A stretch of 64,000 nt of DNA from Alphaproteobacteria bacterium (GTDB lineage Bacteria; Pseudomonadota; Alphaproteobacteria; UBA828): positions 1 to 64,000 of the forward strand of contig WTGU01000124.1 in the NCBI GenBank assembly GCA_011523425.1, written 5' to 3'. Below are positions 1 through 64,000 of this stretch, one piece after another. Position numbers and translations under genes: made by a program. Within the stretch, counting starts at the first letter, position 1. The number at the start of each line of letters is the position of its first letter. The notes beneath the pieces are model-generated. The model was not told the origin of the DNA and ran no database searches. It saw only the letters and a list, made by a program, of their open reading frames with translations.

Positions 1-61
1 AGAGCACGCTGCAGCCGACGATGCCGCCGCCGATCACCACCACCCGCGCCTGATCCCTCAT
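1..61 (-). CDS. FAD-dependent oxidoreductase, N-terminal fragment
   Basis: Only the first 20 codons lie in the window; the gene runs off the left edge. Read on the minus strand from the ATG at 61, the peptide holds the dinucleotide-binding motif VVVIGGGIVGCSVL, the GxGxxG beta-alpha-beta turn of a flavin oxidoreductase. The IVGCSVL variant is typical of the dimethylglycine/sarcosine dehydrogenase and DadA-like families, but the substrate cannot be told from this piece. It is divergent from the PPOX-type gene at 236, and the 174 bases between them hold no other gene that I can support. Confidence 0.7.
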   Translation of the reverse strand, partial: MRDQARVVVIGGGIVGCSVL

Positions 62-235
62 GGCTCGACCCTTCACACCTTGCGCGCCCGCCCGGCGGCG
101 CGCGAACCCTATCACGCACGCGCTGCGCGCGGCAGGCCGGCGTGCAAAGCCTGCCGGCCGCGCCTATCCTTCCGCCCCGAGCGACGGGCGGGCGGTGCGG
201 CGACCATGCCCGCGACAGGAACGGAGAGGCGCGCC

Positions 236-757
236 ATGGCGATGACGTCCGACAGCGGGCGGGGGATGACGATCGCGGAGCGCGACGCCTTCCTGACCTC
301 TGGCGCGATCTTCGCCAAGATCGCCACCACGATGGCCGACGGCTGGCCGGTGGTGAGCCCCGTCTGGTTCGACTGGCTGGCGCAGGACCGCGCCTTCCTC
401 GTGATCAGCAAGGCGCACACGAGCATGGTGCAGAACCTGCACCGCGATCCGCGCTGCGGTCTCCTCGTCGACAATCCCGGCCTGCCCTACATGCGCGTGA
501 GCGTCCTCGGCGAGGCGGAGTTCCTGCCTGAGGACTTCGACTGGATCACGCCGGCCCGCAGGATGGCGGAGCGCTATCTCGGCGCGCCCGGCGTGGCCTA
601 CGCCGAGACGACGTTCGGGTTCCCGAGAGAGCCCTTTCTCGTCCATGCGCGAAAGATGACCACCTGGAACGGCGGCGGCTTCGACCGCACCTTCTCCAGG
701 CCGACCACCTGGCACGACCTGTCCGCGCCTCGATCGCCGAAGGACCCCGGCCCATGA
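236..757 (+). CDS. pyridoxamine 5'-phosphate oxidase-like flavoprotein
   Basis: A 173-residue protein with the split-barrel fold signature of PPOX/FMN-binding proteins: an N-terminal helix (TIAERDAFL), the strand pair around KIATTMADGWPVVSPVWF near residues 28-45, and the FLVISKAHTSMVQNLHRDPR segment that usually contacts FMN phosphate. The ATG at 236 follows ACGGAGAGG and is preferred over an upstream frame start at 80, which would add a Pro/Ala/Arg-rich tail with no family resemblance. The stop overlaps the start of the next gene by four bases, so the two are probably co-translated. Family membership is firm; whether the ligand is FMN, F420 or haem is not known. Confidence 0.75.
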   Translation: MAMTSDSGRGMTIAERDAFLTSGAIFAKIATTMADGWPVVSPVWFDWLAQDRAFLVISKAHTSMVQNLHRDPRCGLLVDNPGLPYMRVSVLGEAEFLPEDFDWITPARRMAERYLGAPGVAYAETTFGFPREPFLVHARKMTTWNGGGFDRTFSRPTTWHDLSAPRSPKDPGP

Positions 758-1662
758 GCACCAGCAGCGACCGCGACCTCGTCGGCTATGGCCGCCACCG
801 CCCGCGCCCCCTCTGGGCGGACCGCAGCCCGCTCGCGCTGAGCCTCGTCCTCAACTACGAGGAGGGCGGCGAGCGAACGGTCCTGAACGACGACGCCACC
901 TCGGAGAGCTACATCCACGAGCTCGGCCCGTTCGAAGCGCGCGCGGGCGAGCGGGACCTGAACACCGAAAGCCTCTACGGCTACGGCGCCCGCGCCGGCG
1001 TCTGGCGCATCCTGCGGCTGTTCGAGGAGCTCGGCGTCACGGCGACGGTGTTCGGAGTCGGCCGCGCCCTCGCGCTCAACCCCGAGGTCGGCCGCCACTG
1101 TGCGCGCCAGGGGCTCGAGATCGCGAGCCACAACTGGCGCTGGTTCGACTATTCCGGGCTCTCGGAGGAGGTCGAGCGCGAGCACATCCTGATGACCAAG
1201 GAGACCATCCGCGAGCAGACGGGAGAGGCGCCGGTCGGCTTCTACTGCGGACGGGTGAGCGCGAACTCGCGCCGGCTCGCAATCGACTGCGGCGGTCTGC
1301 TCTATGATTCGGACGCCTACGACGACGACATTCCCTACTGGCTCGAGATGGAGGACGGCGGCCGCCACCTCGTCATTCCCTACGCGCTCGACAGCAACGA
1401 CATGAAGTTCAGCACGGCGAACGGCTTCGCCTCGCCCGCGGCGTTCGCCGACTACCTCTGCGCGGCCTTCGACGAGCTCTACCGGGAAGGGGTCGACGGG
1501 CACCCCTCGATGCTCTCGGTGGGCCTGCACTGCCGCGTGATCGGGAGACCGGCGCGCCTCGCGGCGCTCCGCCGCTTCCTGGAGCACGTTCTCAAGCACG
1601 ACGACGTGTGGATCTGCCGCCGCGCGGATATCGCGCGCCTCTATCACGGCCTTGAAGACTAG
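754..1662 (+). CDS. puuE: PuuE-type polysaccharide deacetylase family protein (putative allantoinase)
   Basis: A 302-residue protein starting on an ATGA overlap. It shows the family layout of metal-independent PuuE allantoinase: RDLVGYGRHRP near the N-terminus, LVLNYEEGGERTVL, NTESLYGYGARAGVWR, EIASHNWRW, a FYCGRVSANSRRL block, and the C-terminal VGLHCRVIGRPARL. PuuE converts allantoin to allantoate in purine breakdown, and the length fits that family. No urate oxidase or OHCU decarboxylase gene is visible here, so the natural substrate could be another cyclic amide. The upstream flavoprotein is translationally coupled to it. Confidence 0.72.
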   Translation: MSTSSDRDLVGYGRHRPRPLWADRSPLALSLVLNYEEGGERTVLNDDATSESYIHELGPFEARAGERDLNTESLYGYGARAGVWRILRLFEELGVTATVFGVGRALALNPEVGRHCARQGLEIASHNWRWFDYSGLSEEVEREHILMTKETIREQTGEAPVGFYCGRVSANSRRLAIDCGGLLYDSDAYDDDIPYWLEMEDGGRHLVIPYALDSNDMKFSTANGFASPAAFADYLCAAFDELYREGVDGHPSMLSVGLHCRVIGRPARLAALRRFLEHVLKHDDVWICRRADIARLYHGLED

Positions 1663-1704
1663 GGTGCGGCCGGCACGCCCCCGCCGCATGGTAGAGTGAC
1701 AGAC

Positions 1705-2505
1705 ATGGCAGGGCGTCTCGGCGGCAAGGTCGCGCTGATCACGGGCTCGGGCTCGGTCGGCCCCGGCTGGGGCAACGGCCGCGCCACCGCCGTGCTCTTC
1801 GCCCGCGAGGGCGCGCGCGTCGTGGCCCTCGACCGCGACACGGCCGCCGCCGAGGCGACGCGGCAGATCATCGAGAGCGAGGGCAACGCCTGCGCCGTCG
1901 AGACCGCCGACGTGACCGACAGCGGCCAGATCGAGCGGGTGATAGCGGCGATCTGCGAGCACTGGGGCGGACTGCATGTGCTCGTCAACAATGTCGGCGG
2001 CTCGGTGCCCGGCGGCCCCGTGGAGCTCAGCGAGGAGGACTGGGCCGCCCAGCTCGAGTTCAACCTCACCAGCGCCTTCCTCACCACCAGGTGCGCGCTG
2101 CCGGTCATGGAGGCGCAGGGCGCGGGCACCATCGTCAACATCTCGTCCGTTGCCGGGCTGCGCTTCATCGGCAACCACCACGCGGCCTACGCGGCGGCGA
2201 AGGCGGGTCTGGTGCAGTTCACCAAGGCGGTTGCGGTGCAATACGCGGCCCGCGGCGTGCGCTGCAACTCGATCTCCGTCGGCCTCATGCACACGCCACT
2301 GGTTGAGGCCCGCCTCGCCGCCCAGTACGGCAAGGGCGATCTCGACGCGCTGGTGGCGAGGCGCCACGCCCAGGTACCCATGGGCCGCATGGGCTCGGGC
2401 TGGGACGTGGCCCATGCGGCGCTCTATCTGGCGTCGGACGAGGCCGGGTACGTGACCGCGGCCGATCTCGTGGTGGACGGCGGCCTCACGGCGAAATGCA
2501 ACTGA
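1705..2505 (+). CDS. SDR family NAD(P)-dependent oxidoreductase
   Basis: A classical short-chain dehydrogenase of 266 residues. The cofactor loop is extended, reading TGSGSVGPGWGNGRA instead of the short TGxxxGxG; this variant recurs in alphaproteobacterial SDRs. NNVG, the catalytic serine in ISSVAGLRF, and the YAAAKAG Tyr-x3-Lys pair are all present, so the enzyme should be active. The ATG at 1705 is chosen because it gives the normal MAGRLGGKVALITG opening; a GTG three codons earlier (1696) is possible. It follows the PuuE-like gene by about 40 bases in the same direction. The substrate is unknown. Confidence 0.8.
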   Translation: MAGRLGGKVALITGSGSVGPGWGNGRATAVLFAREGARVVALDRDTAAAEATRQIIESEGNACAVETADVTDSGQIERVIAAICEHWGGLHVLVNNVGGSVPGGPVELSEEDWAAQLEFNLTSAFLTTRCALPVMEAQGAGTIVNISSVAGLRFIGNHHAAYAAAKAGLVQFTKAVAVQYAARGVRCNSISVGLMHTPLVEARLAAQYGKGDLDALVARRHAQVPMGRMGSGWDVAHAALYLASDEAGYVTAADLVVDGGLTAKCN

Positions 2506-2518
2506 GGCCACGGCCCAC

Positions 2519-3313
2519 GTGCCCCTGATCGAGGGGATCGCCCGGCGCGACCGGCTGGTGGTGCTGGCCGGGCTCGCGCTGGCCGCCGCGCTCGCCTGGC
2601 TCTACCTCATCGACATGGCCCTCGACATGGGGGGCGATATGGCCGGCGACATGGGCGCGGGCTCCATGGCCGCGGGCGGCGCCATGATGCGGATGCAGGC
2701 CTGGAGCGTGACCGACGGCCTGCTGATGTGGGCGATGTGGGCGGTGATGATGGTGGCGATGATGGTGCCGAGCGCGGCGCCGATGATCCTCATCTTCGCC
2801 CGCGTCGACCGGAGCAGGAGTGGCGGCCGCCCCTTCGGCGCCACCACGCTCTTCGCGCTCGGCTATGTCTCGGTCTGGGCGGCCTTCAGCGTGGCGGCGA
2901 CGGCGATGCAGTGGGGGCTGCAGAACGCTGCCCTGCTGTCGTCCATGATGGTCGCCACCAGCACGATACTCGGCGGCGCGCTCTTCCTCGCTGCTGGCGT
3001 CTACCAGTGGACGCCGCTGAAATACGCCTGCCTCAAGCACTGCCGCTCGCCGATGGCCTTCATCATGGGGCACTGGCGGCCGGGCGGGTGGGGCGCCTTC
3101 CGCATGGGGGTCGGCCACGGGGCCTTCTGCCTCGGCTGCTGCGGCGTCGTGATGGGGCTTCTTTTCGTCGGAGGGGTGATGAACCTCGCCTGGGTGGCGG
3201 CGATCACCGTCTTCGTCGTGGCGGAAAAGCTCGCGCCCCGGGGCGAGTGGGTGGCGCGCATAGGCGGCGTCGCCATGGTCGCTGCCGGGGTCTATCTGCT
3301 GGCGAGCCCCTGA
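2519..3313 (+). CDS. DUF2182 multi-pass membrane protein (COG5486-like)
   Basis: A 264-residue integral membrane protein starting at GTG 2519, 13 bases after the SDR stop. The sequence resembles the predicted metal-binding DUF2182 family: LLMWAMWAVMMVAMMVPSAA, the YQWTPLKYACLKHCRSP segment with paired cysteines, and GHGAFCLGCCGVVM. About six hydrophobic segments are visible. Between the first two, residues 36-60 form a methionine- and glycine-rich stretch (MGGDMAGDMGAGSM) that could bind a soft metal such as copper; this is inference. A DUF1326 gene often partners this family, but none is seen here. Confidence 0.82.
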   Translation: MPLIEGIARRDRLVVLAGLALAAALAWLYLIDMALDMGGDMAGDMGAGSMAAGGAMMRMQAWSVTDGLLMWAMWAVMMVAMMVPSAAPMILIFARVDRSRSGGRPFGATTLFALGYVSVWAAFSVAATAMQWGLQNAALLSSMMVATSTILGGALFLAAGVYQWTPLKYACLKHCRSPMAFIMGHWRPGGWGAFRMGVGHGAFCLGCCGVVMGLLFVGGVMNLAWVAAITVFVVAEKLAPRGEWVARIGGVAMVAAGVYLLASP

Positions 3314-3333
3314 CGGGCGCGCCTCGCGCCCGT
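3313..3333. terminator. hairpin between convergent genes
   Basis: A perfect 9-bp inverted repeat (ACGGGCGCG / CGCGCCCGT) with a 3-base loop sits between the stop of the DUF2182 gene and the convergent stop of the enoyl-CoA hydratase gene. There is no T-run, so a bidirectional terminator or mRNA 3'-end stabiliser is inferred from position and symmetry only. Confidence 0.45.
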
Positions 3334-3340
3334 GCCAGCT

Positions 3341-4168
3341 TCAGCCCCTGGCGTCGCGCCAGGCGATGGCGGCGCGCAGGCCGTGCGTGCGCGCGATCTC
3401 GAGGAACTCGCGCTTGGTCGCCGTGCCCTCGGCCTCGATCAGGAGGTCCTGATCGAGCGCCATCTCGAGCGCCGCGTCGAAGCCCATCATCCGGTACATG
3501 CGGTTGATCGTGGCCTTGGTGCGCCTGCGGAGCGCGGGCTCGATCGCAGCCATGCGGCTGGCGAGCGCGAGCGCGGCATCGACCTCCTCGCCGTTCGCCA
3601 CGACCCGGTTGACGAGGCCGATCTCGCAGGCGCTCCGGGCGCCGATCTGATCCTCGCCGGAAAGCAGGATCTCCTTCGCGTGCTTGGGTCCCGCGAGCCA
3701 CGGCAGCAGCATGACGACGATGCCGGCGCCGAAGCGCAGCTCCGGCTCGCCGAAGCGGGCGTCCTCGGCCGCGACGGTCACGTCGCAGGCGAGCGCGAGC
3801 TCGCAGCCGCCGGCGAGCGCCGGCCCGCGCACCGCGGCGACCGTCGGCTTGGAGAGGTGCCAGAAGCGCATCACGGTGTCGAAGTCGTCGCGCAGCACGT
3901 CGCGCCATTGGGCGACGCCTTCCGGCGGGGCCTCCGCCTGCTCCTTGAGATCGAAGCCCGAGGAGAAGACCCCGCCCGCGCCGGTCACGACGAGCGCGCC
4001 GATGGTCTCGTCGGCCTCGACCGTGTCGCACGCCGCATTGAGCTCCGCCAGCATGGTGCGGTTCATCGCATTGGCGCGTTCGGGCCGGTCGAGCGTCACG
4101 AGCGCGACCGACCCCCGCCGCTCGAACCTGATGCATCGATGATCCATCGCGGATCTCTGGGCAGCCAT
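3341..4168 (-). CDS. enoyl-CoA hydratase/isomerase family protein
   Basis: A crotonase-fold protein of 275 residues. The opening RGSVALVTLDRPERANAMN is typical. The two oxyanion-hole regions are FSSGFDLKE (about residues 67-75) and ALAGGCELALACD (about 114-126), and the catalytic glutamate region reads GEPELRFGAGIV. The C-terminal helices that close the active site are complete. It probably hydrates or isomerises a 2-enoyl-CoA. It lies 22 bases downstream of a minus-strand SDR, which suggests one transcript with the amidase and SDR genes. An internal ATG at 4147 is an alternative start because neither site has a clear ribosome binding site. Confidence 0.82.
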   Translation of the reverse strand: MAAQRSAMDHRCIRFERRGSVALVTLDRPERANAMNRTMLAELNAACDTVEADETIGALVVTGAGGVFSSGFDLKEQAEAPPEGVAQWRDVLRDDFDTVMRFWHLSKPTVAAVRGPALAGGCELALACDVTVAAEDARFGEPELRFGAGIVVMLLPWLAGPKHAKEILLSGEDQIGARSACEIGLVNRVVANGEEVDAALALASRMAAIEPALRRRTKATINRMYRMMGFDAALEMALDQDLLIEAEGTATKREFLEIARTHGLRAAIAWRDARG

Positions 4169-4190
4169 GCCGACCGGATCGGAGGCGCGC

Positions 4191-4976
4191 TTATCGGGCC
4201 GTCGTTCCGCCGTCGATCGCGAGCAGGGCGCCGGTGACGAAGCCGGCGGCGTCGGAGGCGAGGTACATCACCGCGTTGGCGATATCGAGCGGCTCGCCCA
4301 CCTTGCCGAGCGGGATGTGGAGCTTGAGCTTCCCGCGGATCTCCGCCGCAGTCAGGCTCTTGTCCCAGCCCTGATCCATCATCGGTGTGTCGATATCGCC
4401 GGGGCAGACCGCGTTGACGCGGATGCCGTCCTTCGCGTGGTCGATCGCCATGCACTTGGTCAGCATGGCGATGGCGCCCTTGGTCGCGCTGTAGGCGGGC
4501 AGACGCTCGTAGGCGATCAGCGCGCATTCCGAGGCCATGTTCACGATCGCGCCGCCGTCGCCCTGCGCCTTCATCTGGCGCACCGCGGCGCGCGCCATGA
4601 AGAAGCTGCCGCTCACGTTGATGCCGATCAGCCGATGCCAGTTGTCGTCCGCCATCTCGTCGACCGTCCCGTAGTCGCAGATGCCGGCGTTGTTGAAGAG
4701 CACGTCGAGCCGGCCGAAGCGCTCCGTCGTCTCGGCCACCAGCCGGTCGCAATAGGCGGAGTCCGCCACGTCGCCGAGGCTGAGGGCGGCGCTGCCGCCG
4801 CCGCTCGCGATTTCTTCCAGCACGGCCGCGCCGCGCGCCTCGTCGCGGCCGTTGAGCATGACGTTGGCGCCGTGGGCGGCGAAGGCCCTGGCCGTGCCCT
4901 CGCCGATGCCCGAGGTGGCGCCGGTGATGAGCACGGTCTGGCCGGCGAATGCGTCCGTGGCGAACTGTGAGGTCAT
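4191..4976 (-). CDS. SDR family oxidoreductase (3-oxoacyl reductase type)
   Basis: A 261-residue classical SDR. Visible elements are the Rossmann motif TGATSGIGEGTA, the NNAGIC loop, the serine in NMASECALIA, the YSATKGA catalytic Tyr-x3-Lys, and the NAVCPGDIDTPM segment after the active site. ATG 4976 is preceded by GGGAG at a good distance, so the longer open frame back to 5135 is rejected. The gene lies just after the amidase and before the enoyl-CoA hydratase on the same strand. The exact substrate is not predictable. Confidence 0.85.
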   Translation of the reverse strand: MTSQFATDAFAGQTVLITGATSGIGEGTARAFAAHGANVMLNGRDEARGAAVLEEIASGGGSAALSLGDVADSAYCDRLVAETTERFGRLDVLFNNAGICDYGTVDEMADDNWHRLIGINVSGSFFMARAAVRQMKAQGDGGAIVNMASECALIAYERLPAYSATKGAIAMLTKCMAIDHAKDGIRVNAVCPGDIDTPMMDQGWDKSLTAAEIRGKLKLHIPLGKVGEPLDIANAVMYLASDAAGFVTGALLAIDGGTTAR

Positions 4977-5007
4977 GGCGGTCTCCCTGTCGGCGGGGCT
5001 GTGCCGT

Positions 5008-6453
5008 TCAGTTGGCGAGTATCGGCGGCCGGCGTCCCTTCCAGGGCTTCGCCGCCTCGAGCTGGCCGGCGAGGCGGAAGAGCGTCGCCTCGTCGCACTC
5101 GCGGCCGACGAGCTGAACGCCGACCGGCAGCCCATCCGCCGTCATGTGCAGCGGCAGCGACATGGCGGGCAGGCCGCTCGCGTTGAAGGGCGCGGTGAAC
5201 ACCGCATCCGGCCCCATGATCTCGGCGTTGTAGTGGTCCGGGTCGGCTGTGGTCATGGGATAGTGGCCGTGCGGGCGGGCGGGATGGCCGATCACCGGCA
5301 TGAGGTGCACGTCGCAGTCCGCGAGGCTCGCGATCAGCTCGCGGCTCATCAGGCGGAGCTCGTTCACGTCGCGGTAGTGCTGCGGGCCGTCGATGGCCTT
5401 GCCCTTCCGGATCAGCCCCCAGATGAGGGGGGCTACGTCGTCCTCGGTCACGGGCCGGCCGATCAGCGCCTCCGAATCCTCGAAGCCGGACGCGGTCTGC
5501 GCGGCGGTCATGCGCGTATAGGCGCCCCAGAAGCGCTCCCAGTCCAGCGCGAGCGGGCGCTCCTCCACCGCGTGGCCGAGGTTCTCGCAGAGCGCGGCGG
5601 CATCCTGCACCGCGCGCACCACCTCCTCGTGGAGGGGCCTGCCGTCCGGCGAGGCGGTGGTGACGCCGATGCGGAGCGTGCCGGGCTCCCTGCCCACCTC
5701 GTCCAGATAGGGCGTTGTCGGCATGTCCGTGTAGTAGACGTCGCCGGTCACCCGGCCGCCGACGGCATCGAGATAGGCGGCGGTCTCGCGCACCGTGTGG
5801 GTGACGGTGAGGAAGGTGGCGCCACCGTACCAGTAGTCGGGGAAGGGGTCGAGCGTCACCCGGCCGCGCGAGGGCTTGAGCCCGACCAGCCCGCAGTGGG
5901 AGGCCGGCACCCGGGTCGAGCCGGCGCCGTCGCTCGCATCGACGAAGGGCACCATGCGCGCCGCCAGCGCCGCCGCAGCGCCGCCGCTCGAGCCGCCGGA
6001 TGTGCGCTCGAGGTTCCAGGGGTTGCTGGTGCGGCCGAAGAGGGTGGGCTCGGTCGCGAGGCACCAACCGAACTCGGGCGCGTTGCTGCGGCCGAGCAGC
6101 ACGAATCCCGCCTGCTTGATGCGGCGCGTGTAGGTCATGTCGGCGGGGCAGACGAAGTCCCTGAAGTAGCGGCAGCTGTTTACCAGCGGGATGCCCTCCC
6201 AGAGCGTGCCGAGATCCTTGAGCAGGAAGGGCACGCCCCTGAAGGGGCCATCGGGGAGCGCCGGGTCGGCGGCCGCCTTGCGGCCATAGTCGAAGAGCGG
6301 GATGGAGACGGCGTTCAACACGGGGTTGAGCGTCTCGATGCGGCGGATCGCCTCCTCGGCGAGCTCGCTCGGGCTCACCTCGCCCGCCTTCACGAGGCTT
6401 GCGATCTCGAGCGAATCCCGCTCGTCGAACAGGGCTCCGATATCGGCGCTCAT
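5008..6453 (-). CDS. amidase signature family hydrolase
   Basis: A 481-residue protein of the amidase signature family, which uses a Ser-cisSer-Lys triad to hydrolyse amides. The lysine lies in PFLLKDLG (about residue 79), the cis-serine in the glycine/serine-rich TSGGSSGGAAAALAA (about 152-166), and the nucleophilic serine in GAGSTRVPAS, a small variation on the usual GSIRIPA. A GGGAGG ribosome binding site precedes ATG 6453. Family members include indoleacetamide hydrolases and aryl amidases; no GatB or GatC gene lies nearby, so this is probably a catabolic amidase and not the tRNA amidotransferase subunit. Confidence 0.85.
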   Translation of the reverse strand: MSADIGALFDERDSLEIASLVKAGEVSPSELAEEAIRRIETLNPVLNAVSIPLFDYGRKAAADPALPDGPFRGVPFLLKDLGTLWEGIPLVNSCRYFRDFVCPADMTYTRRIKQAGFVLLGRSNAPEFGWCLATEPTLFGRTSNPWNLERTSGGSSGGAAAALAARMVPFVDASDGAGSTRVPASHCGLVGLKPSRGRVTLDPFPDYWYGGATFLTVTHTVRETAAYLDAVGGRVTGDVYYTDMPTTPYLDEVGREPGTLRIGVTTASPDGRPLHEEVVRAVQDAAALCENLGHAVEERPLALDWERFWGAYTRMTAAQTASGFEDSEALIGRPVTEDDVAPLIWGLIRKGKAIDGPQHYRDVNELRLMSRELIASLADCDVHLMPVIGHPARPHGHYPMTTADPDHYNAEIMGPDAVFTAPFNASGLPAMSLPLHMTADGLPVGVQLVGRECDEATLFRLAGQLEAAKPWKGRRPPILAN

Positions 6454-6541
6454 GGGGCCTCCCTTGCCGTGTGCGGCGCCCGCGACGCTCGCCGCCGGCG
6501 CGGCTTCACATATCCCGCGGCCCGGGCCCGCGCAAACGAAA

Positions 6542-6567
6542 AGGGGCGGACCCGAAGGCCCGCCCCT
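6542..6567 (-). terminator. rho-independent terminator of groESL
   Basis: Read on the minus strand, AGGGGCGGGCC, a TTCG tetraloop and GGTCCGCCCCT form an 11-bp GC-rich stem (one G-U pair) followed directly by a TTTT run. It lies about 22 bases after the groEL stop and is the clearest intrinsic terminator in the window. Confidence 0.85.
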
Positions 6568-6589
6568 CTCGTCGGTCTGAACGACTGGG

Positions 6590-8248
<1,659 letters not shown>

Positions 8249-8273
8249 CTACTCGTACCCCGAAGCGGCCCGC

Positions 8274-8588
8274 CTACGCGGCCTTCTTCGACTTCTTGCC
8301 GGTCTCGACGATGGCCATGATGTCGGACTCCTTCATGAACAGGAGCTCGTCACCGTCCAGCGTCACCTCGTTGCCCGACCATTTGCCGAACAGCACGCGG
8401 TCGCCCGGCTTCACGTCCAGGGCGTGCAGCGTCCCGTCATCGGCCCGCACACCGGGGCCCACGGCCACGATCTCGCCTTCCTGCGGCTTCTCCTGCGCCG
8501 TGTCGGGGATGATGATGCCGCCCGCAGTCTTGGTGTCCTCGCCAATGCGACGGACCACGACCCTGTCATGCAGCGGTCGAAACTTCAT
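8274..8588 (-). CDS. groES: co-chaperonin GroES (10 kDa)
   Basis: A 104-residue co-chaperonin beginning [15 protein letters not shown], with the mobile loop around [17 protein letters not shown] (about residues 21-37) that docks on GroEL, and the [13 protein letters not shown] strand region. ATG 8588 follows GGAGGA and is preferred over an upstream TTG at 8600. It is the first gene of groESL and is controlled by CIRCE and the overlapping promoter. The lysine-rich tail (GKKSKKAA) is slightly longer than in many homologues. Confidence 0.98.
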
Positions 8589-8631
8589 TGCGTCCTCCAA
8601 TTTCGTCCGAACGTTCGTCTGAGCGCTGATG

Positions 8632-8658
8632 TTAGCACTCGCTAGAAGTGAGTGCTAA
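8632..8658. promoter_or_regulatory. CIRCE operator (HrcA binding site)
   Basis: TTAGCACTC, nine spacer bases, then GAGTGCTAA: an exact match to the CIRCE consensus inverted repeat. HrcA binds CIRCE to repress groESL until heat shock. It lies 43 bases upstream of the groES start and overlaps the predicted -10 box. No hrcA gene is in the window. Confidence 0.95.
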
Positions 8659-8681
8659 CACTATTGCCGGGGCGAATCAAG
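8653..8681 (-). promoter_or_regulatory. predicted groESL promoter overlapping CIRCE
   Basis: On the minus strand, CTTGAT (8681 to 8676), a 17-base spacer, and TTAGCA (8658 to 8653) resemble the alphaproteobacterial housekeeping promoter (CTTGAC-N17-CTATAT). The -10 lies inside the upstream arm of CIRCE, the usual arrangement for HrcA repression by occlusion. The hexamers are imperfect. Confidence 0.55.
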
Positions 8682-8792
8682 CGCCGGTTTGCGGCGAGAC
8701 GCCGTGTCGCGTTGCGTCGGCGGAATGCCCGCCGGCCTTGCACAGGCCGTCCGGCGAGCGTCAGGATGCGCCCAAGCAGGGGATATGGAGCC

Positions 8793-9572
8793 ATGGATCT
8801 CGGAATCAAGGGGCGCCGCGCGGTGGTGTGCGCCGCGAGCCGCGGGCTCGGCCGCGGCTGCGCCGAGGCGCTCGCGCGGAACGGGGTCGACCTTGTCATC
8901 AACGGGCGCGACGCCCAGGTGCTGGAGGAGACCGCTGGGGCGATCCGCGCCGATACCGGGGTCGCGGTGGAGACCGTGGCCGGGGACATCAGCGAGCCGG
9001 CGGTGCAGGCGGCGCTGATCGACGCGGCGCCCGAGCCCGACATCCTCGTCAACAATAATGGCGGCCCGCCCCGCCGCGACTTCCGCGAGATCGACCGCGG
9101 CGCCTTCCTGCAGGGCGTGGTGATGAACATGGCGACGCCGGTGGAGATGATCGGCCGGGTGGTGGACGGCATGGCGGAGCGCGGCTTCGGGCGGATCGTC
9201 AACATCACCTCGATCTCGGTGATGATGCCGGTCCCCGGCCTCGACCTCTCAAGCGGCGCCCGCGCCGGGCTCACCGCCTTCGTCGCCGGCATCGTGCCCA
9301 CCGTCGCCGCGAGCAACGTGACCATCAACAACCTGCTGCCGGGCTACTTCGACACCGAGCGGCTGCACAGCAACATCGCGGCCGGCGCCCGGGCGACGGG
9401 TGCCGATCTCGCCGAATTCACTGCTCAGCACATGGCGTCGGTGCCGGCCAAGCGCTTCGGCGATCCGGCCGAGTTCGGCGAGGCCTGCGCCTTCCTCTGC
9501 AGCGCGCAGGCGGGCTACATCACCGGCCAGAACCTGCTGCTCGACGGCGGCCGCTACTCGAGCGTCTGGTAG
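8793..9572 (+). CDS. SDR-fold protein lacking the usual catalytic tyrosine
   Basis: A 259-residue Rossmann protein of the SDR superfamily, divergent from groESL. The cofactor motif is ASRGLGRGCAEAL and the NAG-like loop reads VNNNGGPP. Serine is kept in NITSISVMMPVPG, but where YxxxK is expected the sequence reads LSSGARAGLTAF: Tyr is replaced by Ser and Lys by Arg. The C-terminal GQNLLLDGGRYSSVW is normal. Related divergent SDRs exist and are often annotated as 3-oxoacyl-ACP reductase; the altered active site suggests a different chemistry or a binding role. ATG 8793 gives a normal SDR N-terminus. Confidence 0.8.
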   Translation: MDLGIKGRRAVVCAASRGLGRGCAEALARNGVDLVINGRDAQVLEETAGAIRADTGVAVETVAGDISEPAVQAALIDAAPEPDILVNNNGGPPRRDFREIDRGAFLQGVVMNMATPVEMIGRVVDGMAERGFGRIVNITSISVMMPVPGLDLSSGARAGLTAFVAGIVPTVAASNVTINNLLPGYFDTERLHSNIAAGARATGADLAEFTAQHMASVPAKRFGDPAEFGEACAFLCSAQAGYITGQNLLLDGGRYSSVW

Positions 9573-9653
9573 CGGGGCGCGAGCCGGCGCTTCCGCTTCC
9601 CCGCTCCCCAGGGAGGAGAGGAAGTACAGCAAGCGGCGGCGGGAGAACGCCGC

Positions 9654-10775
9654 CTACGCGTCCGCCGCGGGCTTGAGAATGGCGGCCACTTCCGCGAGGC
9701 CGAGGGAGCTTGCGGTGAGCGCGAGGCTTGAGCGCACCCTGCGCGGCAGCGGGATTCCGTCTGCGCCGCGCCGCGCACGCATCGCCTCCTCGGGCTCGCC
9801 GGGCAGCAGCACCTTCTCGTGGCCCGGCGCGGCCCGGGCGCTCTTCACGAAGGCGATGTAGCGCTTGAGCTCGGGCCACATCAGCGCCTCGGTGCCGAAG
9901 CGCGCCGGATCGAGCAGGATGGAGAGCATGTTGTTCTCCAGCGTCTTGTGGCCGGCCTTGCCGCAGCCACCGCCGGTGAGCGCGCCCGCCAGCACCTCGC
10001 ACATGAAGCTGATGCCGGAGCCCTTGTGCTCGCCCATCGCGCGCACGGCGGCTGAGCCCGTGCGCTGGTCGTGCGGCTGGGTGCCCTCGATGGCGCCGTA
10101 GATCGCGGCGGGGTCGGTCGTGAGCTGGCCGTCCCGCTCGATCAGCGCGCCCTCCGGCAATGGCTTGCCGCCGTTGAGCGCGACCAGCACCTTGCCCTCG
10201 GCCACGACCGAGGTCGCGCAGTCGAGCACCAGCGGCGGCCCCTCCGGCATGGGTACCCCGATGGAGACCGGGTTGGTGGACATGCGCCGCTCGGTGCCGC
10301 CGAAGGGCGCCACCAGCATGCCGAGGCCGCTGGTGTTGACGAAGTGGATCGAGAGCAGGCCCTCGGCCGCCGCGAGCTCGGCCCAGTCGCCGATGCGCCC
10401 GAGATGGCCCGAGTTGCGCAGTCCCACCACGGCGATGCCGTGCTCGCGCGCCTTCTCCACCCCAAGCCGGATCGCCTGTTCGCCGACGGTCTGGCCGAAG
10501 CCGTGGTCGCCGTCCAGCACCGCGACGGCGCCGACATCGACCACCGTCTTCGCGCTGCGCCCGGCGTGGACGGCGCCGGTATCCAGCCAGTGGACATAGC
10601 GCGGCACGCGTATGACGCCGTGGCTGTCGTGCCCGGCGAGATTGGCCTCGACCAGATAGCGGCCGATGCGCGCGCCCTCGGCCTCGTCGCAGCCGGCGGC
10701 GGTGAAGATCGCGGCGACGGCCTCGCGCAGCGCCCCGGCCTCGATGGCCGGGGCGTCGTCTCGGGTAACGGTCAT
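9654..10775 (-). CDS. Ldh family oxidoreductase (malate/L-lactate dehydrogenase, YlbC type)
   Basis: A 373-residue NAD(P)-dependent dehydrogenase of the Ldh_2 family. The hallmark segments are GHDSHGVIRVPRYV, GFGQTVGEQAI, the catalytic-histidine region GLRNSGHLGRIGDW, and STNPVSIGVP. The family oxidises or reduces 2-hydroxy acids such as lactate, malate, sulfolactate or ureidoglycolate, and some members reduce cyclic imino acids. ATG 10775 lies two bases after the stop of the AI-2E transporter gene, so the two are probably one transcript. The long open frame that continues to 11996 is the transporter's antiframe and is not part of this gene. Confidence 0.87.
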   Translation of the reverse strand: MTVTRDDAPAIEAGALREAVAAIFTAAGCDEAEGARIGRYLVEANLAGHDSHGVIRVPRYVHWLDTGAVHAGRSAKTVVDVGAVAVLDGDHGFGQTVGEQAIRLGVEKAREHGIAVVGLRNSGHLGRIGDWAELAAAEGLLSIHFVNTSGLGMLVAPFGGTERRMSTNPVSIGVPMPEGPPLVLDCATSVVAEGKVLVALNGGKPLPEGALIERDGQLTTDPAAIYGAIEGTQPHDQRTGSAAVRAMGEHKGSGISFMCEVLAGALTGGGCGKAGHKTLENNMLSILLDPARFGTEALMWPELKRYIAFVKSARAAPGHEKVLLPGEPEEAMRARRGADGIPLPRRVRSSLALTASSLGLAEVAAILKPAADA

Positions 10776-10777
10776 GG

Positions 10778-11884
10778 TCAGGCTCCGGCAGGGGGGCGCG
10801 GGTCGGGCGGCGGGCGGGGAGGAGGCGGGTGCTCGTCGGTCTCGCCCCAGGCGACGCGCCCGTCGGTCGACAGCATCACCGCGATGGGCCGCGTGCGCGG
10901 GAAGTGGGCGAAGATGATCATGGCGATCACGGTGATGGGCACGCAGAGGAACATCCCCGGCACGCCCCAGATCGTGCCCCAGACGGCGAGCGAGACGAGG
11001 GTCGCGAAGGGGCTGATGTTGAGGGAGGACCCCATCAGCATCGGCTCCAGGAAGTTGCCGATGAAGACCTGGATCACTGCGAGGCTCGGGGTGACGATGA
11101 GGAAGGGCACGAAGGTGTCGAACTGCACCAGCGCCAGCAGCGCCGGGAAGAGGATGCCCAGCAGCGAGCCGATGGTGGGGATGTAGTTGAGCAGGAAGAT
11201 GATGACCGCCCAGAAGCCGGCGAAGTCGAGACCGATGGAGGCCAGCACGGCGTAGCTCAGTCCCGCCGTTAGCGCGCTGGTGAAGGTCTTGATCCACAGG
11301 TAGTTCTGGATCTCCTGACTCATGTGGCTGAGGATCTTGTGGACCCGCTCCTCCCGTGCCGGGTCGGGGAAGAGCGCCTGCATCTTGCGGTCGAAGCTGC
11401 CCTGCTCGACGAACAAGAAGAGCATGTAGACGAAGATGAGCCCGGCCTCGCCGGCGATGCTGGTGAGGGTCCCGGCGATGCTGCTGACGACCGCGCTGAA
11501 GTCGATGCGATCGACCAGCTCGGTCAGGTTGGGCGTCTCCTGCAGGCCGAACAGCGCCGCCACCTCGCCGATCAGGCGCTGGAGATTGGCCTGGTAGGTG
11601 GGGATTGCCTCGACCACGGCGCTGAAGTTGCCGCTCACCATCTCGGCCAGTGACATGACCGCCGCGATGACGACCAGCACCGTGAGCGCCAACGCCGCCC
11701 AGCGCGGCGGGCGCACGCCGCGTATGCTGAGCTTCATGATGCCGCGGGCGATGGCGTTGATCAGATACCAGGCCATGACGGCGATGGCGATCGGGATCAG
11801 GATGTTCCGCCCGGAGATGAGGAGGTAGATGGTGAGGGCGGCGATGCCCGCCGAGGCGGCGAAGAGGATGAGCTTGGATTGCAT
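10778..11884 (-). CDS. AI-2E family transporter (PerM-like membrane protein)
   Basis: A 368-residue multi-pass inner-membrane protein with the AI-2E/PerM layout: two N-terminal membrane segments, a third around residues 65-85, a soluble loop (about 90-150), and a C-terminal bundle with the typical IIFLLNYIPTIGSLLGILFP, NFLEPMLMGSSLNISP and VWGTIWGVPGMFLCVP motifs. Members export autoinducer-2 or act as Na+/H+ antiporters; which applies here cannot be told. The last 20 residues are proline-rich and outside the domain. It is the first gene of a pair with the Ldh-type dehydrogenase. Confidence 0.9.
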   Translation of the reverse strand: MQSKLILFAASAGIAALTIYLLISGRNILIPIAIAVMAWYLINAIARGIMKLSIRGVRPPRWAALALTVLVVIAAVMSLAEMVSGNFSAVVEAIPTYQANLQRLIGEVAALFGLQETPNLTELVDRIDFSAVVSSIAGTLTSIAGEAGLIFVYMLFLFVEQGSFDRKMQALFPDPAREERVHKILSHMSQEIQNYLWIKTFTSALTAGLSYAVLASIGLDFAGFWAVIIFLLNYIPTIGSLLGILFPALLALVQFDTFVPFLIVTPSLAVIQVFIGNFLEPMLMGSSLNISPFATLVSLAVWGTIWGVPGMFLCVPITVIAMIIFAHFPRTRPIAVMLSTDGRVAWGETDEHPPPPRPPPDPRPPAGA

Positions 11885-11968
11885 GACAGGGCGCCGTCCG
11901 GGGCTGTTCAGGCATTGTTGGGCCGGGCAAGGCGGCCGTCAACCGGCCCAGGCCGGGGCGGCGAGCGC

Positions 11969-12592
11969 ATGACGGAGATGTCTGGGGAAGGGCCACCTCC
12001 GCAGGTGGGGCCGCTCCGCAGGCTCTACGACTGGACGCTCGCGCTCGCCGGCAAGCGCCATGCCGTCTGGGCGCTCGTCGCCGTCTCGTTTGCGGAAAGC
12101 TCGTTCTTCCCGATCCCGCCGGACCTCCTGCTCATCCCCATGATCCTCGCGCGCCGGGCGAGAGCCTGGTGGCTCGCAGGGGTCTGCACGCTCTCGTCGG
12201 CCGCCGGCGGTCTTTTCGGCTACGCTATTGGCTACTATCTCTTCGATGCCTTCGGCGGCCCCCTCCTCGACCTCTGGGGCAACGAGGACAAGCTCGCGGC
12301 CTTCGAGCGCTACCGCGACGAATGGGGCGCCTGGATCGTCGCCGCCGGCGGCTTCACCCCGCTCCCCTACAAGCTGATCACCGTGGCGAGCGGCGCCGGC
12401 CGGCTCGATATCGGCGTCTTCATCCTCGCCTCGCTGCTCTCGCGCGGGCTTCGCTTCTATATCGTCGCGGGGCTTCTCTGGCAGTTCGGCCCGGCGGCGC
12501 GCGCCTTCATCGAGCGTCGCCTCGGGCTCGCGGCGCTGCTCGCCCTCGCGGTCGTGATCGCCGCCGTGCTGGCGCTCCGCTTTGTCGGTTAG
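11969..12592 (+). CDS. DedA/VTT family membrane protein, YqaA subgroup
   Basis: A 207-residue membrane protein of the SNARE-associated/VTT superfamily. The motif VSFAESSFFPIPPDLLLIP near residue 40, GLFGYAIGYYLFD, and GGFTPLPYKLITVASG match COG1238 (YqaA). DedA-superfamily proteins work in lipid flipping and membrane homeostasis. ATG 11969 is selected; a longer frame from 11879 adds an Arg/Pro-rich tail, and ATG 11978 is another possible start. The gene is divergent from the AI-2E transporter. Confidence 0.85.
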   Translation: MTEMSGEGPPPQVGPLRRLYDWTLALAGKRHAVWALVAVSFAESSFFPIPPDLLLIPMILARRARAWWLAGVCTLSSAAGGLFGYAIGYYLFDAFGGPLLDLWGNEDKLAAFERYRDEWGAWIVAAGGFTPLPYKLITVASGAGRLDIGVFILASLLSRGLRFYIVAGLLWQFGPAARAFIERRLGLAALLALAVVIAAVLALRFVG

Positions 12593-13059
12593 AGCACTTT
12601 CGTTCAGACACGATCGCAGCGAGTTGCCGCGGGTGCCCGAGCCTCGCGCGGTGCCGCCCGAGGCTCCCCCACCCCGACCCTCTCCGCCCCCTTTTCATGT
12701 TCCCTCAGTCGCCGGGCGCGCGCTTCCAGCCGGGCGCCCGGACCATGGTGCGGTGCCGTTGGTGTGAGGGGCGTGCGAGGGTCGCGGCATGATGGGCGAG
12801 AGCGGGAAGGAGCGGGGCGCGGCAGGGGAGCCGGTGCTCAAGTGGGATATGGAGGCCGCCTGTCCCGCCCGGAATCCCTCGCTGTCCCGCGAAATCCCGC
12901 ATGCCCCCCAGGACCCCAGCTCCCGTCCCGTGCAATCCCGCCTTCTCCAGCCGAATCCCGCCGAATCCCGCCGAATCCCACAGGACCCCGGTGCCTCCCC
13001 AACCCCCTGTCCCGCGCGGCGCGCACATCGCGGCCCGCCCGCCCGCCGGCGCCGCCTAG
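12593..13059. other. 467-bp gene-free region with short repeats
   Basis: No convincing gene was found between the DedA-like stop and the convergent glpK stop. Open frames here (for example 12705-13028 on the minus strand) are Gly/Arg/Pro-rich and have no family resemblance. The stretch holds a pyrimidine-rich CCCCGACCCTCTCCGCC segment near 12670 and, from about 12870, scattered copies of GAATCCCGC-like words that end in a 10-bp tandem repeat at 12951-12980. Confidence 0.6.
12951..12980. repeat. three tandem copies of CCGAATCCCG
   Basis: CCGAATCCCG occurs three times back to back (the last copy ends in A). Looser copies (GGAATCCCTC, GAAATCCCGC, GCAATCCCGC) are spread over the 90 bases upstream. 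It looks like slipped-strand expansion in non-coding DNA. Confidence 0.8.
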
Positions 13060-14532
<1,473 letters not shown>

Positions 14533-14618
14533 GCCGATAATGCTAGCCCGCCTGTCTCGCCAGGGTCACGGATCGAACGGTGCTGGCCGCGCTGGAAAAA
14601 GGAAATATATGTTCACCC

Positions 14619-16151
14619 ATGGGCCAGGATCAGATGGGCGTGAGGGATGCGGCGCCGCGCACGGTCGACCTGCTCGTCATCGGCGGCGGCATCAACGGCA
14701 CCGGCATCGCCCGGGACGCGGCGGGGCGCGGCGTCCGCGTGCTGCTGTGCGAGCAGGACGATCTGGCGGCGCACACCTCGTCGGCCAGCACCAAGCTGAT
14801 CCACGGCGGGCTTCGCTACCTGGAGCAGCGCGACTTCCGGCTCGTGCGCAACGCGCTCCGCGAGCGCGCGGTGCTCCTGCGCAACGCACCGCACATCATC
14901 TGGCCGCTGCGCTTCGTGCTGCCGCATCACGCGGGGCTGCGCCCCCGGTGGATGATCCGCCTCGGCCTCTTCCTCTACGACCATCTCGGCGGGCGCGGCC
15001 CGCTGCCGCCGTGCGCGACCGTCGACCTCGGCCGGCACACGAGCGGGCGCGCGCTGCAGGGCCGCTATCGCCGGGCCTTCGAGTACTCGGACTGCTGGGT
15101 GCAGGATTCGCGGCTGGTGGTACTGAACGCCCGCGATGCCCACGCCAGGGGGGCGGAGGTCCGCACTCGCACCGCGTGCGTCGCGCTCGCGCCGGGCGGC
15201 GCGGGCTGGAGGGCCGTTCTTGCCGATCGCGTGTCGGGCGAGCGCGCCACCGTCCGGGCGCGGGGCGTCGTCAACGCGAGCGGCCCCTGGGTCGGCCGGG
15301 TCCGCGCGCTCGCGGGCGGCGCCGAGGCGATGCATCGGGTCCGACTGGTCAAGGGGAGCCACATCGTGGTGCGGAGGCTCTTCGACCATGCCCATCCCTA
15401 CATCTTCCAGACCGGCGACGGCCGCGTGCTGTTCGCGATCCCCTTCGAGGACGACTACACCCTGCTGGGGACCACCGACGTGGAGTTCGAGGGCGCGCCC
15501 GGCCGGGTCGAGATCACGCCCGAGGAAGTCGACTACATCTGTGCCGCCGCGAACGCCTACTTCGAGAAGCCCGTTGCCCCGCGCGACGTGGTGTGGGCGT
15601 ACGCCGGCATCCGACCCCTGTTCGACGACCTCGCCGAGAACGCCAGCGAGGTCACCCGCGACTACGTGCTGCACCTCGACCCGGCGCCGGCGCCCATGCT
15701 CTCGGTCTACGGCGGCAAGCTCTCGACCTACCGCAGGCTCGCCGAGCAGGCGGTGGACATGCTGGCGGGGCCTCTCGGCGCCGACGGGTCGCGATGGACG
15801 AGCGACGCGCCGCTTCCCGGCGGAGACATTCCGGGCGCGGACATCGGCGCGTTCACCGCGCACTGCGCCGCGCGGTACCCGTGGCTGCCGGAGGCGCTAC
15901 TCCGTCACTTCGTCCGCCACTACGGCACCGATCTCCATGCGCTGCTCGCCGGTCGCAGCAGCGTGGACGACCTCGGCGAGCACTTCGGGGCCGGGCTCTA
16001 CGCGGCGGAGGTCGCATATCTCGCCCGGCACGAGTGGGCCCGGACCGCCGAGGACATCCTGTGGCGGCGCACGAAGAAGGGCCTCGGCGTCTCGGCGCAC
16101 GGCGCGGACCGACTGCGCGCGTACCTTCGGGCAGGGTGTGGCAGAGCGTGA
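14619..16151 (+). CDS. glpD: glycerol-3-phosphate dehydrogenase GlpD
   Basis: A FAD-dependent, quinone-linked dehydrogenase that oxidises glycerol 3-phosphate to dihydroxyacetone phosphate at the inner membrane. Visible motifs are DLLVIGGGINGTGIARDAAG, the GlpD signature SSASTKLIHGGLRYLE, YEYSDCW-like (FEYSDCWVQD), RGVVNASGPWV and VYGGKLSTYRRLAE near residue 350. The ATG at 14619 gives 510 residues; ATG 14634, behind AGGATCAG, is about equally good, and a GTG at 14580 is less likely. It is divergent from glpK and 98 bases before the UbiD-family gene. Confidence 0.95.
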   Translation: MGQDQMGVRDAAPRTVDLLVIGGGINGTGIARDAAGRGVRVLLCEQDDLAAHTSSASTKLIHGGLRYLEQRDFRLVRNALRERAVLLRNAPHIIWPLRFVLPHHAGLRPRWMIRLGLFLYDHLGGRGPLPPCATVDLGRHTSGRALQGRYRRAFEYSDCWVQDSRLVVLNARDAHARGAEVRTRTACVALAPGGAGWRAVLADRVSGERATVRARGVVNASGPWVGRVRALAGGAEAMHRVRLVKGSHIVVRRLFDHAHPYIFQTGDGRVLFAIPFEDDYTLLGTTDVEFEGAPGRVEITPEEVDYICAAANAYFEKPVAPRDVVWAYAGIRPLFDDLAENASEVTRDYVLHLDPAPAPMLSVYGGKLSTYRRLAEQAVDMLAGPLGADGSRWTSDAPLPGGDIPGADIGAFTAHCAARYPWLPEALLRHFVRHYGTDLHALLAGRSSVDDLGEHFGAGLYAAEVAYLARHEWARTAEDILWRRTKKGLGVSAHGADRLRAYLRAGCGRA

Positions 16152-16249
16152 TGCTGTTGACCACGACCAAGACCGCGCGCCGGTTGCCCGCGCGGGCTTG
16201 ACGGGGGCCGGTGCCTGCACATGAATGGCGGCGACCCGCCGAGGTGACC

Positions 16250-17758
16250 ATGGCCTACCGATCGCTGCGCGACTTCATCGCCCGCCTCGAGAGCGCGGGC
16301 CGCCTGCATCGGGTCCAGGCGCCGGTCTCGCCCGCTCTCGAGATGACCGAGATCCAGACCCGCCTCATCGCGGAGCAGGGGCCGGCCGTGCTCTTCGAGA
16401 ACGTGGTGGGCGACGACGGCACGCGCTACGACATGCCGGTGCTGGTCAACCTCTTCGGCACCGTGGAACGGGTCGCCTGGGGCATGAACCGGGAGCCCGG
16501 CGCGCTCCGCGAGGTGGGCGAGACGCTGGCCTTCCTGCGTCAGCCGGAGCCGCCGAGCGGCTGGCGCGAGGCGGTCGAGATGCTGCCGCTGCTCAACACG
16601 GTACGCGCGATGAAGCCACGCACTCTCGGCGAGGGGCCCGTGCAGGAGGTGGTGCTCACGGGCGATGACATCGACCTCTCCAGGCTCCCGATCCAGACCT
16701 GCTGGCCTGGCGAGCCGGCGCCGCTCATCACCTGGCCGCTGGTGGTGACCAAGGGGCCGAGCCGCGCCCGCGTCGATAACTACAATCTCGGCATCTACCG
16801 CATGCAGGTCACCGGCCGAGACACGACGCTGATGCGCTGGCTCGCGCACCGGGGCGGCGCGCAGCAGCACCGGCGCTGGGCGGAGTCGACGCGCGAGCCG
16901 CTGCCGGCCGCGGCGGTGATCGGCGCCGACCCCGGCACCATCCTCGCGGCGGTGACGCCGGTGCCGGATACGCTGTCGGAGTACCAGTTCGCGGGCCTCC
17001 TGCGTGGCCGCAAGGTCGAGCTGGTCCGGGCCAAGACGGTGCCGCTCGAAGTCCCGGCCGAGGCGGAGATCGTCATCGAGGGCCACGTCAGCCTCGACGA
17101 CTACCAGGACGAAGGCCCCTTCGGCGACCATACGGGCTACTACAACGCGGTCGAGCCGTTCCCCGTCTTCACGGTCTCGGCCATCACCATGCGGCGCGAC
17201 CCGATCTATCTCTCCACCTACACCGGGCGCCCGCCGGACGAGCCGAGCATTCTCGGCGAGGCGCTCAACGAGGTCTTCATCCCGCTGCTCGTCCAGCAGT
17301 TCCCGGAGATCGTCGATTTCTGGCTGCCGCCGGAGGGCTGCAGCTACCGCATCGCGGTGGTCTCCATCAGGAAGTCCTACGCGGGACACGCCAAGCGGGT
17401 GATGATGGCCGTCTGGTCCTATCTCAGGCAGTTCATGTATACGAAGTGGGTGATCGTGGTGGACGACGACATCGACGCGCGCGACTGGAAGGACGTCATG
17501 TGGGCGGTGTCGACACGCATGGACCCGGCGCGCGACATCACCATCGTCGAGAACACGCCCATCGACTATCTCGACTTCGCCAGCCCGGAAACCGGGCTCG
17601 GCGCCAAGATCGGCCTCGACGCGACGACCAAGATCGGGCCCGAGACCAGCCGCGACTGGGGCCGGCGCATCCGCATGGCCGACGAGATCGTCGAGCGGGT
17701 GACGGGCAAGTGGCAATCCTATGGCCTGCCCGGCGACGGCAAGCCGATCTGGCGCTGA
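16250..17758 (+). CDS. UbiD family decarboxylase
   Basis: A 502-residue member of the prenylated-FMN-dependent UbiD family, which reversibly decarboxylates aromatic or unsaturated acids. It shows [10 protein letters not shown], the prFMN/metal-binding [11 protein letters not shown] block, [26 protein letters not shown] around the catalytic acid, and [13 protein letters not shown] 16250 follows GAGGTGA. Activity would need a UbiX-type prenyltransferase, and none lies nearby. The following epimerase gene is 25 bases away and in line, so the pair may act on one substrate. Ubiquinone synthesis cannot be excluded, but the context does not favour it. Confidence 0.87.
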
Positions 17759-17783
17759 GCCGCCCACCTTCGGAGATGACGGC

Positions 17784-18734
17784 ATGACAGGGAAGACCGC
17801 GTTCGTGACCGGCGCGTCGGGTTTCATCGGCACCAATCTGGTGAAGCAGCTGGGCGAGGCCGGCTGGCAGGTGATCGCGATGCACCGCGAGACCTCGAAC
17901 CTCGAGTACCTCAAGCGCTTCCCGGCAACGCTGGTGGTCGGCGACATCGGCGACCGGGAATTTCTGGCGGGCGCGATTCCGGAAGGCGTCGATGCTCTCT
18001 TCCACGTGGCCGGCAACGTGAGCTTCGATTCCGCCGGCGACGAGGCCCAGACCCATGCGAACGTGGCGGGCACCCGTGCCGTCGTCGAGGTGGCGAAGGC
18101 GAAGGGGGTAGGGCGCTTCATCCATACCTCGACGGGCGCGGTATTCGGCCTCCATGACGGCGTGCCCATCGACGAGACGGCGCCGTCGAACGCCGACGAG
18201 ATCCCTGTCAACTACTGCCGCAGCAAGAAGGCCGCCGAGGACATCGTGCTGGAGGCCGCGGCCGCCGGCCTCGATGCCGTGTGCGTCAATCCCGGCAATG
18301 TCGTCGGTCCCTACGACCGGGTGATCTGGGGTCCCTTCGTGGAGGCGATCGCAAGCGGTGCCATGACCACGGTGGGCTCGGGCGGCGGCGCCTTCTGCCA
18401 TATCGACGAGACCGCAAAGGCGCACATCGCCGCGTACGACAGGGGGAAGAGGGGGGAGCGCTACATCCTCGCCGGCGCCAACGAGAGCTTCGCCACCGCC
18501 GCCGCCATCGTCGCCGAGATCGTCGGCGTCGCGCCGCCCCGGCCGACGAGCGAGCGAAACCCCGACGCGAGCGACGAGATCCACTTCGTGACGAATCAGA
18601 CCCAGATCATGCTGTGCGACAAGGCGGTGCGGGAGCTCGGCTTCAAGCCGGTGCCGCTCCGCACCATGTTCGCCGACCTCTGCGCTTGGATGCGGGAGGA
18701 GGGGCTGCTGCCGGCCGCGCCGCCGGCGGGTTGA
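17784..18734 (+). CDS. NAD-dependent epimerase/dehydratase (extended SDR)
   Basis: A 316-residue extended SDR with the GASGFIGTNLVKQL nucleotide-binding motif, VAGNVSFDS, STGAVFG, the active-site pair in NYCRSKKAAE (Tyr-x3-Lys) and the NPGNVVGPYDR segment. Homologues include dihydroflavonol-4-reductase-like and hopanoid-associated (HpnA-like) sugar epimerases; I cannot choose between them from sequence. ATG 17784 lies behind GGAG and gives the normal N-terminus. It follows the UbiD-family gene in the same operon. Confidence 0.83.
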   Translation: MTGKTAFVTGASGFIGTNLVKQLGEAGWQVIAMHRETSNLEYLKRFPATLVVGDIGDREFLAGAIPEGVDALFHVAGNVSFDSAGDEAQTHANVAGTRAVVEVAKAKGVGRFIHTSTGAVFGLHDGVPIDETAPSNADEIPVNYCRSKKAAEDIVLEAAAAGLDAVCVNPGNVVGPYDRVIWGPFVEAIASGAMTTVGSGGGAFCHIDETAKAHIAAYDRGKRGERYILAGANESFATAAAIVAEIVGVAPPRPTSERNPDASDEIHFVTNQTQIMLCDKAVRELGFKPVPLRTMFADLCAWMREEGLLPAAPPAG

Positions 18735-18740
18735 GGTTCC

Positions 18741-18872
18741 TTACGGAACGATGCCGGCGGCCGAGAGGCCGGCGAGAACGCCGATGATGGCGACGACGAG
18801 GCCGAGCCCCGCCACGTATGGGATCCGGGCCCGCGTCAGCTCCTCAAGCGAGGGGCCGTGCTCGTCGCTCAT
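18741..18872 (-). CDS. 43-residue single-pass membrane protein
   Basis: This short reading frame starts at ATG 18872 behind AGAGGAGA at ideal spacing and ends at TAA 18741. The product has an acidic N-terminus (MSDEHGPSLEELTRARIPY) and one strongly hydrophobic helix, VAGLGLVVAIIGVLAGLSAA, across residues 20-39, followed by GIVP. It lies 85 bases downstream of pxpA on the same strand and is convergent with the epimerase gene. No family was recognised. The good ribosome binding site and coherent membrane helix support a real gene; a chance frame cannot be excluded. Confidence 0.6.
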   Translation of the reverse strand: MSDEHGPSLEELTRARIPYVAGLGLVVAIIGVLAGLSAAGIVP

Positions 18873-18957
18873 CGACGTCTCCTCTTGCTCTCGCACCACG
18901 ACTCGTCGGGCGGCGCGGGGCGCGCACCATGCCTCAAGCGGTGCGCGAACGCCAGCC

Positions 18958-19755
18958 CTACTCGGCGGCCTCGCGGCGAATCGTCGGCGCAGGCTCCAGC
19001 GGCTGCAGGCTGTAGCCGCGCTCGGTCAGCGTAGCCCCGATGGTCGTGGCCAGATCCACCGCGTTCGGCCCGTCGCCGTGCAGGCAGATGCTGCGCGCCG
19101 AGATCGCCACCCGCGCGCCGTTGATGCTCAGCGTGTTGCCGGTCTCCAGGAAGAGGCCGAGCTTGTGGCGAGTCTCGTCCAGGTCCGCGCCCTCGTTGGA
19201 GCGCTTCAGCGCCAGCGTGCCGTCGTCCTCGTAGGGCAGGTCGAAATAGAGCTCGGGCACCACGTCGATGCCCATGTCGGCCGCGATCCTCGTGACCGCG
19301 TGGCGGTCCACCGGCGCCGGATAATAGAGCATCGGCTCCGGACAGAGGTCGATGACCGCGCGCGAGAAGGCCTCGCCCAGCGCCTCGTCGCCGTTCAGCA
19401 TGCGGTAGAGCGCGCCATGCGGCTTTACGTGATGGAGCGTCATGCCGTTGGCCTCGAGCGCCGATTTCAGCGCGCCGGTCTGGTAGATCACGTAGGCGTA
19501 GAGCTCGTCCGGCGTGATCGCCATGACCCGCCGGCCGAAGCCCATGAGGTCCGGCAGTCCGGGATGGGAGCCGACGGCGACGCCGTTCTCCTTCGCGAGC
19601 GCGATGGTCTTCATCATGGTCACGGGGTCGCCGGCATGGAAGCCGCAGGCGACGTTCGCGGTGGTGACGTGAGGCATGAGCGCCTCGTCCGCCCCCATGA
19701 CCCAGTTGCCGAAGCTCTCGCCGCAGTCGATGTTGATGTCGAAGGTCCCGGCCAT
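18958..19755 (-). CDS. pxpA: 5-oxoprolinase subunit PxpA (LamB/YcsF family)
   Basis: A 265-residue LamB/YcsF-family protein. The opening DINIDCGESFGNW corresponds to the DLNCDLGESFG signature, and NVACGFHAGDPVTM, GSHPGLPDLMGFGRR and HHVKPHGALYRML are strongly conserved. In bacteria, PxpA works with PxpB and PxpC to cleave 5-oxoproline to glutamate with ATP. Neither PxpB nor PxpC is adjacent; the only PxpC-like gene in the window is 17 kb away at 37293. A separate lactam such as a hydantoin could be the substrate. The 43-residue membrane protein lies just downstream. Confidence 0.88.
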   Translation of the reverse strand: MAGTFDINIDCGESFGNWVMGADEALMPHVTTANVACGFHAGDPVTMMKTIALAKENGVAVGSHPGLPDLMGFGRRVMAITPDELYAYVIYQTGALKSALEANGMTLHHVKPHGALYRMLNGDEALGEAFSRAVIDLCPEPMLYYPAPVDRHAVTRIAADMGIDVVPELYFDLPYEDDGTLALKRSNEGADLDETRHKLGLFLETGNTLSINGARVAISARSICLHGDGPNAVDLATTIGATLTERGYSLQPLEPAPTIRREAAE

Positions 19756-19937
19756 GATGCGGCCTCCTCGTCAGCGCGTCTCTCCCGTCATCATGCCCCG
19801 GACGCGCCGTGGCGGGAAGGGCGCTCTGCGCCACCGGTGTGGCCCATCCCGTCGCGCTGTGTGCATGGTCGAGGCTGGCAGCCGGCGGCGGTTCTTGCTA
19901 CAAGGGCGCCCTTCCCCCGGGACCATCGGACTGCGCC

Positions 19938-20555
19938 ATGAGCCAGCCTGCGCGCACGGCCCGCGTCGAGCGGGTCACCAAGGAGACGAGCATCGCCGTC
20001 GCCGTCGATCTCGACGGCAGCGGACGCTCGCAGATCGCCACCGGCATCGGCTTCTTCGATCACATGCTGGAGCAGCTTTCGCGCCACAGCCTGATCGACA
20101 TCGCCTGCGAGGCGAAGGGCGACATCGACGTGACCCTGCACCACACGGTCGAGGACACCGGGCTCGCGCTCGGCGAGGCGGTGAGCCAGGCGCTCGGCGA
20201 GCGGCGCGGGATCCGGCGCTACGGCAGCGCCGTGATTCCGATGGACGAGGCTTGCGCGCGGGTCTCGCTCGATGCCAGCAACCGGCCCTATCTGGTCTGG
20301 CGCGTGCGCTTCGAGAGGCCGCGCATCGACGGCATGGATACCGAGCACTTCAAGGAGTGGTTCCAGGCGTTCGCGCAGTCGGCCGGGCTCACCCTCCATG
20401 TCGAGGTGATGTACGGCGAGAACAGTCACCACATGATCGAGGCCTGCTACAAGGGCCTCGCGCGGGCGCTGCGTCAGGCGATCGAGCCCGATCCCCGCAT
20501 GGCGGGCGAGGTTCCCTCCACCAAGGGCGTGCTCGGCGGCAGCCTGGAGGCCTGA
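19938..20555 (+). CDS. hisB: imidazoleglycerol-phosphate dehydratase HisB
   Basis: A 205-residue manganese enzyme that dehydrates imidazole glycerol phosphate in histidine synthesis. It has the paired metal-binding motifs [11 protein letters not shown] and [14 protein letters not shown] in the first half and their repeats [18 protein letters not shown] and TEHFKEWFQ in the second. It is the single-function form without a phosphatase domain, as in other alphaproteobacteria. ATG 19938 gives the standard N-terminus; the frame open back to 19809 is not part of the gene. It is the first his gene in the window. Confidence 0.97.
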
Positions 20556-20559
20556 GGCG

Positions 20560-21033
20560 GTGCGCTTCTACACGGTTCACCTGCCCGAGGGCGAGCGTGC
20601 CGCCTCGGGCGCCGCGCTCGGCGATGCCGTCCTCGTGCGCGAGGGCTTCAACTGGCTCGCCTTCTTCTTCGCGCCGTTCTGGGCGCTCGGGGAGGGGCTC
20701 TGGCTCGCCGCGCTGGTGCTGATCGCGGCGCTCGCGGCGCTGATCGCGGTGCCCGTAGTGCTCGATCTCGGGCCGCTTCTGCCGGCGGTGCTCGGCCTCG
20801 GCTACGGCCTGCTCGCGGGCTTCTCGGGCAACGACCTGCGCCGGGCGGGGCTCGCCGGGCGCGGCTGGCGCCTGGTCGAGATCGTCGCCGCGCCGAGCCG
20901 AGCGCAGGCCCTGATCCGCTATGCCGAGGCCATCGGCCCGGTGCCTTCGCCGGCGCGCGCGCCCCAGGCAGCGCCCGCCGCCCGTGCGCCCGGCAGGCTC
21001 GACTGGGGCCCCGGCCCCGACGTCTGGAGCTGA
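20560..21033 (+). CDS. DUF2628 membrane protein in the his operon
   Basis: A 157-residue protein starting at GTG 20560, four bases after hisB. Residues 27-40 read GFNWLAFFFAPFWALGEG, the DUF2628 hallmark, followed by two hydrophobic helices to about residue 85 and a proline/alanine-rich tail. The family has no assigned function, but it recurs between hisB and hisH in alphaproteobacteria, so the context is conserved. It is probably an inner-membrane protein. A translational link to hisB is likely from the spacing. Confidence 0.85.
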   Translation: MRFYTVHLPEGERAASGAALGDAVLVREGFNWLAFFFAPFWALGEGLWLAALVLIAALAALIAVPVVLDLGPLLPAVLGLGYGLLAGFSGNDLRRAGLAGRGWRLVEIVAAPSRAQALIRYAEAIGPVPSPARAPQAAPAARAPGRLDWGPGPDVWS

Positions 21034-21039
21034 CGCGCC

Positions 21040-21684
21040 GTGACCACCGCGATCATCGACTACGGCTCGGGCAACCTGCGCTCCGCCGCCAAGGCCTTCG
21101 AGCGCGCCGCGGCGGACGCCACACCCGAATCGCCGGTGCTGGTGACCGACGATGCCGAGCGCGTGAGCCGGGCCGAGCGCATCGTCCTCCCCGGCGTCGG
21201 CGCCTTCGCCGACTGCAAGGCCGGGCTCGCCGCGCGCGAGGGCATGATCGAGGCGCTGGAAGATGCGGTGCTGCGCCGTGGCGTGCCATTTCTCGGGATC
21301 TGCGTCGGCATGCAGCTCATGGCGCGCATCGGCCGCGAGCACGGCGAGCACGAGGGCCTCGGCTGGGTTGATGGCGAGGTCGTGGCGCTCGAGCCCGGCG
21401 ACGAGTCGCTCAAGGTGCCGCACATGGGGTGGAACGATCTCGCGATCGCCGCTGGCGGCCATCCCGTCCTGCAGGGCCTCGCCAGCGGGGCACATGCCTA
21501 TTTCGTCCACAGCTACGCGCTCGCCTGCCGCGAGCCGGGCGAGGTCCTGGCGACGGTGGACTATGGCGGGCCCGTCACCGCCGTCGCGGGCCGCGACAAC
21601 ATGGTCGGCACCCAGTTCCACCCCGAGAAGAGCCAGGCGGTGGGGCTCGCGGTGATCGGCAACTTCCTTCGCTGGCGGCCATGA
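21040..21684 (+). CDS. hisH: imidazole glycerol phosphate synthase glutaminase subunit HisH
   Basis: A 214-residue class I glutamine amidotransferase that makes ammonia for HisF. It opens with [16 protein letters not shown] and has PGVGAFADC, the nucleophile elbow GICVGMQLM with the catalytic cysteine, and the His-Glu pair in TQFHPEKSQ. It starts at GTG 21040, six bases after the DUF2628 stop, and its own stop overlaps the start of the GNAT gene by four bases. Confidence 0.96.
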
Positions 21685-22241
21685 GCGAGCCACAGGACGC
21701 GGGCCCGCGGATCGAGGTCGGTGCCGTCGAGCGCTTGCACAAGCGCGATCTCGGCGAGCTCTGCGAGGCCGCCGCCGCGGCGATCAACGACGGCGCCGGC
21801 TTCGGCTGGGTGCGCCCGCCCCAGCCTGCCGCGTTCGAGCGCTACTGGCGGGGCGTCACCGTGGTGCCCGAGCGCATCCTCTACATCGGTCGGCTGGACG
21901 GCGTCGTGGCGGGCTCGGTCCAGCTCGTCTCGGCACCGCCGCAGAAGGAGGCCTGGCGGCTCTCCTGCCTGATCGATACGCACTTCGTCGCGCCCTGGGC
22001 GCGTGGTCACGGGCTTGCCCGGCAGCTGCTCGAGGCCGCCGAGGCGGAAGCGCGTTCGCGCGGCTTCAAGGTGATGAACCTGAGCGTGCGCGAGACCCAG
22101 GACGCGGCCATCGCGCTCTACGAATCTCTCGGCTTCGAGCGCTGGGGCACGCACCCGAAATACGCCTTCGTGGAAGGCCGGTCGATCGCCGGCCACTACT
22201 ACTGCAAGGACCTGACGGACCCGCCGGGCGCGGCGGCATGA
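21681..22241 (+). CDS. GNAT family N-acetyltransferase inside the his operon
   Basis: A 186-residue acetyltransferase fold. The acetyl-CoA-binding segment is [19 protein letters not shown] (motif A, Q/RxxGxG/A type), and motif B reads [18 protein letters not shown]. It overlaps both neighbours by four bases (ATGA), with hisH upstream and hisA downstream, so it should be made in proportion to the pathway enzymes. Its substrate is unknown. An amine-containing intermediate, a pathway protein, or an unrelated toxic amine are all possible. Confidence 0.85.
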
Positions 22242-22963
22242 TCCTGTTCCCCGCCATCGACCTCAAGGGCGGCGCCTGCGTGCGCCTCGTGCAGGGCGAC
22301 ATGGCGCGCGCCACGGTCTTCTCCGACGATCCGCCGGCGCAGGCACGCGCCTTCGCCGCCGCCGGCTTCGACTGGCTCCACGTGGTCGATCTAGACGGCG
22401 CCTTCGCCGGCGAGCCGGTCAATGCGGAAGCGGTGGGCGCGATCCTCGAGGCGGTCGATATCCCGGTCCAGCTCGGCGGGGGCATCCGCACCATGGCCAC
22501 CATCGAGGCGTGGCTCGCGAAGGGCGTGCAGCGCGTGATCCTCGGCACCGTGGCTGTGCGCGAGCCTGCGCTCGTGCGCGCTGCGTGCCGCGCCTTCCCC
22601 GGCCGGGTGGCGGTCGGCATCGACGCCCGCGACGGCCGCGTGGCGGTGGAGGGCTGGGCGGAGTCGGTCGACATGGATGCGCTGGCGCTGGCACGCCGTT
22701 TCGAGGATGCCGGCGCCGCCGCGATCATCCACACCGACATCGCGCGCGACGGTGCGCTGGAGGGCGTCAATGCCGAGGCGACCGGGGCGTTGGCGCGCGC
22801 GCTCGCCACGCCGGTCATAGCGTCCGGTGGCGTCGCCTCCCATGACGATCTCGACCGGCTCAAGGCGCGCGAGGCGGACGGCGTCTGCGGCGTGATCTGC
22901 GGCCGCGCGCTCTATGACGGGCGCATCGACCCGGCGCGTGCCTTGGCGCAGCTCGCCGCCTGA
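22238..22963 (+). CDS. hisA: HisA, ProFAR isomerase
   Basis: A 241-residue beta/alpha barrel that isomerises the aminoaldose ProFAR to the aminoketose PRFAR in histidine synthesis. The catalytic aspartates lie in [10 protein letters not shown] at the N-terminus and in [13 protein letters not shown] at about residue 165; the phosphate-binding loops read QLGGGIRTM and [11 protein letters not shown]. The gene starts on an ATGA overlap with the GNAT gene and ends 18 bases before hisF. Confidence 0.97.
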
Positions 22964-22981
22964 TCGCATCGGATCCGTCCC

Positions 22982-23740
22982 GTGCTGAAGATGCGCGTCA
23001 TCCCGTGCCTCGACGTCCACGCCGGGCGCGTGGTCAAGGGCGTTCGCTTCGTCGATCTGGTGGATGCCGGAGACCCGGTGGAGCAGGCCCGGGTCTACGA
23101 CGCGCAGGGGGCGGACGAGCTCTGCTTCCTCGACATCACCGCCTCCCACGAGGGGCGCGACACCATCTATGACGTGGTCGCCGGCACCGCCGAAGCCTGC
23201 TTCATGCCGCTGACGGTGGGTGGCGGTGTGCGCGCCATCGAGGATGTCCGGGCGCTTCTCCTCGCGGGCGCCGACAAGGTCTCGATCAACACGGCGGCCG
23301 TCGCCAACCCGGCCTTCGTCGCCGAGGCGGCGGAGAAGTTCGGCACCCAGTGCATCGTCGTCGCCATCGACGCCAAGCGGGTCGCGGGTGGCGGCTTCGA
23401 GATCTTCACCCACGGCGGCCGCACGCCGACGGGGATCGACGCCATCCAGTGGGCGAGGCGCATGGCGGCGGCAGGCGCAGGCGAGATCCTGCTGACCTCG
23501 ATGGACCGGGACGGCACCCGCGCCGGCTTCGACCTGGAACTGACCCGGGCCGTCGCCGATGCGGTCCGGGTGCCGGTCATCGCGTCGGGCGGCGTCGGCA
23601 CGCTCGACCATCTGGTTGAGGGCATCCGCGAGGGCGGCGCGACCGCGGTGCTGGCCGCCTCGATCTTCCACTTCGGCACCCATTCCATCGGCGAGGCCAA
23701 GGCGCACATGGCCGCCGCCGGCATCCAGGTCCGACCGTAG
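22982..23740 (+). CDS. hisF: imidazole glycerol phosphate synthase cyclase subunit HisF
   Basis: A 252-residue barrel that joins PRFAR and ammonia to form imidazole glycerol phosphate and AICAR. It opens [20 protein letters not shown] from GTG 22982, with the catalytic aspartate in IPCLDV and its partner in [13 protein letters not shown]; phosphate-binding loops are [11 protein letters not shown] and [11 protein letters not shown]. It pairs with HisH, encoded 1.3 kb upstream. Confidence 0.97.
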
Positions 23741-23808
23741 CGGGCGCGACCATGACGGCGCGCGCGAAATCTGATACCCAGACCCGCTGAGCCGAACGGG
23801 GCAGGACG

Positions 23809-24156
23809 ATGGCCAAGGCGCGGGGCGGCCGCGTGATCGAGGAGCTGTTCGACGTCATCGAGCAGCGCAAGGGCGGCGACCCGGAGACCTCCTACGTCGC
23901 GCGCACCGTCTCGCGCGGCCGCGAGCACGTCGCGAAGAAGGTGGGCGAGGAGGGCGTCGAGGTGGCGCTCGCCGGCGCGCTCGAGGACAGGAAGGGCATC
24001 GTCTCCGAGAGCGCCGACCTGCTGTTTCACCTTCTGGTGCTCTGGTCGGCGGCAGGCGTCGCGCCGGCCGAGGTGTTCGATGAGCTGTCGAAGCGGCGCG
24101 GCACTTCCGGGCTTGCGCGCGAGAAGACCAAGCGCACGGCCGGGGGCGGGCGATGA
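23809..24156 (+). CDS. hisE: phosphoribosyl-ATP diphosphatase HisE
   Basis: A 115-residue MazG-like pyrophosphatase, the second step of histidine synthesis. Family features are the [20 protein letters not shown] segment, where helix residues bind Mg2+-nucleotide, the acidic [14 protein letters not shown] helix, and [13 protein letters not shown]. It is a separate protein and not fused to HisI. ATG 23809 is preceded by GGGGCAGGA. It overlaps the HIT gene by four bases. Confidence 0.95.
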
Positions 24157-24515
24157 GCTACGACGAGAACAACATATTCGCGAAGATCCTGCGCGGCGAG
24201 ATTCCCAACGACACCGTCTACGAGGACGACGCCGTCCTCGCCTTCCGCGACATCGCGCCGCAGGCGCCGGTGCACGTCCTGGTGATCCCCAAGGGCGCCT
24301 ACGTCTCGCTCGACGACTTCACGCAGAACGCGTCGGCCGACGAGGTGGGGCGCTTCTTCAAGACGGTGGGCGAGATCGCCCGTTCGCTCGGTCTGGACGG
24401 GCCGGGCTTCCGCACCATCGCCAACACAGGCGGCCACGGCGGCCAGGAGGTGCCCCACTTCCACGTCCACATCTGCGGCGGTCGCCGCCTCGGGCGCATG
24501 ATCCCCGAGAGCTGA
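24153..24515 (+). CDS. HIT (histidine triad) nucleotide-binding protein
   Basis: A 120-residue HINT-type hydrolase. The histidine triad reads [11 protein letters not shown] near the C-terminus, and the N-terminal [20 protein letters not shown] is typical of the family. HINT proteins hydrolyse phosphoramidates of purine nucleotides. The ATGA overlap with hisE and the same order in other alphaproteobacteria make it the last gene of the his operon. A GC hairpin follows. Confidence 0.94.
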
Positions 24516-24517
24516 GA

Positions 24518-24541
24518 GACGCCGGGCGGCGCCCCGGCGTC
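24518..24541. terminator. hairpin at the 3' end of the his operon
   Basis: GACGCCGGG and CCCGGCGTC form a perfect 9-bp stem with a 6-base loop, placed between the HIT stop and the convergent YifB stop. There is no T-run. A terminator role, possibly for both strands, is inferred from position. Confidence 0.45.
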
Positions 24542-24548
24542 GCCGGGC

Positions 24549-26069
24549 CTAACCGTAGGGGCCGATGCGGCGGTAGGAGAGGGCTTCGGCGATGTGCCGG
24601 CGCGCCACGGTCTCGGCGCCGGCCAGGTCCGCGATCGTGCGCGCCACTCGGAGCACGCGGTGATGGCCGCGGGCGGACAGCCTGAGCCGGTCCGTCGCTT
24701 CCGTCAGCAGGGCGCGCCCGTCTTCGTCCGGCGTCGCGATGAGGTCGAGCGTCTCGCCTTCGGCCTCGGCGTTGGTGCGCATCCCGGGCGCCGCGCCGAG
24801 CGCCTCGAAGCGGGCCCGCTGCAGCGTGCGGGCAGCCGCAACCCGCCCGGCGACCTCGGCCGAGCCCTCGGCGGGCGGCGGCAGGGCGAGGTCGGCGGCG
24901 GACAGCTCCGGCACCTCGACGTGGAGATCGATCCGGTCGTAGAGCGGACCCGAGATGCGCACCTGATAGTCGCGTGCGCAATTGGGGGCGCGCGAGCACG
25001 CCCGCGCGGGATCCGACAGGTAGCCGCAGCGGCAGGGGTTCATGGCGGCGACGAGCTGGAAGCGCGCGGGATAGCGCACATGGGCGTTGGCGCGCGCGAC
25101 CGCCACCGCGCCGCTCTCGATCGGCTGGCGCAGCGCGTCGAGCACCGGGCGCGGAAACTCCGGCAGCTCGTCCAGGAACAGCACGCCGAGATGCGCGAGC
25201 GAGACCTCGCCGGGCCGGGCGCGGACGCCACCGCCTACCATCGCCGCCATCGAGGCCGAATGGTGCGGGTCGCGGAACGGCCGGCTGCGGGTCAGCCCGC
25301 TGCCATCGAGGAGGCCGGCGACCGAGGCGATCATGCTGACATCCAGCGCTTCCTCCGGCGCCAGCGGTGGCAGGATGCCGGGCAGACGCGAGGCCAGCAT
25401 CGACTTGCCGGTGCCGGGCGGGCCGATCATCAGCAGGTTGTGGGCGCCGGCGGCGGCCACCTCGAGGGCGCGCTTGACCGTCTCCTGCCCCTTGATGTCG
25501 CGCAGGTCCGGGTAGCGTGGTTGCTGCGCGTGCGTCGCCGGCGTCGGCAGGGCCAGGAGCTGCGTTCCCTTGAAGTGGTTGATGAGCGCCAGCAGGTCGG
25601 TCGGCGCCACGACCTCGCCGCCGCCGGCCCACGCGGCCTCCGCGCCGTTGGCCGCCGGACAGATCAGGCCGCACTCGCGCGCGTTGGCGCCGATCGCCGC
25701 CGGCAGCACGCCGGCCACGGGATTGAGAGCGCCGTCCAGCCCGAGCTCGCCGAGTGCCACGTAGGTGGCGACATCGTCCGCCGTCAGCACCTCCATCGCC
25801 ACCAGGAGCCCGAGCGCGATCGGCAGGTCGAAGTGGCTGCCTTCCTTCTGCATGTCCGCCGGCGCCAGATTGACCGTGATCCGCTTCGCCGGCAGCGCCA
25901 GGCCCAGGCCCGAGAGCGCGCCACGCACCCGCTCCCGGCTCTCGGCCACCGCCTTGTCCGGCAGGCCGACGACGGTGAACGCGGGCAGGCCGGCGCCGAT
26001 ATGCACCTGTACGTCGACCGGCAGCGCTTCGATCCCCTGGAAGGCGACGGTCTCGATATGGGCAACCAT
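24549..26069 (-). CDS. YifB family Mg-chelatase-like AAA ATPase (ComM-like)
   Basis: A 506-residue protein with the three-part YifB/ComM layout: an N-terminal Lon-S5-like domain (MVAHIETVAFQGIEALPVDV to about residue 180), an AAA+ Mg-chelatase domain with Walker A MIGPPGTGKSMLA and Walker B GVLFLDELPEF, and a C-terminal lid with RFQLVAAMNPCRCGY and a zinc-like cysteine pair. ComM in Vibrio is a hexameric helicase that extends branch migration in natural transformation. ATG 26069 lies behind GGAG. The gene is convergent with the his operon and carries no frameshift. Confidence 0.93.
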   Translation of the reverse strand: MVAHIETVAFQGIEALPVDVQVHIGAGLPAFTVVGLPDKAVAESRERVRGALSGLGLALPAKRITVNLAPADMQKEGSHFDLPIALGLLVAMEVLTADDVATYVALGELGLDGALNPVAGVLPAAIGANARECGLICPAANGAEAAWAGGGEVVAPTDLLALINHFKGTQLLALPTPATHAQQPRYPDLRDIKGQETVKRALEVAAAGAHNLLMIGPPGTGKSMLASRLPGILPPLAPEEALDVSMIASVAGLLDGSGLTRSRPFRDPHHSASMAAMVGGGVRARPGEVSLAHLGVLFLDELPEFPRPVLDALRQPIESGAVAVARANAHVRYPARFQLVAAMNPCRCGYLSDPARACSRAPNCARDYQVRISGPLYDRIDLHVEVPELSAADLALPPPAEGSAEVAGRVAAARTLQRARFEALGAAPGMRTNAEAEGETLDLIATPDEDGRALLTEATDRLRLSARGHHRVLRVARTIADLAGAETVARRHIAEALSYRRIGPYG

Positions 26070-26163
26070 GCGGCGTCTCCGGCCGGAATAGGCGGCGCTT
26101 ATCATCGAACGGGCGCGCCCGTTCGCCTAGCGCGATCTTGGGGCGGGGGCTATTCTCAATCTC

Positions 26164-26865
26164 GTGCCGGGAGACGTCGAACACTGGGGGCGCAGCACCG
26201 ATCTCGCGGTGCTGAGCCGGCTCGTGGAGGTGCGCGAGCTGTCGCTGATCGACGTCGGCTGCGGTGCAGGCGCCCTTGCCCGTGAGCTCGCCGCGCGCGG
26301 CGCCACCGTGCTCGGCGTCGAGCCCGACCCGGTCCAGGCCGCGCGCAACCGCGAGGCGCCCGAGGCAGACGGCGTGACCCTGGCCGAGGGCCGGGCGGAA
26401 TCGCTCCCGGCCGACGACGGCAGCGTGGACGGGGTGATCTTCGGCCGCTCCCTCCACCATGTCCCGCAGGCCGCCATGCGGCCGGCGCTGGCCGAGGCGC
26501 GGCGGGTGCTCCGGTCCGGCGGCTTCCTCTACGTGCTGGAGCCGGTGATGGAGGGGGCGTTCTCGGCGGTCATGAAGCCCTTCCACGACGAGACCGAGGT
26601 CCGCCGCCAGGCCCGCGAGGCGCTTGTCGACACGGCCCCGCTCTTCGCCGGCGCGCGGGAGGTGCACTACGAGATCGAGCGGCGCTTCGCGAGCCACGAC
26701 GAGTTCGTCACGCTCTTCTCCGGCCTCAGCTACAACAGCTACGGCGCCGACGCCGTCCGGAGCGAGACCGTGAAGCGGCTCTTCGAGGCCGGCCGCACCG
26801 AGGCGGGCGACTATGCCTTCGAGCAGCCGATGCGGGTCGATCTCTTTCACACCGCCCCCGGATGA
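26164..26865 (+). CDS. class I SAM-dependent methyltransferase
   Basis: A 233-residue methyltransferase of the UbiE/Methyltransf_11 type. Motif I is LIDVGCGAGALARELAARG and the acidic residue after it lies in GVEPDPVQ; motif II-like DGVIFGRSLHHVP and motif III-like RVLRSGGFLYVLEP follow. It starts at GTG 26164, has no strong ribosome binding site, and overlaps nnr by four bases. Its substrate is unknown. Confidence 0.83.
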   Translation: MPGDVEHWGRSTDLAVLSRLVEVRELSLIDVGCGAGALARELAARGATVLGVEPDPVQAARNREAPEADGVTLAEGRAESLPADDGSVDGVIFGRSLHHVPQAAMRPALAEARRVLRSGGFLYVLEPVMEGAFSAVMKPFHDETEVRRQAREALVDTAPLFAGAREVHYEIERRFASHDEFVTLFSGLSYNSYGADAVRSETVKRLFEAGRTEAGDYAFEQPMRVDLFHTAPG

Positions 26866-28322
26866 GCGACGCCGGCGCTCTCGCCCTTTTCTCCGTCGCC
26901 GAGATGTACGCGGCCGATGCGGCGGCAGCCCGCGCGGGCACGCCGGGGCTGACGCTGATGGAGAACGCCGGCCGCGCCGTGGCGCAGGCCGTGATCCGGC
27001 GCTGGGGGCGGCGTCCGGTCTCGGTGCTCTGCGGCCCCGGCAACAACGGCGGCGACGGCTTCGTCGCGGCCCGGTTGCTGGCCGATGCCGGCTGGCCTGT
27101 GCGCCTCGGCCTTCTCGGCAGTCGCGAGCGCCTCAAGGGCGATGCCGCGGCGATGGCGGCGCACTGGGAGCATCCGGTCGAGCCATTGGCGCCGGCGCTC
27201 CTCGACGACGGGCCGCTGGTGGTCGATGCGCTCTTCGGCGCAGGCCTCGCCCGGCCGCTCGAAGGCCACGCGCTGACGCTGGCCGAGGCGAGCGGCGCCC
27301 GGGGCCTCGCCTGCGTCTCGGTCGACGTGCCGAGCGGCATTCACGGCGACACCGGCCAGGCTCTCGGCGGCGCCTTCCGGGCGACGCTGACCGTGACCTT
27401 CGGCCGGCGCAAGTACGGCCACCTGCTGCTGCCGGGGCGCGCGTGCGCCGGCGAGGTGGAGGTCGCCGACATCGGCATTCCCCCTGCGGTGATCGACGGG
27501 CTGGAGCTCCGGGTGCACGAGAACGCGCCGGCGCGCTGGCTGGCGGCGATGCCCCGGCCGACGCTCGCCGATCACAAGTACAGCCGCGGCCACGCGCTGG
27601 TGGTGGGTGGCGACGGGGCGCACTCCGGCGCGGCGCGACTGGCGGCGCGCGCAGCGCTCAGGGCCGGCGCCGGGCTGGTCACCGTGCATGCGCCCGAGGA
27701 TGCCGTTCAGCTCTACGCGGCCCAGCTCACCGCCGTGATGGTGGCGTCCACGGCCGAGCTCGGCGTCGCGCTCGCCGACGAGCGGCGCAACGCGCTGCTG
27801 ATCGGGCCCGGCTGCGGCACGGGCCCGGCAACCCGGGGGCAGGCGCTGGCTGCGCTCGGCGCCGGCAAGCGCTGCGTGCTCGATGCCGACGCGCTCACGG
27901 CGTTCCAGGGCGAGCCGTCGGCGCTGTTCGCCGCGCTCGGGCCCGACGCCGTGCTGACCCCGCACGAGGGCGAGTACGGGCGCCTCTTCCGCCACGAAGG
28001 CGACAAGCTCTCCCGCGCCCGCGCGGCGGCGGCGGAATGCGGCGCGGTGGTGGTGCTCAAGGGCGCCGACAGCGTGATTGCCGCACCCGACGGCCGTGCG
28101 GCGATCAACGCCAACGCGCCGCCTACGCTGGCGACGGCAGGCGCGGGCGATGTCCTGGCGGGCTTCATTCTCGGCCTGCTGGCGCAGGGAATGCCGGCCT
28201 TCGAGGCGGCCGCCGCTGGGGTCTGGCTGCACGGCGCCTCGGCGGCAGCCTTCGGCCCCGGCCTGATCGCCGAAGATCTTGCCGAAATGCTGCCCGGCGT
28301 TCTCCGCAGACTGGCCGGATAG
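26862..28322 (+). CDS. nnr: bifunctional NAD(P)H-hydrate epimerase/dehydratase
   Basis: A 486-residue fusion that repairs damaged NAD(P)H hydrates. The N-terminal YjeF_N epimerase domain (to about residue 215) has LMENAGRAVAQAV and CGPGNNGGDGFVAARLL; the C-terminal ADP/ATP-dependent dehydratase domain has GHALVVGGDGAHSGAARLA, LTPHEGEYGRLF and the kinase-like ATAGAGDVLAGFILGLL. The length is that of the fused bacterial enzyme. It starts on an ATGA overlap with the methyltransferase gene. Confidence 0.95.
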   Translation: MSDAGALALFSVAEMYAADAAAARAGTPGLTLMENAGRAVAQAVIRRWGRRPVSVLCGPGNNGGDGFVAARLLADAGWPVRLGLLGSRERLKGDAAAMAAHWEHPVEPLAPALLDDGPLVVDALFGAGLARPLEGHALTLAEASGARGLACVSVDVPSGIHGDTGQALGGAFRATLTVTFGRRKYGHLLLPGRACAGEVEVADIGIPPAVIDGLELRVHENAPARWLAAMPRPTLADHKYSRGHALVVGGDGAHSGAARLAARAALRAGAGLVTVHAPEDAVQLYAAQLTAVMVASTAELGVALADERRNALLIGPGCGTGPATRGQALAALGAGKRCVLDADALTAFQGEPSALFAALGPDAVLTPHEGEYGRLFRHEGDKLSRARAAAAECGAVVVLKGADSVIAAPDGRAAINANAPPTLATAGAGDVLAGFILGLLAQGMPAFEAAAAGVWLHGASAAAFGPGLIAEDLAEMLPGVLRRLAG

Positions 28323-28470
28323 GCTTGCGTCCCCGCTCGCCTGCCGCAATATGCGAAATTGATGCTATCGCTCTACCAAATAAGGACTTTTCGGAAGTGC
28401 TCCCAATTGACAGCACTTCTGCATTTAGGGCATCTTTCACGAAGCCGTGAACGCTGACCGGGAGCCCACT

Positions 28471-29898
28471 ATGCGGGACGAATTCAGGGTTACGCATGCC
28501 ACGTCGTCTGCCTCCTCCCGCCTGGGGCTGGGTCTCTTCCGCTCTGCCGGCAGATCGGGCTGGCGCATCGCGGCCCTGGTCGTCGTGCTCACGCTTTCGC
28601 TGGTGTTCGTGGTGCCGCAGGCCTATGCCGCGGTCACGGCGGAGACGCAGTTCATCCTCAACAGCTTCTCGTTCCTCGTCTGGGGCGCGCTGGTCATGTG
28701 GATGTGCGCCGGCTTCACCATGCTGGAGGCCGGCTCGGTGCGAACCAAGAACGCATCGGTCATCTGCCTCAAGAACATCGGCCTCTATTCCATCGCCGGG
28801 CTCACCTACTACCTGGTCGGCTACAATCTCATGTACGTCGACGTGGTGAGCTGGGTCGGCTCCTTCGCCCATCCCTACTCGACGACAGGCGACGAAATCG
28901 CCCTGCTCGGCGGCGACGAGTCCGTCACCGAGGCGGTGGTGGAGAGCGGCTACTCCACCATGTCCGACTGGTTCTTCCAGATGGTGTTCGTCGCGACCAC
29001 CGCCTCCATCGTCTCGGGCACGCTGGCCGAGCGGGTGAAGCTCTGGTCGTTCTTCGTCTTCATCGCGCTGCTGACCGCCTTCATCTATCCGGTGATCGGC
29101 TCCTGGACCTGGGGCGGCGGCTGGCTCTCCCAGATGGGCTTCCAGGACTTCGCCGGCTCGACCATCGTGCATTCGACCGGTGGCTGGGCCGCGCTGGCCG
29201 GCGCCATGATCGTCGGCGCGCGCAAGGGCAAGTTCCGCGAAGACGGCAGCGTCAAGACGACGGCGCCCTCCAACGTGCCGGCGGTGACGCTCGGCGTGTT
29301 CATCCTCTGGCTCGGCTGGTTCGGCTTCAACGGCGGCTCACAGCTCGCGCTCAGCGGCGCCATCGACGCCGTGGCGCTGAGCAACATCTTGGCCAACACC
29401 AACCTCGCGGCGGCGGCCGGTGTGCTGGCTGCGATCTCGCTGTCGCGGCCGATCATGGGGCGCGTCGATCTGGTCACCAGCCTGAACGGCGCCATCGCCG
29501 GCCTGGTGGCGATCACCGCCGGCCCCGACATCGTCGATCACTACTTCGCCGTCATCATCGGCGCGATCGGCGGCGCGATCGTCGTGCTCGGCGTCAAGCT
29601 GCTCGAGATGGTCAAGGTGGACGACGTGGTCGGCGCGGTTCCGGCGCACCTCTTCGCCGGCGTCTGGGGAACGCTTGCGGTCTGCATCGCCGCCGGCGGA
29701 GACCCGGCCGTGCAGATCATCGGCATTCTCGCCATCGGCGCATTCGTCTTCGGCACGTCGTTCCTGTCGTGGTACATCATCGACAAGCTCCTGGGCGCGC
29801 GGATCCCGCCCGCTCACGAGGAGCTCGGGCAGGATGCGGCGGAGCTCGGCATCGAGTCCTATCCCGAGTTCGTGCTGATGCCAGAGACCGACGATTGA
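28471..29898 (+). CDS. amt: ammonium transporter (Amt/MEP/Rh family)
   Basis: A 475-residue channel-like ammonium transporter. A cleavable or extended N-terminal segment (about residues 32-53, ending AYA) precedes eleven predicted membrane helices. Family landmarks are ALVMWMCAGFTMLEAGSVRTKN, the DFAGSTIVHSTGGWAALAGA helix with the first pore histidine, and VGAVPAHLFAGVWGT with the second. ATG 28471 behind GGGAG is chosen over GTG 28447. The AT-richer 148 bases upstream include TTGACA at 28407, but no clear sigma-54 site. No glnK or PII gene is adjacent, which is unusual for an amt gene. Confidence 0.93.
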   Translation: MRDEFRVTHATSSASSRLGLGLFRSAGRSGWRIAALVVVLTLSLVFVVPQAYAAVTAETQFILNSFSFLVWGALVMWMCAGFTMLEAGSVRTKNASVICLKNIGLYSIAGLTYYLVGYNLMYVDVVSWVGSFAHPYSTTGDEIALLGGDESVTEAVVESGYSTMSDWFFQMVFVATTASIVSGTLAERVKLWSFFVFIALLTAFIYPVIGSWTWGGGWLSQMGFQDFAGSTIVHSTGGWAALAGAMIVGARKGKFREDGSVKTTAPSNVPAVTLGVFILWLGWFGFNGGSQLALSGAIDAVALSNILANTNLAAAAGVLAAISLSRPIMGRVDLVTSLNGAIAGLVAITAGPDIVDHYFAVIIGAIGGAIVVLGVKLLEMVKVDDVVGAVPAHLFAGVWGTLAVCIAAGGDPAVQIIGILAIGAFVFGTSFLSWYIIDKLLGARIPPAHEELGQDAAELGIESYPEFVLMPETDD

Positions 29899-30023
29899 CG
29901 CGGGCCGGAGGGGCGCCGCCGGGCTGCTCTCCCGCGCCATCTGATCTGCACGCAAATTGGGGTGTGGCAAGCTCCGAACACGCTGTATGATCCCCGGCGG
30001 CACTGTGACGGGAGGCGGAGGCA

Positions 30024-30362
30024 ATGGAGTTGACGATCGAGCGCGACGGGAGCGCCCTGACCGCCCGGGTAGACGGACGCATCGACAGCACCAATGCCCG
30101 CGACTTCGAGGAAGCGGTGCGAACCAAGATCGAAGACGGCGACAGCGCCGTGATCATGGACTTCGAGAATCTCTCGTACATCAGCAGTGCGGGGCTCCGC
30201 GCCGTGCTGATGACCGCCAAGACGCTGTGGAAGCGCGACGCCAAGTTCGCGCTCTGCTCGCTCTCCGGCCCGGTCAAGGAGGTGTTCGAGATCAGCGGCT
30301 TCGACAAGATCATCCCGATCCACGACACCCGCGAAGGCGCGCTGAGCTCACTCGGCGACTAG
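30024..30362 (+). CDS. STAS domain protein (anti-anti-sigma factor family)
   Basis: A 112-residue single STAS domain. It opens with LTIERDGSALTARVDGRIDS and carries the conserved phosphorylation-loop sequence LSYISSAGLRAVLM, where the first or second serine is normally the kinase target. Such proteins bind anti-sigma kinases or control phosphatases. No anti-sigma kinase lies beside it, so its partner is unknown. The GGAGGCGGAGG before ATG 30024 is a strong ribosome binding site. A possible -10 box TATGAT at 29986 has no good -35 partner. Confidence 0.9.
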   Translation: MELTIERDGSALTARVDGRIDSTNARDFEEAVRTKIEDGDSAVIMDFENLSYISSAGLRAVLMTAKTLWKRDAKFALCSLSGPVKEVFEISGFDKIIPIHDTREGALSSLGD

Positions 30363-30432
30363 CGTCCCGTTTCCGAAGGTTCCCTCCATCTGCCCGGCGC
30401 CCTTGACGCGTCACGGTCGCCCTCCCCTCGCC

Positions 30433-30514
30433 ATGCCCGGACTTGTTCCGGGCATCCACGTTCCTTCCCCCTGCTGCACGAAAACTCGTGGATGGCCGGA
30501 ATAAATCCGGCCAT
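30433..30514. repeat. composite palindromic intergenic repeat
   Basis: Two hairpins with 9-bp stems and 5-base loops lie 36 bases apart. The first is ATGCCCGGA-CTTGT-TCCGGGCAT (30433-30455) and the second ATGGCCGGA-ATAAA-TCCGGCCAT (30492-30514). The flanking words CATCCACG (30453) and CGTGGATG (30488) are themselves inverted repeats, so the unit can fold as a larger cruciform. It resembles the GTGGATGCCCGG family of dispersed palindromes seen in many alphaproteobacteria. It lies between convergent genes. Confidence 0.8.
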
Positions 30515-30600
30515 GACGTGAAGAAGGAACGACGCACGGTCGCGAGCGCGGTAAATGGAGCTCGCGAGCGCGGACGTAGGTCGCCCGGCGCGATCCGCGC

Positions 30601-31278
30601 CTATTCCGGCTCGATCGCGGGGTGCGACAGCCCGCGCAGGCGGAACATCAGCCCGTCGGCGGTGACCACGCCGGAAGGGGAGACCGACACCCCGCCGGAG
30701 CTCAGCATGCGCGCCGTCCACGTGTTGCAGGTGTTGAGCAGGTGAAACGTCCCGCGCGCGTGGTAGAAGCGGCTGCCGGGGTATAGCCCGCGCGAGACGG
30801 GCGCGGCGCGCTCGACCCCGGCGGGACGCTCGAAGGTCGCAGAGAGCGCCTCCGCCATGCGCCGGAAGCCCGCTTCGGTCAGGGCGAGCGCGACGACCTC
30901 GCGGCCCGCGCCGCCTCCCTCGGGTGCCGCCCGGAGGCCGGCCATGTGCATGACCGCCGGCGTCGGCGCCAGCGCCGCGGCGAGCGTCATGCCGAGGGTC
31001 TTGTCCTTCGCCGGATAGTAGACGCGATCGCCCCAGCCGAACTCCAGATGAGCGGCGCCCGGAAAATCCGCCGCCTCGGGCAGCAGGCCCGTCGCGGCGA
31101 GCGCGGGCGCGGGCACGATGATCGCCGTGTGCCAGCCGTTGCTCGCGACCCGGATGGGATGAGTGCGCGGCCCGTCTGCGCTGGGCGGGGGTGGGGCGCT
31201 CTCGCAGGTGGCGAGCCAGGCGGCGCAGAGAGCCAGCGCGGGGAGGAGCAGCCAGCGCCCCATGCCCTGCCGCTCCAT
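30601..31278 (-). CDS. TIGR02117/DUF2459 family protein
   Basis: A 225-residue exported protein. The N-terminus has a hydrophobic signal (WLLLPALALCAAWLA, residues 9-23) followed by a cysteine, so lipid attachment is possible although the lipobox is imperfect. The mature part carries the family hallmarks SNGWHTAIIVP, FGWGDRVYYPAKD and LLNTCNTWTARML. The histidine and cysteine are strongly conserved in the family and could be catalytic, but no function has been assigned. GGGAG precedes ATG 31278. It is convergent with the STAS gene across the palindromic repeat. Confidence 0.82.
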   Translation of the reverse strand: MERQGMGRWLLLPALALCAAWLATCESAPPPPSADGPRTHPIRVASNGWHTAIIVPAPALAATGLLPEAADFPGAAHLEFGWGDRVYYPAKDKTLGMTLAAALAPTPAVMHMAGLRAAPEGGGAGREVVALALTEAGFRRMAEALSATFERPAGVERAAPVSRGLYPGSRFYHARGTFHLLNTCNTWTARMLSSGGVSVSPSGVVTADGLMFRLRGLSHPAIEPE

Positions 31279-31305
31279 TGCCGCTCCCGCTCCGCCCGCT
31301 CCGGG

Positions 31306-32349
31306 TCAGAGCATCTCCTCGGCGAGGAAGCGGACCTCGTCGCGGCCCGCGCCGCCGAGCAGCAGCGCCGTCACCGCGCCCTCGTCCGCCGCCTTCTTCC
31401 ACGCGGCGAGCCGCTCCCTGATGTGCGCCCTGGGCCCGACCAGGGCGATGCCGTCGGCGAACTCGTCGGGCACGGCCTCGGCCGCGCCCTGCTTGTCGCC
31501 CGCAAGGAACAGGTCCTGGATGCGCTGGGCGGCCTCGCCGAAGCCGAGCCTGTGCGCGTAGTCGTTGTAGAAGTTGCGCCCGCGTGCGCCCATGCCGCCG
31601 ACATAGAGCGCGAGCGACTGCTTGACCGGGGCCAGCGCGCGCGCGTGGTCCTCGTCGATCCTGGTCTGGACGAAAGGCGCGATGGCGAAGCCCTCGCGCC
31701 GCTCGCCGTGGCCGCCGCGGCGGAAGCCCTCGGTCAGCGGGTCGAGATAGACGTGCGCGCGCTCGGGCATCATGAAGAGCGGGAACAGCCCGTCGGTGAT
31801 CTCGCCGGCGAGCCGGAGCCCGGCCGGCGAGACCGAGCCGGTGTAGATCGGCAGCGGATGGCGCGCGTGGAGGATGCTCTTCAGCGGCTTGCCGAGGCCG
31901 GTCGCGTCGGGGCCGCGGTAGGGGAGCGCGTAGTGCATGCCCTCGTGGACCACCGGCTCCTCGCGCGCCACGATGCTGCGCACGATCGAGACGTACTCGC
32001 GCAGCCGCTCGTGCGGCTTGCCGTAGGCCACGCCGTGCCAGCCCTCGATCACCTGCGGCCCCGACGGCCCGATGCCGAGGACGAAGCGGCCGCCCGAGAG
32101 CGCCTGGAGCGTCATCGCGGTCATGGCGGCGCAGGCCGGCGTGCGCGCCGGCATCTGCATGAGCGCGGTGCCGACCGTCATCCGCTCGGTCCGGGCGAGG
32201 ATCCAGGTGGCCGGAGTCACCGCGTCCGAGCCGTAGGCCTCGGAGGTCCAGATCGACTCGTAGCCGAGCGATTCCGCCTCTTGGACGAGGTCGATGTCGA
32301 TGGTGAAATCCCGGCCCGAATAGCCGAGCACGAGGCCCAGTTGCAGCAC
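31306..32349 (-). CDS. LLM class flavin-dependent oxidoreductase (luciferase-like)
   Basis: A 347-residue luciferase-like (beta/alpha)8 monooxygenase or F420-type reductase. It opens LQLGLVLGYSGRDFTIDIDL from GTG 32349 behind GGGAGAAG, and has RTERMTVGTALMQMPARTP, GRFVLGIGPSGPQVIEGWHG and IYTGSVSPAGLRLAGEITDG. In this superfamily the flavin may be FMN or F420; the TIGR03559-like pattern hints at F420 use but does not prove it. It is followed by the TIGR02117 gene 27 bases downstream. Confidence 0.85.
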   Translation of the reverse strand: MLQLGLVLGYSGRDFTIDIDLVQEAESLGYESIWTSEAYGSDAVTPATWILARTERMTVGTALMQMPARTPACAAMTAMTLQALSGGRFVLGIGPSGPQVIEGWHGVAYGKPHERLREYVSIVRSIVAREEPVVHEGMHYALPYRGPDATGLGKPLKSILHARHPLPIYTGSVSPAGLRLAGEITDGLFPLFMMPERAHVYLDPLTEGFRRGGHGERREGFAIAPFVQTRIDEDHARALAPVKQSLALYVGGMGARGRNFYNDYAHRLGFGEAAQRIQDLFLAGDKQGAAEAVPDEFADGIALVGPRAHIRERLAAWKKAADEGAVTALLLGGAGRDEVRFLAEEML

Positions 32350-32449
32350 TGCTCTTCTCCCGTGGCGGGCGCGGCGGCGATACCGCCGACAGCATGGGGA
32401 GATAGGCCAGTTCTGCTAGGATTGCCAGAGCAGGGAGAGGGGCCGACGC

Positions 32450-33976
32450 ATGTCGATACTGATCGAGGGCGCGACCATCGTCGCCATGGACCCGGAGCAC
32501 GGCAGCGAGCCCTTCCGGGGCGACATCCTGATCGAAGGCGAGCGCATCGCAGCCGTCGGCGAGAGCGACGCCCGGCCGGAGGCCGATCGCGTCATCCCCG
32601 GCGAGGGCAAGCTGGTGATCCCCGGCCTGATCAACGCCCACATCCACACGCCGGAGGCCTTCGCCAAGGGGCGCTACGACAACATGCCGCTGGAGCTCTG
32701 GATGACGCTCGCCTACGGCATCCTCGGCGCGCCCGAGCTCACGCCCCGCATGATCTACCTGCGGTCGGCGCTCTGCGCCATGGATGCGATCAAGACCGGC
32801 GTCACCTACTTCTCCGACGACATCCTGGAGTTTCCCCTCCAGTCGATGGAGACCATCGGCGCGGTATTCCAGGCCTACGAGGACGTGGGCCTGCGGGCCT
32901 CGATCTCCGGCCACGTCATCAACCGCAGGCTGCCCGACTCGATCGTCCATCTGAACGACCTGCTGCCGGGCGACCTGAAGCGCGAGGTCGACGCCATGGA
33001 GCCGCCGACGGCAGACGACTTCGCGGCGTTCTGCGAGGAGGCACATGCCCTCTACGACGGCCGCGCGGGGAGGCTCCGCTTCATGCCGGCGCCGTCGGGC
33101 CCCCAGCGCTGCACCGAGCCCCTGATGCGGGCGGCGGACGAGTTCGCCCGCGCCAACGGGCTGCCCTTCCACACCCACATCCTCGAATCGAAGGTCCAGG
33201 CGGTGACCGGCCACGCCCTCTACGGCAAGACGCTGGTCCGCTACATGCACGATCTCGGCCTGCTCAACCGCAATACCACCATCGCGCACGGCGTCTGGCT
33301 CACCGACGAGGACATCGCGCTGCTGGGCGAGGCGCGCTGCTCGGTGGTCCACAACGCGCTCTCCAACCTCAAGCTCGGCTCGGGCCTCTGCCCCGTGCGC
33401 CGGCTGCTCGACGCGGGCGTCAACCTGGCGCTGGGCTCGGACGGGCTTTCCACCAGCGACACGCCCCGCATGTTCAGCGTGATGCAGTGCGCAGGCCTCA
33501 TGCACAACGTCACCTCGCCCGACAACGCCTACTGGCTCGAGGCCGGCGAGGTGCTGCACGCGGCGACCCTCGGCGGCGCCTACAGCGTGCTCCTTGAGGA
33601 CGAGATCGGCTCGCTGGAGCCCGGCAAGCGCGCCGACATGGCGATCCTCGACATGCGCACGGCCAACTTCACGCCGCTCAACGACGTCCGCAACCACCTC
33701 GTCTACTGCGAGAACGGCTCCTCCGTGGAGACCGTGATCGTCAACGGCGAGATCATGGTCGACGGCGGCCGGCTCACGCGGGTCGACGAGGAGGCGCTGA
33801 TGGACGAGCTGCGCGACATGATGCCGCAGATCAGGGCCGACCAGGAGCGGTTGGAGGCCATGAACAGGCCGTTCATCCCGCCGCTCGCCGAGGTCTGGCG
33901 GCGCTGCGCCGAGACCGATATCGGCATCAACCGCTGGGGCAGCGACAACCAGCCGCGCTGGCCGACCAACCGCTAG
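32450..33976 (+). CDS. amidohydrolase (TrzA/AtzB, 8-oxoguanine/cytosine deaminase-like)
   Basis: A 508-residue metal-dependent hydrolase of the amidohydrolase superfamily. The metal ligands are visible as the HxH pair in INAHIHTPEAFAKG, a histidine in FHTHILESKVQ, the histidine in TIAHGVWLTDEDI, and the aspartate in GSDGLSTSDTPRM. It heads an operon with a ureohydrolase and a nucleoside deaminase, so its substrate may be an amino-substituted purine, pyrimidine or guanidino compound. The AGGGAGAGG before ATG 32450 supports the start. Confidence 0.85.
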   Translation: MSILIEGATIVAMDPEHGSEPFRGDILIEGERIAAVGESDARPEADRVIPGEGKLVIPGLINAHIHTPEAFAKGRYDNMPLELWMTLAYGILGAPELTPRMIYLRSALCAMDAIKTGVTYFSDDILEFPLQSMETIGAVFQAYEDVGLRASISGHVINRRLPDSIVHLNDLLPGDLKREVDAMEPPTADDFAAFCEEAHALYDGRAGRLRFMPAPSGPQRCTEPLMRAADEFARANGLPFHTHILESKVQAVTGHALYGKTLVRYMHDLGLLNRNTTIAHGVWLTDEDIALLGEARCSVVHNALSNLKLGSGLCPVRRLLDAGVNLALGSDGLSTSDTPRMFSVMQCAGLMHNVTSPDNAYWLEAGEVLHAATLGGAYSVLLEDEIGSLEPGKRADMAILDMRTANFTPLNDVRNHLVYCENGSSVETVIVNGEIMVDGGRLTRVDEEALMDELRDMMPQIRADQERLEAMNRPFIPPLAEVWRRCAETDIGINRWGSDNQPRWPTNR

Positions 33977-34005
33977 CGCGAACGGGCAGGGAAGGGGGCG
34001 CCGCC

Positions 34006-34965
34006 ATGAGCAAGGGGTTCTACGAGCCGGTGAGCGGCATGGACATGCCGCGCTTCAGCGCCATGCCGACCTTCATGCGGCTGCCCCACATCACCGACTT
34101 CTCGGCCGTCGACATCGCGCTGGTCGGCGTGCCGTGGGACGGCGGCACCACCAACCGCGCCGGCGCCCGCCACGGCCCGCGCGAGATCCGCAACATGTCG
34201 AGCCTGATGCGGCGCACGCACCACACGCTCGGCATCTGCCCCTACGAGCTCTGCCGCGTGGCGGACTGCGGCGACGCCAGCGTCAACCCCATCGACCTGA
34301 GCGACACGATCGGGCGCATCGAGGGCTTCTTCACCCGGCTGCACGGCGCCGGCGCGGTGCCGCTCTCGGCCGGCGGCGACCACCTGATCACGCTCCCCAT
34401 CATGCGCGCCATCGCGAAGGACCGGCCCGTCGGCATGATCCACTTCGACGCCCACTCCGACACGTGGGACAGCTATTTCGGCGGCTACACGATCACCCAC
34501 GGTACGCTCTTCCGCCGCGCGGTGGAGGAGGGCCTGCTCGACCCCAGGCGGACCGTGCAGATCGGCATCCGCGGCTCGGTCTACGATGCCCACGACATGG
34601 ACTTCGCCTACGGCTCCGGCATGCGCGTCATCACCATCGAGGAGTATTTCGAGCTCGGTTGGGAGAAGGTGGTGGCCGAGGCCCGCGCCGTCGTCGGCGA
34701 GGGGCCGACCTACATCAGCTTCGACGTGGACGGGCTCGATCCGGTCTACGCGCCCGGCACCGGCACACCCGAGATCGGCGGCTTCTCCACCTACGAGGCG
34801 CAGCGCATGCTGCGCGGCGCGCGCGGGCTGAACCTGGTGGGCGGCGACGTGGTGGAGGTGGCGCCCCCCTTCGACCCCAGCGGCAACACGGCGCTGGTGG
34901 GCGCCACCATGATGTTCGAGATCCTGTGCGTGCTCGCCGAGGCCGTCGCCGGACGGAAGGCGTGA
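34006..34965 (+). CDS. ureohydrolase (agmatinase/guanidinobutyrase family)
   Basis: A 319-residue manganese enzyme of the arginase/agmatinase family. Metal-binding motifs are all present: SAGGDHLITLP, GMIHFDAHSDTWDSYFGG, and YISFDVDGLDPVYAPGTGTPE. It also has VGVPWDGGTTNRAGARHGPR near residue 41. The family cleaves urea from guanidino compounds such as agmatine, guanidinobutyrate or guanidine itself. Lying 29 bases after the amidohydrolase and 14 before the deaminase gene, it suggests that this operon strips nitrogen from a guanidino- or purine-derived molecule. Confidence 0.9.
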   Translation: MSKGFYEPVSGMDMPRFSAMPTFMRLPHITDFSAVDIALVGVPWDGGTTNRAGARHGPREIRNMSSLMRRTHHTLGICPYELCRVADCGDASVNPIDLSDTIGRIEGFFTRLHGAGAVPLSAGGDHLITLPIMRAIAKDRPVGMIHFDAHSDTWDSYFGGYTITHGTLFRRAVEEGLLDPRRTVQIGIRGSVYDAHDMDFAYGSGMRVITIEEYFELGWEKVVAEARAVVGEGPTYISFDVDGLDPVYAPGTGTPEIGGFSTYEAQRMLRGARGLNLVGGDVVEVAPPFDPSGNTALVGATMMFEILCVLAEAVAGRKA

Positions 34966-34979
34966 CGGAGGAGGGAGTC

Positions 34980-35450
34980 ATGGACGACGAAGGCTACATG
35001 CGCCGGGCGATCGCGCTCTGCGAAGAGAAGATGGTATCGGGCGAGGGCGGCTACTGCGCGACGATCATCGTGCGCGACGGCGAGGTGATCGGCGAGGGCT
35101 GGAACAACGTGGTCGAGACCCACGACGCCACCGGCCACTGCGAGATCAACGCCATCCGCGACGCGGGCGCGCGCACCGGGAGCTGGGATCTCTCCGGCTC
35201 GGTGCTCTACACCACCTGGGAGCCCTGCTCGATGTGCGCCGCGGCGATCTGGTGGGCGCGGATCGACCGCGTCTTCTACGCCAATCTCCTGTCCGACGCG
35301 GCCGACCTCGGAGTCGACATCGGCGACCTCGAGAGCGAAGTCGCGACCGCGAGCGAGCAGCGCCGGCGCCCCTATCGCCGCCTGCTCGGCGACGAGGCCT
35401 TCGCCGTCTTCAAGGCCTGGTGGGACAGCGGCGACCGCGCGACGATTTGA
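34980..35450 (+). CDS. nucleoside deaminase (CDA superfamily, GuaD/TadA-like)
   Basis: A 156-residue zinc deaminase. The catalytic motif is GHCEINAIRDAG, a HxE type in which the residue between His and Glu is Cys instead of the usual Ala, and the zinc cysteines lie in TWEPCSMCAAAIWWARID. The C-terminal FKAWWDSGD tail is normal for guanine/cytosine-type deaminases. The ribosome binding site GGAGGAGGGAG is very strong. It ends the three-gene hydrolase operon and is followed by a perfect hairpin at 35463. Confidence 0.88.
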   Translation: MDDEGYMRRAIALCEEKMVSGEGGYCATIIVRDGEVIGEGWNNVVETHDATGHCEINAIRDAGARTGSWDLSGSVLYTTWEPCSMCAAAIWWARIDRVFYANLLSDAADLGVDIGDLESEVATASEQRRRPYRRLLGDEAFAVFKAWWDSGDRATI

Positions 35451-35462
35451 GCGCGCGGGTGC

Positions 35463-35480
35463 GACGCAAACGCTTGCGTC
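35463..35480. terminator. hairpin after the deaminase gene
   Basis: GACGCAA-ACGC-TTGCGTC is a perfect 7-bp stem with a 4-base loop, 12 bases after the deaminase stop and followed by GGTTTGCC. It may end the hydrolase operon; the short T-run is weak. Confidence 0.5.
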
Positions 35481-35521
35481 GGTTTGCCGGCCGCGCCATA
35501 TACGAGGCGTCCGTCAACAAC

Positions 35522-35537
35522 GAAAGGAGGTGATCCA
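35522..35537 (+). promoter_or_regulatory. extended Shine-Dalgarno complementary to the 16S rRNA tail
   Basis: GAAAGGAGGTGATCCA matches the reverse complement of the 3' end of alphaproteobacterial 16S rRNA (about CUGGAUCACCUCCUUUC) over 16 bases, plus the G of the start codon. The GGAGG core is 7 bases before GTG 35538, the normal spacing. The rRNA comparison is from established knowledge of that tail. Confidence 0.8.
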
Positions 35538-35612
35538 GTGTCTGACTATCGTAAACCGCGTTCGGCGGTCGCCGGGAACTGGGTCTCCCCCTCGGGTGGG
35601 GCCTGCGCCTGA
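35538..35612 (+). CDS. 24-residue peptide with a full-length Shine-Dalgarno
   Basis: A 25-codon frame from GTG 35538 to TGA 35610-35612. The peptide begins MSDYRKPRSAVAG, continues with NWVSPSG, and ends GACA, so it is basic near the start, has one tryptophan, and has a cysteine second from the end. No family was recognised. The start has by far the strongest ribosome binding site in the window, and a hairpin follows at 35651, so it looks like a self-contained unit. It may be a small protein, a peptide precursor, or a leader peptide for the RDD gene 112 bases downstream. Confidence 0.6.
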   Translation: MSDYRKPRSAVAGNWVSPSGGACA

Positions 35613-35650
35613 CGGTGCCGACGCGATCCGCGGATCGCGGTACGAACGGG

Positions 35651-35677
35651 AAGGGCCGTCCCAGGCGGGCGGCCCTT
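35651..35677 (+). terminator. hairpin between the tiny ORF and the RDD gene
   Basis: AAGGGCCG and CGGCCCTT form an 8-bp perfect stem around an 11-base loop, followed by CCATCGTTTCGG. It lies 38 bases after the tiny ORF and 46 before the RDD gene. A terminator or attenuator is plausible; the T-run is short. Confidence 0.5.
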
Positions 35678-35723
35678 CCATCGTTTCGGGTGCCGGCATT
35701 CAGCGCCCGATCGGGCGACGCAC

Positions 35724-36272
35724 ATGAGCGACCAGGAACCAAGCCTCCCCGTGCAGTCCATTCCCGCCGGATTCGGGCGGCGGGTCGTGGCGTGGATCAT
35801 CGATTCGATCGTCATTCTGATCGGCGTCTACGTCGTCGGCATCTTCCTGTGGCCCGACCTGATCGAGACCGCGCGGCACGCCTCCGAGACCGACGGCGCC
35901 CGCCTGGAGGTGGTGAGCTACTCGCTGAGCGGGCTCGGCTCGGTCGTGCTGGGCGTCGTCTACTGGGCCTATACCGCGCTGCAGGAGAGCGCGTCCGCCC
36001 AGGCGACCCTCGGCAAGAGGATGATGGGCATCCGGGTCACCGATCTCGACGGCGGGCGGCTCTCGCTGCTGACGGCGAGCCTGCGCTGCTGGCCGCTCTA
36101 TCTGCCGGGGCTGGTCGGCATGGTGGTCGGGCTCAACGCCATCGTCGGCATCGCCGCGTTCGTCGCCTGCCTCGCCGTTCCCTTCACCCGCCGCAAGCAG
36201 GGGCTGCACGACATGATCGCGCGTTGCCTGGTGGTGCGCCGGGCGCCGGCTGTCGTATACGAGGCGGAATGA
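35724..36272 (+). CDS. RDD family membrane protein
   Basis: A 182-residue inner-membrane protein. The RDD signature is clear: GFGRRVVAWIIDSIVILIGV with the conserved Arg and Asp, then a second hydrophobic segment (about 68-88), ATLGKRMMGIRVTDLDG, and two further helices before KQGLHDMIARCLVV. Such proteins are thought to be transporters or assembly factors, without a fixed role. Its start lies 112 bases after the tiny ORF. It precedes the class IV aminotransferase gene by 78 bases. Confidence 0.86.
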   Translation: MSDQEPSLPVQSIPAGFGRRVVAWIIDSIVILIGVYVVGIFLWPDLIETARHASETDGARLEVVSYSLSGLGSVVLGVVYWAYTALQESASAQATLGKRMMGIRVTDLDGGRLSLLTASLRCWPLYLPGLVGMVVGLNAIVGIAAFVACLAVPFTRRKQGLHDMIARCLVVRRAPAVVYEAE

Positions 36273-36350
36273 GGGCACTCGCGCCTGCCGGCCTTTTGCG
36301 CCATGATCGCGCGCCGGCCGGGCAGGGGGGCCGGGAGCGGGGAGCAAGAC

Positions 36351-37280
36351 ATGGCCGCTGAGCGCGCGAACGAGCGGGTCTGCTACTTCAACGGAGAGAT
36401 CGTCCCGGAGAGCCGGGCCCTGGTCTCCTTCCGCGACAGGAGCTTCCGCTACGGCGACGGCGCCTTCGACACCACCCGCACCTTCGGACACCGCATCTTC
36501 AAGCTCGAAGAGCACATCGTGCGCTTCTACAAGACGCTGCGCTATCTCCGCATCGACCCCGGCATGGCGCCGTCTGAGATGAAGCGCCACACCGAGGAGG
36601 TGCTCGCCCGCAACCTCCACCTGCTCGGGCCGGACGACGACTACTGGGTCTTCCAGCGCATCTCCCGCGGCCTCGAGCCGGCGGGCGGCGACGTCCACGG
36701 CGCGACCGACCCCGTGCTCATCATCGACTGCACGCCGCTGCCCATCGCCCAGCGCGCCCACTATTTCCGGGACGGGATTCCACTGATGATTCCGTCCAAC
36801 CGCCGGGCCGCGCCGGACACGATTTCGCCCAGGGCGAAGACCCACAACTACCTCAATCTCTTCATCGGCAACGACGAGGTCCGCCGCAGCGATCCCAACG
36901 CCTGGGCGCTGTTCCTCGACCACAACGGCAACCTCAGCGAGGGCGTGGGCTCCAACCTCTTCCTCGTCGACGACGGCGTGCTCTACACGCCGCAGGACCG
37001 CTACGTGCTCAACGGCGTCAGCCGCGAGACCGTGCTGGAGATCGCGGCCAAGGCGGACATCGAGGTGGTGAAGTGCGACCTCGATCTCTTCGACGCCCAC
37101 GGCGCCGACGAGGCCTTCATCACGTCGACGAGCTTCTGCGTCTGTCCGGTGGCGTCGATCAACGGCGTGGGCTTCGCCGAGCGGGACGTCCCCGGCCCGG
37201 TGACCGGGCGTGTGATGACGCTCTACAGCGAGCTGATCGGCTTCGATTTCGTGGCCCAGTACCTCAAGCACCTTCACTAG
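36351..37280 (+). CDS. PLP-dependent aminotransferase class IV
   Basis: A 309-residue fold-type IV aminotransferase (branched-chain or D-amino acid type). VCYFNGEIVPESRALVSF and the conserved RSFRYGDGAFDTTRTF open the protein; the PLP lysine lies in SPRAKTHNYLNLF (about residue 161), the phosphate-binding segment is NLSEGVGSNLFLVDD, and the C-terminal TSTSFCVCPVASING is normal. ATG 36351 follows GGGGAGCAAG. Together with the DadA-like dehydrogenase two genes later, this suggests metabolism of D- or unusual amino acids. Confidence 0.88.
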   Translation: MAAERANERVCYFNGEIVPESRALVSFRDRSFRYGDGAFDTTRTFGHRIFKLEEHIVRFYKTLRYLRIDPGMAPSEMKRHTEEVLARNLHLLGPDDDYWVFQRISRGLEPAGGDVHGATDPVLIIDCTPLPIAQRAHYFRDGIPLMIPSNRRAAPDTISPRAKTHNYLNLFIGNDEVRRSDPNAWALFLDHNGNLSEGVGSNLFLVDDGVLYTPQDRYVLNGVSRETVLEIAAKADIEVVKCDLDLFDAHGADEAFITSTSFCVCPVASINGVGFAERDVPGPVTGRVMTLYSELIGFDFVAQYLKHLH

Positions 37281-37292
37281 GAGAGCGTGTCG

Positions 37293-38276
37293 ATGCTGGA
37301 GATCGTCAAGCCGGGTCTCGAGACCAGCATTCAGGATTTCCCCGGCCGCATCGGCTACTGGAACCAGGGCTTCCCGCCCTCCGGCCCGCTCGACATGTGG
37401 TCCTTCCGCCTTGCCAACCTGGTGGTCGGCAACGACGAGAGCGCTGCCGGGCTGGAGGCCCAGTTCATGGGGCCGACGATACGCTTCCAGCGCGCGGGCG
37501 TGATCGCGCTCGCCGGCGCCGACATGCGCCCCAGGCTCGACGGCGAGCCGCTGCCGATGTGGGAGAGCGTCGCCGTCTCCGCCGGGCAGACCCTCGCCAT
37601 GGGGCCCGCGGTCTCCGGCGCGCGCGGCTATCTGGCGGTGGCTGGCGGCATCGACGCGCCGGAATGGCTCGGCTCCGCATCGACCTTCCACAAGGCCGGC
37701 GTCGGCGGGCTGGACGGCCACGCGATCCAGGCCGGCCAGGTGCTGCCGGTGAAGGAGGCGGACGGCACACCGGGCCGGCGGGTCGCAGACGCCGCCAGGC
37801 CCCGCTTCGCCGAGGGCAAGACCTGGGAGATCGAGGCGGTGAGGGGGCCCAACGACGACTGGGTCGACGATGCCGGCCACGAGCGCTTCGCCACCACCGA
37901 GTGGCTGCTGGAGGCGCGCAGCGACCGCACCGGATACCGCCTGCGCGGGCCGGACTGGACCTTCACCCCGAAGGCCACCGACAAGCTGCCGGAGCACGGC
38001 GACTTTCCCTCCAACATCATCGACCAGGGCTATCCGCTGGGCGCGGTCAACCTGGGCGGCCAGACCCCCATCATCCTGATGAACGACGGCCCCAGCATGG
38101 GCGGCTTCATCTGCCCCTACACCGTGCCGTCGGCCGCCTTCTGGAAGCTCGGCCAGATGAAGCCCAACGAGTACATCAGGTTCCGCGAGGTCTCGGTGGA
38201 CGAGGCGCAGGCGCTGCGTCTCGCCCTCGACGAGGCGTGTGCGCCAGGCAGCATCGAACGAGAGGAGTCCAGTTGA
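37293..38276 (+). CDS. biotin-dependent carboxyltransferase family protein (KipA/PxpC-like)
   Basis: A 327-residue member of the KipA/PxpC/allophanate-hydrolase subunit 2 family. Typical motifs are KPGLETSIQDFPGRIGYWNQG, GPLDMWSFRLANLVVGND, RGYLAVAGGI and IIDQGYPLGAVNLGGQTP. ATG 37293 is 8 bases after AGGAGA and is preferred over GTG 37287. In 5-oxoprolinase this subunit pairs with a KipI/PxpB partner, which is not seen here; instead a biotin-carrier gene overlaps its stop. A urea amidolyase-like or novel carboxylation role is possible. Confidence 0.85.
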   Translation: MLEIVKPGLETSIQDFPGRIGYWNQGFPPSGPLDMWSFRLANLVVGNDESAAGLEAQFMGPTIRFQRAGVIALAGADMRPRLDGEPLPMWESVAVSAGQTLAMGPAVSGARGYLAVAGGIDAPEWLGSASTFHKAGVGGLDGHAIQAGQVLPVKEADGTPGRRVADAARPRFAEGKTWEIEAVRGPNDDWVDDAGHERFATTEWLLEARSDRTGYRLRGPDWTFTPKATDKLPEHGDFPSNIIDQGYPLGAVNLGGQTPIILMNDGPSMGGFICPYTVPSAAFWKLGQMKPNEYIRFREVSVDEAQALRLALDEACAPGSIEREESS

Positions 38277-38491
38277 TGGCGGAGGAGGTTCTGACCCAGG
38301 CACCGGGGAACGTTTGGAAGGTGCTGGTCAAGGAGGGCGATTCGGTCAAGGCCGGCGATACGCTGTTCATCCTCGAGGTGATGAAGACCGAGGTGCCCCA
38401 CGACGCCGAAAGCGACGGCACGGTCACGAAGCTCCACATCAAGGAGGAAGACGCGGTCGACGTGGGTCAGCTCGCGGTGGAGATCGGCTGA
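38276..38491 (+). CDS. biotin/lipoyl attachment domain protein
   Basis: A 71-residue free-standing biotinyl domain. The attachment site is FILEVMKTEVPHDAESDG, in which the lysine of the Val-Met-Lys is the expected modification site (canonical EAMKM). WKVLVKEGDSVKAGDTL and KEEDAVDVGQLAVEIG complete the fold. It starts on a TGATG overlap with the KipA-like gene, so the two are made together. It needs a biotin carboxylase and a transferase partner, and neither lies in this operon. Confidence 0.9.
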   Translation: MAEEVLTQAPGNVWKVLVKEGDSVKAGDTLFILEVMKTEVPHDAESDGTVTKLHIKEEDAVDVGQLAVEIG

Positions 38492-38528
38492 GCCGGCGCG
38501 GCCGGGCGCCCGCGGCGGGAGGCGGCGC

Positions 38529-39779
38529 GTGCGCGTCCTGGTGCTCGGCGCCGGCGTGGTCGGCACGGCGGCCGCCTACTTCCTGAACGAGGCCGGCCAC
38601 GAGGTCACCGTTGTCGAGCGCCAGGCCGGCGCGGGCCTGGAGACCAGCTTCGCCAACGGCGGCATTGTCGGCGCCTACAGCTCCAGGCCCTGGGCGCATC
38701 CGGAAGTGCCCCGGATGCTGGTCAAGTGGTTCGGGCGCGAGGATGCGCCCTACCTCTTCCGCCTCCGCCCCGACCTAGCCCAGTGGCGCTGGGCGCTGCG
38801 CTTCCTCGGCCACTGCACGCGGGCGCAGTTCGAGCGCTCGCAGCAGGTCTCGCTTAGGCTCTCGACCTACAGCTACGACTGCCTCAAGGCGCTGCGCGAG
38901 CAGGAGGGCCTCGCCTACGACCAGCGCGCCGAGGGAGTCCTCCATCTCTACCGCGACGCCGCCTCGCTGGACGCATCCTACGCCTACGAGACCCGGATGG
39001 CGGACGGGCGCTTCCACCCCGAGCGCCTCGACCGGGACGCGATGCTGGAGGCCGAGCCCGCGCTGCAGCAGACGGCGGACCAGTTCGCGGGCGCGCTCTT
39101 CTTCCGCCACGACGAATCGGGCGACGCGCACAAGTTCACGGCCGGCCTCGCCGCCGCTGCCGCCGCCAGCGGCGTGACCTTCCGCTACGGCGAGACCGTG
39201 CAGCGACTCAGCGGCGACCGCCGCCGCGTCACCGGCGCCGAGACCGACAAGGGCGCCATCGAGGCCGACGCCGTGGTGATGAGCCTCGCGAGCTACAGCC
39301 CGCGCTTCCTCAGGCGCCTCGGCGTGCGCGCGCCGATCTACCCGCTCAAGGGCTACTCGGTGACCATTCCCACCACCGGCTACAACGGCGCGCCCACCCG
39401 CGCCATCCACGACGGCCACCGCCGCATCGTGATGAGCCGGCTGGGGGAGCGCCTGCGCTGCGCCGGCACCGCCGAGCTCGACGGCCACAACGCGACCATC
39501 CGCCCGGACCGGGCGACGGCGACGCTCGACGCCGCCATGGCGGTGTTCCCGAGCGGCGGCGATCGCAGCAAGGCCGAGCGCTGGATCGGCTTCCGGCCGA
39601 TGACGCCGGACTGCCTGCCGATCATCGGCAAGACCGGAGTTCCCGGGCTCTACCTGGATACCGGCCACGGCAGCACCGGCTGGACCTATTCCTCCGGCTC
39701 AGGCCGGATCATCGCCGACATCGTCTCGGGCCGCGAGCCCGGCATCGACATGACCGGACTCACGCCGGATCGCTTCTGA
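38529..39779 (+). CDS. FAD-dependent D-amino acid dehydrogenase-like oxidoreductase (DadA family)
   Basis: A 416-residue DAO-family flavoprotein. It opens with VLVLGAGVVGTAAAYFLNEAG, has the SFANGGIVGAYSSRPWAHP segment seen in DadA, and closes with RPMTPDCLPIIGKTGVPGLYLDTGHGSTGWT, the C-terminal FAD-binding block. GTG 38529 is preceded by GGGAGGCGGCG. DadA enzymes deaminate D-amino acids and pass electrons to the respiratory chain. Its position after the class IV aminotransferase suggests a shared amino-acid substrate. It is convergent with glnE, with 15 bases between. Confidence 0.88.
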   Translation: MRVLVLGAGVVGTAAAYFLNEAGHEVTVVERQAGAGLETSFANGGIVGAYSSRPWAHPEVPRMLVKWFGREDAPYLFRLRPDLAQWRWALRFLGHCTRAQFERSQQVSLRLSTYSYDCLKALREQEGLAYDQRAEGVLHLYRDAASLDASYAYETRMADGRFHPERLDRDAMLEAEPALQQTADQFAGALFFRHDESGDAHKFTAGLAAAAAASGVTFRYGETVQRLSGDRRRVTGAETDKGAIEADAVVMSLASYSPRFLRRLGVRAPIYPLKGYSVTIPTTGYNGAPTRAIHDGHRRIVMSRLGERLRCAGTAELDGHNATIRPDRATATLDAAMAVFPSGGDRSKAERWIGFRPMTPDCLPIIGKTGVPGLYLDTGHGSTGWTYSSGSGRIIADIVSGREPGIDMTGLTPDRF

Positions 39780-39794
39780 CGTAAGTGCCGGGTC

Positions 39795-42700
39795 TCAGCC
39801 CTCGCCGCCGAGCAGGCGGTCGTAGTGGCTCGCGGTGCGGGCCGCGGTCTCGCGCATCGCCTCCTTGAGCGAATCGATGCCGGCCATGTCGCAGGCGCGC
39901 TCGATGACGCCGAGCAGCGCCGGTGGCGCCGTCGCCTCGACGAAGCGCTCGTCTACCGTCAGGCTGAGGATGCCGTGCAGGTTGTGCCACAGCGTCGTCG
40001 CCTCGACGAGCTCGCGCGCGGTCTCCGCGTCGATCAGCCCGTGCGCGGCCGCAGCCTCGAAGGCGGCGGCGGAATTGCCTGTCAGACCGTCGGCCGTCCG
40101 CGCGGCGTGCAGAAGCTGCAGGTATTGCGCGATGAACTCGGCGTCTACCAAGCCGCCGCGCTTCTGCTCGATCGCCCAGATGTCCTCGCCGGGGTCGTCG
40201 CCCCGCAGGTCCTCCCGCAGCTCCGCGAGCTGGGCGGCGAGGTCTTGGCGCTCGCGCTCCTGCCCGAGGATGGCGCGGCGCGCCTCCTCGAAGCGCTCGG
40301 CCAGGTCGCCGTCCGCCCAGACCACGCGCGCGCGGGTGAGGGCGCCCTGCTGCCAGACCGGAACGTCCGCGCGGAAATGGTCGATGAAGGACGTGAGCGA
40401 GGTGACGATCGGCCCGGCGTTGCCGGAGGGGCGGGGGCGCATGTCCACGTCGTAGAGCGTGCCCTCCGCCGTCGCCGCCCTGATCGCGGCGACGTAGCGC
40501 CGGCTCAACTGCCCGTAGTAGCGGTCCGGCCTGAGGACCTTGCGTCCGTCGGATTCCTCGGCGCCGGGCGGGTGATCGTAGACGAGCATGAGGTCGAGCG
40601 GCGCGGTCACGGTCATCTGCCTGCTGCCGAGGCGGCCGAGCGCGACCACGGCGAAGCGGCCGCCGGGAATCCGCCCGTGCGTGGCCGCGAACGCGTCGGC
40701 GACGACGGGGAAGGTGGCGCTCAGGCAGGCGTCCGCGATGTCGGAGAGCGGGGTGGCCGCCTCCACCGGGAAGAGGAGCCCGCGCAGCATGTGCACGCCG
40801 ATGTGGAAGATCTTGTCGTTCGCCCAGCGTCTCTCGGCATCGAGGAAGTCCTGCACGTCGCGCGCGCGCAGCGCCACGTCGGCAAGCTCCGCCCTCATCT
40901 CCGCCACGCCGAACTCGCGTTCGTAGAATACGCGCACGAGGCCGCGGCGCGCGATGGTCGCGAGCTCGGGTCCCAGCTCGTCGGCGTCCGGCACGTCCAG
41001 GTCCGAGAACTCGCGGCTCAGCACGCTGTCGAGCAGCATCGGCCGGTGTTCCAGCCAACCGGCGAGGCGCGGCGCGGACCCCATGATCTCCGTGATCAGG
41101 TCGAACAGCTCCGGATGGGCTGCGAACATGGAGAAGAGATGCGAGCCGGCGGGGAGCCGAGCCAGGAACCCGTCGAAGAGCGAAAGCGCCGAGTCGGGAT
41201 CCGGCCAGGCGGCGAAGACGTCCAGCACGGTCGGCAGCAGCTCGGCCAGTCGCTCGCGGGCTTCCTCGCTGCGCACGGCCCGATAGCGGCCTTCGTGCCA
41301 GGCGCGCAGGGTCTCGAACGCGCGCTCGGGATGGGCGTAGCCCATGGCCGCCAGGGTCTCCAGGGTCGCATCGCCGTCTGCCTCGGCGCTGAAGTCGAGC
41401 GTGCCTTCCTTCGTGAGCGCGGGCTCGTCCTCGAAGAGCGTCGTGTAGTGACGCTCCACCGTCCGCAGCCGGGCGAGCAGCGCCTCCGTGAACGCCTCGA
41501 CCGTGTCGTAGCCGAGGAAGGTCGCGACCTGGACGACTCCCTCGTCGTCGTCGGGCAGGCTGTGGGTCTGCCGGTCGTCCGCCATCTGCAGCCTGTGCTC
41601 GACGGTGCGGTGGAAGACGTAGGCCTCCATCAGCTCGTCGACCGCCTGGCGGCGCATGTGGCCGGCGGTCACCAGGAGGTCGAAGGCCTCGCGGGTGCCG
41701 CGCACGCGCAGCGCCGCATCCCGCCCGCCCCAGATGAGCTGCTGGGTCTGCGCCAGGAACTCGATCTCGCGGATGCCGCCGCGCCCGAGCTTGATGTTGT
41801 GCCCGGCGACGGCGACCTGGCCGAGGCCGCGGTGGGCGTCGATCTGGCGCTTGATCGCGCGGATGTTCTGGATGGCAGCGAAGTCGAGGTGGCGGCGCCA
41901 GATGAAGGGCTGCAGCCGTTCGAGGAATCCCTCGCCGGCCTCGATGTCGCCGGCGACGGGCTTCGCCTTGATCATCGCGGCCCGTTCCCAGTTCTCCCCG
42001 GTCGTCGCGTAATAGGCCTCGGCGGCCCGGACCGAGAGCGCGGCCGCGGTCGAGCCGGGATCGGGCCGGAGCCTGAGATCGGTGCGGAAGACGTATCCGT
42101 CCGCCGTCCGCTCGTCCATGATGGTGACAAGGTTGCGGGCCAGCCGCGCGAAGGTCTGCTGCAGCCCGTCGCCGCTCGGGTCGGACGCGATCTCCTCGTC
42201 GAAGAGGACGATGATGTCCACGTCGCTCGAGTAGTTGAGTTCGCCTGCGCCGAGCTTGCCCATGCCGAGGATGATGAGACCGGAGCCCCGCTCGGGCGCA
42301 TCCGGGTCGGGCAGGGCGAGCTTGCCGCGCTCGTGCAGCGCGCGCAGCAGGTGGGTACAGACCGCGCTGAGGGTGGCCGAGGCGATGTCGGAGAGCGCGC
42401 CCGTCACCCGTTCCAGCGGCCAGACGGAGGCGATGTCGGCCATGCCGATGGCGAGGCTCGCGCGGCGTTTCGCCACCCTGAGCCGCTTCATCACCTGCTG
42501 GCGCGATTCGTCGCCGAGCGCGCTGACGTCGCCTGCCATCTCGCGGGCGGCGGCGTAGGCGGCTTCGGGCCCCTGCTCGATCAGCAGGCGGGCGAAGCCC
42601 TGGTCGGCGATGAGGCAGTGGCTGAGATAGCGGCTGTTGCCGAAGACCGCCTCGAGCAGCGCCCTTGCCCGAGGGTCCGCGTGGCAGGCCTCGGCGAAGG

Positions 42701-42830
42701 CGGAGAGGGCCTCATCGCCGCCGCCGGCGGCGTTCTCGCGCCAGCGCTCCCAGCAGAGCGCCAGCGCTTCGGCATCCGCAGGCAGCGGCGGCCGTGCCGT
42801 CGCATCCGCCCATTCCGGCGCTAGGTTCAT
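39795..42830 (-). CDS. glnE: glutamine synthetase adenylyltransferase/deadenylylase GlnE, altered C-terminal site
   Basis: A 1011-residue bifunctional nucleotidyltransferase that controls glutamine synthetase. The N-terminal transferase domain is intact: LGMGKLGAGELNYSSDVDII has both aspartates of the DxD. The middle GlnD-type linker is complete and reads LGRGGIREIEFLAQ. In the C-terminal domain the corresponding motif reads ALGRLGSRQMTVTAPLDLML, so the usual Ser-Asp before Leu-Asp is Ala-Pro and the first metal-binding aspartate is missing. In E. coli the C-terminal domain carries the adenylylation activity, so this enzyme may only deadenylylate. The start at 42830 follows from conservation; a longer frame to 43724 is antisense to the next gene. 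Confidence 0.93.
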   Translation of the reverse strand: MNLAPEWADATARPPLPADAEALALCWERWRENAAGGGDEALSAFAEACHADPRARALLEAVFGNSRYLSHCLIADQGFARLLIEQGPEAAYAAAREMAGDVSALGDESRQQVMKRLRVAKRRASLAIGMADIASVWPLERVTGALSDIASATLSAVCTHLLRALHERGKLALPDPDAPERGSGLIILGMGKLGAGELNYSSDVDIIVLFDEEIASDPSGDGLQQTFARLARNLVTIMDERTADGYVFRTDLRLRPDPGSTAAALSVRAAEAYYATTGENWERAAMIKAKPVAGDIEAGEGFLERLQPFIWRRHLDFAAIQNIRAIKRQIDAHRGLGQVAVAGHNIKLGRGGIREIEFLAQTQQLIWGGRDAALRVRGTREAFDLLVTAGHMRRQAVDELMEAYVFHRTVEHRLQMADDRQTHSLPDDDEGVVQVATFLGYDTVEAFTEALLARLRTVERHYTTLFEDEPALTKEGTLDFSAEADGDATLETLAAMGYAHPERAFETLRAWHEGRYRAVRSEEARERLAELLPTVLDVFAAWPDPDSALSLFDGFLARLPAGSHLFSMFAAHPELFDLITEIMGSAPRLAGWLEHRPMLLDSVLSREFSDLDVPDADELGPELATIARRGLVRVFYEREFGVAEMRAELADVALRARDVQDFLDAERRWANDKIFHIGVHMLRGLLFPVEAATPLSDIADACLSATFPVVADAFAATHGRIPGGRFAVVALGRLGSRQMTVTAPLDLMLVYDHPPGAEESDGRKVLRPDRYYGQLSRRYVAAIRAATAEGTLYDVDMRPRPSGNAGPIVTSLTSFIDHFRADVPVWQQGALTRARVVWADGDLAERFEEARRAILGQERERQDLAAQLAELREDLRGDDPGEDIWAIEQKRGGLVDAEFIAQYLQLLHAARTADGLTGNSAAAFEAAAAHGLIDAETARELVEATTLWHNLHGILSLTVDERFVEATAPPALLGVIERACDMAGIDSLKEAMRETAARTASHYDRLLGGEG

Positions 42831-42920
42831 CGGCGCTCTCGGTCCATCATGCGGCAGGGCGCCCGCGCGCACGCACTTCGCCCGGCAGGGCGGGGACAGG
42901 TGATGGGGAGGGACTGCGTC

Positions 42921-43751
42921 ATGCCGAAGGTCGAAGCCAACGGGATCAATATCTACTACGAGCTGATGGGACAAGGCGACCCGCTCGCGCTGATCGGCGG
43001 CTCGCTCTTCGGCCGCCAGAATTTCGCGATGGTCTGGGAAGGGCTCGCGGAGTCCTTCCAGCTCATCAGCTACGATCAGCGCGGCTACGGGCAGAGCGAC
43101 CGTCCGCTCATGACGTACGACCTCGATATCTGGGCGGACGACCTGGCGGCGCTGCTCGATACCCTCGGCATCGATCGCGCCCACGTGATGGGCACCTCGG
43201 CTGGCGGCATGATCGCGCTCAAGTTCGCGGCCAAGCATCCCGACCGCTGCATCGGCGTGGTCAGCGACTGCGCCTTTGCCAAGTGCGACCGCATGCGCCG
43301 GATCATGTTCCGTACCTGGCGCCACATGGCCCAGACCTGGGGCTGTGGTCCCGAGTTCGCCGATCACGTGGTGACGCAGGCGGTGGGCGCCGACTATCTC
43401 GACAGTCCCGACGGCCCGCCGCTGATCGAGATGGTGCGCACCATCGTCGGGCTGAACGCGGTGGAGACCGTGGTCCAGGCCTGCATCGCCATGGAGGAGA
43501 TGGACCTGCGCGAGGACTGCCGGAAGATCAGGAACCCCACGCTGGTCATCACCGCCGCCAAGGACATGCTGACCCCGATGGTGACGGGGCCGGACGGCGC
43601 CGGCGCGCAGTGGGTCGTTGACAATGTGCCGGGCTGCGAGGCCATCGTCTACGAGGACATCGGCCATGCCGACCTGGTCGAGTGCCCGGACAAGACCATC
43701 GCGTCGGCCACCGCCTTCCTCCACCGCGCGAAGGAGCAGGTGCTGGGGTAG
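42921..43751 (+). CDS. alpha/beta hydrolase
   Basis: A 276-residue alpha/beta-fold hydrolase. The strand-turn region [13 protein letters not shown], the nucleophile elbow [12 protein letters not shown] with the serine, the acid in [10 protein letters not shown], and the histidine in [10 protein letters not shown] form the expected triad. ATG 42921 lies 8-9 bases after GGGGAGGG and is preferred over the ATG at 42903. It is divergent from glnE. The substrate cannot be predicted. Confidence 0.85.
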
Positions 43752-43840
43752 GGGGGCCGAGCGCCGCGGGCGGTGGCTGGCCCGCGCGGGCTGTGGTAGA
43801 CAGCGGCCGATGGAGTCCCCGGCCGGCTGAGGGAGCGACG

Positions 43841-45136
43841 ATGACTGCGAACGGCTCCGGTGAGGGGCGGCGCGAGAGCGTCGGTGTCAGGGTCGGCGGC
43901 GTCATGATCGGCGGCGGCGCGCCGGTCGTCGTCCAATCGATGACCAACACGGATACCGAGGACGCCCGCGCCACGGCGGAGCAGGTGAGAGCACTCGCCG
44001 ACGCGGGCTCAGAGATCGTCCGCATCACCGTCAACACGCCGGAGGCGGCGGCCGCGGTGCCCCGGATCCGCGAGCGGCTGGAGGCGGCCGGCTGCCCCGT
44101 GCCGCTCGTTGGCGACTTCCACTACAACGGCCATCGCCTCCTCACCGAGCACCCGGCCTGCGCCGAGGCGCTCGCCAAGTACCGGATCAATCCGGGCAAC
44201 GTGGGCTTTCGCGAGAAGCGCGACCGCCAGTTCCAGACCATGATCGAGGCCGCGATCCGGTACGACCGGCCGGTGCGAATCGGGGTCAACTGGGGCAGCC
44301 TCGACCAGGACCTGCTGGCCGAGCTGATGGACGCCAATGCCGCCCGGCCCGAGCCGAAGGACGCGGCGGGGGTCATGCGCGAGGCGCTGGTCGAATCGGG
44401 GCTCCGCAGCGCCGCGCTCGCGGAGCAGATCGGGCTCGCGCGCGACAGGATCGTGATCTCGGCCAAGGTCTCCCAGGTGCAGGACCTGATCGCCGTCTAC
44501 CGCGAGCTCGGCAGGCGCAGCGACTACGCGCTCCATCTCGGCCTCACCGAGGCGGGAATGGGATCGAAGGGCATCGTGGCGTCCACCGCGGCGCTCGCGG
44601 TGCTGTTGCAGCGGGGTATCGGCGACACCATCCGCATCTCGCTCACGCCGGAGCCCGGCGGCGATCGCACCCAGGAGGTGGTGGTCGCCCAGGAAATCCT
44701 CCAGACCATGGGCTTCCGTTCCTTCGTGCCCCTCGTCGCAGCCTGCCCCGGCTGCGGGCGCACGACGAGCACCGTGTTCCAGGAGCTTGCCGAGCGGATC
44801 CAGGACTATGTCAGGGGGCAGATGCACGTCTGGCGCGAGACCTACGAGGGGGTCGAGAACATGCAGCTCGCGGTCATGGGCTGCATCGTCAACGGCCCGG
44901 GCGAGAGCAAGCACGCCGATATCGGCATCAGCCTGCCGGGCACCGGCGAGGCGCCGGCGGCGCCGGTCTTCATCGACGGCAGGAAGGCGATGACCCTGCG
45001 CGGCCCCACCATCGCCGAGGAATTCCAGAAGATCGTCGCCGACTACGTGGCGAACCGCTACCCGCGTCGCGCCGGTGCTGGACGCGCGGACGGGTCGGGT
45101 GACGACGCCCGGACTACCTCGCACCGAGGCGGCTGA
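43841..45136 (+). CDS. ispG: IspG, 4-hydroxy-3-methylbut-2-enyl diphosphate synthase
   Basis: A 431-residue [4Fe-4S] enzyme of the non-mevalonate isoprenoid pathway. [19 protein letters not shown] and [14 protein letters not shown] belong to the barrel domain. The cluster ligands are the CPGCGRT pair and the cysteine in [10 protein letters not shown], with the conserved glutamate nearby. ATG 43841 follows GGGAGCGACG. The last 25 residues after VANRYPRR are variable. It supplies isoprenoid precursors, which are also needed for any terpenoid made by the 49-59 kb cluster. Confidence 0.96.
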
Positions 45137-45177
45137 CGCGCCCGCAGCCGCTGCCCCCGGTCCCTTCCGAAGCACCC

Positions 45178-46311
45178 GTGGACGCCGCGGCCCTCCGGCC
45201 CGTCCGTCGTGACGGCGCCGCGTCCGACGCCATGGCCCGACACCGCCGCGCCGTCGCCTGCTGGCTGATCGCGCTCGCCGGGCTCGTGCTGGCGATGGTG
45301 GTGCTCGGCGGCATCACCCGCCTCCATCACGCCGGCCTCTCGATGGTGGACTGGCGTCCGCTCGTCGGCATCGTGCCGCCCTTCGGCGCGGACGCGTGGG
45401 AAGCGCTCTTCGCCGACTACAAGCGCTTCCCCGAGTACCAGGCGATCAACCGGGGCATGACCCTGGACGGGTTCAAGGAGATCTTCTGGCTCGAGTATGC
45501 GCATCGCCTGCTCGGCCGGTTCGTGGGACTCGCCTTCGCGGTGCCCTTCGTCTGGTTCCTGGTCCGCCGGGCCTTCGATCTCCGTCTCGGGCTGACGGTG
45601 CTGGCTATCGGCGTTCTCGGCGGGCTCCAGGGGCTGCTCGGCTGGTACATGGTGCAGAGCGGGCTGGTAGACCGCCCCGACGTGAGCCCCTACCGCCTCG
45701 CCGCCCATCTCGGCCTCGCGGTGCTGATCTACGGCTGCCTGCTCTGGGTGGCGCTCGGCCTGCTGACGCAGGGCAGAGCGACGGGGAGCCTACGACGGCC
45801 GGGTCGCTGGCGCGGCGCCCTCTGGGCCGCGACGGCGCTGCTCTTCCTCACCATCCTCTCCGGCGCCTTCGTCGCCGGCAACGATGCGGGCCTCGCCTAC
45901 AACACCTTTCCCCTGATGGCCGGCGCCATCGTTCCGCCCGACATCTTCCTGATCGAGCCGCTGTGGCGGAACTTCTTCGAGAACGTGCCACTGGTTCAGC
46001 TCGATCACCGCCTGCTGGCGATGCTGACGGCCCTCGTCGTGCTCGTGATCTGGGCCGCCGCGCTACACTGGTCGCCGTCCCGCGCGCTGCGCGGCGTGCT
46101 CCATGCCGCCGCCGCCGCGGTGCTGTGTCAGTTCGGCCTCGGCATCGCCACGCTGCTCGCCTTCGTGCCGGTGCCGCTGGGGGCGGCCCATCAGATCGGC
46201 GCGATGGCGGTGTTCACGGCGAGCGTGGCGGCGCTTCGCCTGCTCCATCCGGCGCGGGCTGCTCCGCCTGCCGCTGCGTCGCCGTCGCCCGCCCCTTCAC
46301 GAAGCGCTTGA
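45178..46311 (+). CDS. ctaA: haem A synthase CtaA (COX15 family)
   Basis: A 377-residue eight-helix membrane protein that oxidises haem O to haem A for cytochrome oxidase. The haem-ligand histidines lie in LEYAHRLLGRFVG, LAAHLGLAVLIYG, LDHRLLAMLTA and GAAHQIGAMAVF, the COX15 two-haem pattern. VVLGGITRLHHAGLSMVDW opens the first helix. The start is uncertain: GTG 45178 has no good ribosome binding site, and ATG 45232 is possible. Its last 98 bases overlap the 3' end of the convergent TVP38 gene. Confidence 0.94.
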   Translation: MDAAALRPVRRDGAASDAMARHRRAVACWLIALAGLVLAMVVLGGITRLHHAGLSMVDWRPLVGIVPPFGADAWEALFADYKRFPEYQAINRGMTLDGFKEIFWLEYAHRLLGRFVGLAFAVPFVWFLVRRAFDLRLGLTVLAIGVLGGLQGLLGWYMVQSGLVDRPDVSPYRLAAHLGLAVLIYGCLLWVALGLLTQGRATGSLRRPGRWRGALWAATALLFLTILSGAFVAGNDAGLAYNTFPLMAGAIVPPDIFLIEPLWRNFFENVPLVQLDHRLLAMLTALVVLVIWAAALHWSPSRALRGVLHAAAAAVLCQFGLGIATLLAFVPVPLGAAHQIGAMAVFTASVAALRLLHPARAAPPAAASPSPAPSRSA

Positions 46312-47026
46312 TGAGGCGCGGCAGGAAGCCGATCAGGCCGAGCACGGCGAGACCGAGAAGGGCGTTCTGAACCATGTCGCCCTCGCCGGTCGCCAGCGAG
46401 CGCCCGGCATGGCCGAGATAGGCGTAGGCCGCGGCGCCTGGCGCCATGAAGACCACCGAGGCGAGGGCGTAGGACACCAGCCGGATGCGCGTCAGCCCCA
46501 GCGCGTAGTTCAGCGCGTTGAAGGGGATGAAGGGGATCAGCCGGGTCATGGCGACGAAGCGCCAGCCCTCGGCCTCGACGCCCTCGATCACCCGCTGCAC
46601 CCTGGCCGGCGTGCGCGCGGCGATCCAGTCGGCCAGCACGTAGCGGGCGATGACGAAGGCGATGGTCGCGCCCACCGTCGCCCCGATCAGTGCGATGAGC
46701 GTGCCGACGTAGGGGCCGAAGAGCGCGCCGGCCGCAAGCGTGAAGAGCAGGCCCGGCAGGAAGAGCACCGTGGCCAGCACGTAGGCGAAGAAGAAGACGA
46801 TCGGCGCCCACGGGCCGAACTGGGTGATCCAGGCCTCGAGCGCCGCCGAATCGAGGCTCGCGCTGTTCAGCACCGCGACGACGATGCCCGCCACGACCGC
46901 GGCGAGCAGCAGGAGGCGCGGCAGCGCCTTGCGCAGGCGCTGCAGGCGGGAGGGAGAGGGAGTCGTGCTCGCGGTCGTGCTCATGGTCGTGCTCGCGGTC
47001 GTATTCATGGTCGTGCCCGTGGTCAT
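46214..47026 (-). CDS. TVP38/TMEM64 family membrane protein (VTT domain)
   Basis: A 270-residue membrane protein with the VTT fold: FLPGLLFTLAAGALFGPYVG, ATVGATIAFVIARYVLADW, and RLIPFIPFNALNYALGLTRI are characteristic. It lies two bases after the YeeE stop, so the pair is likely one operon. The first 26 residues are a low-complexity Thr/Ser stretch encoded by a 12-bp tandem repeat, so the true start may be further in. The 3' end overlaps ctaA by 98 bases on the other strand. Related proteins move or scramble lipids; a link to sulfur or metal transport is unproven. Confidence 0.88.
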   Translation of the reverse strand: MTTGTTMNTTASTTMSTTASTTPSPSRLQRLRKALPRLLLLAAVVAGIVVAVLNSASLDSAALEAWITQFGPWAPIVFFFAYVLATVLFLPGLLFTLAAGALFGPYVGTLIALIGATVGATIAFVIARYVLADWIAARTPARVQRVIEGVEAEGWRFVAMTRLIPFIPFNALNYALGLTRIRLVSYALASVVFMAPGAAAYAYLGHAGRSLATGEGDMVQNALLGLAVLGLIGFLPRLIKRFVKGRATATQRQAEQPAPDGAGEAPPRSP

Positions 47027-47030
47027 GCTC
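46962..47030. repeat. 12-bp tandem repeat in the 5' end of the TVP38 gene
   Basis: The unit GTCGTGCTCGCG / GTCGTGCTCATG repeats nearly six times with a 12-bp period (46962, 46974, 46986, 46998, 47010, 47022). It encodes Thr-Thr-X-Ser-like blocks in the TVP38 frame; another minus-strand frame reads it as His-Asp-rich. Confidence 0.88.
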
Positions 47031-48264
47031 AAGGGTTGGTTCCTGCGGCGACACACGCCGCGCCGTTGTCGAGGCCGAAGAGGGGGCGCAGCCGCGCTCC
47101 GAGTGCCGCGCCGGGGAGCACGGCCAGGAGCCAGAGCCAGCCGTGCACGCTGCCCGATGCGATGCCGCTGAAAAGGGCGCCGATGTTGCAGCCGAAGGCG
47201 AGCCTCGCGCCGTAGCCGAGCAGGAGGCCGCCGATCACGGCGCTCGCCACCGCGCCTGCGCCGAGGCGGCGCCGGGTCGCGAAGCGTCCGGCGAGCGCGG
47301 CGCCCAGCAGCGCGCCGAGGATCAGGCCGACGTTCATCACCGACACCGTGTCCTGCGCGACGCCGGCCTCGAGCGCGCGCGCCGGGCGTGGCCACTGCCA
47401 GAAGGTCCAGTCGGCGATGGCGAAGCCGAGCGCATCGGCGAGCGCGGCGCCCCACAGCGTGAAGCCCCAGGTGACGCTCCACGGATGGCCGGCGATGAGC
47501 AGCGTCGCGAGATTGAGCAGCGCGAGCGCCAGCGCGCCCCAGGCCAGCGGCCAGCCGCCGTGCTGGAGGTGCGCCCGCCAGTCCGTGCCGGCGCCCCACA
47601 CGAGCGGCTCGTGATCGCCGTGGCGGCGGCGCTCCAAGGCGATGGCGCCGAGCGCCAGCAGGCCGATGGCGGCGAGCTGGACCGCGAGGCCGGCCGGCCA
47701 GCCCAGCGTCTGCGGGATCGAGAGGGCGGCGAGCGCGGGCTGGCCCAGCCACCAGGGCATGTGCGCCGTGGCGAGCACGGAGCCCGCGATGAAGGCGCCC
47801 AGCGTGACCGACATGCGGAGACTGCCGGCACCCGCGCCCGTGAGCGTGCCGGAGGCGCAGCCGCCGCCGAGCTGCATGCCGACGCCGAAGAGGAAGGCGC
47901 CGATGGCGACCGAGACTCCCACCGGCGCGAGCGCACCCGAGAGCCCCTGGCCGAAGGCGCTGCCACCCGCGAGCAGCGGGGCGAAGACGATGCTGGCCGC
48001 GGCCAGCATGAGGAGCTGCGCGCGGATGCCGGCGCCGCGCCGCTCGACCAGGAACTGCCGGGTCGACGCGGCAAAGCCGAACAGTGCGTGGTGCAGGGCG
48101 AGCCCCGCGAGCCCGCCGACGACGAGCAGCGCCGCGAGCCTGCCGTCCACCGCGATGCCGAGTGCGAGCGTGCAGGCGAGGGCCACCACGCCCGCGCCGA
48201 CCGCGACCGCAGCTTGCGGGCGCGCGCGCGGAATCTCGGCTGCCGCTGTCGTGGCCGTGCTCAT
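47029..48264 (-). CDS. YeeE/YedE family transporter (thiosulfate/sulfur uptake type)
   Basis: A 411-residue membrane protein with two copies of the YeeE half. The first carries GVGMQLGGGCASGTLTGAGAG and the second RLAFGCNIGALFSGIASG; the GGGCxSGT and GCNIGA cysteines are those conserved in TsuA thiosulfate transporters. About ten hydrophobic helices are visible. ATG 48264 is in the sequence CATATG; no ribosome binding site is obvious. No TusA-like partner gene is adjacent. It is followed by the TVP38 gene and preceded by the HAD gene on the same strand. Confidence 0.9.
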   Translation of the reverse strand: MSTATTAAAEIPRARPQAAVAVGAGVVALACTLALGIAVDGRLAALLVVGGLAGLALHHALFGFAASTRQFLVERRGAGIRAQLLMLAAASIVFAPLLAGGSAFGQGLSGALAPVGVSVAIGAFLFGVGMQLGGGCASGTLTGAGAGSLRMSVTLGAFIAGSVLATAHMPWWLGQPALAALSIPQTLGWPAGLAVQLAAIGLLALGAIALERRRHGDHEPLVWGAGTDWRAHLQHGGWPLAWGALALALLNLATLLIAGHPWSVTWGFTLWGAALADALGFAIADWTFWQWPRPARALEAGVAQDTVSVMNVGLILGALLGAALAGRFATRRRLGAGAVASAVIGGLLLGYGARLAFGCNIGALFSGIASGSVHGWLWLLAVLPGAALGARLRPLFGLDNGAACVAAGTNP

Positions 48265-48323
48265 ATGAAGGACTATTGGGGGCGCGCCGCACACGCGCCA
48301 ATAACTTTATCTTGAGGGTGCCA

Positions 48324-49202
48324 TTACCAGACGAAGGTCGCGAGGGCGGCGCTGGGCCTGACGCCGGCGGCCCGGCAGGCGTCTTCCAGGGCCCGGGCGC
48401 CCGGCGGCTCGCCGGGGGCGAGGCCGAGCGTATCGGCGAGCAGGCCGCCGGTGATCAGGAGCGAATCGAGGCCCGCAGCGGCGGCGCCGGCGATGTCGGT
48501 GGCGAGCCCGTCGCCGACGGCGAGCACGCGTGCGGGCGCGAGACCGAGAGCCGCCAGCGCCAGGTCGTAGACCTCGGGATGGGGCTTGCCGAAATGGCGC
48601 ACGCGGCCGCCGAGCGCCTCGTAGCGGGCGGCGAGCGCGCCGGCGCAGGGCTCCTGGACGCCCAGCCGGATCACCAGCAGGTCGGGATTGACGCAGATCA
48701 TGGGGAGGTCGCGGGCGACCGCCGTCTGCAGGATCGGCTCGTGGTCCTCGACCGTGTCGCGCCCGTCGTCGAGGCCGATGCCGAGCAGGAAGTCCGCCCC
48801 GGCGATGTCGGCGGCAGCGTAGCCGAGACCGTCGAGCAGATCGTCGGAGCCGGGCGGCCCGAGCAGCAGGTAGCGGTGTCCGAGCCCGTCGAACCGCGCG
48901 CGCGCGCGGTCGGCGAGCGCCTGGCGCGCGGCGTCGCCGGAGGCGACGACGGCATCGTAGTGCGCCGCTTCGACCCCCTTTCCGCGCAGCACGGCCTCGA
49001 CCTGGGCCGCGAGCCTGGGGGCGTTGGAGACGAACACCACCCGCTTGCCGGCCGCGCGCAGATGGCGGAGGCAGTCGAGCGCCTCGGGATAGGCCGGCCC
49101 TCCCTGATGCATCACGCCCCACACGTCGAGGATGCAGCCGTCATAGTCCGCCATCAGCGGGGCCAGGCCGGGGAGGATCGGGATGCCGGTCGAAACGTTC
49201 AC
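48324..49202 (-). CDS. TIGR01459-type HAD-IIA hydrolase
   Basis: A 292-residue HAD phosphatase of class IIA. The nucleophile segment reads YDGCILDVWGVMHQGG, with the aspartate before Val-Trp-Gly; VFVSNAPRL (motif II), the lysine in HFGKPHPEVY (motif III), and AVGDGLATDIAGA (motif IV) complete the active site. The family is common in alphaproteobacteria with no firm substrate. GTG 49202 is chosen because it gives the usual length; an upstream GTG at 49235 is possible. It precedes the YeeE gene. Confidence 0.86.
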   Translation of the reverse strand: MNVSTGIPILPGLAPLMADYDGCILDVWGVMHQGGPAYPEALDCLRHLRAAGKRVVFVSNAPRLAAQVEAVLRGKGVEAAHYDAVVASGDAARQALADRARARFDGLGHRYLLLGPPGSDDLLDGLGYAAADIAGADFLLGIGLDDGRDTVEDHEPILQTAVARDLPMICVNPDLLVIRLGVQEPCAGALAARYEALGGRVRHFGKPHPEVYDLALAALGLAPARVLAVGDGLATDIAGAAAAGLDSLLITGGLLADTLGLAPGEPPGARALEDACRAAGVRPSAALATFVW

Positions 49203-49265
49203 GGGGCGCTCACCGCGGGCCCGTGGGCGACGCACCGAGCGCCGCGGCCTGTGCGGGCCACGACC

Positions 49266-50351
49266 CTAGCTGCGTCCGCCATCGTCGCCATGCGGATAGA
49301 ACTGCCTGCAGTAGCGCCGGTATCTGCCGATGGGACCGTCGGAGCCGCAGAGGCTTGGATGGGGCCGGTAGCTCTTCTTCCCCCAGATCACGACATCCTG
49401 GAGAACGTCCTGTTTCTGTATGGAAAGCAGAAACCTGTTCATGATCCCGGTGCGCGCCTTCACCGGCAGGAATCCGAGGCCGGCGATGAATCGCCTTGGC
49501 TTTCGCAGCATACGGACCTGCGAGACCAGAACGAGGTCGACGAGCGTGCCGTCGACCGGCGTGGTTAGAACCCACAGGCGGGTCTCCATGCCGACGGTGT
49601 GCTCGTGGATGTCGACGAACGAGTAGCCCAGTCCGTGGACGTAGGTGGCGGCCGACACGTCGAAGACGAGGTCGATGACTCCGGCGATACGCGTGCGACG
49701 CCTGAAGTCGAAGCAGCTCACGAGACGTGCGCCGTCCACCGTCGCCGATCCGACGGGGTTCACGTTGTCGTAGCCGTGCACGTAGCGCAGGTGGGCCAGG
49801 TCCACCGAGTTCTCTGTCGTCTCCTGAGGATGGCCGGGAAACCGGAGGGTCTCGACTTCAAGCTCGCTCCACTCGTCTCCGGCCGGCGGCTCTTCGGGAA
49901 GGTCCCATTGCGGCGGGCGTCCGTCGATGCCCCACCAGGCGAAGACGAGGCCGAGAATCTCGCGCGTGGGGAAGACGCTCAGCCTCGTGCCCTTGGGCGG
50001 CGGCGCATAGGGTGTCGCGACGCAGGCGCCTGTCGCGTCGTAGGTGAAGCCGTGAAAGGGACACACCAGTCGGCCGTCGCGCACGCGCCCGCCGGCGGCG
50101 GGGCTCAGGGAGGATCCCAGGTGGGGGCAGAGCGACCGGGCGACGCAGACGGCTCCCTCGTCGTCGCGCCAGACGACGATGTCCTGCCCCATCCACTGCT
50201 TTTCGATCAGTTCGCCCTTCGCTAACGAGCGACGGTCGGCGACGAAGTACCACCCTTCGGGAAACGGGAAGAGGGAGGGATCGTCGCCGCCCGCGATCAG
50301 ATTCTCTTCCACGTCTTGCGGGACACTCTGTCGATGAAGATGCATCTGCAT
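49266..50351 (-). CDS. Rieske [2Fe-2S] aromatic-ring/steroid-type oxygenase
   Basis: A Rieske non-haem iron oxygenase of 361 residues from ATG 50351 (384 from ATG 50420; neither start has a good ribosome binding site). The Rieske cluster ligands are CPHLG (Cys75, His77) and CPFHGF (Cys97, His100). The mononuclear iron site is ENSVDLAHLRYVHGY, with Asp184, His187 and His192 by that numbering. The ENSVDLAHLRYVH pattern resembles steroid-oxidising Rieske enzymes such as KshA and DAF-36/Neverland, so a sterol- or terpenoid-like substrate is a fair inference. Electrons would come from an external reductase that is not in the window. It opens the unusual lipid cluster, facing away from the RND gene. 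Confidence 0.88.
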   Translation of the reverse strand: MQMHLHRQSVPQDVEENLIAGGDDPSLFPFPEGWYFVADRRSLAKGELIEKQWMGQDIVVWRDDEGAVCVARSLCPHLGSSLSPAAGGRVRDGRLVCPFHGFTYDATGACVATPYAPPPKGTRLSVFPTREILGLVFAWWGIDGRPPQWDLPEEPPAGDEWSELEVETLRFPGHPQETTENSVDLAHLRYVHGYDNVNPVGSATVDGARLVSCFDFRRRTRIAGVIDLVFDVSAATYVHGLGYSFVDIHEHTVGMETRLWVLTTPVDGTLVDLVLVSQVRMLRKPRRFIAGLGFLPVKARTGIMNRFLLSIQKQDVLQDVVIWGKKSYRPHPSLCGSDGPIGRYRRYCRQFYPHGDDGGRS

Positions 50352-50676
50352 GGCAAGGACCGTCGGCCCGGAGTGCAGGGCGGCATATGGTCGTGGGGCA
50401 TCGAACCCCGTCCACGCCATACCGGATTATGTGGTGAGCGCGCAACACGTCGCCAACCGCGGCGAGCGTGCGTGGATCGCGGTCGCGCGCCCGCGCAGCC
50501 GCCGCAAGCCGGGCGGGTTCGCCCGAGAGAGCGATGGACAAGGGATCGGGAGGCTGTGATACTGCCGTGGAAATGCTCCCGATTCTGGAGTCGCCACACG
50601 GCTTCCGGCTGCATCGACGGCGAGCGGGAAGCGCGTCAGAGCCACTCCCCGACTGACATCTGACGACGCACCATTC
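50352..50676. other. 325-bp divergent region between the Rieske and RND genes
   Basis: No gene was found here other than the possible extension of the Rieske gene to 50420. The region between the two divergent starts should hold the promoters of both, but no clear -35/-10 pair or operator was seen. The composition is less GC-biased than nearby genes. Confidence 0.5.
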
Positions 50677-53037
50677 ATGAAATACCTCCCCTCCGGCATC
50701 GATTTGGACTCCTCCATAGCGCACGTTATGCGTCGCCGGTGGCTGACCATTTTGCTCTCCGTGATCGTCATGCTGTTGCTTGCCGCAGGTGCCCAGAACC
50801 TCGTCAGTGTCGACGTCGATTCTCGCAATCATTTCAGTAAAGACGACCCGAATCTTGTCGCGCTCGAGCAACTGGAGGGCACCTACGCCATCTCCGACAC
50901 CATGCTGGTTGCCTTGGCGCCGAAGAGCGGCACCGTCTTCACGCAGGAATCGCTCCTTGCCATAGAAGAATTGACCGAGGCGCTGTGGCGCACGCCTTAT
51001 GTCATCCGCGTCGATTCACTTGCTAACTATTCACACAGCGAAGGTCTCGAGGACGAGCTGATCGTCGAGTCGCTTATCGACGACGCCGCTGCGCTGAACG
51101 ACGACGACATAGAGCGGATCGAGAGTATCGCGCTCGGTACCGAGGAGATTGCCGGGCGCCTGATTTCCCGGGACGGCCGCGTTGCCGGGCTGATCGTCAG
51201 CGCGGCGATCCCCGACGAGGAGCGAGAGCAGGCCAAGCTGGACGTCGTCGACTACCTCAACGCCGCCACCGCCGAGGCGCGAACGAAGCATCCGACCCAC
51301 GGGTACTACCTGACCGGCGAAGTCTTGCTCAATCGCGCGGTTCGCGACGCGCTCAACGAGGACATGGGCCTGCTCGGCCCCATCGCGCTCGGGGTCATGC
51401 TGCTCGTTGCCCTGCTCATGCTGCGCACGATCTGGGGAATCGTCGCGATCGTCCTGATGATCATTGCGGTCGTCATATCCGCGTTGGGCTTCGGCGGCTG
51501 GGCAGGCATGAAGCTCTACGGCGAGAGCGGGGCGGCGCTGTTCGTCCTGATGGCGATCACGGTCGCCCATTGCGTGCACATCATAGAGGCAATGCTGGCG
51601 GGCCTGCGCCAGGGAATGGACCGCAGACAGGCGGCGATTCACTCTCTGAAGCTCAACGTGTGGCCCGTATTCCTGACGTCGATCACGACGGCGATCGGTT
51701 TCCTCAGCCTGAACTTCTCCGAGATGCCGCCGTTTCGGGTCATGGGCAATATCGTCGCCTTCGGCTCGCTGTCCGCCTTCGTCTTTTCGGTGACGCTCCT
51801 GCCGGCTTTCCTGTCTCTCATGCCCCTGCGCGTCCGGCCCGCCAAGGCCGGGAAGACCGATTATTTCGACCGCTTCTTCGAGCGTTTCGGGCGCTTCGTC
51901 GTGTCCCGCCGCATTGTCATGCTGGCTGCCTTCGGCGTCCTCGTCGTGGCGCTGGTTGCCGGCATCTCGCGCATCGAACTCGACGACAATCACCTCGAGC
52001 TTCTCAGCGAAAGCTACGAGTTCCGGCGAGCCACGGATTTCGTGAGCGACAATTTCTCCGGCCTGGAGCCGTTCGAGTACTCGCTCGAGTCCGGGCAAGA
52101 GGGCGGCATCACGGATGTCGGCTATCTGAAGCAGGTCGACGCGTTCGCGGAGTGGTACCGGGCGCAGCCCGAAGTCGCTCATGTCTTCGGCGTCACCGAC
52201 ATCGTGAAGCGCCTGAACAAGAATCTGAATGGCGACGATCCGGAGTTCTACCGCATTCCGGACGACACCGAGCTCGCCGCCCAATACCTGCTGCTTTACG
52301 AATTCTCTCTGCCGGTGGGCCTGGACCTCAACAACCTGATCGACGTCGAACGGTCGGCGACCCGCCTGACGGTCGTCCTGAAGGCGCTCTCCGTCAACCA
52401 GAAGCTGGAGCTCGACGAGCGCGCGCGCGACTGGCTGCGCCAGAATGCGCCTGGCCTGGAGACCGGCGCCGCCGGGATGACGATCGTCGGGGCGCACTCG
52501 ATCAACAGAAACATCGAAAAGATGCTGATCGGCACCATCACGGCGATGGGCATCGTCTCGCTGCTGCTGATCTTCATCTTCAGGAGCGTGCGCTTCGGCC
52601 TGATCAGCCTGATACCGAATTTCGTCCCGGCCGCCATGGCGATGGGGCTGTGGGGGTATGCGGTGGGACAGGTCGGAGTCTCGGCGTCCGTCGTCACCGC
52701 CATCGCCTTCGGCATCATCGTGGACGACACGATTCACTTCATGACCAAGTATCTGAGAGGCCGGAAGAACGGGCAGTCGCCGGAGGAATCCGTCCAGTCC
52801 GCATTCGGCACGGTCGGCAAGGCGCTGCTGGCGACGACCGTCGTGTTCGCGCTGGGTTTCATGGTGTTCGGCGCATCGGGGATGGCGAACAACCAGGCGC
52901 TCGGTCTGCTGGCGGGAACGACGGTCATCATCGCTCTCCTGGCGGACTTCCTGTTCCTGCCGCCGTTGCTCATGATTCTCGATAGAAGAAAGGGGACGAG
53001 CGGAGCGACCAAGGTGGCGAGCGAGGAGAGCAATTGA
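50677..53037 (+). CDS. RND superfamily exporter (MMPL/COG1033 type)
   Basis: A 786-residue efflux protein of the COG1033 type. One helix (about residues 21-38) is followed by a large periplasmic loop to about 220, then six helices including GESGAALFVLMAITVAHCVH, a second loop (about 425-610), and six more helices with AIAFGIIVDDTIHFMTKYLRGR. The FGIIVDDTIHF segment is the RND proton-relay region of MmpL and HpnN-like lipid exporters. The domain is related to sterol-sensing domains. It is the first plus-strand gene of the cluster, and two envelope proteins follow it, so export of a lipid made by the neighbouring oxidases is inferred. Confidence 0.9.
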   Translation: MKYLPSGIDLDSSIAHVMRRRWLTILLSVIVMLLLAAGAQNLVSVDVDSRNHFSKDDPNLVALEQLEGTYAISDTMLVALAPKSGTVFTQESLLAIEELTEALWRTPYVIRVDSLANYSHSEGLEDELIVESLIDDAAALNDDDIERIESIALGTEEIAGRLISRDGRVAGLIVSAAIPDEEREQAKLDVVDYLNAATAEARTKHPTHGYYLTGEVLLNRAVRDALNEDMGLLGPIALGVMLLVALLMLRTIWGIVAIVLMIIAVVISALGFGGWAGMKLYGESGAALFVLMAITVAHCVHIIEAMLAGLRQGMDRRQAAIHSLKLNVWPVFLTSITTAIGFLSLNFSEMPPFRVMGNIVAFGSLSAFVFSVTLLPAFLSLMPLRVRPAKAGKTDYFDRFFERFGRFVVSRRIVMLAAFGVLVVALVAGISRIELDDNHLELLSESYEFRRATDFVSDNFSGLEPFEYSLESGQEGGITDVGYLKQVDAFAEWYRAQPEVAHVFGVTDIVKRLNKNLNGDDPEFYRIPDDTELAAQYLLLYEFSLPVGLDLNNLIDVERSATRLTVVLKALSVNQKLELDERARDWLRQNAPGLETGAAGMTIVGAHSINRNIEKMLIGTITAMGIVSLLLIFIFRSVRFGLISLIPNFVPAAMAMGLWGYAVGQVGVSASVVTAIAFGIIVDDTIHFMTKYLRGRKNGQSPEESVQSAFGTVGKALLATTVVFALGFMVFGASGMANNQALGLLAGTTVIIALLADFLFLPPLLMILDRRKGTSGATKVASEESN

Positions 53038-53082
53038 ACGGCGCGGACGCGTGTCCCCATTCTCGGAGGTGAGGTGGGCGGG

Positions 53083-54348
53083 ATGATCGCGCGCTTCCCC
53101 GTCGCTCTTTCAGCGCTTGGCCTGCTGGTCTCGCTGCTCGCGACCGGCGCACACGCCGACAACGGGATCATTGATTATTTCGAGCTTTCCGGGCGCTATT
53201 CGCCGGAAACCCGGCTCTACCCCGAGACTCCCGCGTTTCCCGACCAGCGTTCCCATGCGAGCGGGTTTGCCGCGGAGATCACTGCCTACATGGAGGACGA
53301 CGAGGGTAGAAGCGTCACGATCACGCCCTTCTACCGCTTCGACGCCGGGGATCCGGAGCGCACCCACGCCGATCTCCGCGAGGCCTTTCTTCTCCTCTAC
53401 GGCGACATCGGCGAGGACGAATGGGAGCTGCGGCTCGGCGTCGATCGCGTGTTCTGGGGCGTCGTCGAATCGCGCTCCCTGGTCGATATCGTCAACCAGA
53501 CCGACCTGGTGGAGCACCCGGACGAGAAGACCAAGCTGGGCCAGCCGATGGCCCACGTCACCCTGTCGGGAGACTGGGGGGCGGTGGAGCTGTTCGCGCT
53601 GACCGGGCACCGCAAGCGCACCTATCCGGGCCGCCACGGCCGCCTGCGTCCCGCGCTGGTCGTGGACCACTCGCTGACCACGTACGAATCCCAGAATGAG
53701 GAGTGGCATGTCGATCTCGCCGGCCGCTACACCGGCAGCGTCGGCCCGCTCGATATCGGGCTCAGCGCGTTCGACGGCACCAGCCGCGAGCCCACCCTGC
53801 TGCCGATGCTGGCCGGCCGCGAGCTCGTTCTGGCGCCGTATTACGAGCAGATCCAGCAGTTCGGCCTGGATACCCAGCTCACCACCGGCCCCTGGCTTCT
53901 CAAGCTGGAAGCCATTCACCGCGCCGGCGCGCAGAACGCCCGGCTCGATCAAACCCTCAACTACGAGGAAGAGGACTACGCGGCCTTCGTCCTGGGCGGC
54001 GAGTACGCGATCTATTCCCCTTGGGAGCTCGACTCCGAGCTGACCCTGATCGCCGAATGGACCCACGACGGGCGAGGCCGCTGGGCGACCAACGCGTTCG
54101 AGAACGACCTGCTCCTCGTCGCGCGCCTCGGGCTGAACGACGAGCAGAGCACCGAGTTCGTCGGCAGCGTCCTGAACTCCCTCGAAAACAGCAGCCGGGT
54201 TCTTGGCGCCGAGTTCAAGCGCCGCCTCTCGGACAGCCTGTCCCTGCATGTGGAGGCCGCCGCCTATGTGGGGATCGACGAGAACGACGCCGCCTATGTC
54301 GCGCGGCGGGACAGCTACATCGGGGTGAACCTGGACTACAACTTCTGA
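53083..54348 (+). CDS. predicted outer-membrane beta-barrel protein
   Basis: A 421-residue exported protein. It has a clear Sec signal (MIARFPVALSALGLLVSLLATGAHA, cleavage after about residue 25) and a body of short amphipathic strands with alternating residues, ending in NLDYNF, a C-terminal phenylalanine typical of outer-membrane barrels. No named domain was recognised; it resembles the barrels that accompany COG1033 exporters. ATG 53083 follows GGAGGTGAGG. It lies 45 bases after the RND gene. Confidence 0.7.
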   Translation: MIARFPVALSALGLLVSLLATGAHADNGIIDYFELSGRYSPETRLYPETPAFPDQRSHASGFAAEITAYMEDDEGRSVTITPFYRFDAGDPERTHADLREAFLLLYGDIGEDEWELRLGVDRVFWGVVESRSLVDIVNQTDLVEHPDEKTKLGQPMAHVTLSGDWGAVELFALTGHRKRTYPGRHGRLRPALVVDHSLTTYESQNEEWHVDLAGRYTGSVGPLDIGLSAFDGTSREPTLLPMLAGRELVLAPYYEQIQQFGLDTQLTTGPWLLKLEAIHRAGAQNARLDQTLNYEEEDYAAFVLGGEYAIYSPWELDSELTLIAEWTHDGRGRWATNAFENDLLLVARLGLNDEQSTEFVGSVLNSLENSSRVLGAEFKRRLSDSLSLHVEAAAYVGIDENDAAYVARRDSYIGVNLDYNF

Positions 54349-54514
54349 TCCGGGTTGTCGCCGGCCCTCCATGCGCCGGGCGGGAATCGTGCTACCATGT
54401 GCCAGCAGGTTCCGGCGAAGGTGAACGAGATGACACGGCCCAGTCGCTGCCCGGACACCGCCGCCGGTTTTCCGCTTTCCCCGCTCCGCTGATGGCCACC
54501 GACAGGAGGAAACG

Positions 54515-55336
54515 GTGATCCGCGTCTCTTCCCCCTACCTGTTGCTCGCGCTCTTCGGGATCTTCGTTGCCGTCCTTGCCTGGGCGGTCGAGCCGCCGCT
54601 CTCCCGGGCGGCCGAAAGTGCCGAGGAAGCCGGGCTCAGGATCGCGACCGACGCCCGCGAGCGCGAGAAGGGTTTCGGCAATTTCACCGCAAGCCTCAAC
54701 ATGGTCCTGCGAAACAAGCGCGGGCAGGAGAGCCGGCGCGAGCTTCGACTGCAGGTCATCGAGGTCGAGGGGGACGGCGATCGCACCATGTTCGTGTTCG
54801 ACCGGCCGCGCGACGTCAAGGGAACGGCGTTTCTCGTCCATGCCCACAAGGACGAGCCGGACGAGCAGTGGCTCTATCTTCCCGCCCTGAAACGGGTCAA
54901 GCGCATCAGTTCCTCGAACCAGTCCGGCTCCTTCATGGGCAGCGAGTTCGCTTACGAGGACCTGGGCGCCTCCGAGATCGAGAAGTACGCGTACACGTAC
55001 CTGCGCGACGAGCCCTGCGGCGAGCTCGAATGCGTCGTGGTGGAGCGTGTCCCGCTCGACCGGAAGTCGGGCTACTCACGTCAGATTGTCTGGTTCGACC
55101 AGGAGGAGCTTCGCGTCCAGCAGATCCAATTCCACGACCGCAGGGACGCGCACCTCAAGACGATGGTCGTGGAGGGCTACCAGATGTATCTCGATCGCTT
55201 CTGGCGGGCCAGCAAGATCACCATGACGAACCATCTCACGGGAAAGAGCACCGAGCTGCACTGGCTGGACTACGAGTTCGGCACCGACCTCGACGTGGGC
55301 GACTTCACCAAGACCGCCCTGAAGCGCATCCGATAG
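54515..55336 (+). CDS. LolA-like outer-membrane lipoprotein-sorting protein
   Basis: A 273-residue exported protein of the outer-membrane lipoprotein-sorting (PF17131-like) family. A signal or anchor segment (YLLLALFGIFVAVLAWAV, residues 8-25) is followed by ERLRL-like beta strands, TMFVFDRPRDVKGTAFLVHA, EQWLYLPALKRVKRISSS, SGSFMGSEFAYEDLG and KTMVVEGYQMY, all usual in the family. GTG 54515 has the strong GGAGGAAACG site. LolA-fold proteins carry lipids in a hydrophobic half-barrel across the periplasm, which fits between the RND pump and the outer-membrane protein. Confidence 0.85.
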   Translation: MIRVSSPYLLLALFGIFVAVLAWAVEPPLSRAAESAEEAGLRIATDAREREKGFGNFTASLNMVLRNKRGQESRRELRLQVIEVEGDGDRTMFVFDRPRDVKGTAFLVHAHKDEPDEQWLYLPALKRVKRISSSNQSGSFMGSEFAYEDLGASEIEKYAYTYLRDEPCGELECVVVERVPLDRKSGYSRQIVWFDQEELRVQQIQFHDRRDAHLKTMVVEGYQMYLDRFWRASKITMTNHLTGKSTELHWLDYEFGTDLDVGDFTKTALKRIR

Positions 55337-55406
55337 GTTCGGGCGGCATCGGGCCGCGCCGGCCCGCCCTCCTGGCCGACAAGTCACCGACCGACGCGGC
55401 GCGGCG

Positions 55407-56765
55407 ATGCCGAGACGGGTTGCCATAGTCGGCGCAGGGATCTCCGGACTGGCGGTGGCCTGGGCGCTCGATCGTCACCCCGATCGCTTCGACTTTCGCC
55501 TGTACGAGGCGCAGGCTCAGGTCGGCGGCAATGCCATCACGGCCGACATGCCGCAGGACGACGGCACCTCGATTCCGTTCGATATTTCCGTCACCGCGTG
55601 CATTCCCTCGGTGTACCACCACATCGTCCTGCTCATGCAGCAGCTCGGTATCGACCTGATAGATACCAGGTTCAGCTACAGCGTGAAGTATCGCGGCGGC
55701 GTCTACGCGCACGATTTCGACTCCGACATCAGGAGGCAATTGCAGCCGGAAATCGAGAAGTTCCAGCGGCTGCTGCGGCGCCTGCGCTGGTTCGGCCGCC
55801 TCAATCGGAGCAGGTCCAGACTGCTCAACGCCTTCAACCCGTACAACTACGTCAGCATGGGTGCGATTCTCAATCTGGGACGGTACTCCGGCGACTTCAG
55901 GTACAAGATACTGAAGCCGATGTTCGTCAACTTCCTGATGGCGACGAACGTGTTCGACATGCCTGCGTCCCTGTTCTCCCGCTATCTCGAGTTCTTCGAT
56001 ATCGAGACCGCAACGCCGATGCAGACCTGGGACCGGGGCACGCGGCGCATCTACGAGGCGCTGTCGGCCGCCTTTCGGGACAGGATCTACCTCGAGCGAC
56101 CGGTGCGGAAAGTGTATCGGCGCGCAGGCGAAGTCGTCGTGGAGGACGAGAACGGAGAGACCGAGACGTTCGACGATGTCGTCTTCGCCTGCAACGCCAA
56201 TCAGACGCTGATGATGTTGGACAAACCGACCTTCATGGAGAGCAGCCTTCTCTCTTCGATCCGCTACGAGAGCGAGCTGCACAACCACACGGTCGTCCAT
56301 TCCGACGCGTCGGTTCTTCCCGACAACGAGGTCGAGCCGCTCGCGACGCGGAGCAATCACATCGAGCAGTACGGGGCGAGGCCCGACAATTACGAGATCA
56401 CCTATATCATGCACAATCAGCAGCCCTGGGTGCACCGGTCGGACAAGCCGTGCCTGGTGACCTACAACCCGATCAGCCGTATCGACGAAGGCAAGGTCAT
56501 CAAGAGGTGGTGGTTTCAGCACATCGTGCACGACGTGCCCCACGTGGCCATCCTGATCCACCTGTTCCGCTTCGTTCAGGGCAAGCGGCGGACGTGGCAC
56601 TGCGGCGCCCACACTCTGGTCAACAGCCAGGAGACCTGCTTCGTCACCGGCCTCGTCACCGCGAGGCAGCTCGGGGCGGACTATCCGTTCGAGGATTCCG
56701 AGGCGCGCAAGTGGTTCAACTTCTACGGCCGCACGATGTACGGCCGGCGCTTCAGGAAGGCGTGA
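55407..56765 (+). CDS. FAD-dependent oxidoreductase, COG2907/amine oxidase type
   Basis: A 452-residue flavoprotein. The dinucleotide motif is VAIVGAGISGLAVAWAL, followed by the YEAQAQVGGNAITADMP second FAD segment, and it ends with GLVTARQLGADYPF. The overall pattern is that of COG2907 and phytoene-desaturase-like enzymes; one characterised relative, UfaD, oxidises fatty acyl chains during furan fatty acid formation. No cyclopropane synthase or DUF1365 gene is next to it, which is the usual COG2907 setting. It is convergent with the P450 gene, 19 bases apart. The substrate is probably a lipid, by context only. Confidence 0.82.
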   Translation: MPRRVAIVGAGISGLAVAWALDRHPDRFDFRLYEAQAQVGGNAITADMPQDDGTSIPFDISVTACIPSVYHHIVLLMQQLGIDLIDTRFSYSVKYRGGVYAHDFDSDIRRQLQPEIEKFQRLLRRLRWFGRLNRSRSRLLNAFNPYNYVSMGAILNLGRYSGDFRYKILKPMFVNFLMATNVFDMPASLFSRYLEFFDIETATPMQTWDRGTRRIYEALSAAFRDRIYLERPVRKVYRRAGEVVVEDENGETETFDDVVFACNANQTLMMLDKPTFMESSLLSSIRYESELHNHTVVHSDASVLPDNEVEPLATRSNHIEQYGARPDNYEITYIMHNQQPWVHRSDKPCLVTYNPISRIDEGKVIKRWWFQHIVHDVPHVAILIHLFRFVQGKRRTWHCGAHTLVNSQETCFVTGLVTARQLGADYPFEDSEARKWFNFYGRTMYGRRFRKA

Positions 56766-56784
56766 GCCTGGCGAAAAATCCGGG

Positions 56785-58812
56785 CTAGACGGGCAGCTCG
56801 CGCGCCTGCTCGGCGACGCGGAATTTCAGCTTCCGGTTCGGAGACATCGACGGAAACGGGTTGATCCGGAGCTTGTAGTTCTTCGGCGACACCTCGAGCG
56901 TGAAGTAGCGCGCGATCATCAGCAGGTTGACGGTGAGCTGCATTTCCATCCAGCGGAAGCCGAGACACATGTGAGTGCCGAGCCCGTAAGGCGCGTATCC
57001 GGGGCTGCGGTGCTCGTTGCGCGGCGGCAGGTAGCGGTCGATGTCGAACTTGTAGGGCTCCGGGAAGACGTCGCTCATGTAGTGCGGGGCCGTCTGGGCG
57101 ATGACGATGCGCGCCCCCACCGGAAGCTGGTAGCCCTCGATGACGCACGAGTTCATCACGTTGCGAATCGACGCGGGCACCACGGGGTACATGCGCATGC
57201 ACTCCATGATGAAGCGGTTCGTGACGTCGAGGGCCGACTTGGTGTAGGCCGCCCCGTCCGGGTCGCCGTCGGCGAACAGGGCATCGGCCTCGCCCCGAAT
57301 CCGGCGGTAGAGTTCGGGCTGTGACGCCATGGCATAGAGGCCGAAGCCCAGCGCATCGCCGAGGTACATGCTGGCGAGCATGGGTGCCGACAGATAGAAC
57401 GCCATGTTCGACTCGGGGAGGAATTGCGGGTCGCTGGCATGGAGGCTGAGCATGTCGTCCGCGAGGGTGCGCGGGCAGCCGGACCTCTGCGCGGGCGTGT
57501 GGACGTTCAGGATCCGTTGCACCGCCACTTCGATGGCCCTGGCAGGCTTCTTCATGCCCGGGGTGTGCAGCATGAATTTGGGCAGGACCCTCGCGACGTG
57601 GGTGGTGAGCGCCCGCTCCTTGAACTTGATCAGGTCCTCCACGATGTCCTGCGCCTCGATGCTGAGAATGACGGGCGCTATCTGCGCGTTGACCATGAGG
57701 CGGCAGGTGGCGGTGCCCGGCAGGGTCGAGCCCACCTTCCAATCCGCCATGAATGCGCGAATGTGTCCGTAGAGGGCGTCCAGCTCTCCCTCCAGCCTCT
57801 CGCGAGAATAGCCCGGCTGCATGGCCTTGCGCTGCCGGAAGTGATCGGCGCCGTCGAGGGAGGGGATCAGCCCGGAGGCGCCGTAGACTTTCTCGACATC
57901 GGTGAAGTAGTCCTTGGATCTCAGGTACATCCGCCCGTTGCGGTGGAGCCAGCGGTTGGTGGCGGCCCCGGCCAGGAAGGTCACGGTCTCGCCGAATGGC
58001 GGACGGATCTGAAACACCGGCCCGTACTCTTGCGCGAGCCCGGCGCAGATTCCGGGGATGTTGCGATCGCGCATGTGTCGATTGAGCAGCAGCTTGTGCC
58101 ATGGAACGACCGGAATCTTCTTGGTGAAGGCGGCGTGTCGAAGCAGTGGGCTGGCGATGTTCGCTTCGACCGCATCGGCGATGGAGCGGCCGATCAGGTC
58201 CATCCTGCAGATGAACGTGATGCGCTCTTCCGCCTCGTCGTCGAGGTCGAAAATGAAGCGAAACACGTCGCAGGTATTGACGAGGCAGATGATGATGATG
58301 TCTCTCGGATCGGGGATCGCCTCGGTGAAGATGTAGACGCTGATGCGCGTCTTGATGAACTGATCCGGGGTGTCATCGTCGAGGTGGCCGTACTGGTCGG
58401 AGTAGCGGCTGGTAGGGGCCAGGGTCCAGAAATCGCCGTCGTGGTGCTTCAGGATCTTGAGATCGACCAGGCGGTCGAGAGTCAGGTCGATGATCGAATC
58501 CGCATGGGCGGCGAGTCGCTCGATCCAGTACTGGGCGTTGTGCCGAACCGGCTCGTCCGCGATTTCCTTCAGAATGGGATCAAGCGCCGGGTTTCCCGTT
58601 TCCGTCCGGTCCACCAGGAGCAGCGACTCCATGTCCGTGTCGATGCGCTCGAGGAGGGACAGTTCCGCCAGTACCGCGCCGACGACGGCGCAGTTCAGTT
58701 CCCAGCCCTGGACCTGGTGAAAGTAGCCTGTCTCCTCGTTGAGGAGCATCAGGATGAGCTCCTCGGGCAGCGTCAGGGATTGGGATGCCAGACCCTCGGT
58801 CGAATCAGCCAT
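56785..58812 (-). CDS. GPP34 domain - cytochrome P450 fusion protein
   Basis: A 675-residue protein with two domains. Residues 12-225 form a GPP34 (GOLPH3-like) domain: LTLPEELILMLLNEETGYF, WELNCAVVGAVLAELSLLER and DPRDIIIICLVNTCDVFRF. From about residue 235 a full cytochrome P450 follows, with HFRQRKAMQ (helix C), the ExxR in MECMRMYP, FPEPYKFDIDRYLPP, and the haem loop YAPYGLGTHMCLGF with Cys616. The I-helix reads ASMYLGDALGFG, which lacks the usual Thr of the AGxxT motif. GPP34 binds PI4P and sorts glycosyltransferases in eukaryotes; in bacteria its role is unknown, but membrane or lipid binding is plausible. AAGGAGG precedes ATG 58812. Confidence 0.93.
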   Translation of the reverse strand: MADSTEGLASQSLTLPEELILMLLNEETGYFHQVQGWELNCAVVGAVLAELSLLERIDTDMESLLLVDRTETGNPALDPILKEIADEPVRHNAQYWIERLAAHADSIIDLTLDRLVDLKILKHHDGDFWTLAPTSRYSDQYGHLDDDTPDQFIKTRISVYIFTEAIPDPRDIIIICLVNTCDVFRFIFDLDDEAEERITFICRMDLIGRSIADAVEANIASPLLRHAAFTKKIPVVPWHKLLLNRHMRDRNIPGICAGLAQEYGPVFQIRPPFGETVTFLAGAATNRWLHRNGRMYLRSKDYFTDVEKVYGASGLIPSLDGADHFRQRKAMQPGYSRERLEGELDALYGHIRAFMADWKVGSTLPGTATCRLMVNAQIAPVILSIEAQDIVEDLIKFKERALTTHVARVLPKFMLHTPGMKKPARAIEVAVQRILNVHTPAQRSGCPRTLADDMLSLHASDPQFLPESNMAFYLSAPMLASMYLGDALGFGLYAMASQPELYRRIRGEADALFADGDPDGAAYTKSALDVTNRFIMECMRMYPVVPASIRNVMNSCVIEGYQLPVGARIVIAQTAPHYMSDVFPEPYKFDIDRYLPPRNEHRSPGYAPYGLGTHMCLGFRWMEMQLTVNLLMIARYFTLEVSPKNYKLRINPFPSMSPNRKLKFRVAEQARELPV

Positions 58813-59084
58813 CAGCCGTGGCCTCCTTGGACCTGAAGTCGTGACACAGTACGAGCGCCGGAACTGCCGCGCAATTCGAAGGGACGCACATGATCGGTGA
58901 GCAGTGCGGGATTGACTACCTCAAAGATGGTCGAAATGAAAAGACCGCCACGACCGGACGATACAAGAAAGCGAATTGAGAACGGGGCCCCAATGCCGCG
59001 TTTCGGTCTGCGAGTTGTGCGGCCAGTGCGTCTCGTCACGAACAGGCGCATGCGGGGTCTCGGATTGCCGTCGTCGTTCACCGA

Positions 59085-59098
59085 ACATGTATGCATGT
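59085..59098. promoter_or_regulatory. palindrome ACATG-TATG-CATGT
   Basis: ACATG and CATGT are exact inverted repeats around a 4-base centre in an otherwise GC-rich region. It could be a transcription-factor site for the divergent P450 or transporter genes; there is no further support. Confidence 0.35.
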
Positions 59099-59273
59099 CG
59101 GGTCCGGGCATGCGGCGGTCAAGTCCGCGAAGCACGAGGTGTGATCCCGAGCCCGCCCGCCGATTCCGGCGATTTCGTCCCCTCGTCTCGCCGAGGTGAG
59201 GCAGCGGCGCGCTCGTCGCAGCCGCCGCCGCACCCCGCCCACCCGCCGGGCGGGGCGTGTCGCGCAGACCATG

Positions 59274-59313
59274 ACAGTAGTGAGAGTTCCGGGCTACAGT
59301 AGTGCGATCCGGG
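59274..59313 (+). promoter_or_regulatory. bipartite direct repeat upstream of the solute-binding protein gene
   Basis: ACAGTAGTG-N5-TCCGGG (59274-59293) is followed by ACAGTAGTG-N3-TCCGGG (59296-59313). The copies begin 22 bases apart, about two DNA turns, and end 31 bases before ATG 59345. A tandem activator or repressor site is plausible. Confidence 0.45.
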
Positions 59314-59344
59314 AGATAGCTAACGACGAAGAGAGGTTGGGGTC

Positions 59345-60649
59345 ATGAAAGTCCGTCATCTGCTGATAGGCGCCGCAGTCGCCACGGCGGCCGTCTGGTC
59401 GCTTACGACCGCCGCACCTGCCGCCGACCCGATCAAGGTCGGCTATATCGGCTCGTTCGACACCGACACGGGCAAGAGCACGATCCGGGGCACCGAGATC
59501 GCCATCGAGGAAATCAATGCGGCCGGCGGGGTGCTCGGCGGGCGCATGATCGAGCTGGTCAAGGCCGACACGCGCGAGGACGTGCAGGAGGGTATCAAGG
59601 CTTATGAATACCTGAACGAGGTCGAGAACGTCGACTTCATCATCTCGGGCTGCATCGACGACGTGTCGCTGGGCTGGCTCGAGCGCATGGCGGAGTACCG
59701 GACGCCGACCCTCGACACCTGGACCTCCTATGTCGGCATCATCGACAAGGTCGTCGAGGAGTACGAGAAGTACAAGATGTACTTCATGAACGTCTCCAAC
59801 GACTACGCGCTGGCCATCCTCTACGTCGACTTCGGCAAGGACGTGCTCTCCAAGAAGATGGGCTGGAAGACGGTGTACGTTCTGCAGGAGGACACCGCGT
59901 TCGGCGGCGGCGTCTACGAGCTGATCGAGCAGGTGCTCGCGCCGGAGGCGGGCATCGAGATCATCGGTCACACCGTCTACGACACCAACACGGTCGACTT
60001 CGGCCCCATCTACAACAAGGCGGTGGCGGCGGAGCCCGACTTCATCTACTCGATCGCGGCGGTGCGCAGCCAGGTGCCGGCCTCGCAGTACGTGAAGCTC
60101 GAGGTGCCGGTGCCGATGACCGGGATCAACGTCTCGGCCTTCGCCCGGGAGTTCTGGGACGACACCGGCGGCCTCGGCGGCGGCATCTCGACGCTGAGCC
60201 CGGTGCCCTCGATCGGCTCGGAAATCGACCCGCGCACTCAGGACTTCCTCGATAGGTACAGCGCCAAGTACGGCGATTCGCGGCCGGTCTTCCCGCACTT
60301 CAACGGCTTCAACGCCTACTACGGGATGCTCAACGCCTTCGCCGCGGCGGAGCGCGCCGGCGGCTTCGATCCGCTCGACGACTGGGTCCGCGAGATGGAG
60401 AACGACGATATCGTCGTCGAGAAGGACGGCGAGATCTGGCTCCGCTACGCCTTCTGGAAGCCGGGCGAGATCGAGCCCCGCACCCAGCGGGAATACACCC
60501 ACAACATCAAGTTCGACATCAACCCGCCCTACGACGAAGGGGCGCCGTCGATGGTGGTCATCCAGTGGTACTCGGACGGCTCCACCAAGGTCGTCTACCC
60601 GCCGAAGTACGCCAACGGCGAGTTCGAGGTGCCGGACTGGCTCAAGTAG
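59345..60649 (+). CDS. ABC transporter substrate-binding protein (branched-chain amino acid/amide class)
   Basis: A 434-residue periplasmic binding protein of the Leu/Ile/Val class (type 1 fold). The signal peptide is MKVRHLLIGAAVATAAVW to about residue 27 (APAAD). The mature protein opens with PIKVGYIGSFDTDTGKS, then GTEIAIEEINAAGGVLGGRM and VDFIISGCIDDV. Members bind branched-chain amino acids, urea, short amides or aromatic acids, so the ligand is open. GAGAGG precedes ATG 59345. It heads a complete importer operon. Confidence 0.9.
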   Translation: MKVRHLLIGAAVATAAVWSLTTAAPAADPIKVGYIGSFDTDTGKSTIRGTEIAIEEINAAGGVLGGRMIELVKADTREDVQEGIKAYEYLNEVENVDFIISGCIDDVSLGWLERMAEYRTPTLDTWTSYVGIIDKVVEEYEKYKMYFMNVSNDYALAILYVDFGKDVLSKKMGWKTVYVLQEDTAFGGGVYELIEQVLAPEAGIEIIGHTVYDTNTVDFGPIYNKAVAAEPDFIYSIAAVRSQVPASQYVKLEVPVPMTGINVSAFAREFWDDTGGLGGGISTLSPVPSIGSEIDPRTQDFLDRYSAKYGDSRPVFPHFNGFNAYYGMLNAFAAAERAGGFDPLDDWVREMENDDIVVEKDGEIWLRYAFWKPGEIEPRTQREYTHNIKFDINPPYDEGAPSMVVIQWYSDGSTKVVYPPKYANGEFEVPDWLK

Positions 60650-60664
60650 GTCGGCTAGTCACTC

Positions 60665-60695
60665 ACCGGGCGCGACTTTACGGGTCGCGCCCGGT
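60665..60695 (+). terminator. intercistronic hairpin after the binding-protein gene
   Basis: ACCGGGCGCGAC and GTCGCGCCCGGT form a perfect 12-bp stem with a 7-base loop, followed by TTGCCTTG. Its position between the binding protein and the permease suggests partial termination or 3'-end protection that keeps the binding protein more abundant than the membrane subunits. Confidence 0.75.
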
Positions 60696-60787
60696 TTGCC
60701 TTGCTGGAAGTGCGCCGGGGTCGCCCGTGATCGGAGCGCCCCGGCCTTCGTGCGAACGCTGACCCGACGGCCCGCGAGCGAGCTCTG

Positions 60788-61642
60788 ATGGCGCTCCAGA
60801 TCCTGATCCAGGGGTTCGTGCTCAGCGGCCTCTATGCGCTGATCGCCGTCGGCTTCACCATGATCTTCAGCGTCGGCCGGGTGCTGAACCTGGCCTACGG
60901 CGTCTACATCATGCTCGGCGGCTACATCTACTACGCGGCCCTCCAGGAGGCGGGGCTGCCGGTCTTCGCGAGCTTCATCCTGGCGATTCTGGCGGGCGTG
61001 ACCTTCGGCCTGCTCACCTACATCCTTCTGGTACGCCGGCTGGAGGACAACCCGATCGCGGTCGAGATATCGACACTGATCCTCGCCGTCGTCATGCAAG
61101 CGCTGATCGTGGTGATCTTCGGCGCCGCACCCAAGACCATGTGGCCGGTGATTCGCGGCGTGCTCCGCTACGAGGGCGTCTCGGTCACCATGAACATCCT
61201 GCTGGCGACGGGCGTGAGCTGGGTGGTGCTCGGGGGCCTCATGGCCTTCGTCCGCTACACCCATCTCGGCCGCGCCATCCGCGCGGTCTCCATGGACCGC
61301 AAGGGTGCGGTGATCTCGGGCATCGAGCCCAGCGTCATCAGCATGGTGACCTGGGCGCTCAGCGGCGCCTTTGGAGCGATCGCGGGCGTCTTCTTCGCGA
61401 CCTTCACCCAGCTCGACTCCCACATGTGGGTGTTTCCGCTCATCATCTCGGTGGCGGTCGTGATCGTCGGCGGCATCGGCAGCATCGTCGGCAGCCTGAT
61501 CGCGGCCCACATCATCGGCTTCGTCGAGACCATCACGACTACCTTGATCGCGGCCGAGCTGCGCGGCGTCTCCACCATGCTGCTGATCATCCTGGTGCTG
61601 CTGGTGCGGCCCAAGGGCCTCTTCGGCAAGGCGGAGCTCTGA
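60788..61642 (+). CDS. branched-chain amino acid-type ABC permease (LivH family)
   Basis: A 284-residue permease with about eight membrane helices. LIQGFVLSGLYALIAVGFTM at the N-terminus, LNLAYGVYIMLGGYIYY, RTHLGRAIRAVS-like (YTHLGRAIRAVSMD), and GGIGSIVGSLIAAHIIGFVE match LivH. It pairs with the LivM-like permease four bases downstream. Confidence 0.92.
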   Translation: MALQILIQGFVLSGLYALIAVGFTMIFSVGRVLNLAYGVYIMLGGYIYYAALQEAGLPVFASFILAILAGVTFGLLTYILLVRRLEDNPIAVEISTLILAVVMQALIVVIFGAAPKTMWPVIRGVLRYEGVSVTMNILLATGVSWVVLGGLMAFVRYTHLGRAIRAVSMDRKGAVISGIEPSVISMVTWALSGAFGAIAGVFFATFTQLDSHMWVFPLIISVAVVIVGGIGSIVGSLIAAHIIGFVETITTTLIAAELRGVSTMLLIILVLLVRPKGLFGKAEL

Positions 61643-61645
61643 GCG

Positions 61646-62599
61646 ATGGCCGTCGACCGCGAGACGCTGCGCTATCTCGGCTGGTGGCTCGCCTTCGGCG
61701 TGCTCATGTGCCTGCTGCCGCTGGTGGTCGGCACCGGCACGCTGCGCATCCTGATCTTTGCCCACTTCCTGGCGATGTTCGCCATGAGCTGGGATTTCCT
61801 CTCAGGCAGGACCGGCTACATCAGCTTCGGCCATCCGTTCCTCATCGGCATCGCCGGCTACACCACGGCGATCCTGAGCTTCCGCTTCGACGTCCCGATC
61901 TACTACAGCATCCCGGCGGCGGTGGCGGCGACCATGGTGGGCGGCACGCTCTTCTTCCTGCCCGCGCTGCGCATCCGCGGCACCTACTTCGCGCTGGTGA
62001 CGCTTGCCTTCATGGAGATCCTCTACCAGCTCACCAAGGTCGTGGCGCCCAAGATCACGGGCGGCACCAGGGGCATCTCGGGCCTCGAGAGCATCGTCTC
62101 CGGTGCCGTGAACAACTACTACCTCAGCTTCGGCATCATGTTCGTGATCGGGGTCGTGCTCTGGCTCCTCATCCGCACGCGCCTCGGCATCGCGCTGAGC
62201 GCCATCAGGATGAACGAGGAGGCGGTCCGCAGCACCGGCCACAACACCACCAAGCTCAAGCTCTTCGCGTTCACGGTGAGCGCCGCCGTCTCCGGCATCG
62301 GCGGCGCCTTCTACGTCCATTACATCGGCTCGATCGCGCCGCGCGGCATGTTCGAGATCAGCTTCCTCTTCACCATCCTGGTCGCGGCGCTGCTCGGCGG
62401 GGCCGAGACGATCATCGGTCCGATCATGGGCGCCTACTTCCTGACCGTCCTGCTCGAGTATCTCCGGCCGGTGATGCCGGGCATGGAGCGCTATCTCCTC
62501 TACGGCGGCATCGCGCTGGTGCTCTACGTCGTCAAGCCCGAAGGCATCTACGCCATCATCGCCGACGCCGGCCGCAAGGTGCAGGAGTGGCGGCGATGA
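61646..62599 (+). CDS. branched-chain amino acid-type ABC permease (LivM family)
   Basis: A 317-residue permease. LAMFAMSWDFLSGRTGYISFGHP near residue 38 is the LivM hallmark, followed by ALRIRGTYFALVTLAFMEI and RTRLGIALSAIRMNEEAVRS. About nine membrane helices are visible. It overlaps the first ATPase gene by four bases. It should form the channel with the LivH-like subunit. Confidence 0.92.
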   Translation: MAVDRETLRYLGWWLAFGVLMCLLPLVVGTGTLRILIFAHFLAMFAMSWDFLSGRTGYISFGHPFLIGIAGYTTAILSFRFDVPIYYSIPAAVAATMVGGTLFFLPALRIRGTYFALVTLAFMEILYQLTKVVAPKITGGTRGISGLESIVSGAVNNYYLSFGIMFVIGVVLWLLIRTRLGIALSAIRMNEEAVRSTGHNTTKLKLFAFTVSAAVSGIGGAFYVHYIGSIAPRGMFEISFLFTILVAALLGGAETIIGPIMGAYFLTVLLEYLRPVMPGMERYLLYGGIALVLYVVKPEGIYAIIADAGRKVQEWRR

Positions 62600-63333
62600 C
62601 CGAAGGCCCGCTGCTGGAGGTGCGCGACCTCCACATGACCTTCGGCGGCATCCGCGCCGTGCAGGGAATCTCCTTCCAGGTGGCGGAGGGCGAGACGCTC
62701 GGCCTGATCGGCCCGAACGGCGCCGGCAAGACGACCGTCTTCAACATGATCATGGCGGAGCTCAAGCCCACCAAGGGCGAAATCTGGTTCAAGGGCGAGA
62801 ACGTCACCCGCGTGCCCACCCACGAGCGGGTCAAGCGCGGCATCGCGCGCACCTATCAGGTCCCCCAGCCCTTCGGCGAGATGTCGGTGGGCGCCAACAT
62901 CCGCGTCGGCATGGCGCCGGACAACCTCTGGAAGCTCGTCGCCGAGGGAGCGGACCAGGCGGCCGAGGCGGAGATCGGCCGCAGCGTCGGCTTCTCCGAC
63001 GAGCAGATCGAGAGGCTGCCGAGCGAGCTCGCCATGGGCGACCTGCGCCGGCTTGAGATGGCGCGCAACGTCGCCGTTTCGCCCAGGCTGCTGCTGCTCG
63101 ACGAGGTCTTCGCCGGCCTGACCCTGAAGGAGATCGCGCAGATCTCCGAGCTGCTGGTGGAGAAGAAGCGCAGGGACGGGCTCACCTACATCATCGTCAG
63201 CCACGATCTGCGCGCGTTGGCGCCGCTCGTCGACCGGGTCATCGTCATGTCCTTCGGCGCCATCATCGCGGAAGGCACGTTCGACGAGGTGGTGAAGGAC
63301 GAGGCGGTGCGCGATGCCTATCTCGGACAGTAG
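62596..63333 (+). CDS. ABC transporter ATPase (LivG family)
   Basis: A 245-residue nucleotide-binding subunit. Walker A is LIGPNGAGKTTVFN, the Q-loop lies in TYQVPQPFGEM, Walker B is LLLLDEVFAGL and the H-loop histidine is in IIVSHDLRAL. The signature helix reads SELAMGDLRRLEMARN instead of LSxGQ; LivG relatives with LxxGDxxRLE are common, so I do not read it as broken. It starts on an ATGA overlap at 62596. A long frame open back to 61141 is not part of the gene. Confidence 0.92.
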   Translation: MTEGPLLEVRDLHMTFGGIRAVQGISFQVAEGETLGLIGPNGAGKTTVFNMIMAELKPTKGEIWFKGENVTRVPTHERVKRGIARTYQVPQPFGEMSVGANIRVGMAPDNLWKLVAEGADQAAEAEIGRSVGFSDEQIERLPSELAMGDLRRLEMARNVAVSPRLLLLDEVFAGLTLKEIAQISELLVEKKRRDGLTYIIVSHDLRALAPLVDRVIVMSFGAIIAEGTFDEVVKDEAVRDAYLGQ

Positions 63334-63354
63334 GAGCGGGAAGGGGAGGGGATC

Positions 63355-64000
63355 GTGGCGCTCCTGAGCATCGGCGACCTCGATGTCTTCTACGGCCGCG
63401 CCCAGGCGCTGCACGGCGTCTCGCTGGAGGTGGAGGCGGGCAGCATCGTCGCCGTCGTCGGCCCCAACGGCGCCGGCAAGTCGACCCTGCTCGATTCCAT
63501 CGTCGGCCTGACGAGGCGGCGCGGGCAGATCACCTTCGCCGACACGGACATTACCCGCATGTCGCCGGCGCGGATCATCCGGCTCGGCATCGGCTATGCG
63601 ACGGAACGCGGCAACCTCTTCCCCTTCATGGGGGTGAAGGAGAACCTGCTCGTCGGCGCCTATCGCAAGCGCGATGCGATCGAGGCCAACCTGCGCACCG
63701 TGTTCGACCTCTTCCCCCGGCTCGAGGAGCGGCAGAAGCAGGAGACCGCGACCCAGTCCGGCGGGGAGCGCCAGATGGCATCGCTCGGCCGCGCGCTGAT
63801 GTCGAGTCCGACGCTGCTCATGGTGGACGAGCCGACGCTCGGCCTCGCGCCCCGCGTGTGCCTCGAGATCGCCGCCGTGCTCAAGGACCTGAACGAGCGG
63901 CTCGGGCTCACCATCGTGATCACCGAGCAGAACGTGAACTTCGCCATGAGCCTCGCGCGGGAGGTCTACCTGCTGGAGACCGGCCGCATCGGCGAGCCGA
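63355..64000 (+). CDS. ABC transporter ATPase (LivF family), 3' truncated by the window edge
   Basis: The first 215 codons of the second nucleotide-binding subunit, from GTG 63355 behind GGGGAGGGG. Walker A is VVGPNGAGKSTLL, the signature reads QSGGERQMASLGRAL, Walker B is LLMVDEPTLGLAPRV and the switch region ends ITEQNVNFAM. The gene continues past base 64000. It completes the usual K-H-M-G-F order of a LIV-class importer. Confidence 0.93.
   Translation, partial: MALLSIGDLDVFYGRAQALHGVSLEVEAGSIVAVVGPNGAGKSTLLDSIVGLTRRRGQITFADTDITRMSPARIIRLGIGYATERGNLFPFMGVKENLLVGAYRKRDAIEANLRTVFDLFPRLEERQKQETATQSGGERQMASLGRALMSSPTLLMVDEPTLGLAPRVCLEIAAVLKDLNERLGLTIVITEQNVNFAMSLAREVYLLETGRIGEP

Follow-up and report, generated by a model that had tools for sequence, protein, structure and literature searches.

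Sterols are usually credited to the animal host. Sponge sterols serve as some of the oldest chemical signs of animal life, although the making or altering of sterols by symbionts is debated (Brown et al. 2023, PMC10070321). In Ircinia symbionts, clusters of steroid genes (CSG), with the core ERG24-CYP51-lanosterol synthase and often flanked by a sterol methyltransferase (SMT), have spread over about 10 phyla by horizontal gene transfer (Kelly et al. 2022, PMC9531527). The SMTs of sponge-associated bacteria adjoin sterol genes and are active in vitro (PMC10070321). In Methylococcus (SdmA/SdmB and BstA/B/C), a Rieske oxygenase and an RND-type transporter are encoded with sterol genes (PMC10942540), and an SdmA-like Rieske protein is also present in msb of Melophlus (PMC7074536). 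Both the occurrence of sterol clusters among sponge symbionts and the transfer of these clusters are already published (PMC9531527, PMC10070321); what is new here is the sterol link of a different block of genes, located at positions 49266–58812 of the window, i.e., the whole 64,000-nucleotide stretch analyzed (alphaproteobacterial assembly GCA_011523425.1, contig WTGU01000124.1, positions 1 to 64,000).

The block consists of six open frames, all present at exactly the coordinates given in an earlier note on this DNA, which encode a Rieske oxygenase, an MMPL/RND transporter, an outer-membrane barrel candidate, a LolA-like carrier, a flavoenzyme and a fusion of a GPP34 domain with a cytochrome P450. 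Pfam assigns a family to five of the six, the exception being the barrel candidate. This block is probably a module that tailors and traffics sterols in sponge-associated bacteria and moves between them by horizontal transfer. For the oxidoreductase/transporter module itself, no description was found in the open-access literature, nor was any paper that links GPP34 with P450, or with sponges in a relevant way; a term search of the text of Kelly et al. (PMC9531527) finds no mention of GPP34 or Rieske, and the main text of Brown et al. (PMC10070321) mentions neither P450 nor Rieske nor GPP34.

Like the CSG, the block is associated with sterol genes of sponge symbionts, and the genome from which the window comes possesses a cluster of the CSG kind on another contig, C51. 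However, the block itself lacks the contiguous ERG24, CYP51 and lanosterol synthase genes that define the CSG (ERG24 and SMT queries have no match in the window) and instead contains the KshA-like Rieske protein, the flavoenzyme, the GPP34-P450 fusion and the transporters. The SMT clusters of Brown et al. similarly combine sponge-bacterial SMTs with sterol genes, but most SMTs adjoining the present fusion belong to a clade without cyclase-adjacent members. The Methylococcus system, in which the earlier note saw a parallel, resembles the block in combining a Rieske oxygenase and an RND-type transporter with sterol genes, but the parallel turns out to be loose. The block Rieske protein scores 41.7 bits on the SdmA model (NF052579; cut-off 600) and carries a KshA_C rather than a VanA_C domain; the MMPL protein scores 40.3 bits on the BstA model (NF045600; cut-off 1400), and its partners are the LolA-like and barrel proteins instead of BstB and BstC, which belong to the phosphonate-binding and TRAP-T families, respectively. 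Homology to SdmA and BstA is accordingly rejected by the curated model cut-offs.

Oxidoreductases and transporters of the block

The Rieske non-heme iron oxygenase (49266–50420, minus strand, 384 aa) contains Rieske and KshA_C domains (Pfam, 1.8e-19 and 2.7e-24, respectively) and a 2-His-1-carboxylate site. The CxH/CxxH ligands of the Rieske cluster (C98, H100, C120 and H123) are intact and invariant in 15 sequences, and so are D207, H210, H215 and D342. The nearest solved structures are those of KshA, 3-ketosteroid 9alpha-hydroxylase (4qdc and 2zyl). Domain architecture, nearest structures and conserved ligands indicate kinship with KshA by sequence and structure; the best alignment with solved KshA, however, mainly covers the N-terminal half, and no HsaC-type catabolic partner is found. 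The flavoenzyme (55407–56765, plus strand, 452 aa) has the FAD-dependent amine oxidase fold (Pfam Amino_oxidase, 2.5e-18), and its nearest solved structure is LkcE (5e-24); its counterparts in other fusion genomes, from various phyla, show 76–90% identity.

The fusion (56785–58812, minus strand, 675 aa) is encoded in a single frame, with the GPP34 domain at residues 15–217 (PF05719, 99.5 bits compared to the cut-off of 29.1) and the p450 domain at residues 247–656; the P450 contains the ExxR motif and the heme-ligand cysteine, Cys616. Eukaryotic GOLPH3, a member of the GPP34 family, is known to bind phosphoinositides and membranes (PMC4414131). The AlphaFold model of the fusion (pLDDT 85.5) yields lanosterol-bound CYP51 (7snm) as the top PDB match, with CYP51 ahead of BM3 in the fold search of the P450 by a narrow margin only. 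Thus, the fusion shares the P450 fold, ExxR and the heme cysteine with CYP51 and bacterial P450s, but differs from them in being joined to GPP34 and in its I-helix. Where the canonical oxygen-activating acid/threonine pair (GxDT) is expected, the fusion has ASM-YLGD: in the alignment, Tyr483 occupies the position of the threonine and the acid residue is missing. This tyrosine is found in all 39 fusion sequences inspected, whereas the threonine is retained in CYP51 (AGQHT) and in the paralogs L119 and L120 (GLDT or ALDT). As far as can be judged from the alignment, the replacement suggests that the enzyme may either use oxygen in an unusual way or catalyze a redox-neutral reaction.

Both paralogs are known from the genus of the window genome. 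L119 (1777–3822, minus strand) is a second, divergent GPP34-P450 fusion with 32% identity and a canonical GLDTT I-helix, with no sterol genes among the neighbors seen; L120 (7780–9462, minus strand) is a P450 that lacks a GPP34 domain and shares 33% identity with the fusion P450; it has matches in several genomes of the genus. The window genome (G000) contains further GPP34 genes on contigs C71, C89, C51 and C11 (L122, L123, L121 and L003). Elsewhere, a tandem pair of fusion genes is present in an Acidimicrobiia record (L046, 9923–14349, plus strand).

The remaining three genes encode a putative transport set. The MMPL/RND inner-membrane transporter (50677–53037, plus strand, 786 aa; Pfam MMPL, 9.9e-37) shows a weak match to the sterol-sensing domain (Pfam, 2.1e-06), and its matches to the HAE3 and HpnN models are below the cut-offs. 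The LolA-like periplasmic lipid carrier (54515–55336, plus strand, 273 aa) is identified by PF17131 (3e-59) and PDB 3bk5 (1.4e-81). The 424-aa frame between them (53074–54348, plus strand) has no Pfam or NCBIfam family matches; its AlphaFold model, with a moderate mean pLDDT of 68, is built almost entirely of strands, apart from a helix at the N-terminus that resembles a signal sequence, and its Foldseek matches are porins and AlgE, so that the protein is a candidate outer-membrane beta-barrel. In other fusion loci, the MMPL relatives adjoining the fusion show 61–81% identity and the LolA-like relatives 50–76%; barrel relatives (40–79%) occur in the fusion loci of Alphaproteobacteria, Gammaproteobacteria and Dadabacteria.

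Distribution, transfer and sterol gene neighborhood

Relatives of the fusion are detected at 38 loci of the genome collection by a scan that is based on short exact peptides and is biased toward close relatives; almost all span both domains, and one ends at a contig edge. The record titles, which are depositor names and may mislabel single MAGs, name at least nine bacterial phyla and include Alpha- and Gammaproteobacteria, Nitrospira, Chloroflexi, Gemmatimonadota (including Longimicrobiales), Dadabacteria, Acidimicrobiia, Bacteriovoracales and Latescibacterota. Most of these titles are traceable to sponge metagenome projects. The jk18x titles denote Caribbean Ircinia MAGs. A study of sponges from the Great Barrier Reef reports Nitrospira SB0677 and labels its sponge samples RHO, IRC and CAR; the same codes in record titles are taken to denote the same hosts. 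The sponge tie excludes the OX638/OX639, CATOTB, APA, COS and CO36388 titles, whose source was not traced to a paper.

No frame of the block is a chance reading frame: each has relatives in other genomes at 39–90% identity, many within 10 kb of the fusion. Among 43 non-redundant fusion loci, the flavoenzyme is a neighbor in 19, the Rieske protein in 18, MMPL in 14, another type of MMPL in 7, the LolA-like carrier in 12 and the barrel in 11. Co-occurrence across genera, proposed in the earlier note as support for a common system, thus extends to several phyla. The six genes do not, however, behave as the one fixed unit that the note described: the full set is seen only in the window and in one close relative (L028, the same contig region as G005, a genome of the window's genus), and a fixed six-gene operon is rejected given that the set is modular, with differing arrangements. 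Chloroflexi share one cassette of flavoenzyme, fusion, SMT, MMPL and Rieske genes; in the loci of Chloroflexi and Acidimicrobiia, the oxidoreductases are present and frequently accompanied by another MMPL, and LolA-like and barrel genes are missing. In G002 and G007, the flavoenzyme and the fusion are encoded on separate contigs. Downstream of the fusion, six Dadabacteria loci (L039, L040, L044, L050 and L064, approximately 14.8–19.8 kb, and L052, approximately 12.3–17.4 kb) have a common run of genes that includes a SpoIIE-type response regulator, a sensor kinase and, between these two, another shared gene.

Horizontal transfer, suggested earlier, is strongly supported by the comparison of protein identities: across the phyla that possess the fusion, the flavoenzyme is 76–86% identical to that of the window, compared to 39–47% for the housekeeping yardstick IspG (63% in G062). 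The P450 tree is in agreement, with Gammaproteobacteria in three separate places and phyla mixed at starred support; the window sequence groups with one Gammaproteobacterium-titled sequence and with Nitrospira sequences at 98–99% SH-aLRT in this quick tree without bootstrap. The low GC content that had been read as consistent with transfer is real with respect to the upstream region (63.8% in the block compared to 70.9%), but it is also low in the 5 kb that follow downstream (65.8%), so that the dip has no sharp boundary. Neither the flanking HAD hydrolase (48324–49235) nor the ABC transporter (from 59345) is seen beside the fusion in other loci, and both are rejected as members of the block. 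The region 59345–63414 encodes ABC transporter genes with an amino-acid/urea-type periplasmic binding protein, and its GC content is below that upstream. Scanning the window for RNAs and tRNAs yields no matches.

The earlier guess of a sterol or terpenoid substrate is backed by the neighboring genes. An SMT (Pfam Sterol_MT_C, sterol 24-C-methyltransferase) is encoded approximately 10 kb or less from the fusion in 29 of the 43 loci, and at least one sterol-specific gene is nearby in 32; the other 11 have none in the surrounding DNA, several of these contigs being short. The SMT (cluster C1) and the ERG4/ERG24 reductase (C13) are recurrent neighbors, the latter adjoining the fusion in Dadabacteria. 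In loci of other families, fetched after the first analysis, SMT, Rieske, MMPL and flavoenzyme genes are again neighbors. The Nitrospira locus L029 contains, in one 12-kb run, the fusion, the flavoenzyme, an epoxidase-cyclase, a CYP51-type P450, ERG24, SdmA and SdmB, i.e., the CSG core lies next to the fusion and the flavoenzyme. In the window genome, these core genes are found on contig C51, in an SdmB-SdmA-ERG24-CYP51-cyclase cluster with an SMT, recognized by the SdmA, SdmB and oxidosqualene-cyclase models below their strict equivalog cut-offs; the C51 Rieske protein, with its VanA_C domain, scores 403.7 bits on the SdmA model. A second SMT is encoded on contig C73. Among 385 alphaproteobacterial genomes, the fusion is present in 6, including the window genome and G392, where it is in pieces (L160 on G392:C35, and G392:C9). 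An SMT is found in 10 of the 385, namely, in all 6 fusion genomes and in 4 of the 379 others (Fisher 5e-11, or 2e-9 minus the window genome, ignoring kinship among genomes from three families). Given that the block adjoins sterol-making and sterol-methylating genes, sterol remodeling and transport is its most likely role.

In a tree of 54 SMTs, a starred branch separates a clade without any cyclase-adjacent SMT. This clade includes the fusion-adjacent SMTs of Gammaproteobacteria, Gemmatimonadota, Chloroflexi, Acidimicrobiia and two Alphaproteobacteria as well as the C73 SMT of the window genome. The opposite side of the branch holds every cyclase-adjacent SMT, together with the fusion-adjacent ones of Dadabacteria and Nitrospira; a single clade for every fusion-adjacent SMT is rejected because the Dadabacteria, Nitrospira and L159 proteins fall on that other side. 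The two clades fit a division of labor, as far as tree topology goes. A cyclase in the sterol score band (E-value of about 1e-52 to 1e-58, compared to 1e-129 or lower for hopene-type cyclases) is found in about 13 of the 34 fusion genomes searched; a closer check, with a model or through a fused squalene-epoxidase domain, covered only those of G000 and L029. No sterol-band cyclase is detected in the single-contig chromosomes G062, G069 and G419, and G062 and G069 encode the fusion and the flavoenzyme, yet no SMT. Such genome-level absences rest on similarity searches of the genome contigs; if they are real, the module in genomes without a cyclase works on imported sterol.

Proposed function and alternative explanations

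From this gene content, we infer a scheme that covers the individual reactions and their order, the membrane anchoring, the transport direction and the substrate source. The substrate would be either made by the cell itself, by the SdmB-SdmA-ERG24-CYP51-cyclase cluster (here on C51), or, wherever a genome has no cyclase, obtained from the sponge or other symbionts. The KshA-like Rieske protein, the flavoenzyme and the GPP34-P450 would act on the nucleus or the 24-alkylated side chain of the sterol, together with an SMT that is usually encoded close to the fusion and here on C73, and GPP34 might tether the P450 to the inner membrane on its cytoplasmic side. The MMPL pump, the LolA-like carrier and the barrel would shift the sterol between the inner and outer membranes; for this set, described earlier as an export system, export, import or a shuttle are conceivable, and import of host sterol is equally possible as export. 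KshA-like and MMPL proteins serve other substrates too, which counts against this scheme.

One alternative is that hopanoids or another bacterial triterpenoid are modified and moved instead, with the MMPL protein as an HpnN analog. The HpnN models match this protein under the cut-offs (114.4 bits compared to 751.85 for TIGR03480 and 52.6 compared to 1100 for NF052374), and a squalene-hopene-cyclase-type gene is present in the window genome and its genus. However, no hopene-band cyclase is found in many fusion genomes (Dadabacteria G068, G419 and G425, and several of Gammaproteobacteria and Gemmatimonadota), and the neighbors SMT, ERG24 and SdmA/B are sterol-specific. This explanation was rejected on cyclase distribution and neighboring genes, and appears quite improbable. 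The same methyltransferases and reductases indicate synthesis or remodeling rather than degradation of host sterols, whereby the Rieske protein would open ring B like KshA and the transporter would import the sterol. Although KshA is the nearest relative, and some Acidimicrobiia loci have catabolic-looking neighbors (acyl-CoA-dehydrogenase-like and luciferase-type monooxygenase genes), the extradiol dioxygenase family that stands in for HsaC exceeds the cut-off in none of 18 genomes (19.6 bits in the window genome, compared to the cut-off of 366). Steroid catabolism, rejected on this one marker family, is thus very unlikely. The least probable explanation is that the genes merely share a transfer-prone island of sponge symbionts and no common pathway: variable order and orientation and the modular set would be expected of such an island, but the same partners recur in varied arrangements across several phyla, and the SMT tracks the fusion genome-wide.

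The evidence is best compatible with a sterol-tailoring and sterol-trafficking module. Within this interpretation, there is a slim chance that the second SMT clade and the unusual P450 perform side-chain or nucleus steps yielding sterols that are at present attributed to sponges and serve as biomarkers of animals; candidate steps are a C-26 methylation, an assignment that is speculation, or a redox-neutral P450 rearrangement. A sterol-tailoring module transferred between phyla among sponge symbionts, and joined by trafficking genes in the diderm lineages, would name concrete candidate enzymes. The block further reveals a clade of P450s whose oxygen-activation site is altered, and it places a GPP34 domain in a putative bacterial lipid enzyme.

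Follow-up and report, generated by a model that had tools for sequence, protein, structure and literature searches.

The locus and its conserved neighbours

The window considered here, a stretch of 64,000 nucleotides from an alphaproteobacterial genome, carries on its minus strand a gene in which a GPP34 domain and a cytochrome P450 are joined (Table 1). The reading frame opens with an ATG at 58812 and closes with a stop at 56785-56787, and the plus strand over 56785-58812 is interrupted by a stop. An earlier note on this DNA had claimed that both domains lie in one frame of 675 residues behind a well-placed ribosome binding site, and had suggested domain searches, a check of the domain order in homologues, and structural modelling. 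The frame and its two domains are borne out by the open reading frame and by Pfam, and a Shine-Dalgarno sequence is indeed present upstream of the ATG. Both domain searches score above cut-off, with 99.5 bits for PF05719 (GPP34; cut-off 29.1, E 3.4e-28, model positions 1-200 of 201) and 115.5 bits for PF00067 (p450; cut-off 22.8, E 3.6e-33, near full model). The domain order is conserved, since 37 of 38 homologous loci align across both domains, and the predicted structure of the GPP34 part shows the fold of GOLPH3 and Vps74.

Table 1. Features of the fusion gene and of the genes beside it
Feature	Position	Strand	Basis or remark
Rieske oxygenase with KshA_C domain	49266..50420	-	
MMPL/RND transporter	50677..53037	+	Pfam MMPL and Sterol-sensing domain matches
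Conserved protein	53074..54348	+	weak DUF1302 match below cut-off
LolA-like outer-membrane lipoprotein-sorting protein	54515..55336	+	PF17131
FAD-dependent amine-oxidase-type enzyme	55407..56765	+	convergent with the fusion
GPP34-P450 fusion gene (class A), 675 aa	56785..58812	-	ORF reading and Pfam
Cytochrome P450 domain, residues 247-656	56845..58074	-	PF00067
Haem-ligand Cys616	56965..56967	-	39/39 copies
Altered I-helix motif ASMYLGD, residues 480-486	57355..57375	-	acid-alcohol pair lost
GPP34 domain, residues 15-217	58162..58770	-	PF05719; GOLPH3 fold in predicted model
Shine-Dalgarno AAGGAGG, 9 nt ahead of fusion ATG	58822..58828	-	

Several of the adjacent genes are of kinds associated with sterols or membranes. 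The nearest solved structure to the Rieske protein is 3-ketosteroid 9alpha-hydroxylase (E 2.7e-25); its identification as SdmA was rejected at an NCBIfam score of 41.7 bits against 600. The FAD enzyme has the amine oxidase LkcE as its nearest solved structure (E 5e-24) and is 76-90% identical in other carrier genomes, and the product of the gene with the weak DUF1302 match is probably an outer-membrane barrel. The FAD gene is present as a single copy, and its conservation across phyla exceeds that of the fusion. On the opposite flank, the plus strand of positions 59345-63999 holds branched-chain amino-acid ABC transporter genes, which are mostly not conserved with it.

Clustering of all ORFs around 39 fusion loci identified the recurrent partners: the sterol C-24 methyltransferase (SMT) family at 26 loci, the FAD enzyme at 18, Rieske proteins at 16, DUF1302-like proteins at 11, LolA-like proteins at 10 and ERG4/24 at 6, together with MMPL/RND transporters of four families at 26. 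Pfam found Sterol_MT_C in the four SMTs scanned and ERG4_ERG24 in the two reductases scanned. SMT, Rieske or ERG4/24 genes are present at 33 of the 39 loci, and none of them is in reach at the other six (L019, L021, L035, L036, L039, L045). The window locus is not among the 26 with a linked SMT; no SMT lies next to its fusion, and the SMTs of this genome sit on its contigs C51 and C73.

A GOLPH3-like fold joined to an altered P450

Modelled whole by AlphaFold2 from an 18-row alignment, the protein reaches a pLDDT of 82 and a pTM of 0.76. (Alignment rows were hand-picked, A1 comprising 18 of the 39 copies and A2 11 rows.) The fold matches listed for the whole model were P450, and the GPP34 region was predicted (pLDDT 82.7) and searched separately. 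With Foldseek, only GOLPH3 and Vps74 structures match it at E <= 0.001, among them human GOLPH3 (9qpq_B, E 2.5e-8, TM 0.74) and yeast Vps74, and profile alignment with human GOLPH3 gives an E of 1e-15. Mean pairwise identity across copies is 0.61 for GPP34, 0.59 for the P450 and 0.43 for the linker. In nine close pairs dN is lower than dS in both domains, the P450 having a dN/dS of roughly 0.07 to 0.24; both domains are thus under purifying selection. The strongest hydropathy window of the protein falls within the GPP34 domain, and none of its top windows is an N-terminal hydrophobic segment.

In eukaryotes, the GPP34 proteins GOLPH3 and Vps74 are Golgi effectors of PI4P, and on this basis the earlier note had connected the domain with PI4P. 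That connection is not upheld by the profile alignment with GOLPH3, in which we take W81, R90, R171 and R174 to be the PI4P-binding residues. R90 aligns to Val44 and R174 to Ile108, and R171 falls in a segment that the fusion family lacks. The position of W81 is ambiguous: it aligns to residue 35, mostly Pro, and a Trp two residues away (Trp37) is found in 33 of 39 copies. PI4P binding by the fusion in the manner of GOLPH3 is consequently not supported, the arginines being replaced or absent. In addition to the fusion, the window genome encodes four GPP34 proteins that stand alone (contigs C71, C51, C89 and C11). Between one and six GPP34 matches were found in each of the 44 genomes searched, versus none in 14 control genomes.

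The P450 domain has kept its haem site. Cys616, Glu537, Arg540, Tyr483 and Gly485 are invariant in the 39 class A copies, all of which retain the haem Cys in a GxHxCxG loop and the ExxR motif, and the PYGLGTHxCLG loop is intact in this class. The I-helix, in contrast to those of its relatives, has been rebuilt. Its class A consensus is mostly A-S-x-Y-[LVMT]-G, and the acid-alcohol pair of the classical mono-oxygenases is absent from all 39 copies, although L047 has an Asp-Thr one turn further along. Stand-alone P450 relatives at about 27-33% identity (on contig C103 of the window genome, in its congeners, and at L095 and L104) have A/GLDT and one extra residue, and [D/H]T is retained, in these relatives as in the other fusions, where class A has the Tyr motif. 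Because of this additional residue and the A/GLDT of the stand-alone proteins, the class A I-helix is read from the alignment as one in which the acid has been deleted and the alcohol replaced by Tyr. The ordinary soluble P450 that the earlier note had envisaged is therefore not what is found: the pair that activates O2 is missing in every copy. The neighbours of the stand-alone P450 on C103, luciferase-like and shikimate dehydrogenase genes, are uninformative.

Fold comparison places the P450 among several families at once. By VIA the top match is the human cholesterol 24-hydroxylase CYP46A1 (Z 33.3, rmsd 2.6, 401 aligned residues, 14% identity), nearly tied with CYP170A1 (32.9) and CYP51 (32.3), whereas the Foldseek top match is CYP184A1. 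CYP46A1 stands only marginally above CYP51 and the terpene P450s in comparisons of a predicted model, and having a fold in common shows no function. P450 families are named at identities over about 40%, and with 14% over the fold alignment the fusion does not belong to the CYP46A1 family. CYP51 enzymes have the I-helix signature AGxHT(S), and a CYP51 identity is ruled out by the ASMYLGD found in its place and by a separate CYP51-type P450 (AGQHTS, contig C51) in the same genome. The best NCBIfam matches are terpene oxygenases, led by pentalenene oxygenase at 70.5 bits against a cut-off of 800.

Distribution, relatives and genomic association with sterol genes

A scan of 84,980 named species genomes recovered 38 loci at 45-76% identity to the window fusion, of which 37 are full fusions; the alignment of the remaining one, L051, ends at residue 244, which is the end of its contig. 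An assembly or gene-calling artefact, or a fusion unique to this sequence, might be suspected from a draft genome in 159 contigs. Such an explanation has virtually no chance of being right and has in effect been refuted, for there are 37 more complete copies from independent assemblies, four of them single-contig chromosome records (L019 OX638356.1, L028 OX638332.1, L029 OX638350.1 and L043 OX639965.1). The class A fusion occurs in at least eight phyla among the 38 loci, whose titles name Alpha- and Gammaproteobacteria, Nitrospira, Gemmatimonadota, Chloroflexota, Dadabacteria, Acidimicrobiia, Bacteriovoracales and Latescibacterota. An Acidimicrobiia bin has two class A fusions in direct tandem (L034:7923-12349, plus strand). 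Two other copies are either decayed or misassembled: one is split into two frames with one TGA (G807:C31:45816-47817), and one has an in-frame TGA (G653:C89:5456-7486).

All 38 loci come from metagenome-assembled genomes. Their bins are named RHO, APA, COS, CAR or IRC (16 loci), SB06xx (6), jk18x (10), by UUID (5) or CO36388 (1). PMC9531527, an Ircinia sponge study, uses jk18x bin names; PMC12203066 gives IRC as Ircinia ramosa and RHO as Rhopaloeides odorabile and places Nitrospira sp. SB0677 in sponges; and PMC8163846 names seven sponge species with initials that match the remaining letter codes. Partly by inference, bin names thus tie 32 of the 38 loci to sponge data sets.

Within lineages the distribution is patchy. 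In the window phylum (398 genomes), a full-length match at E 1e-60 occurs only in the window genome. In the window genus, class A was found in four of eight genomes (G000, G435, G438, G440) and G439 has a divergent type only; two of the three fusion-free congeners are only 62-67% complete. The other 87 relatives searched, 13 of them from the same family outside the genus, gave no full-length match. In Gemmatimonadota, the phylum of G005, 39 of 298 genomes have a fusion match. A tree of the 39 copies groups the window with L015 and L016, which are titled Gamma- and Alphaproteobacteria (support 99/97), next to Nitrospirota (100/99), and L026, titled Gammaproteobacteria, branches with Dadabacteria (99/96); Pseudomonadota requires at least three changes. 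These groupings, together with the patchy presence within one genus, point to transfer of the fusion between phyla, subject to the caveat that bins and titles can be wrong.

The GPP34 search of the 44 genomes also revealed six fusions with a canonical I-helix, here called class B. Four (B1: L118, L123, L124, L125) have the motif GLDTT and two (B2: L122, L126) the motif GLHT; Pfam confirmed both domains in L118, L122, L123 and L126. L127, L128 and L129 were rejected, as their long frames hold GPP34 alone. In a P450 tree built from six stand-alone P450s, the six other fusions then known and 18 class A copies out of at least 42, class A (100/100), B1 (100/100) and B2 (96/95) form separate clades. 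Because the base of this tree is unresolved and also holds stand-alone P450s, a single fusion event with later losses and several independent fusions are both possible. An orthologous Acyl_transf_3 gene lies directly downstream of B1 in L118 and L123, though not in L125, and L124 ends at that point; a sulfotransferase adjoins both B2 fusions. Class B may thus pair a hydroxylating P450 with subsequent acylation (B1) or sulfation (B2). Downstream of the B2 fusion of a Nitrospira bin lies a DruA-like (Druantia) gene (L126:6909-8057, plus strand), and just upstream of one B1 fusion lies a gene for a eukaryotic-like leucine-rich-repeat protein of 1477 aa (L123:363-4793, plus strand).

The association with sterol genes extends to whole genomes. 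Among 37 carrier genomes, SMT is present in 32, ERG4/24 over cut-off in 29 and the FAD enzyme in 27. Of the 298 genomes of Gemmatimonadota, 36 carry class A, and 29 of these have SMT, against 2 of the 262 others (Fisher p 2e-31, a test that ignores genome kinship); the FAD enzyme is found in 26 of the 36 and in 2 of the 262 (kinship likewise ignored); the same two genomes, G610 and G663, are the exceptions for both genes. In 22 of the 29 SMT-positive Gemmatimonadota carriers the SMT lies within 10 kb of the fusion. The three Gemmatimonadota with only the divergent fusion type have neither SMT nor the FAD enzyme. It should be noted that five of the 37 carriers have no SMT match, and that the inclusion among them of G005, a chromosome assembly, counts against a strict link with SMT. 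An SQHop cyclase domain is present in 18 of the 37 carriers and gave no match in 19. Since the chromosome assemblies G005 and G014 have no such domain, gene content suggests that carriers of this kind use sterols made by others.

Proposed function and comparison with known systems

Given these findings, we propose, with a probability of about one half, that the fusion is a membrane-docked haem-thiolate enzyme of unusual chemistry in a bacterial sterol-modifying module. The P450 lacks an N-terminal membrane helix of its own, and the GPP34 domain would dock it at the cytoplasmic side of the inner membrane, into which sterols partition. Such docking is suggested by the fold by itself, and the lipid ligand would be other than PI4P bound in the GOLPH3 mode. 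The substrate would be a sterol that the neighbouring SMT has probably alkylated, and in carriers without an oxidosqualene cyclase it would have to come from the host or from other symbionts. Because the acid-alcohol pair is gone, the chemistry may be something other than classical O2 activation, such as a rearrangement or a peroxide-driven or dehydration type of reaction; this step derives from one motif. Sterol peroxides, which are known from sponges, would be natural candidates for the substrate. The FAD and Rieske enzymes could then modify the sterol further, and the MMPL, LolA-like and barrel proteins could carry the product toward the outer membrane.

The same observations have been weighed against other explanations. 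The intact haem Cys, ExxR and PYGLGTHxCLG loop, and the position of CYP46A1 as top VIA match, are what would be expected of an ordinary sterol mono-oxygenase, akin to a side-chain hydroxylase or a C-22 desaturase, with Tyr483 delivering protons instead of Asp/Thr; some P450s do function without the canonical Thr. We nevertheless regard this as unlikely, because an I-helix residue lost in 39 of 39 copies, when the pair is kept in stand-alone relatives and other fusions, looks like a change of function. A different substrate, some other membrane lipid or a terpenoid, such as a hopanoid or a polar lipid, beside which sterol genes lie for other reasons, would fit the terpene oxygenases among the NCBIfam matches, far under cut-off as these are, the six loci without sterol genes, the carriers without SMT and the 19 of 37 without a cyclase match. 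The within-phylum association with SMT and the tight linkage argue against it, as do the KshA-like Rieske gene and the sterol-sensing transporter, and we judge it distinctly improbable. Less probable still is a P450 domain that is not an enzyme but a haem-containing carrier or sensor, handing membrane sterol to the SMT or to the transporters. The loss of the O2-activating motif and the MMPL/RND genes adjacent at 26 of 39 loci are in keeping with such a role; a pure carrier, however, needs no haem, and here the haem ligand and ExxR are kept in all copies under purifying selection.

Taken together, the results leave the earlier interpretation standing as to a real fusion, its conserved order, the GOLPH3 fold and a genomic context of membrane lipids, and do not support it, in the form given, as to PI4P and the ordinary soluble P450. 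Its view that the architecture is uncharacterised also holds, within a defined scope: in the open-access literature on GPP34-P450 proteins and on sponge-symbiont sterols, no description of the fusion was found. The protein is widespread and apparently undescribed, and it travels with SMTs even into bacteria without a detectable cyclase. The putative enzyme would be of interest as a naturally occurring P450 in which the oxygen-activating site has been deleted under selection; it also offers a candidate role for bacterial GOLPH3-like domains, which have been little studied so far. Published work places SMTs and sterol clusters in sponge symbionts, and the fusion adds a concrete candidate for an enzyme that remodels host sterols. 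Among the unusual sterols of sponges, 24-isopropylcholesterol is read in rocks as a possible oldest trace of animals. A broader hypothesis, which is tentative and as a whole somewhat doubtful, is that GPP34-P450 proteins represent a recurrent design with which sponge symbionts tailor membrane sterols. Class A would be a new kind of haem-thiolate sterol enzyme with a deleted O2-activation site that moved between phyla with its SMT and FAD partners and lets cyclase-free bacteria rewrite host sterols; the hydroxyl made by class B would be acylated in B1 and sulfated in B2; and the family could be a bacterial source of odd sponge sterols, including animal biomarkers.

Known systems share single features with the fusion. 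GOLPH3 and Vps74 have the fold of its GPP34 domain, but the fusion is bacterial, is joined to a P450 and has not conserved the PI4P arginines. CYP74, CYP5A1, CYP8A1 and CYP152 are P450s without the I-helix Thr that, like class A, keep the haem and have an absent or changed acid-alcohol pair, a likeness by motif only; to our knowledge, none of them is fused to GPP34. The Streptomyces GOLPH3-like protein SCO4440, tied to peptidoglycan remodelling and wall-deficient cells in PMC12402492, which also counts 218 bacterial species with a GPP34 domain, is a bacterial GPP34 protein like the fusion but, as described there, without a P450.

Sterol clusters of sponge symbionts are represented by msb (PMC7074536) and CSG (PMC9531527), and SMTs by PMC10070321; GPP34 did not turn up as a term in any of these three main texts. 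Contig C51 of the window genome matches msb and CSG, with Rieske, ERG4/24, the CYP51-like P450, an SMT and a squalene epoxidase-cyclase fusion (746 bits to TIGR03463, whose cut-off is 851). The last (L081:4076-7921, plus strand) is a single protein combining squalene epoxidase with oxidosqualene cyclase, like the MsbE of PMC7074536. From this match, the window bacterium can probably make sterols de novo, the fusion being an additional locus. Neither ERG24 nor CYP51 nor a cyclase adjoins the window fusion, all three being on C51; habitat kind and host phyla are like those of msb and CSG, but the cluster around the fusion is a distinct, second locus. Another parallel, in construction, is the Methylococcus CYP51-ferredoxin fusion (PDB 6mcw, 7snm), which is among the top fold matches and likewise joins a bacterial sterol-pathway P450 to a second domain. 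There, however, the P450 is a lanosterol 14-demethylase and its partner a redox domain, whereas the partner in the window fusion is of a lipid-binding kind.
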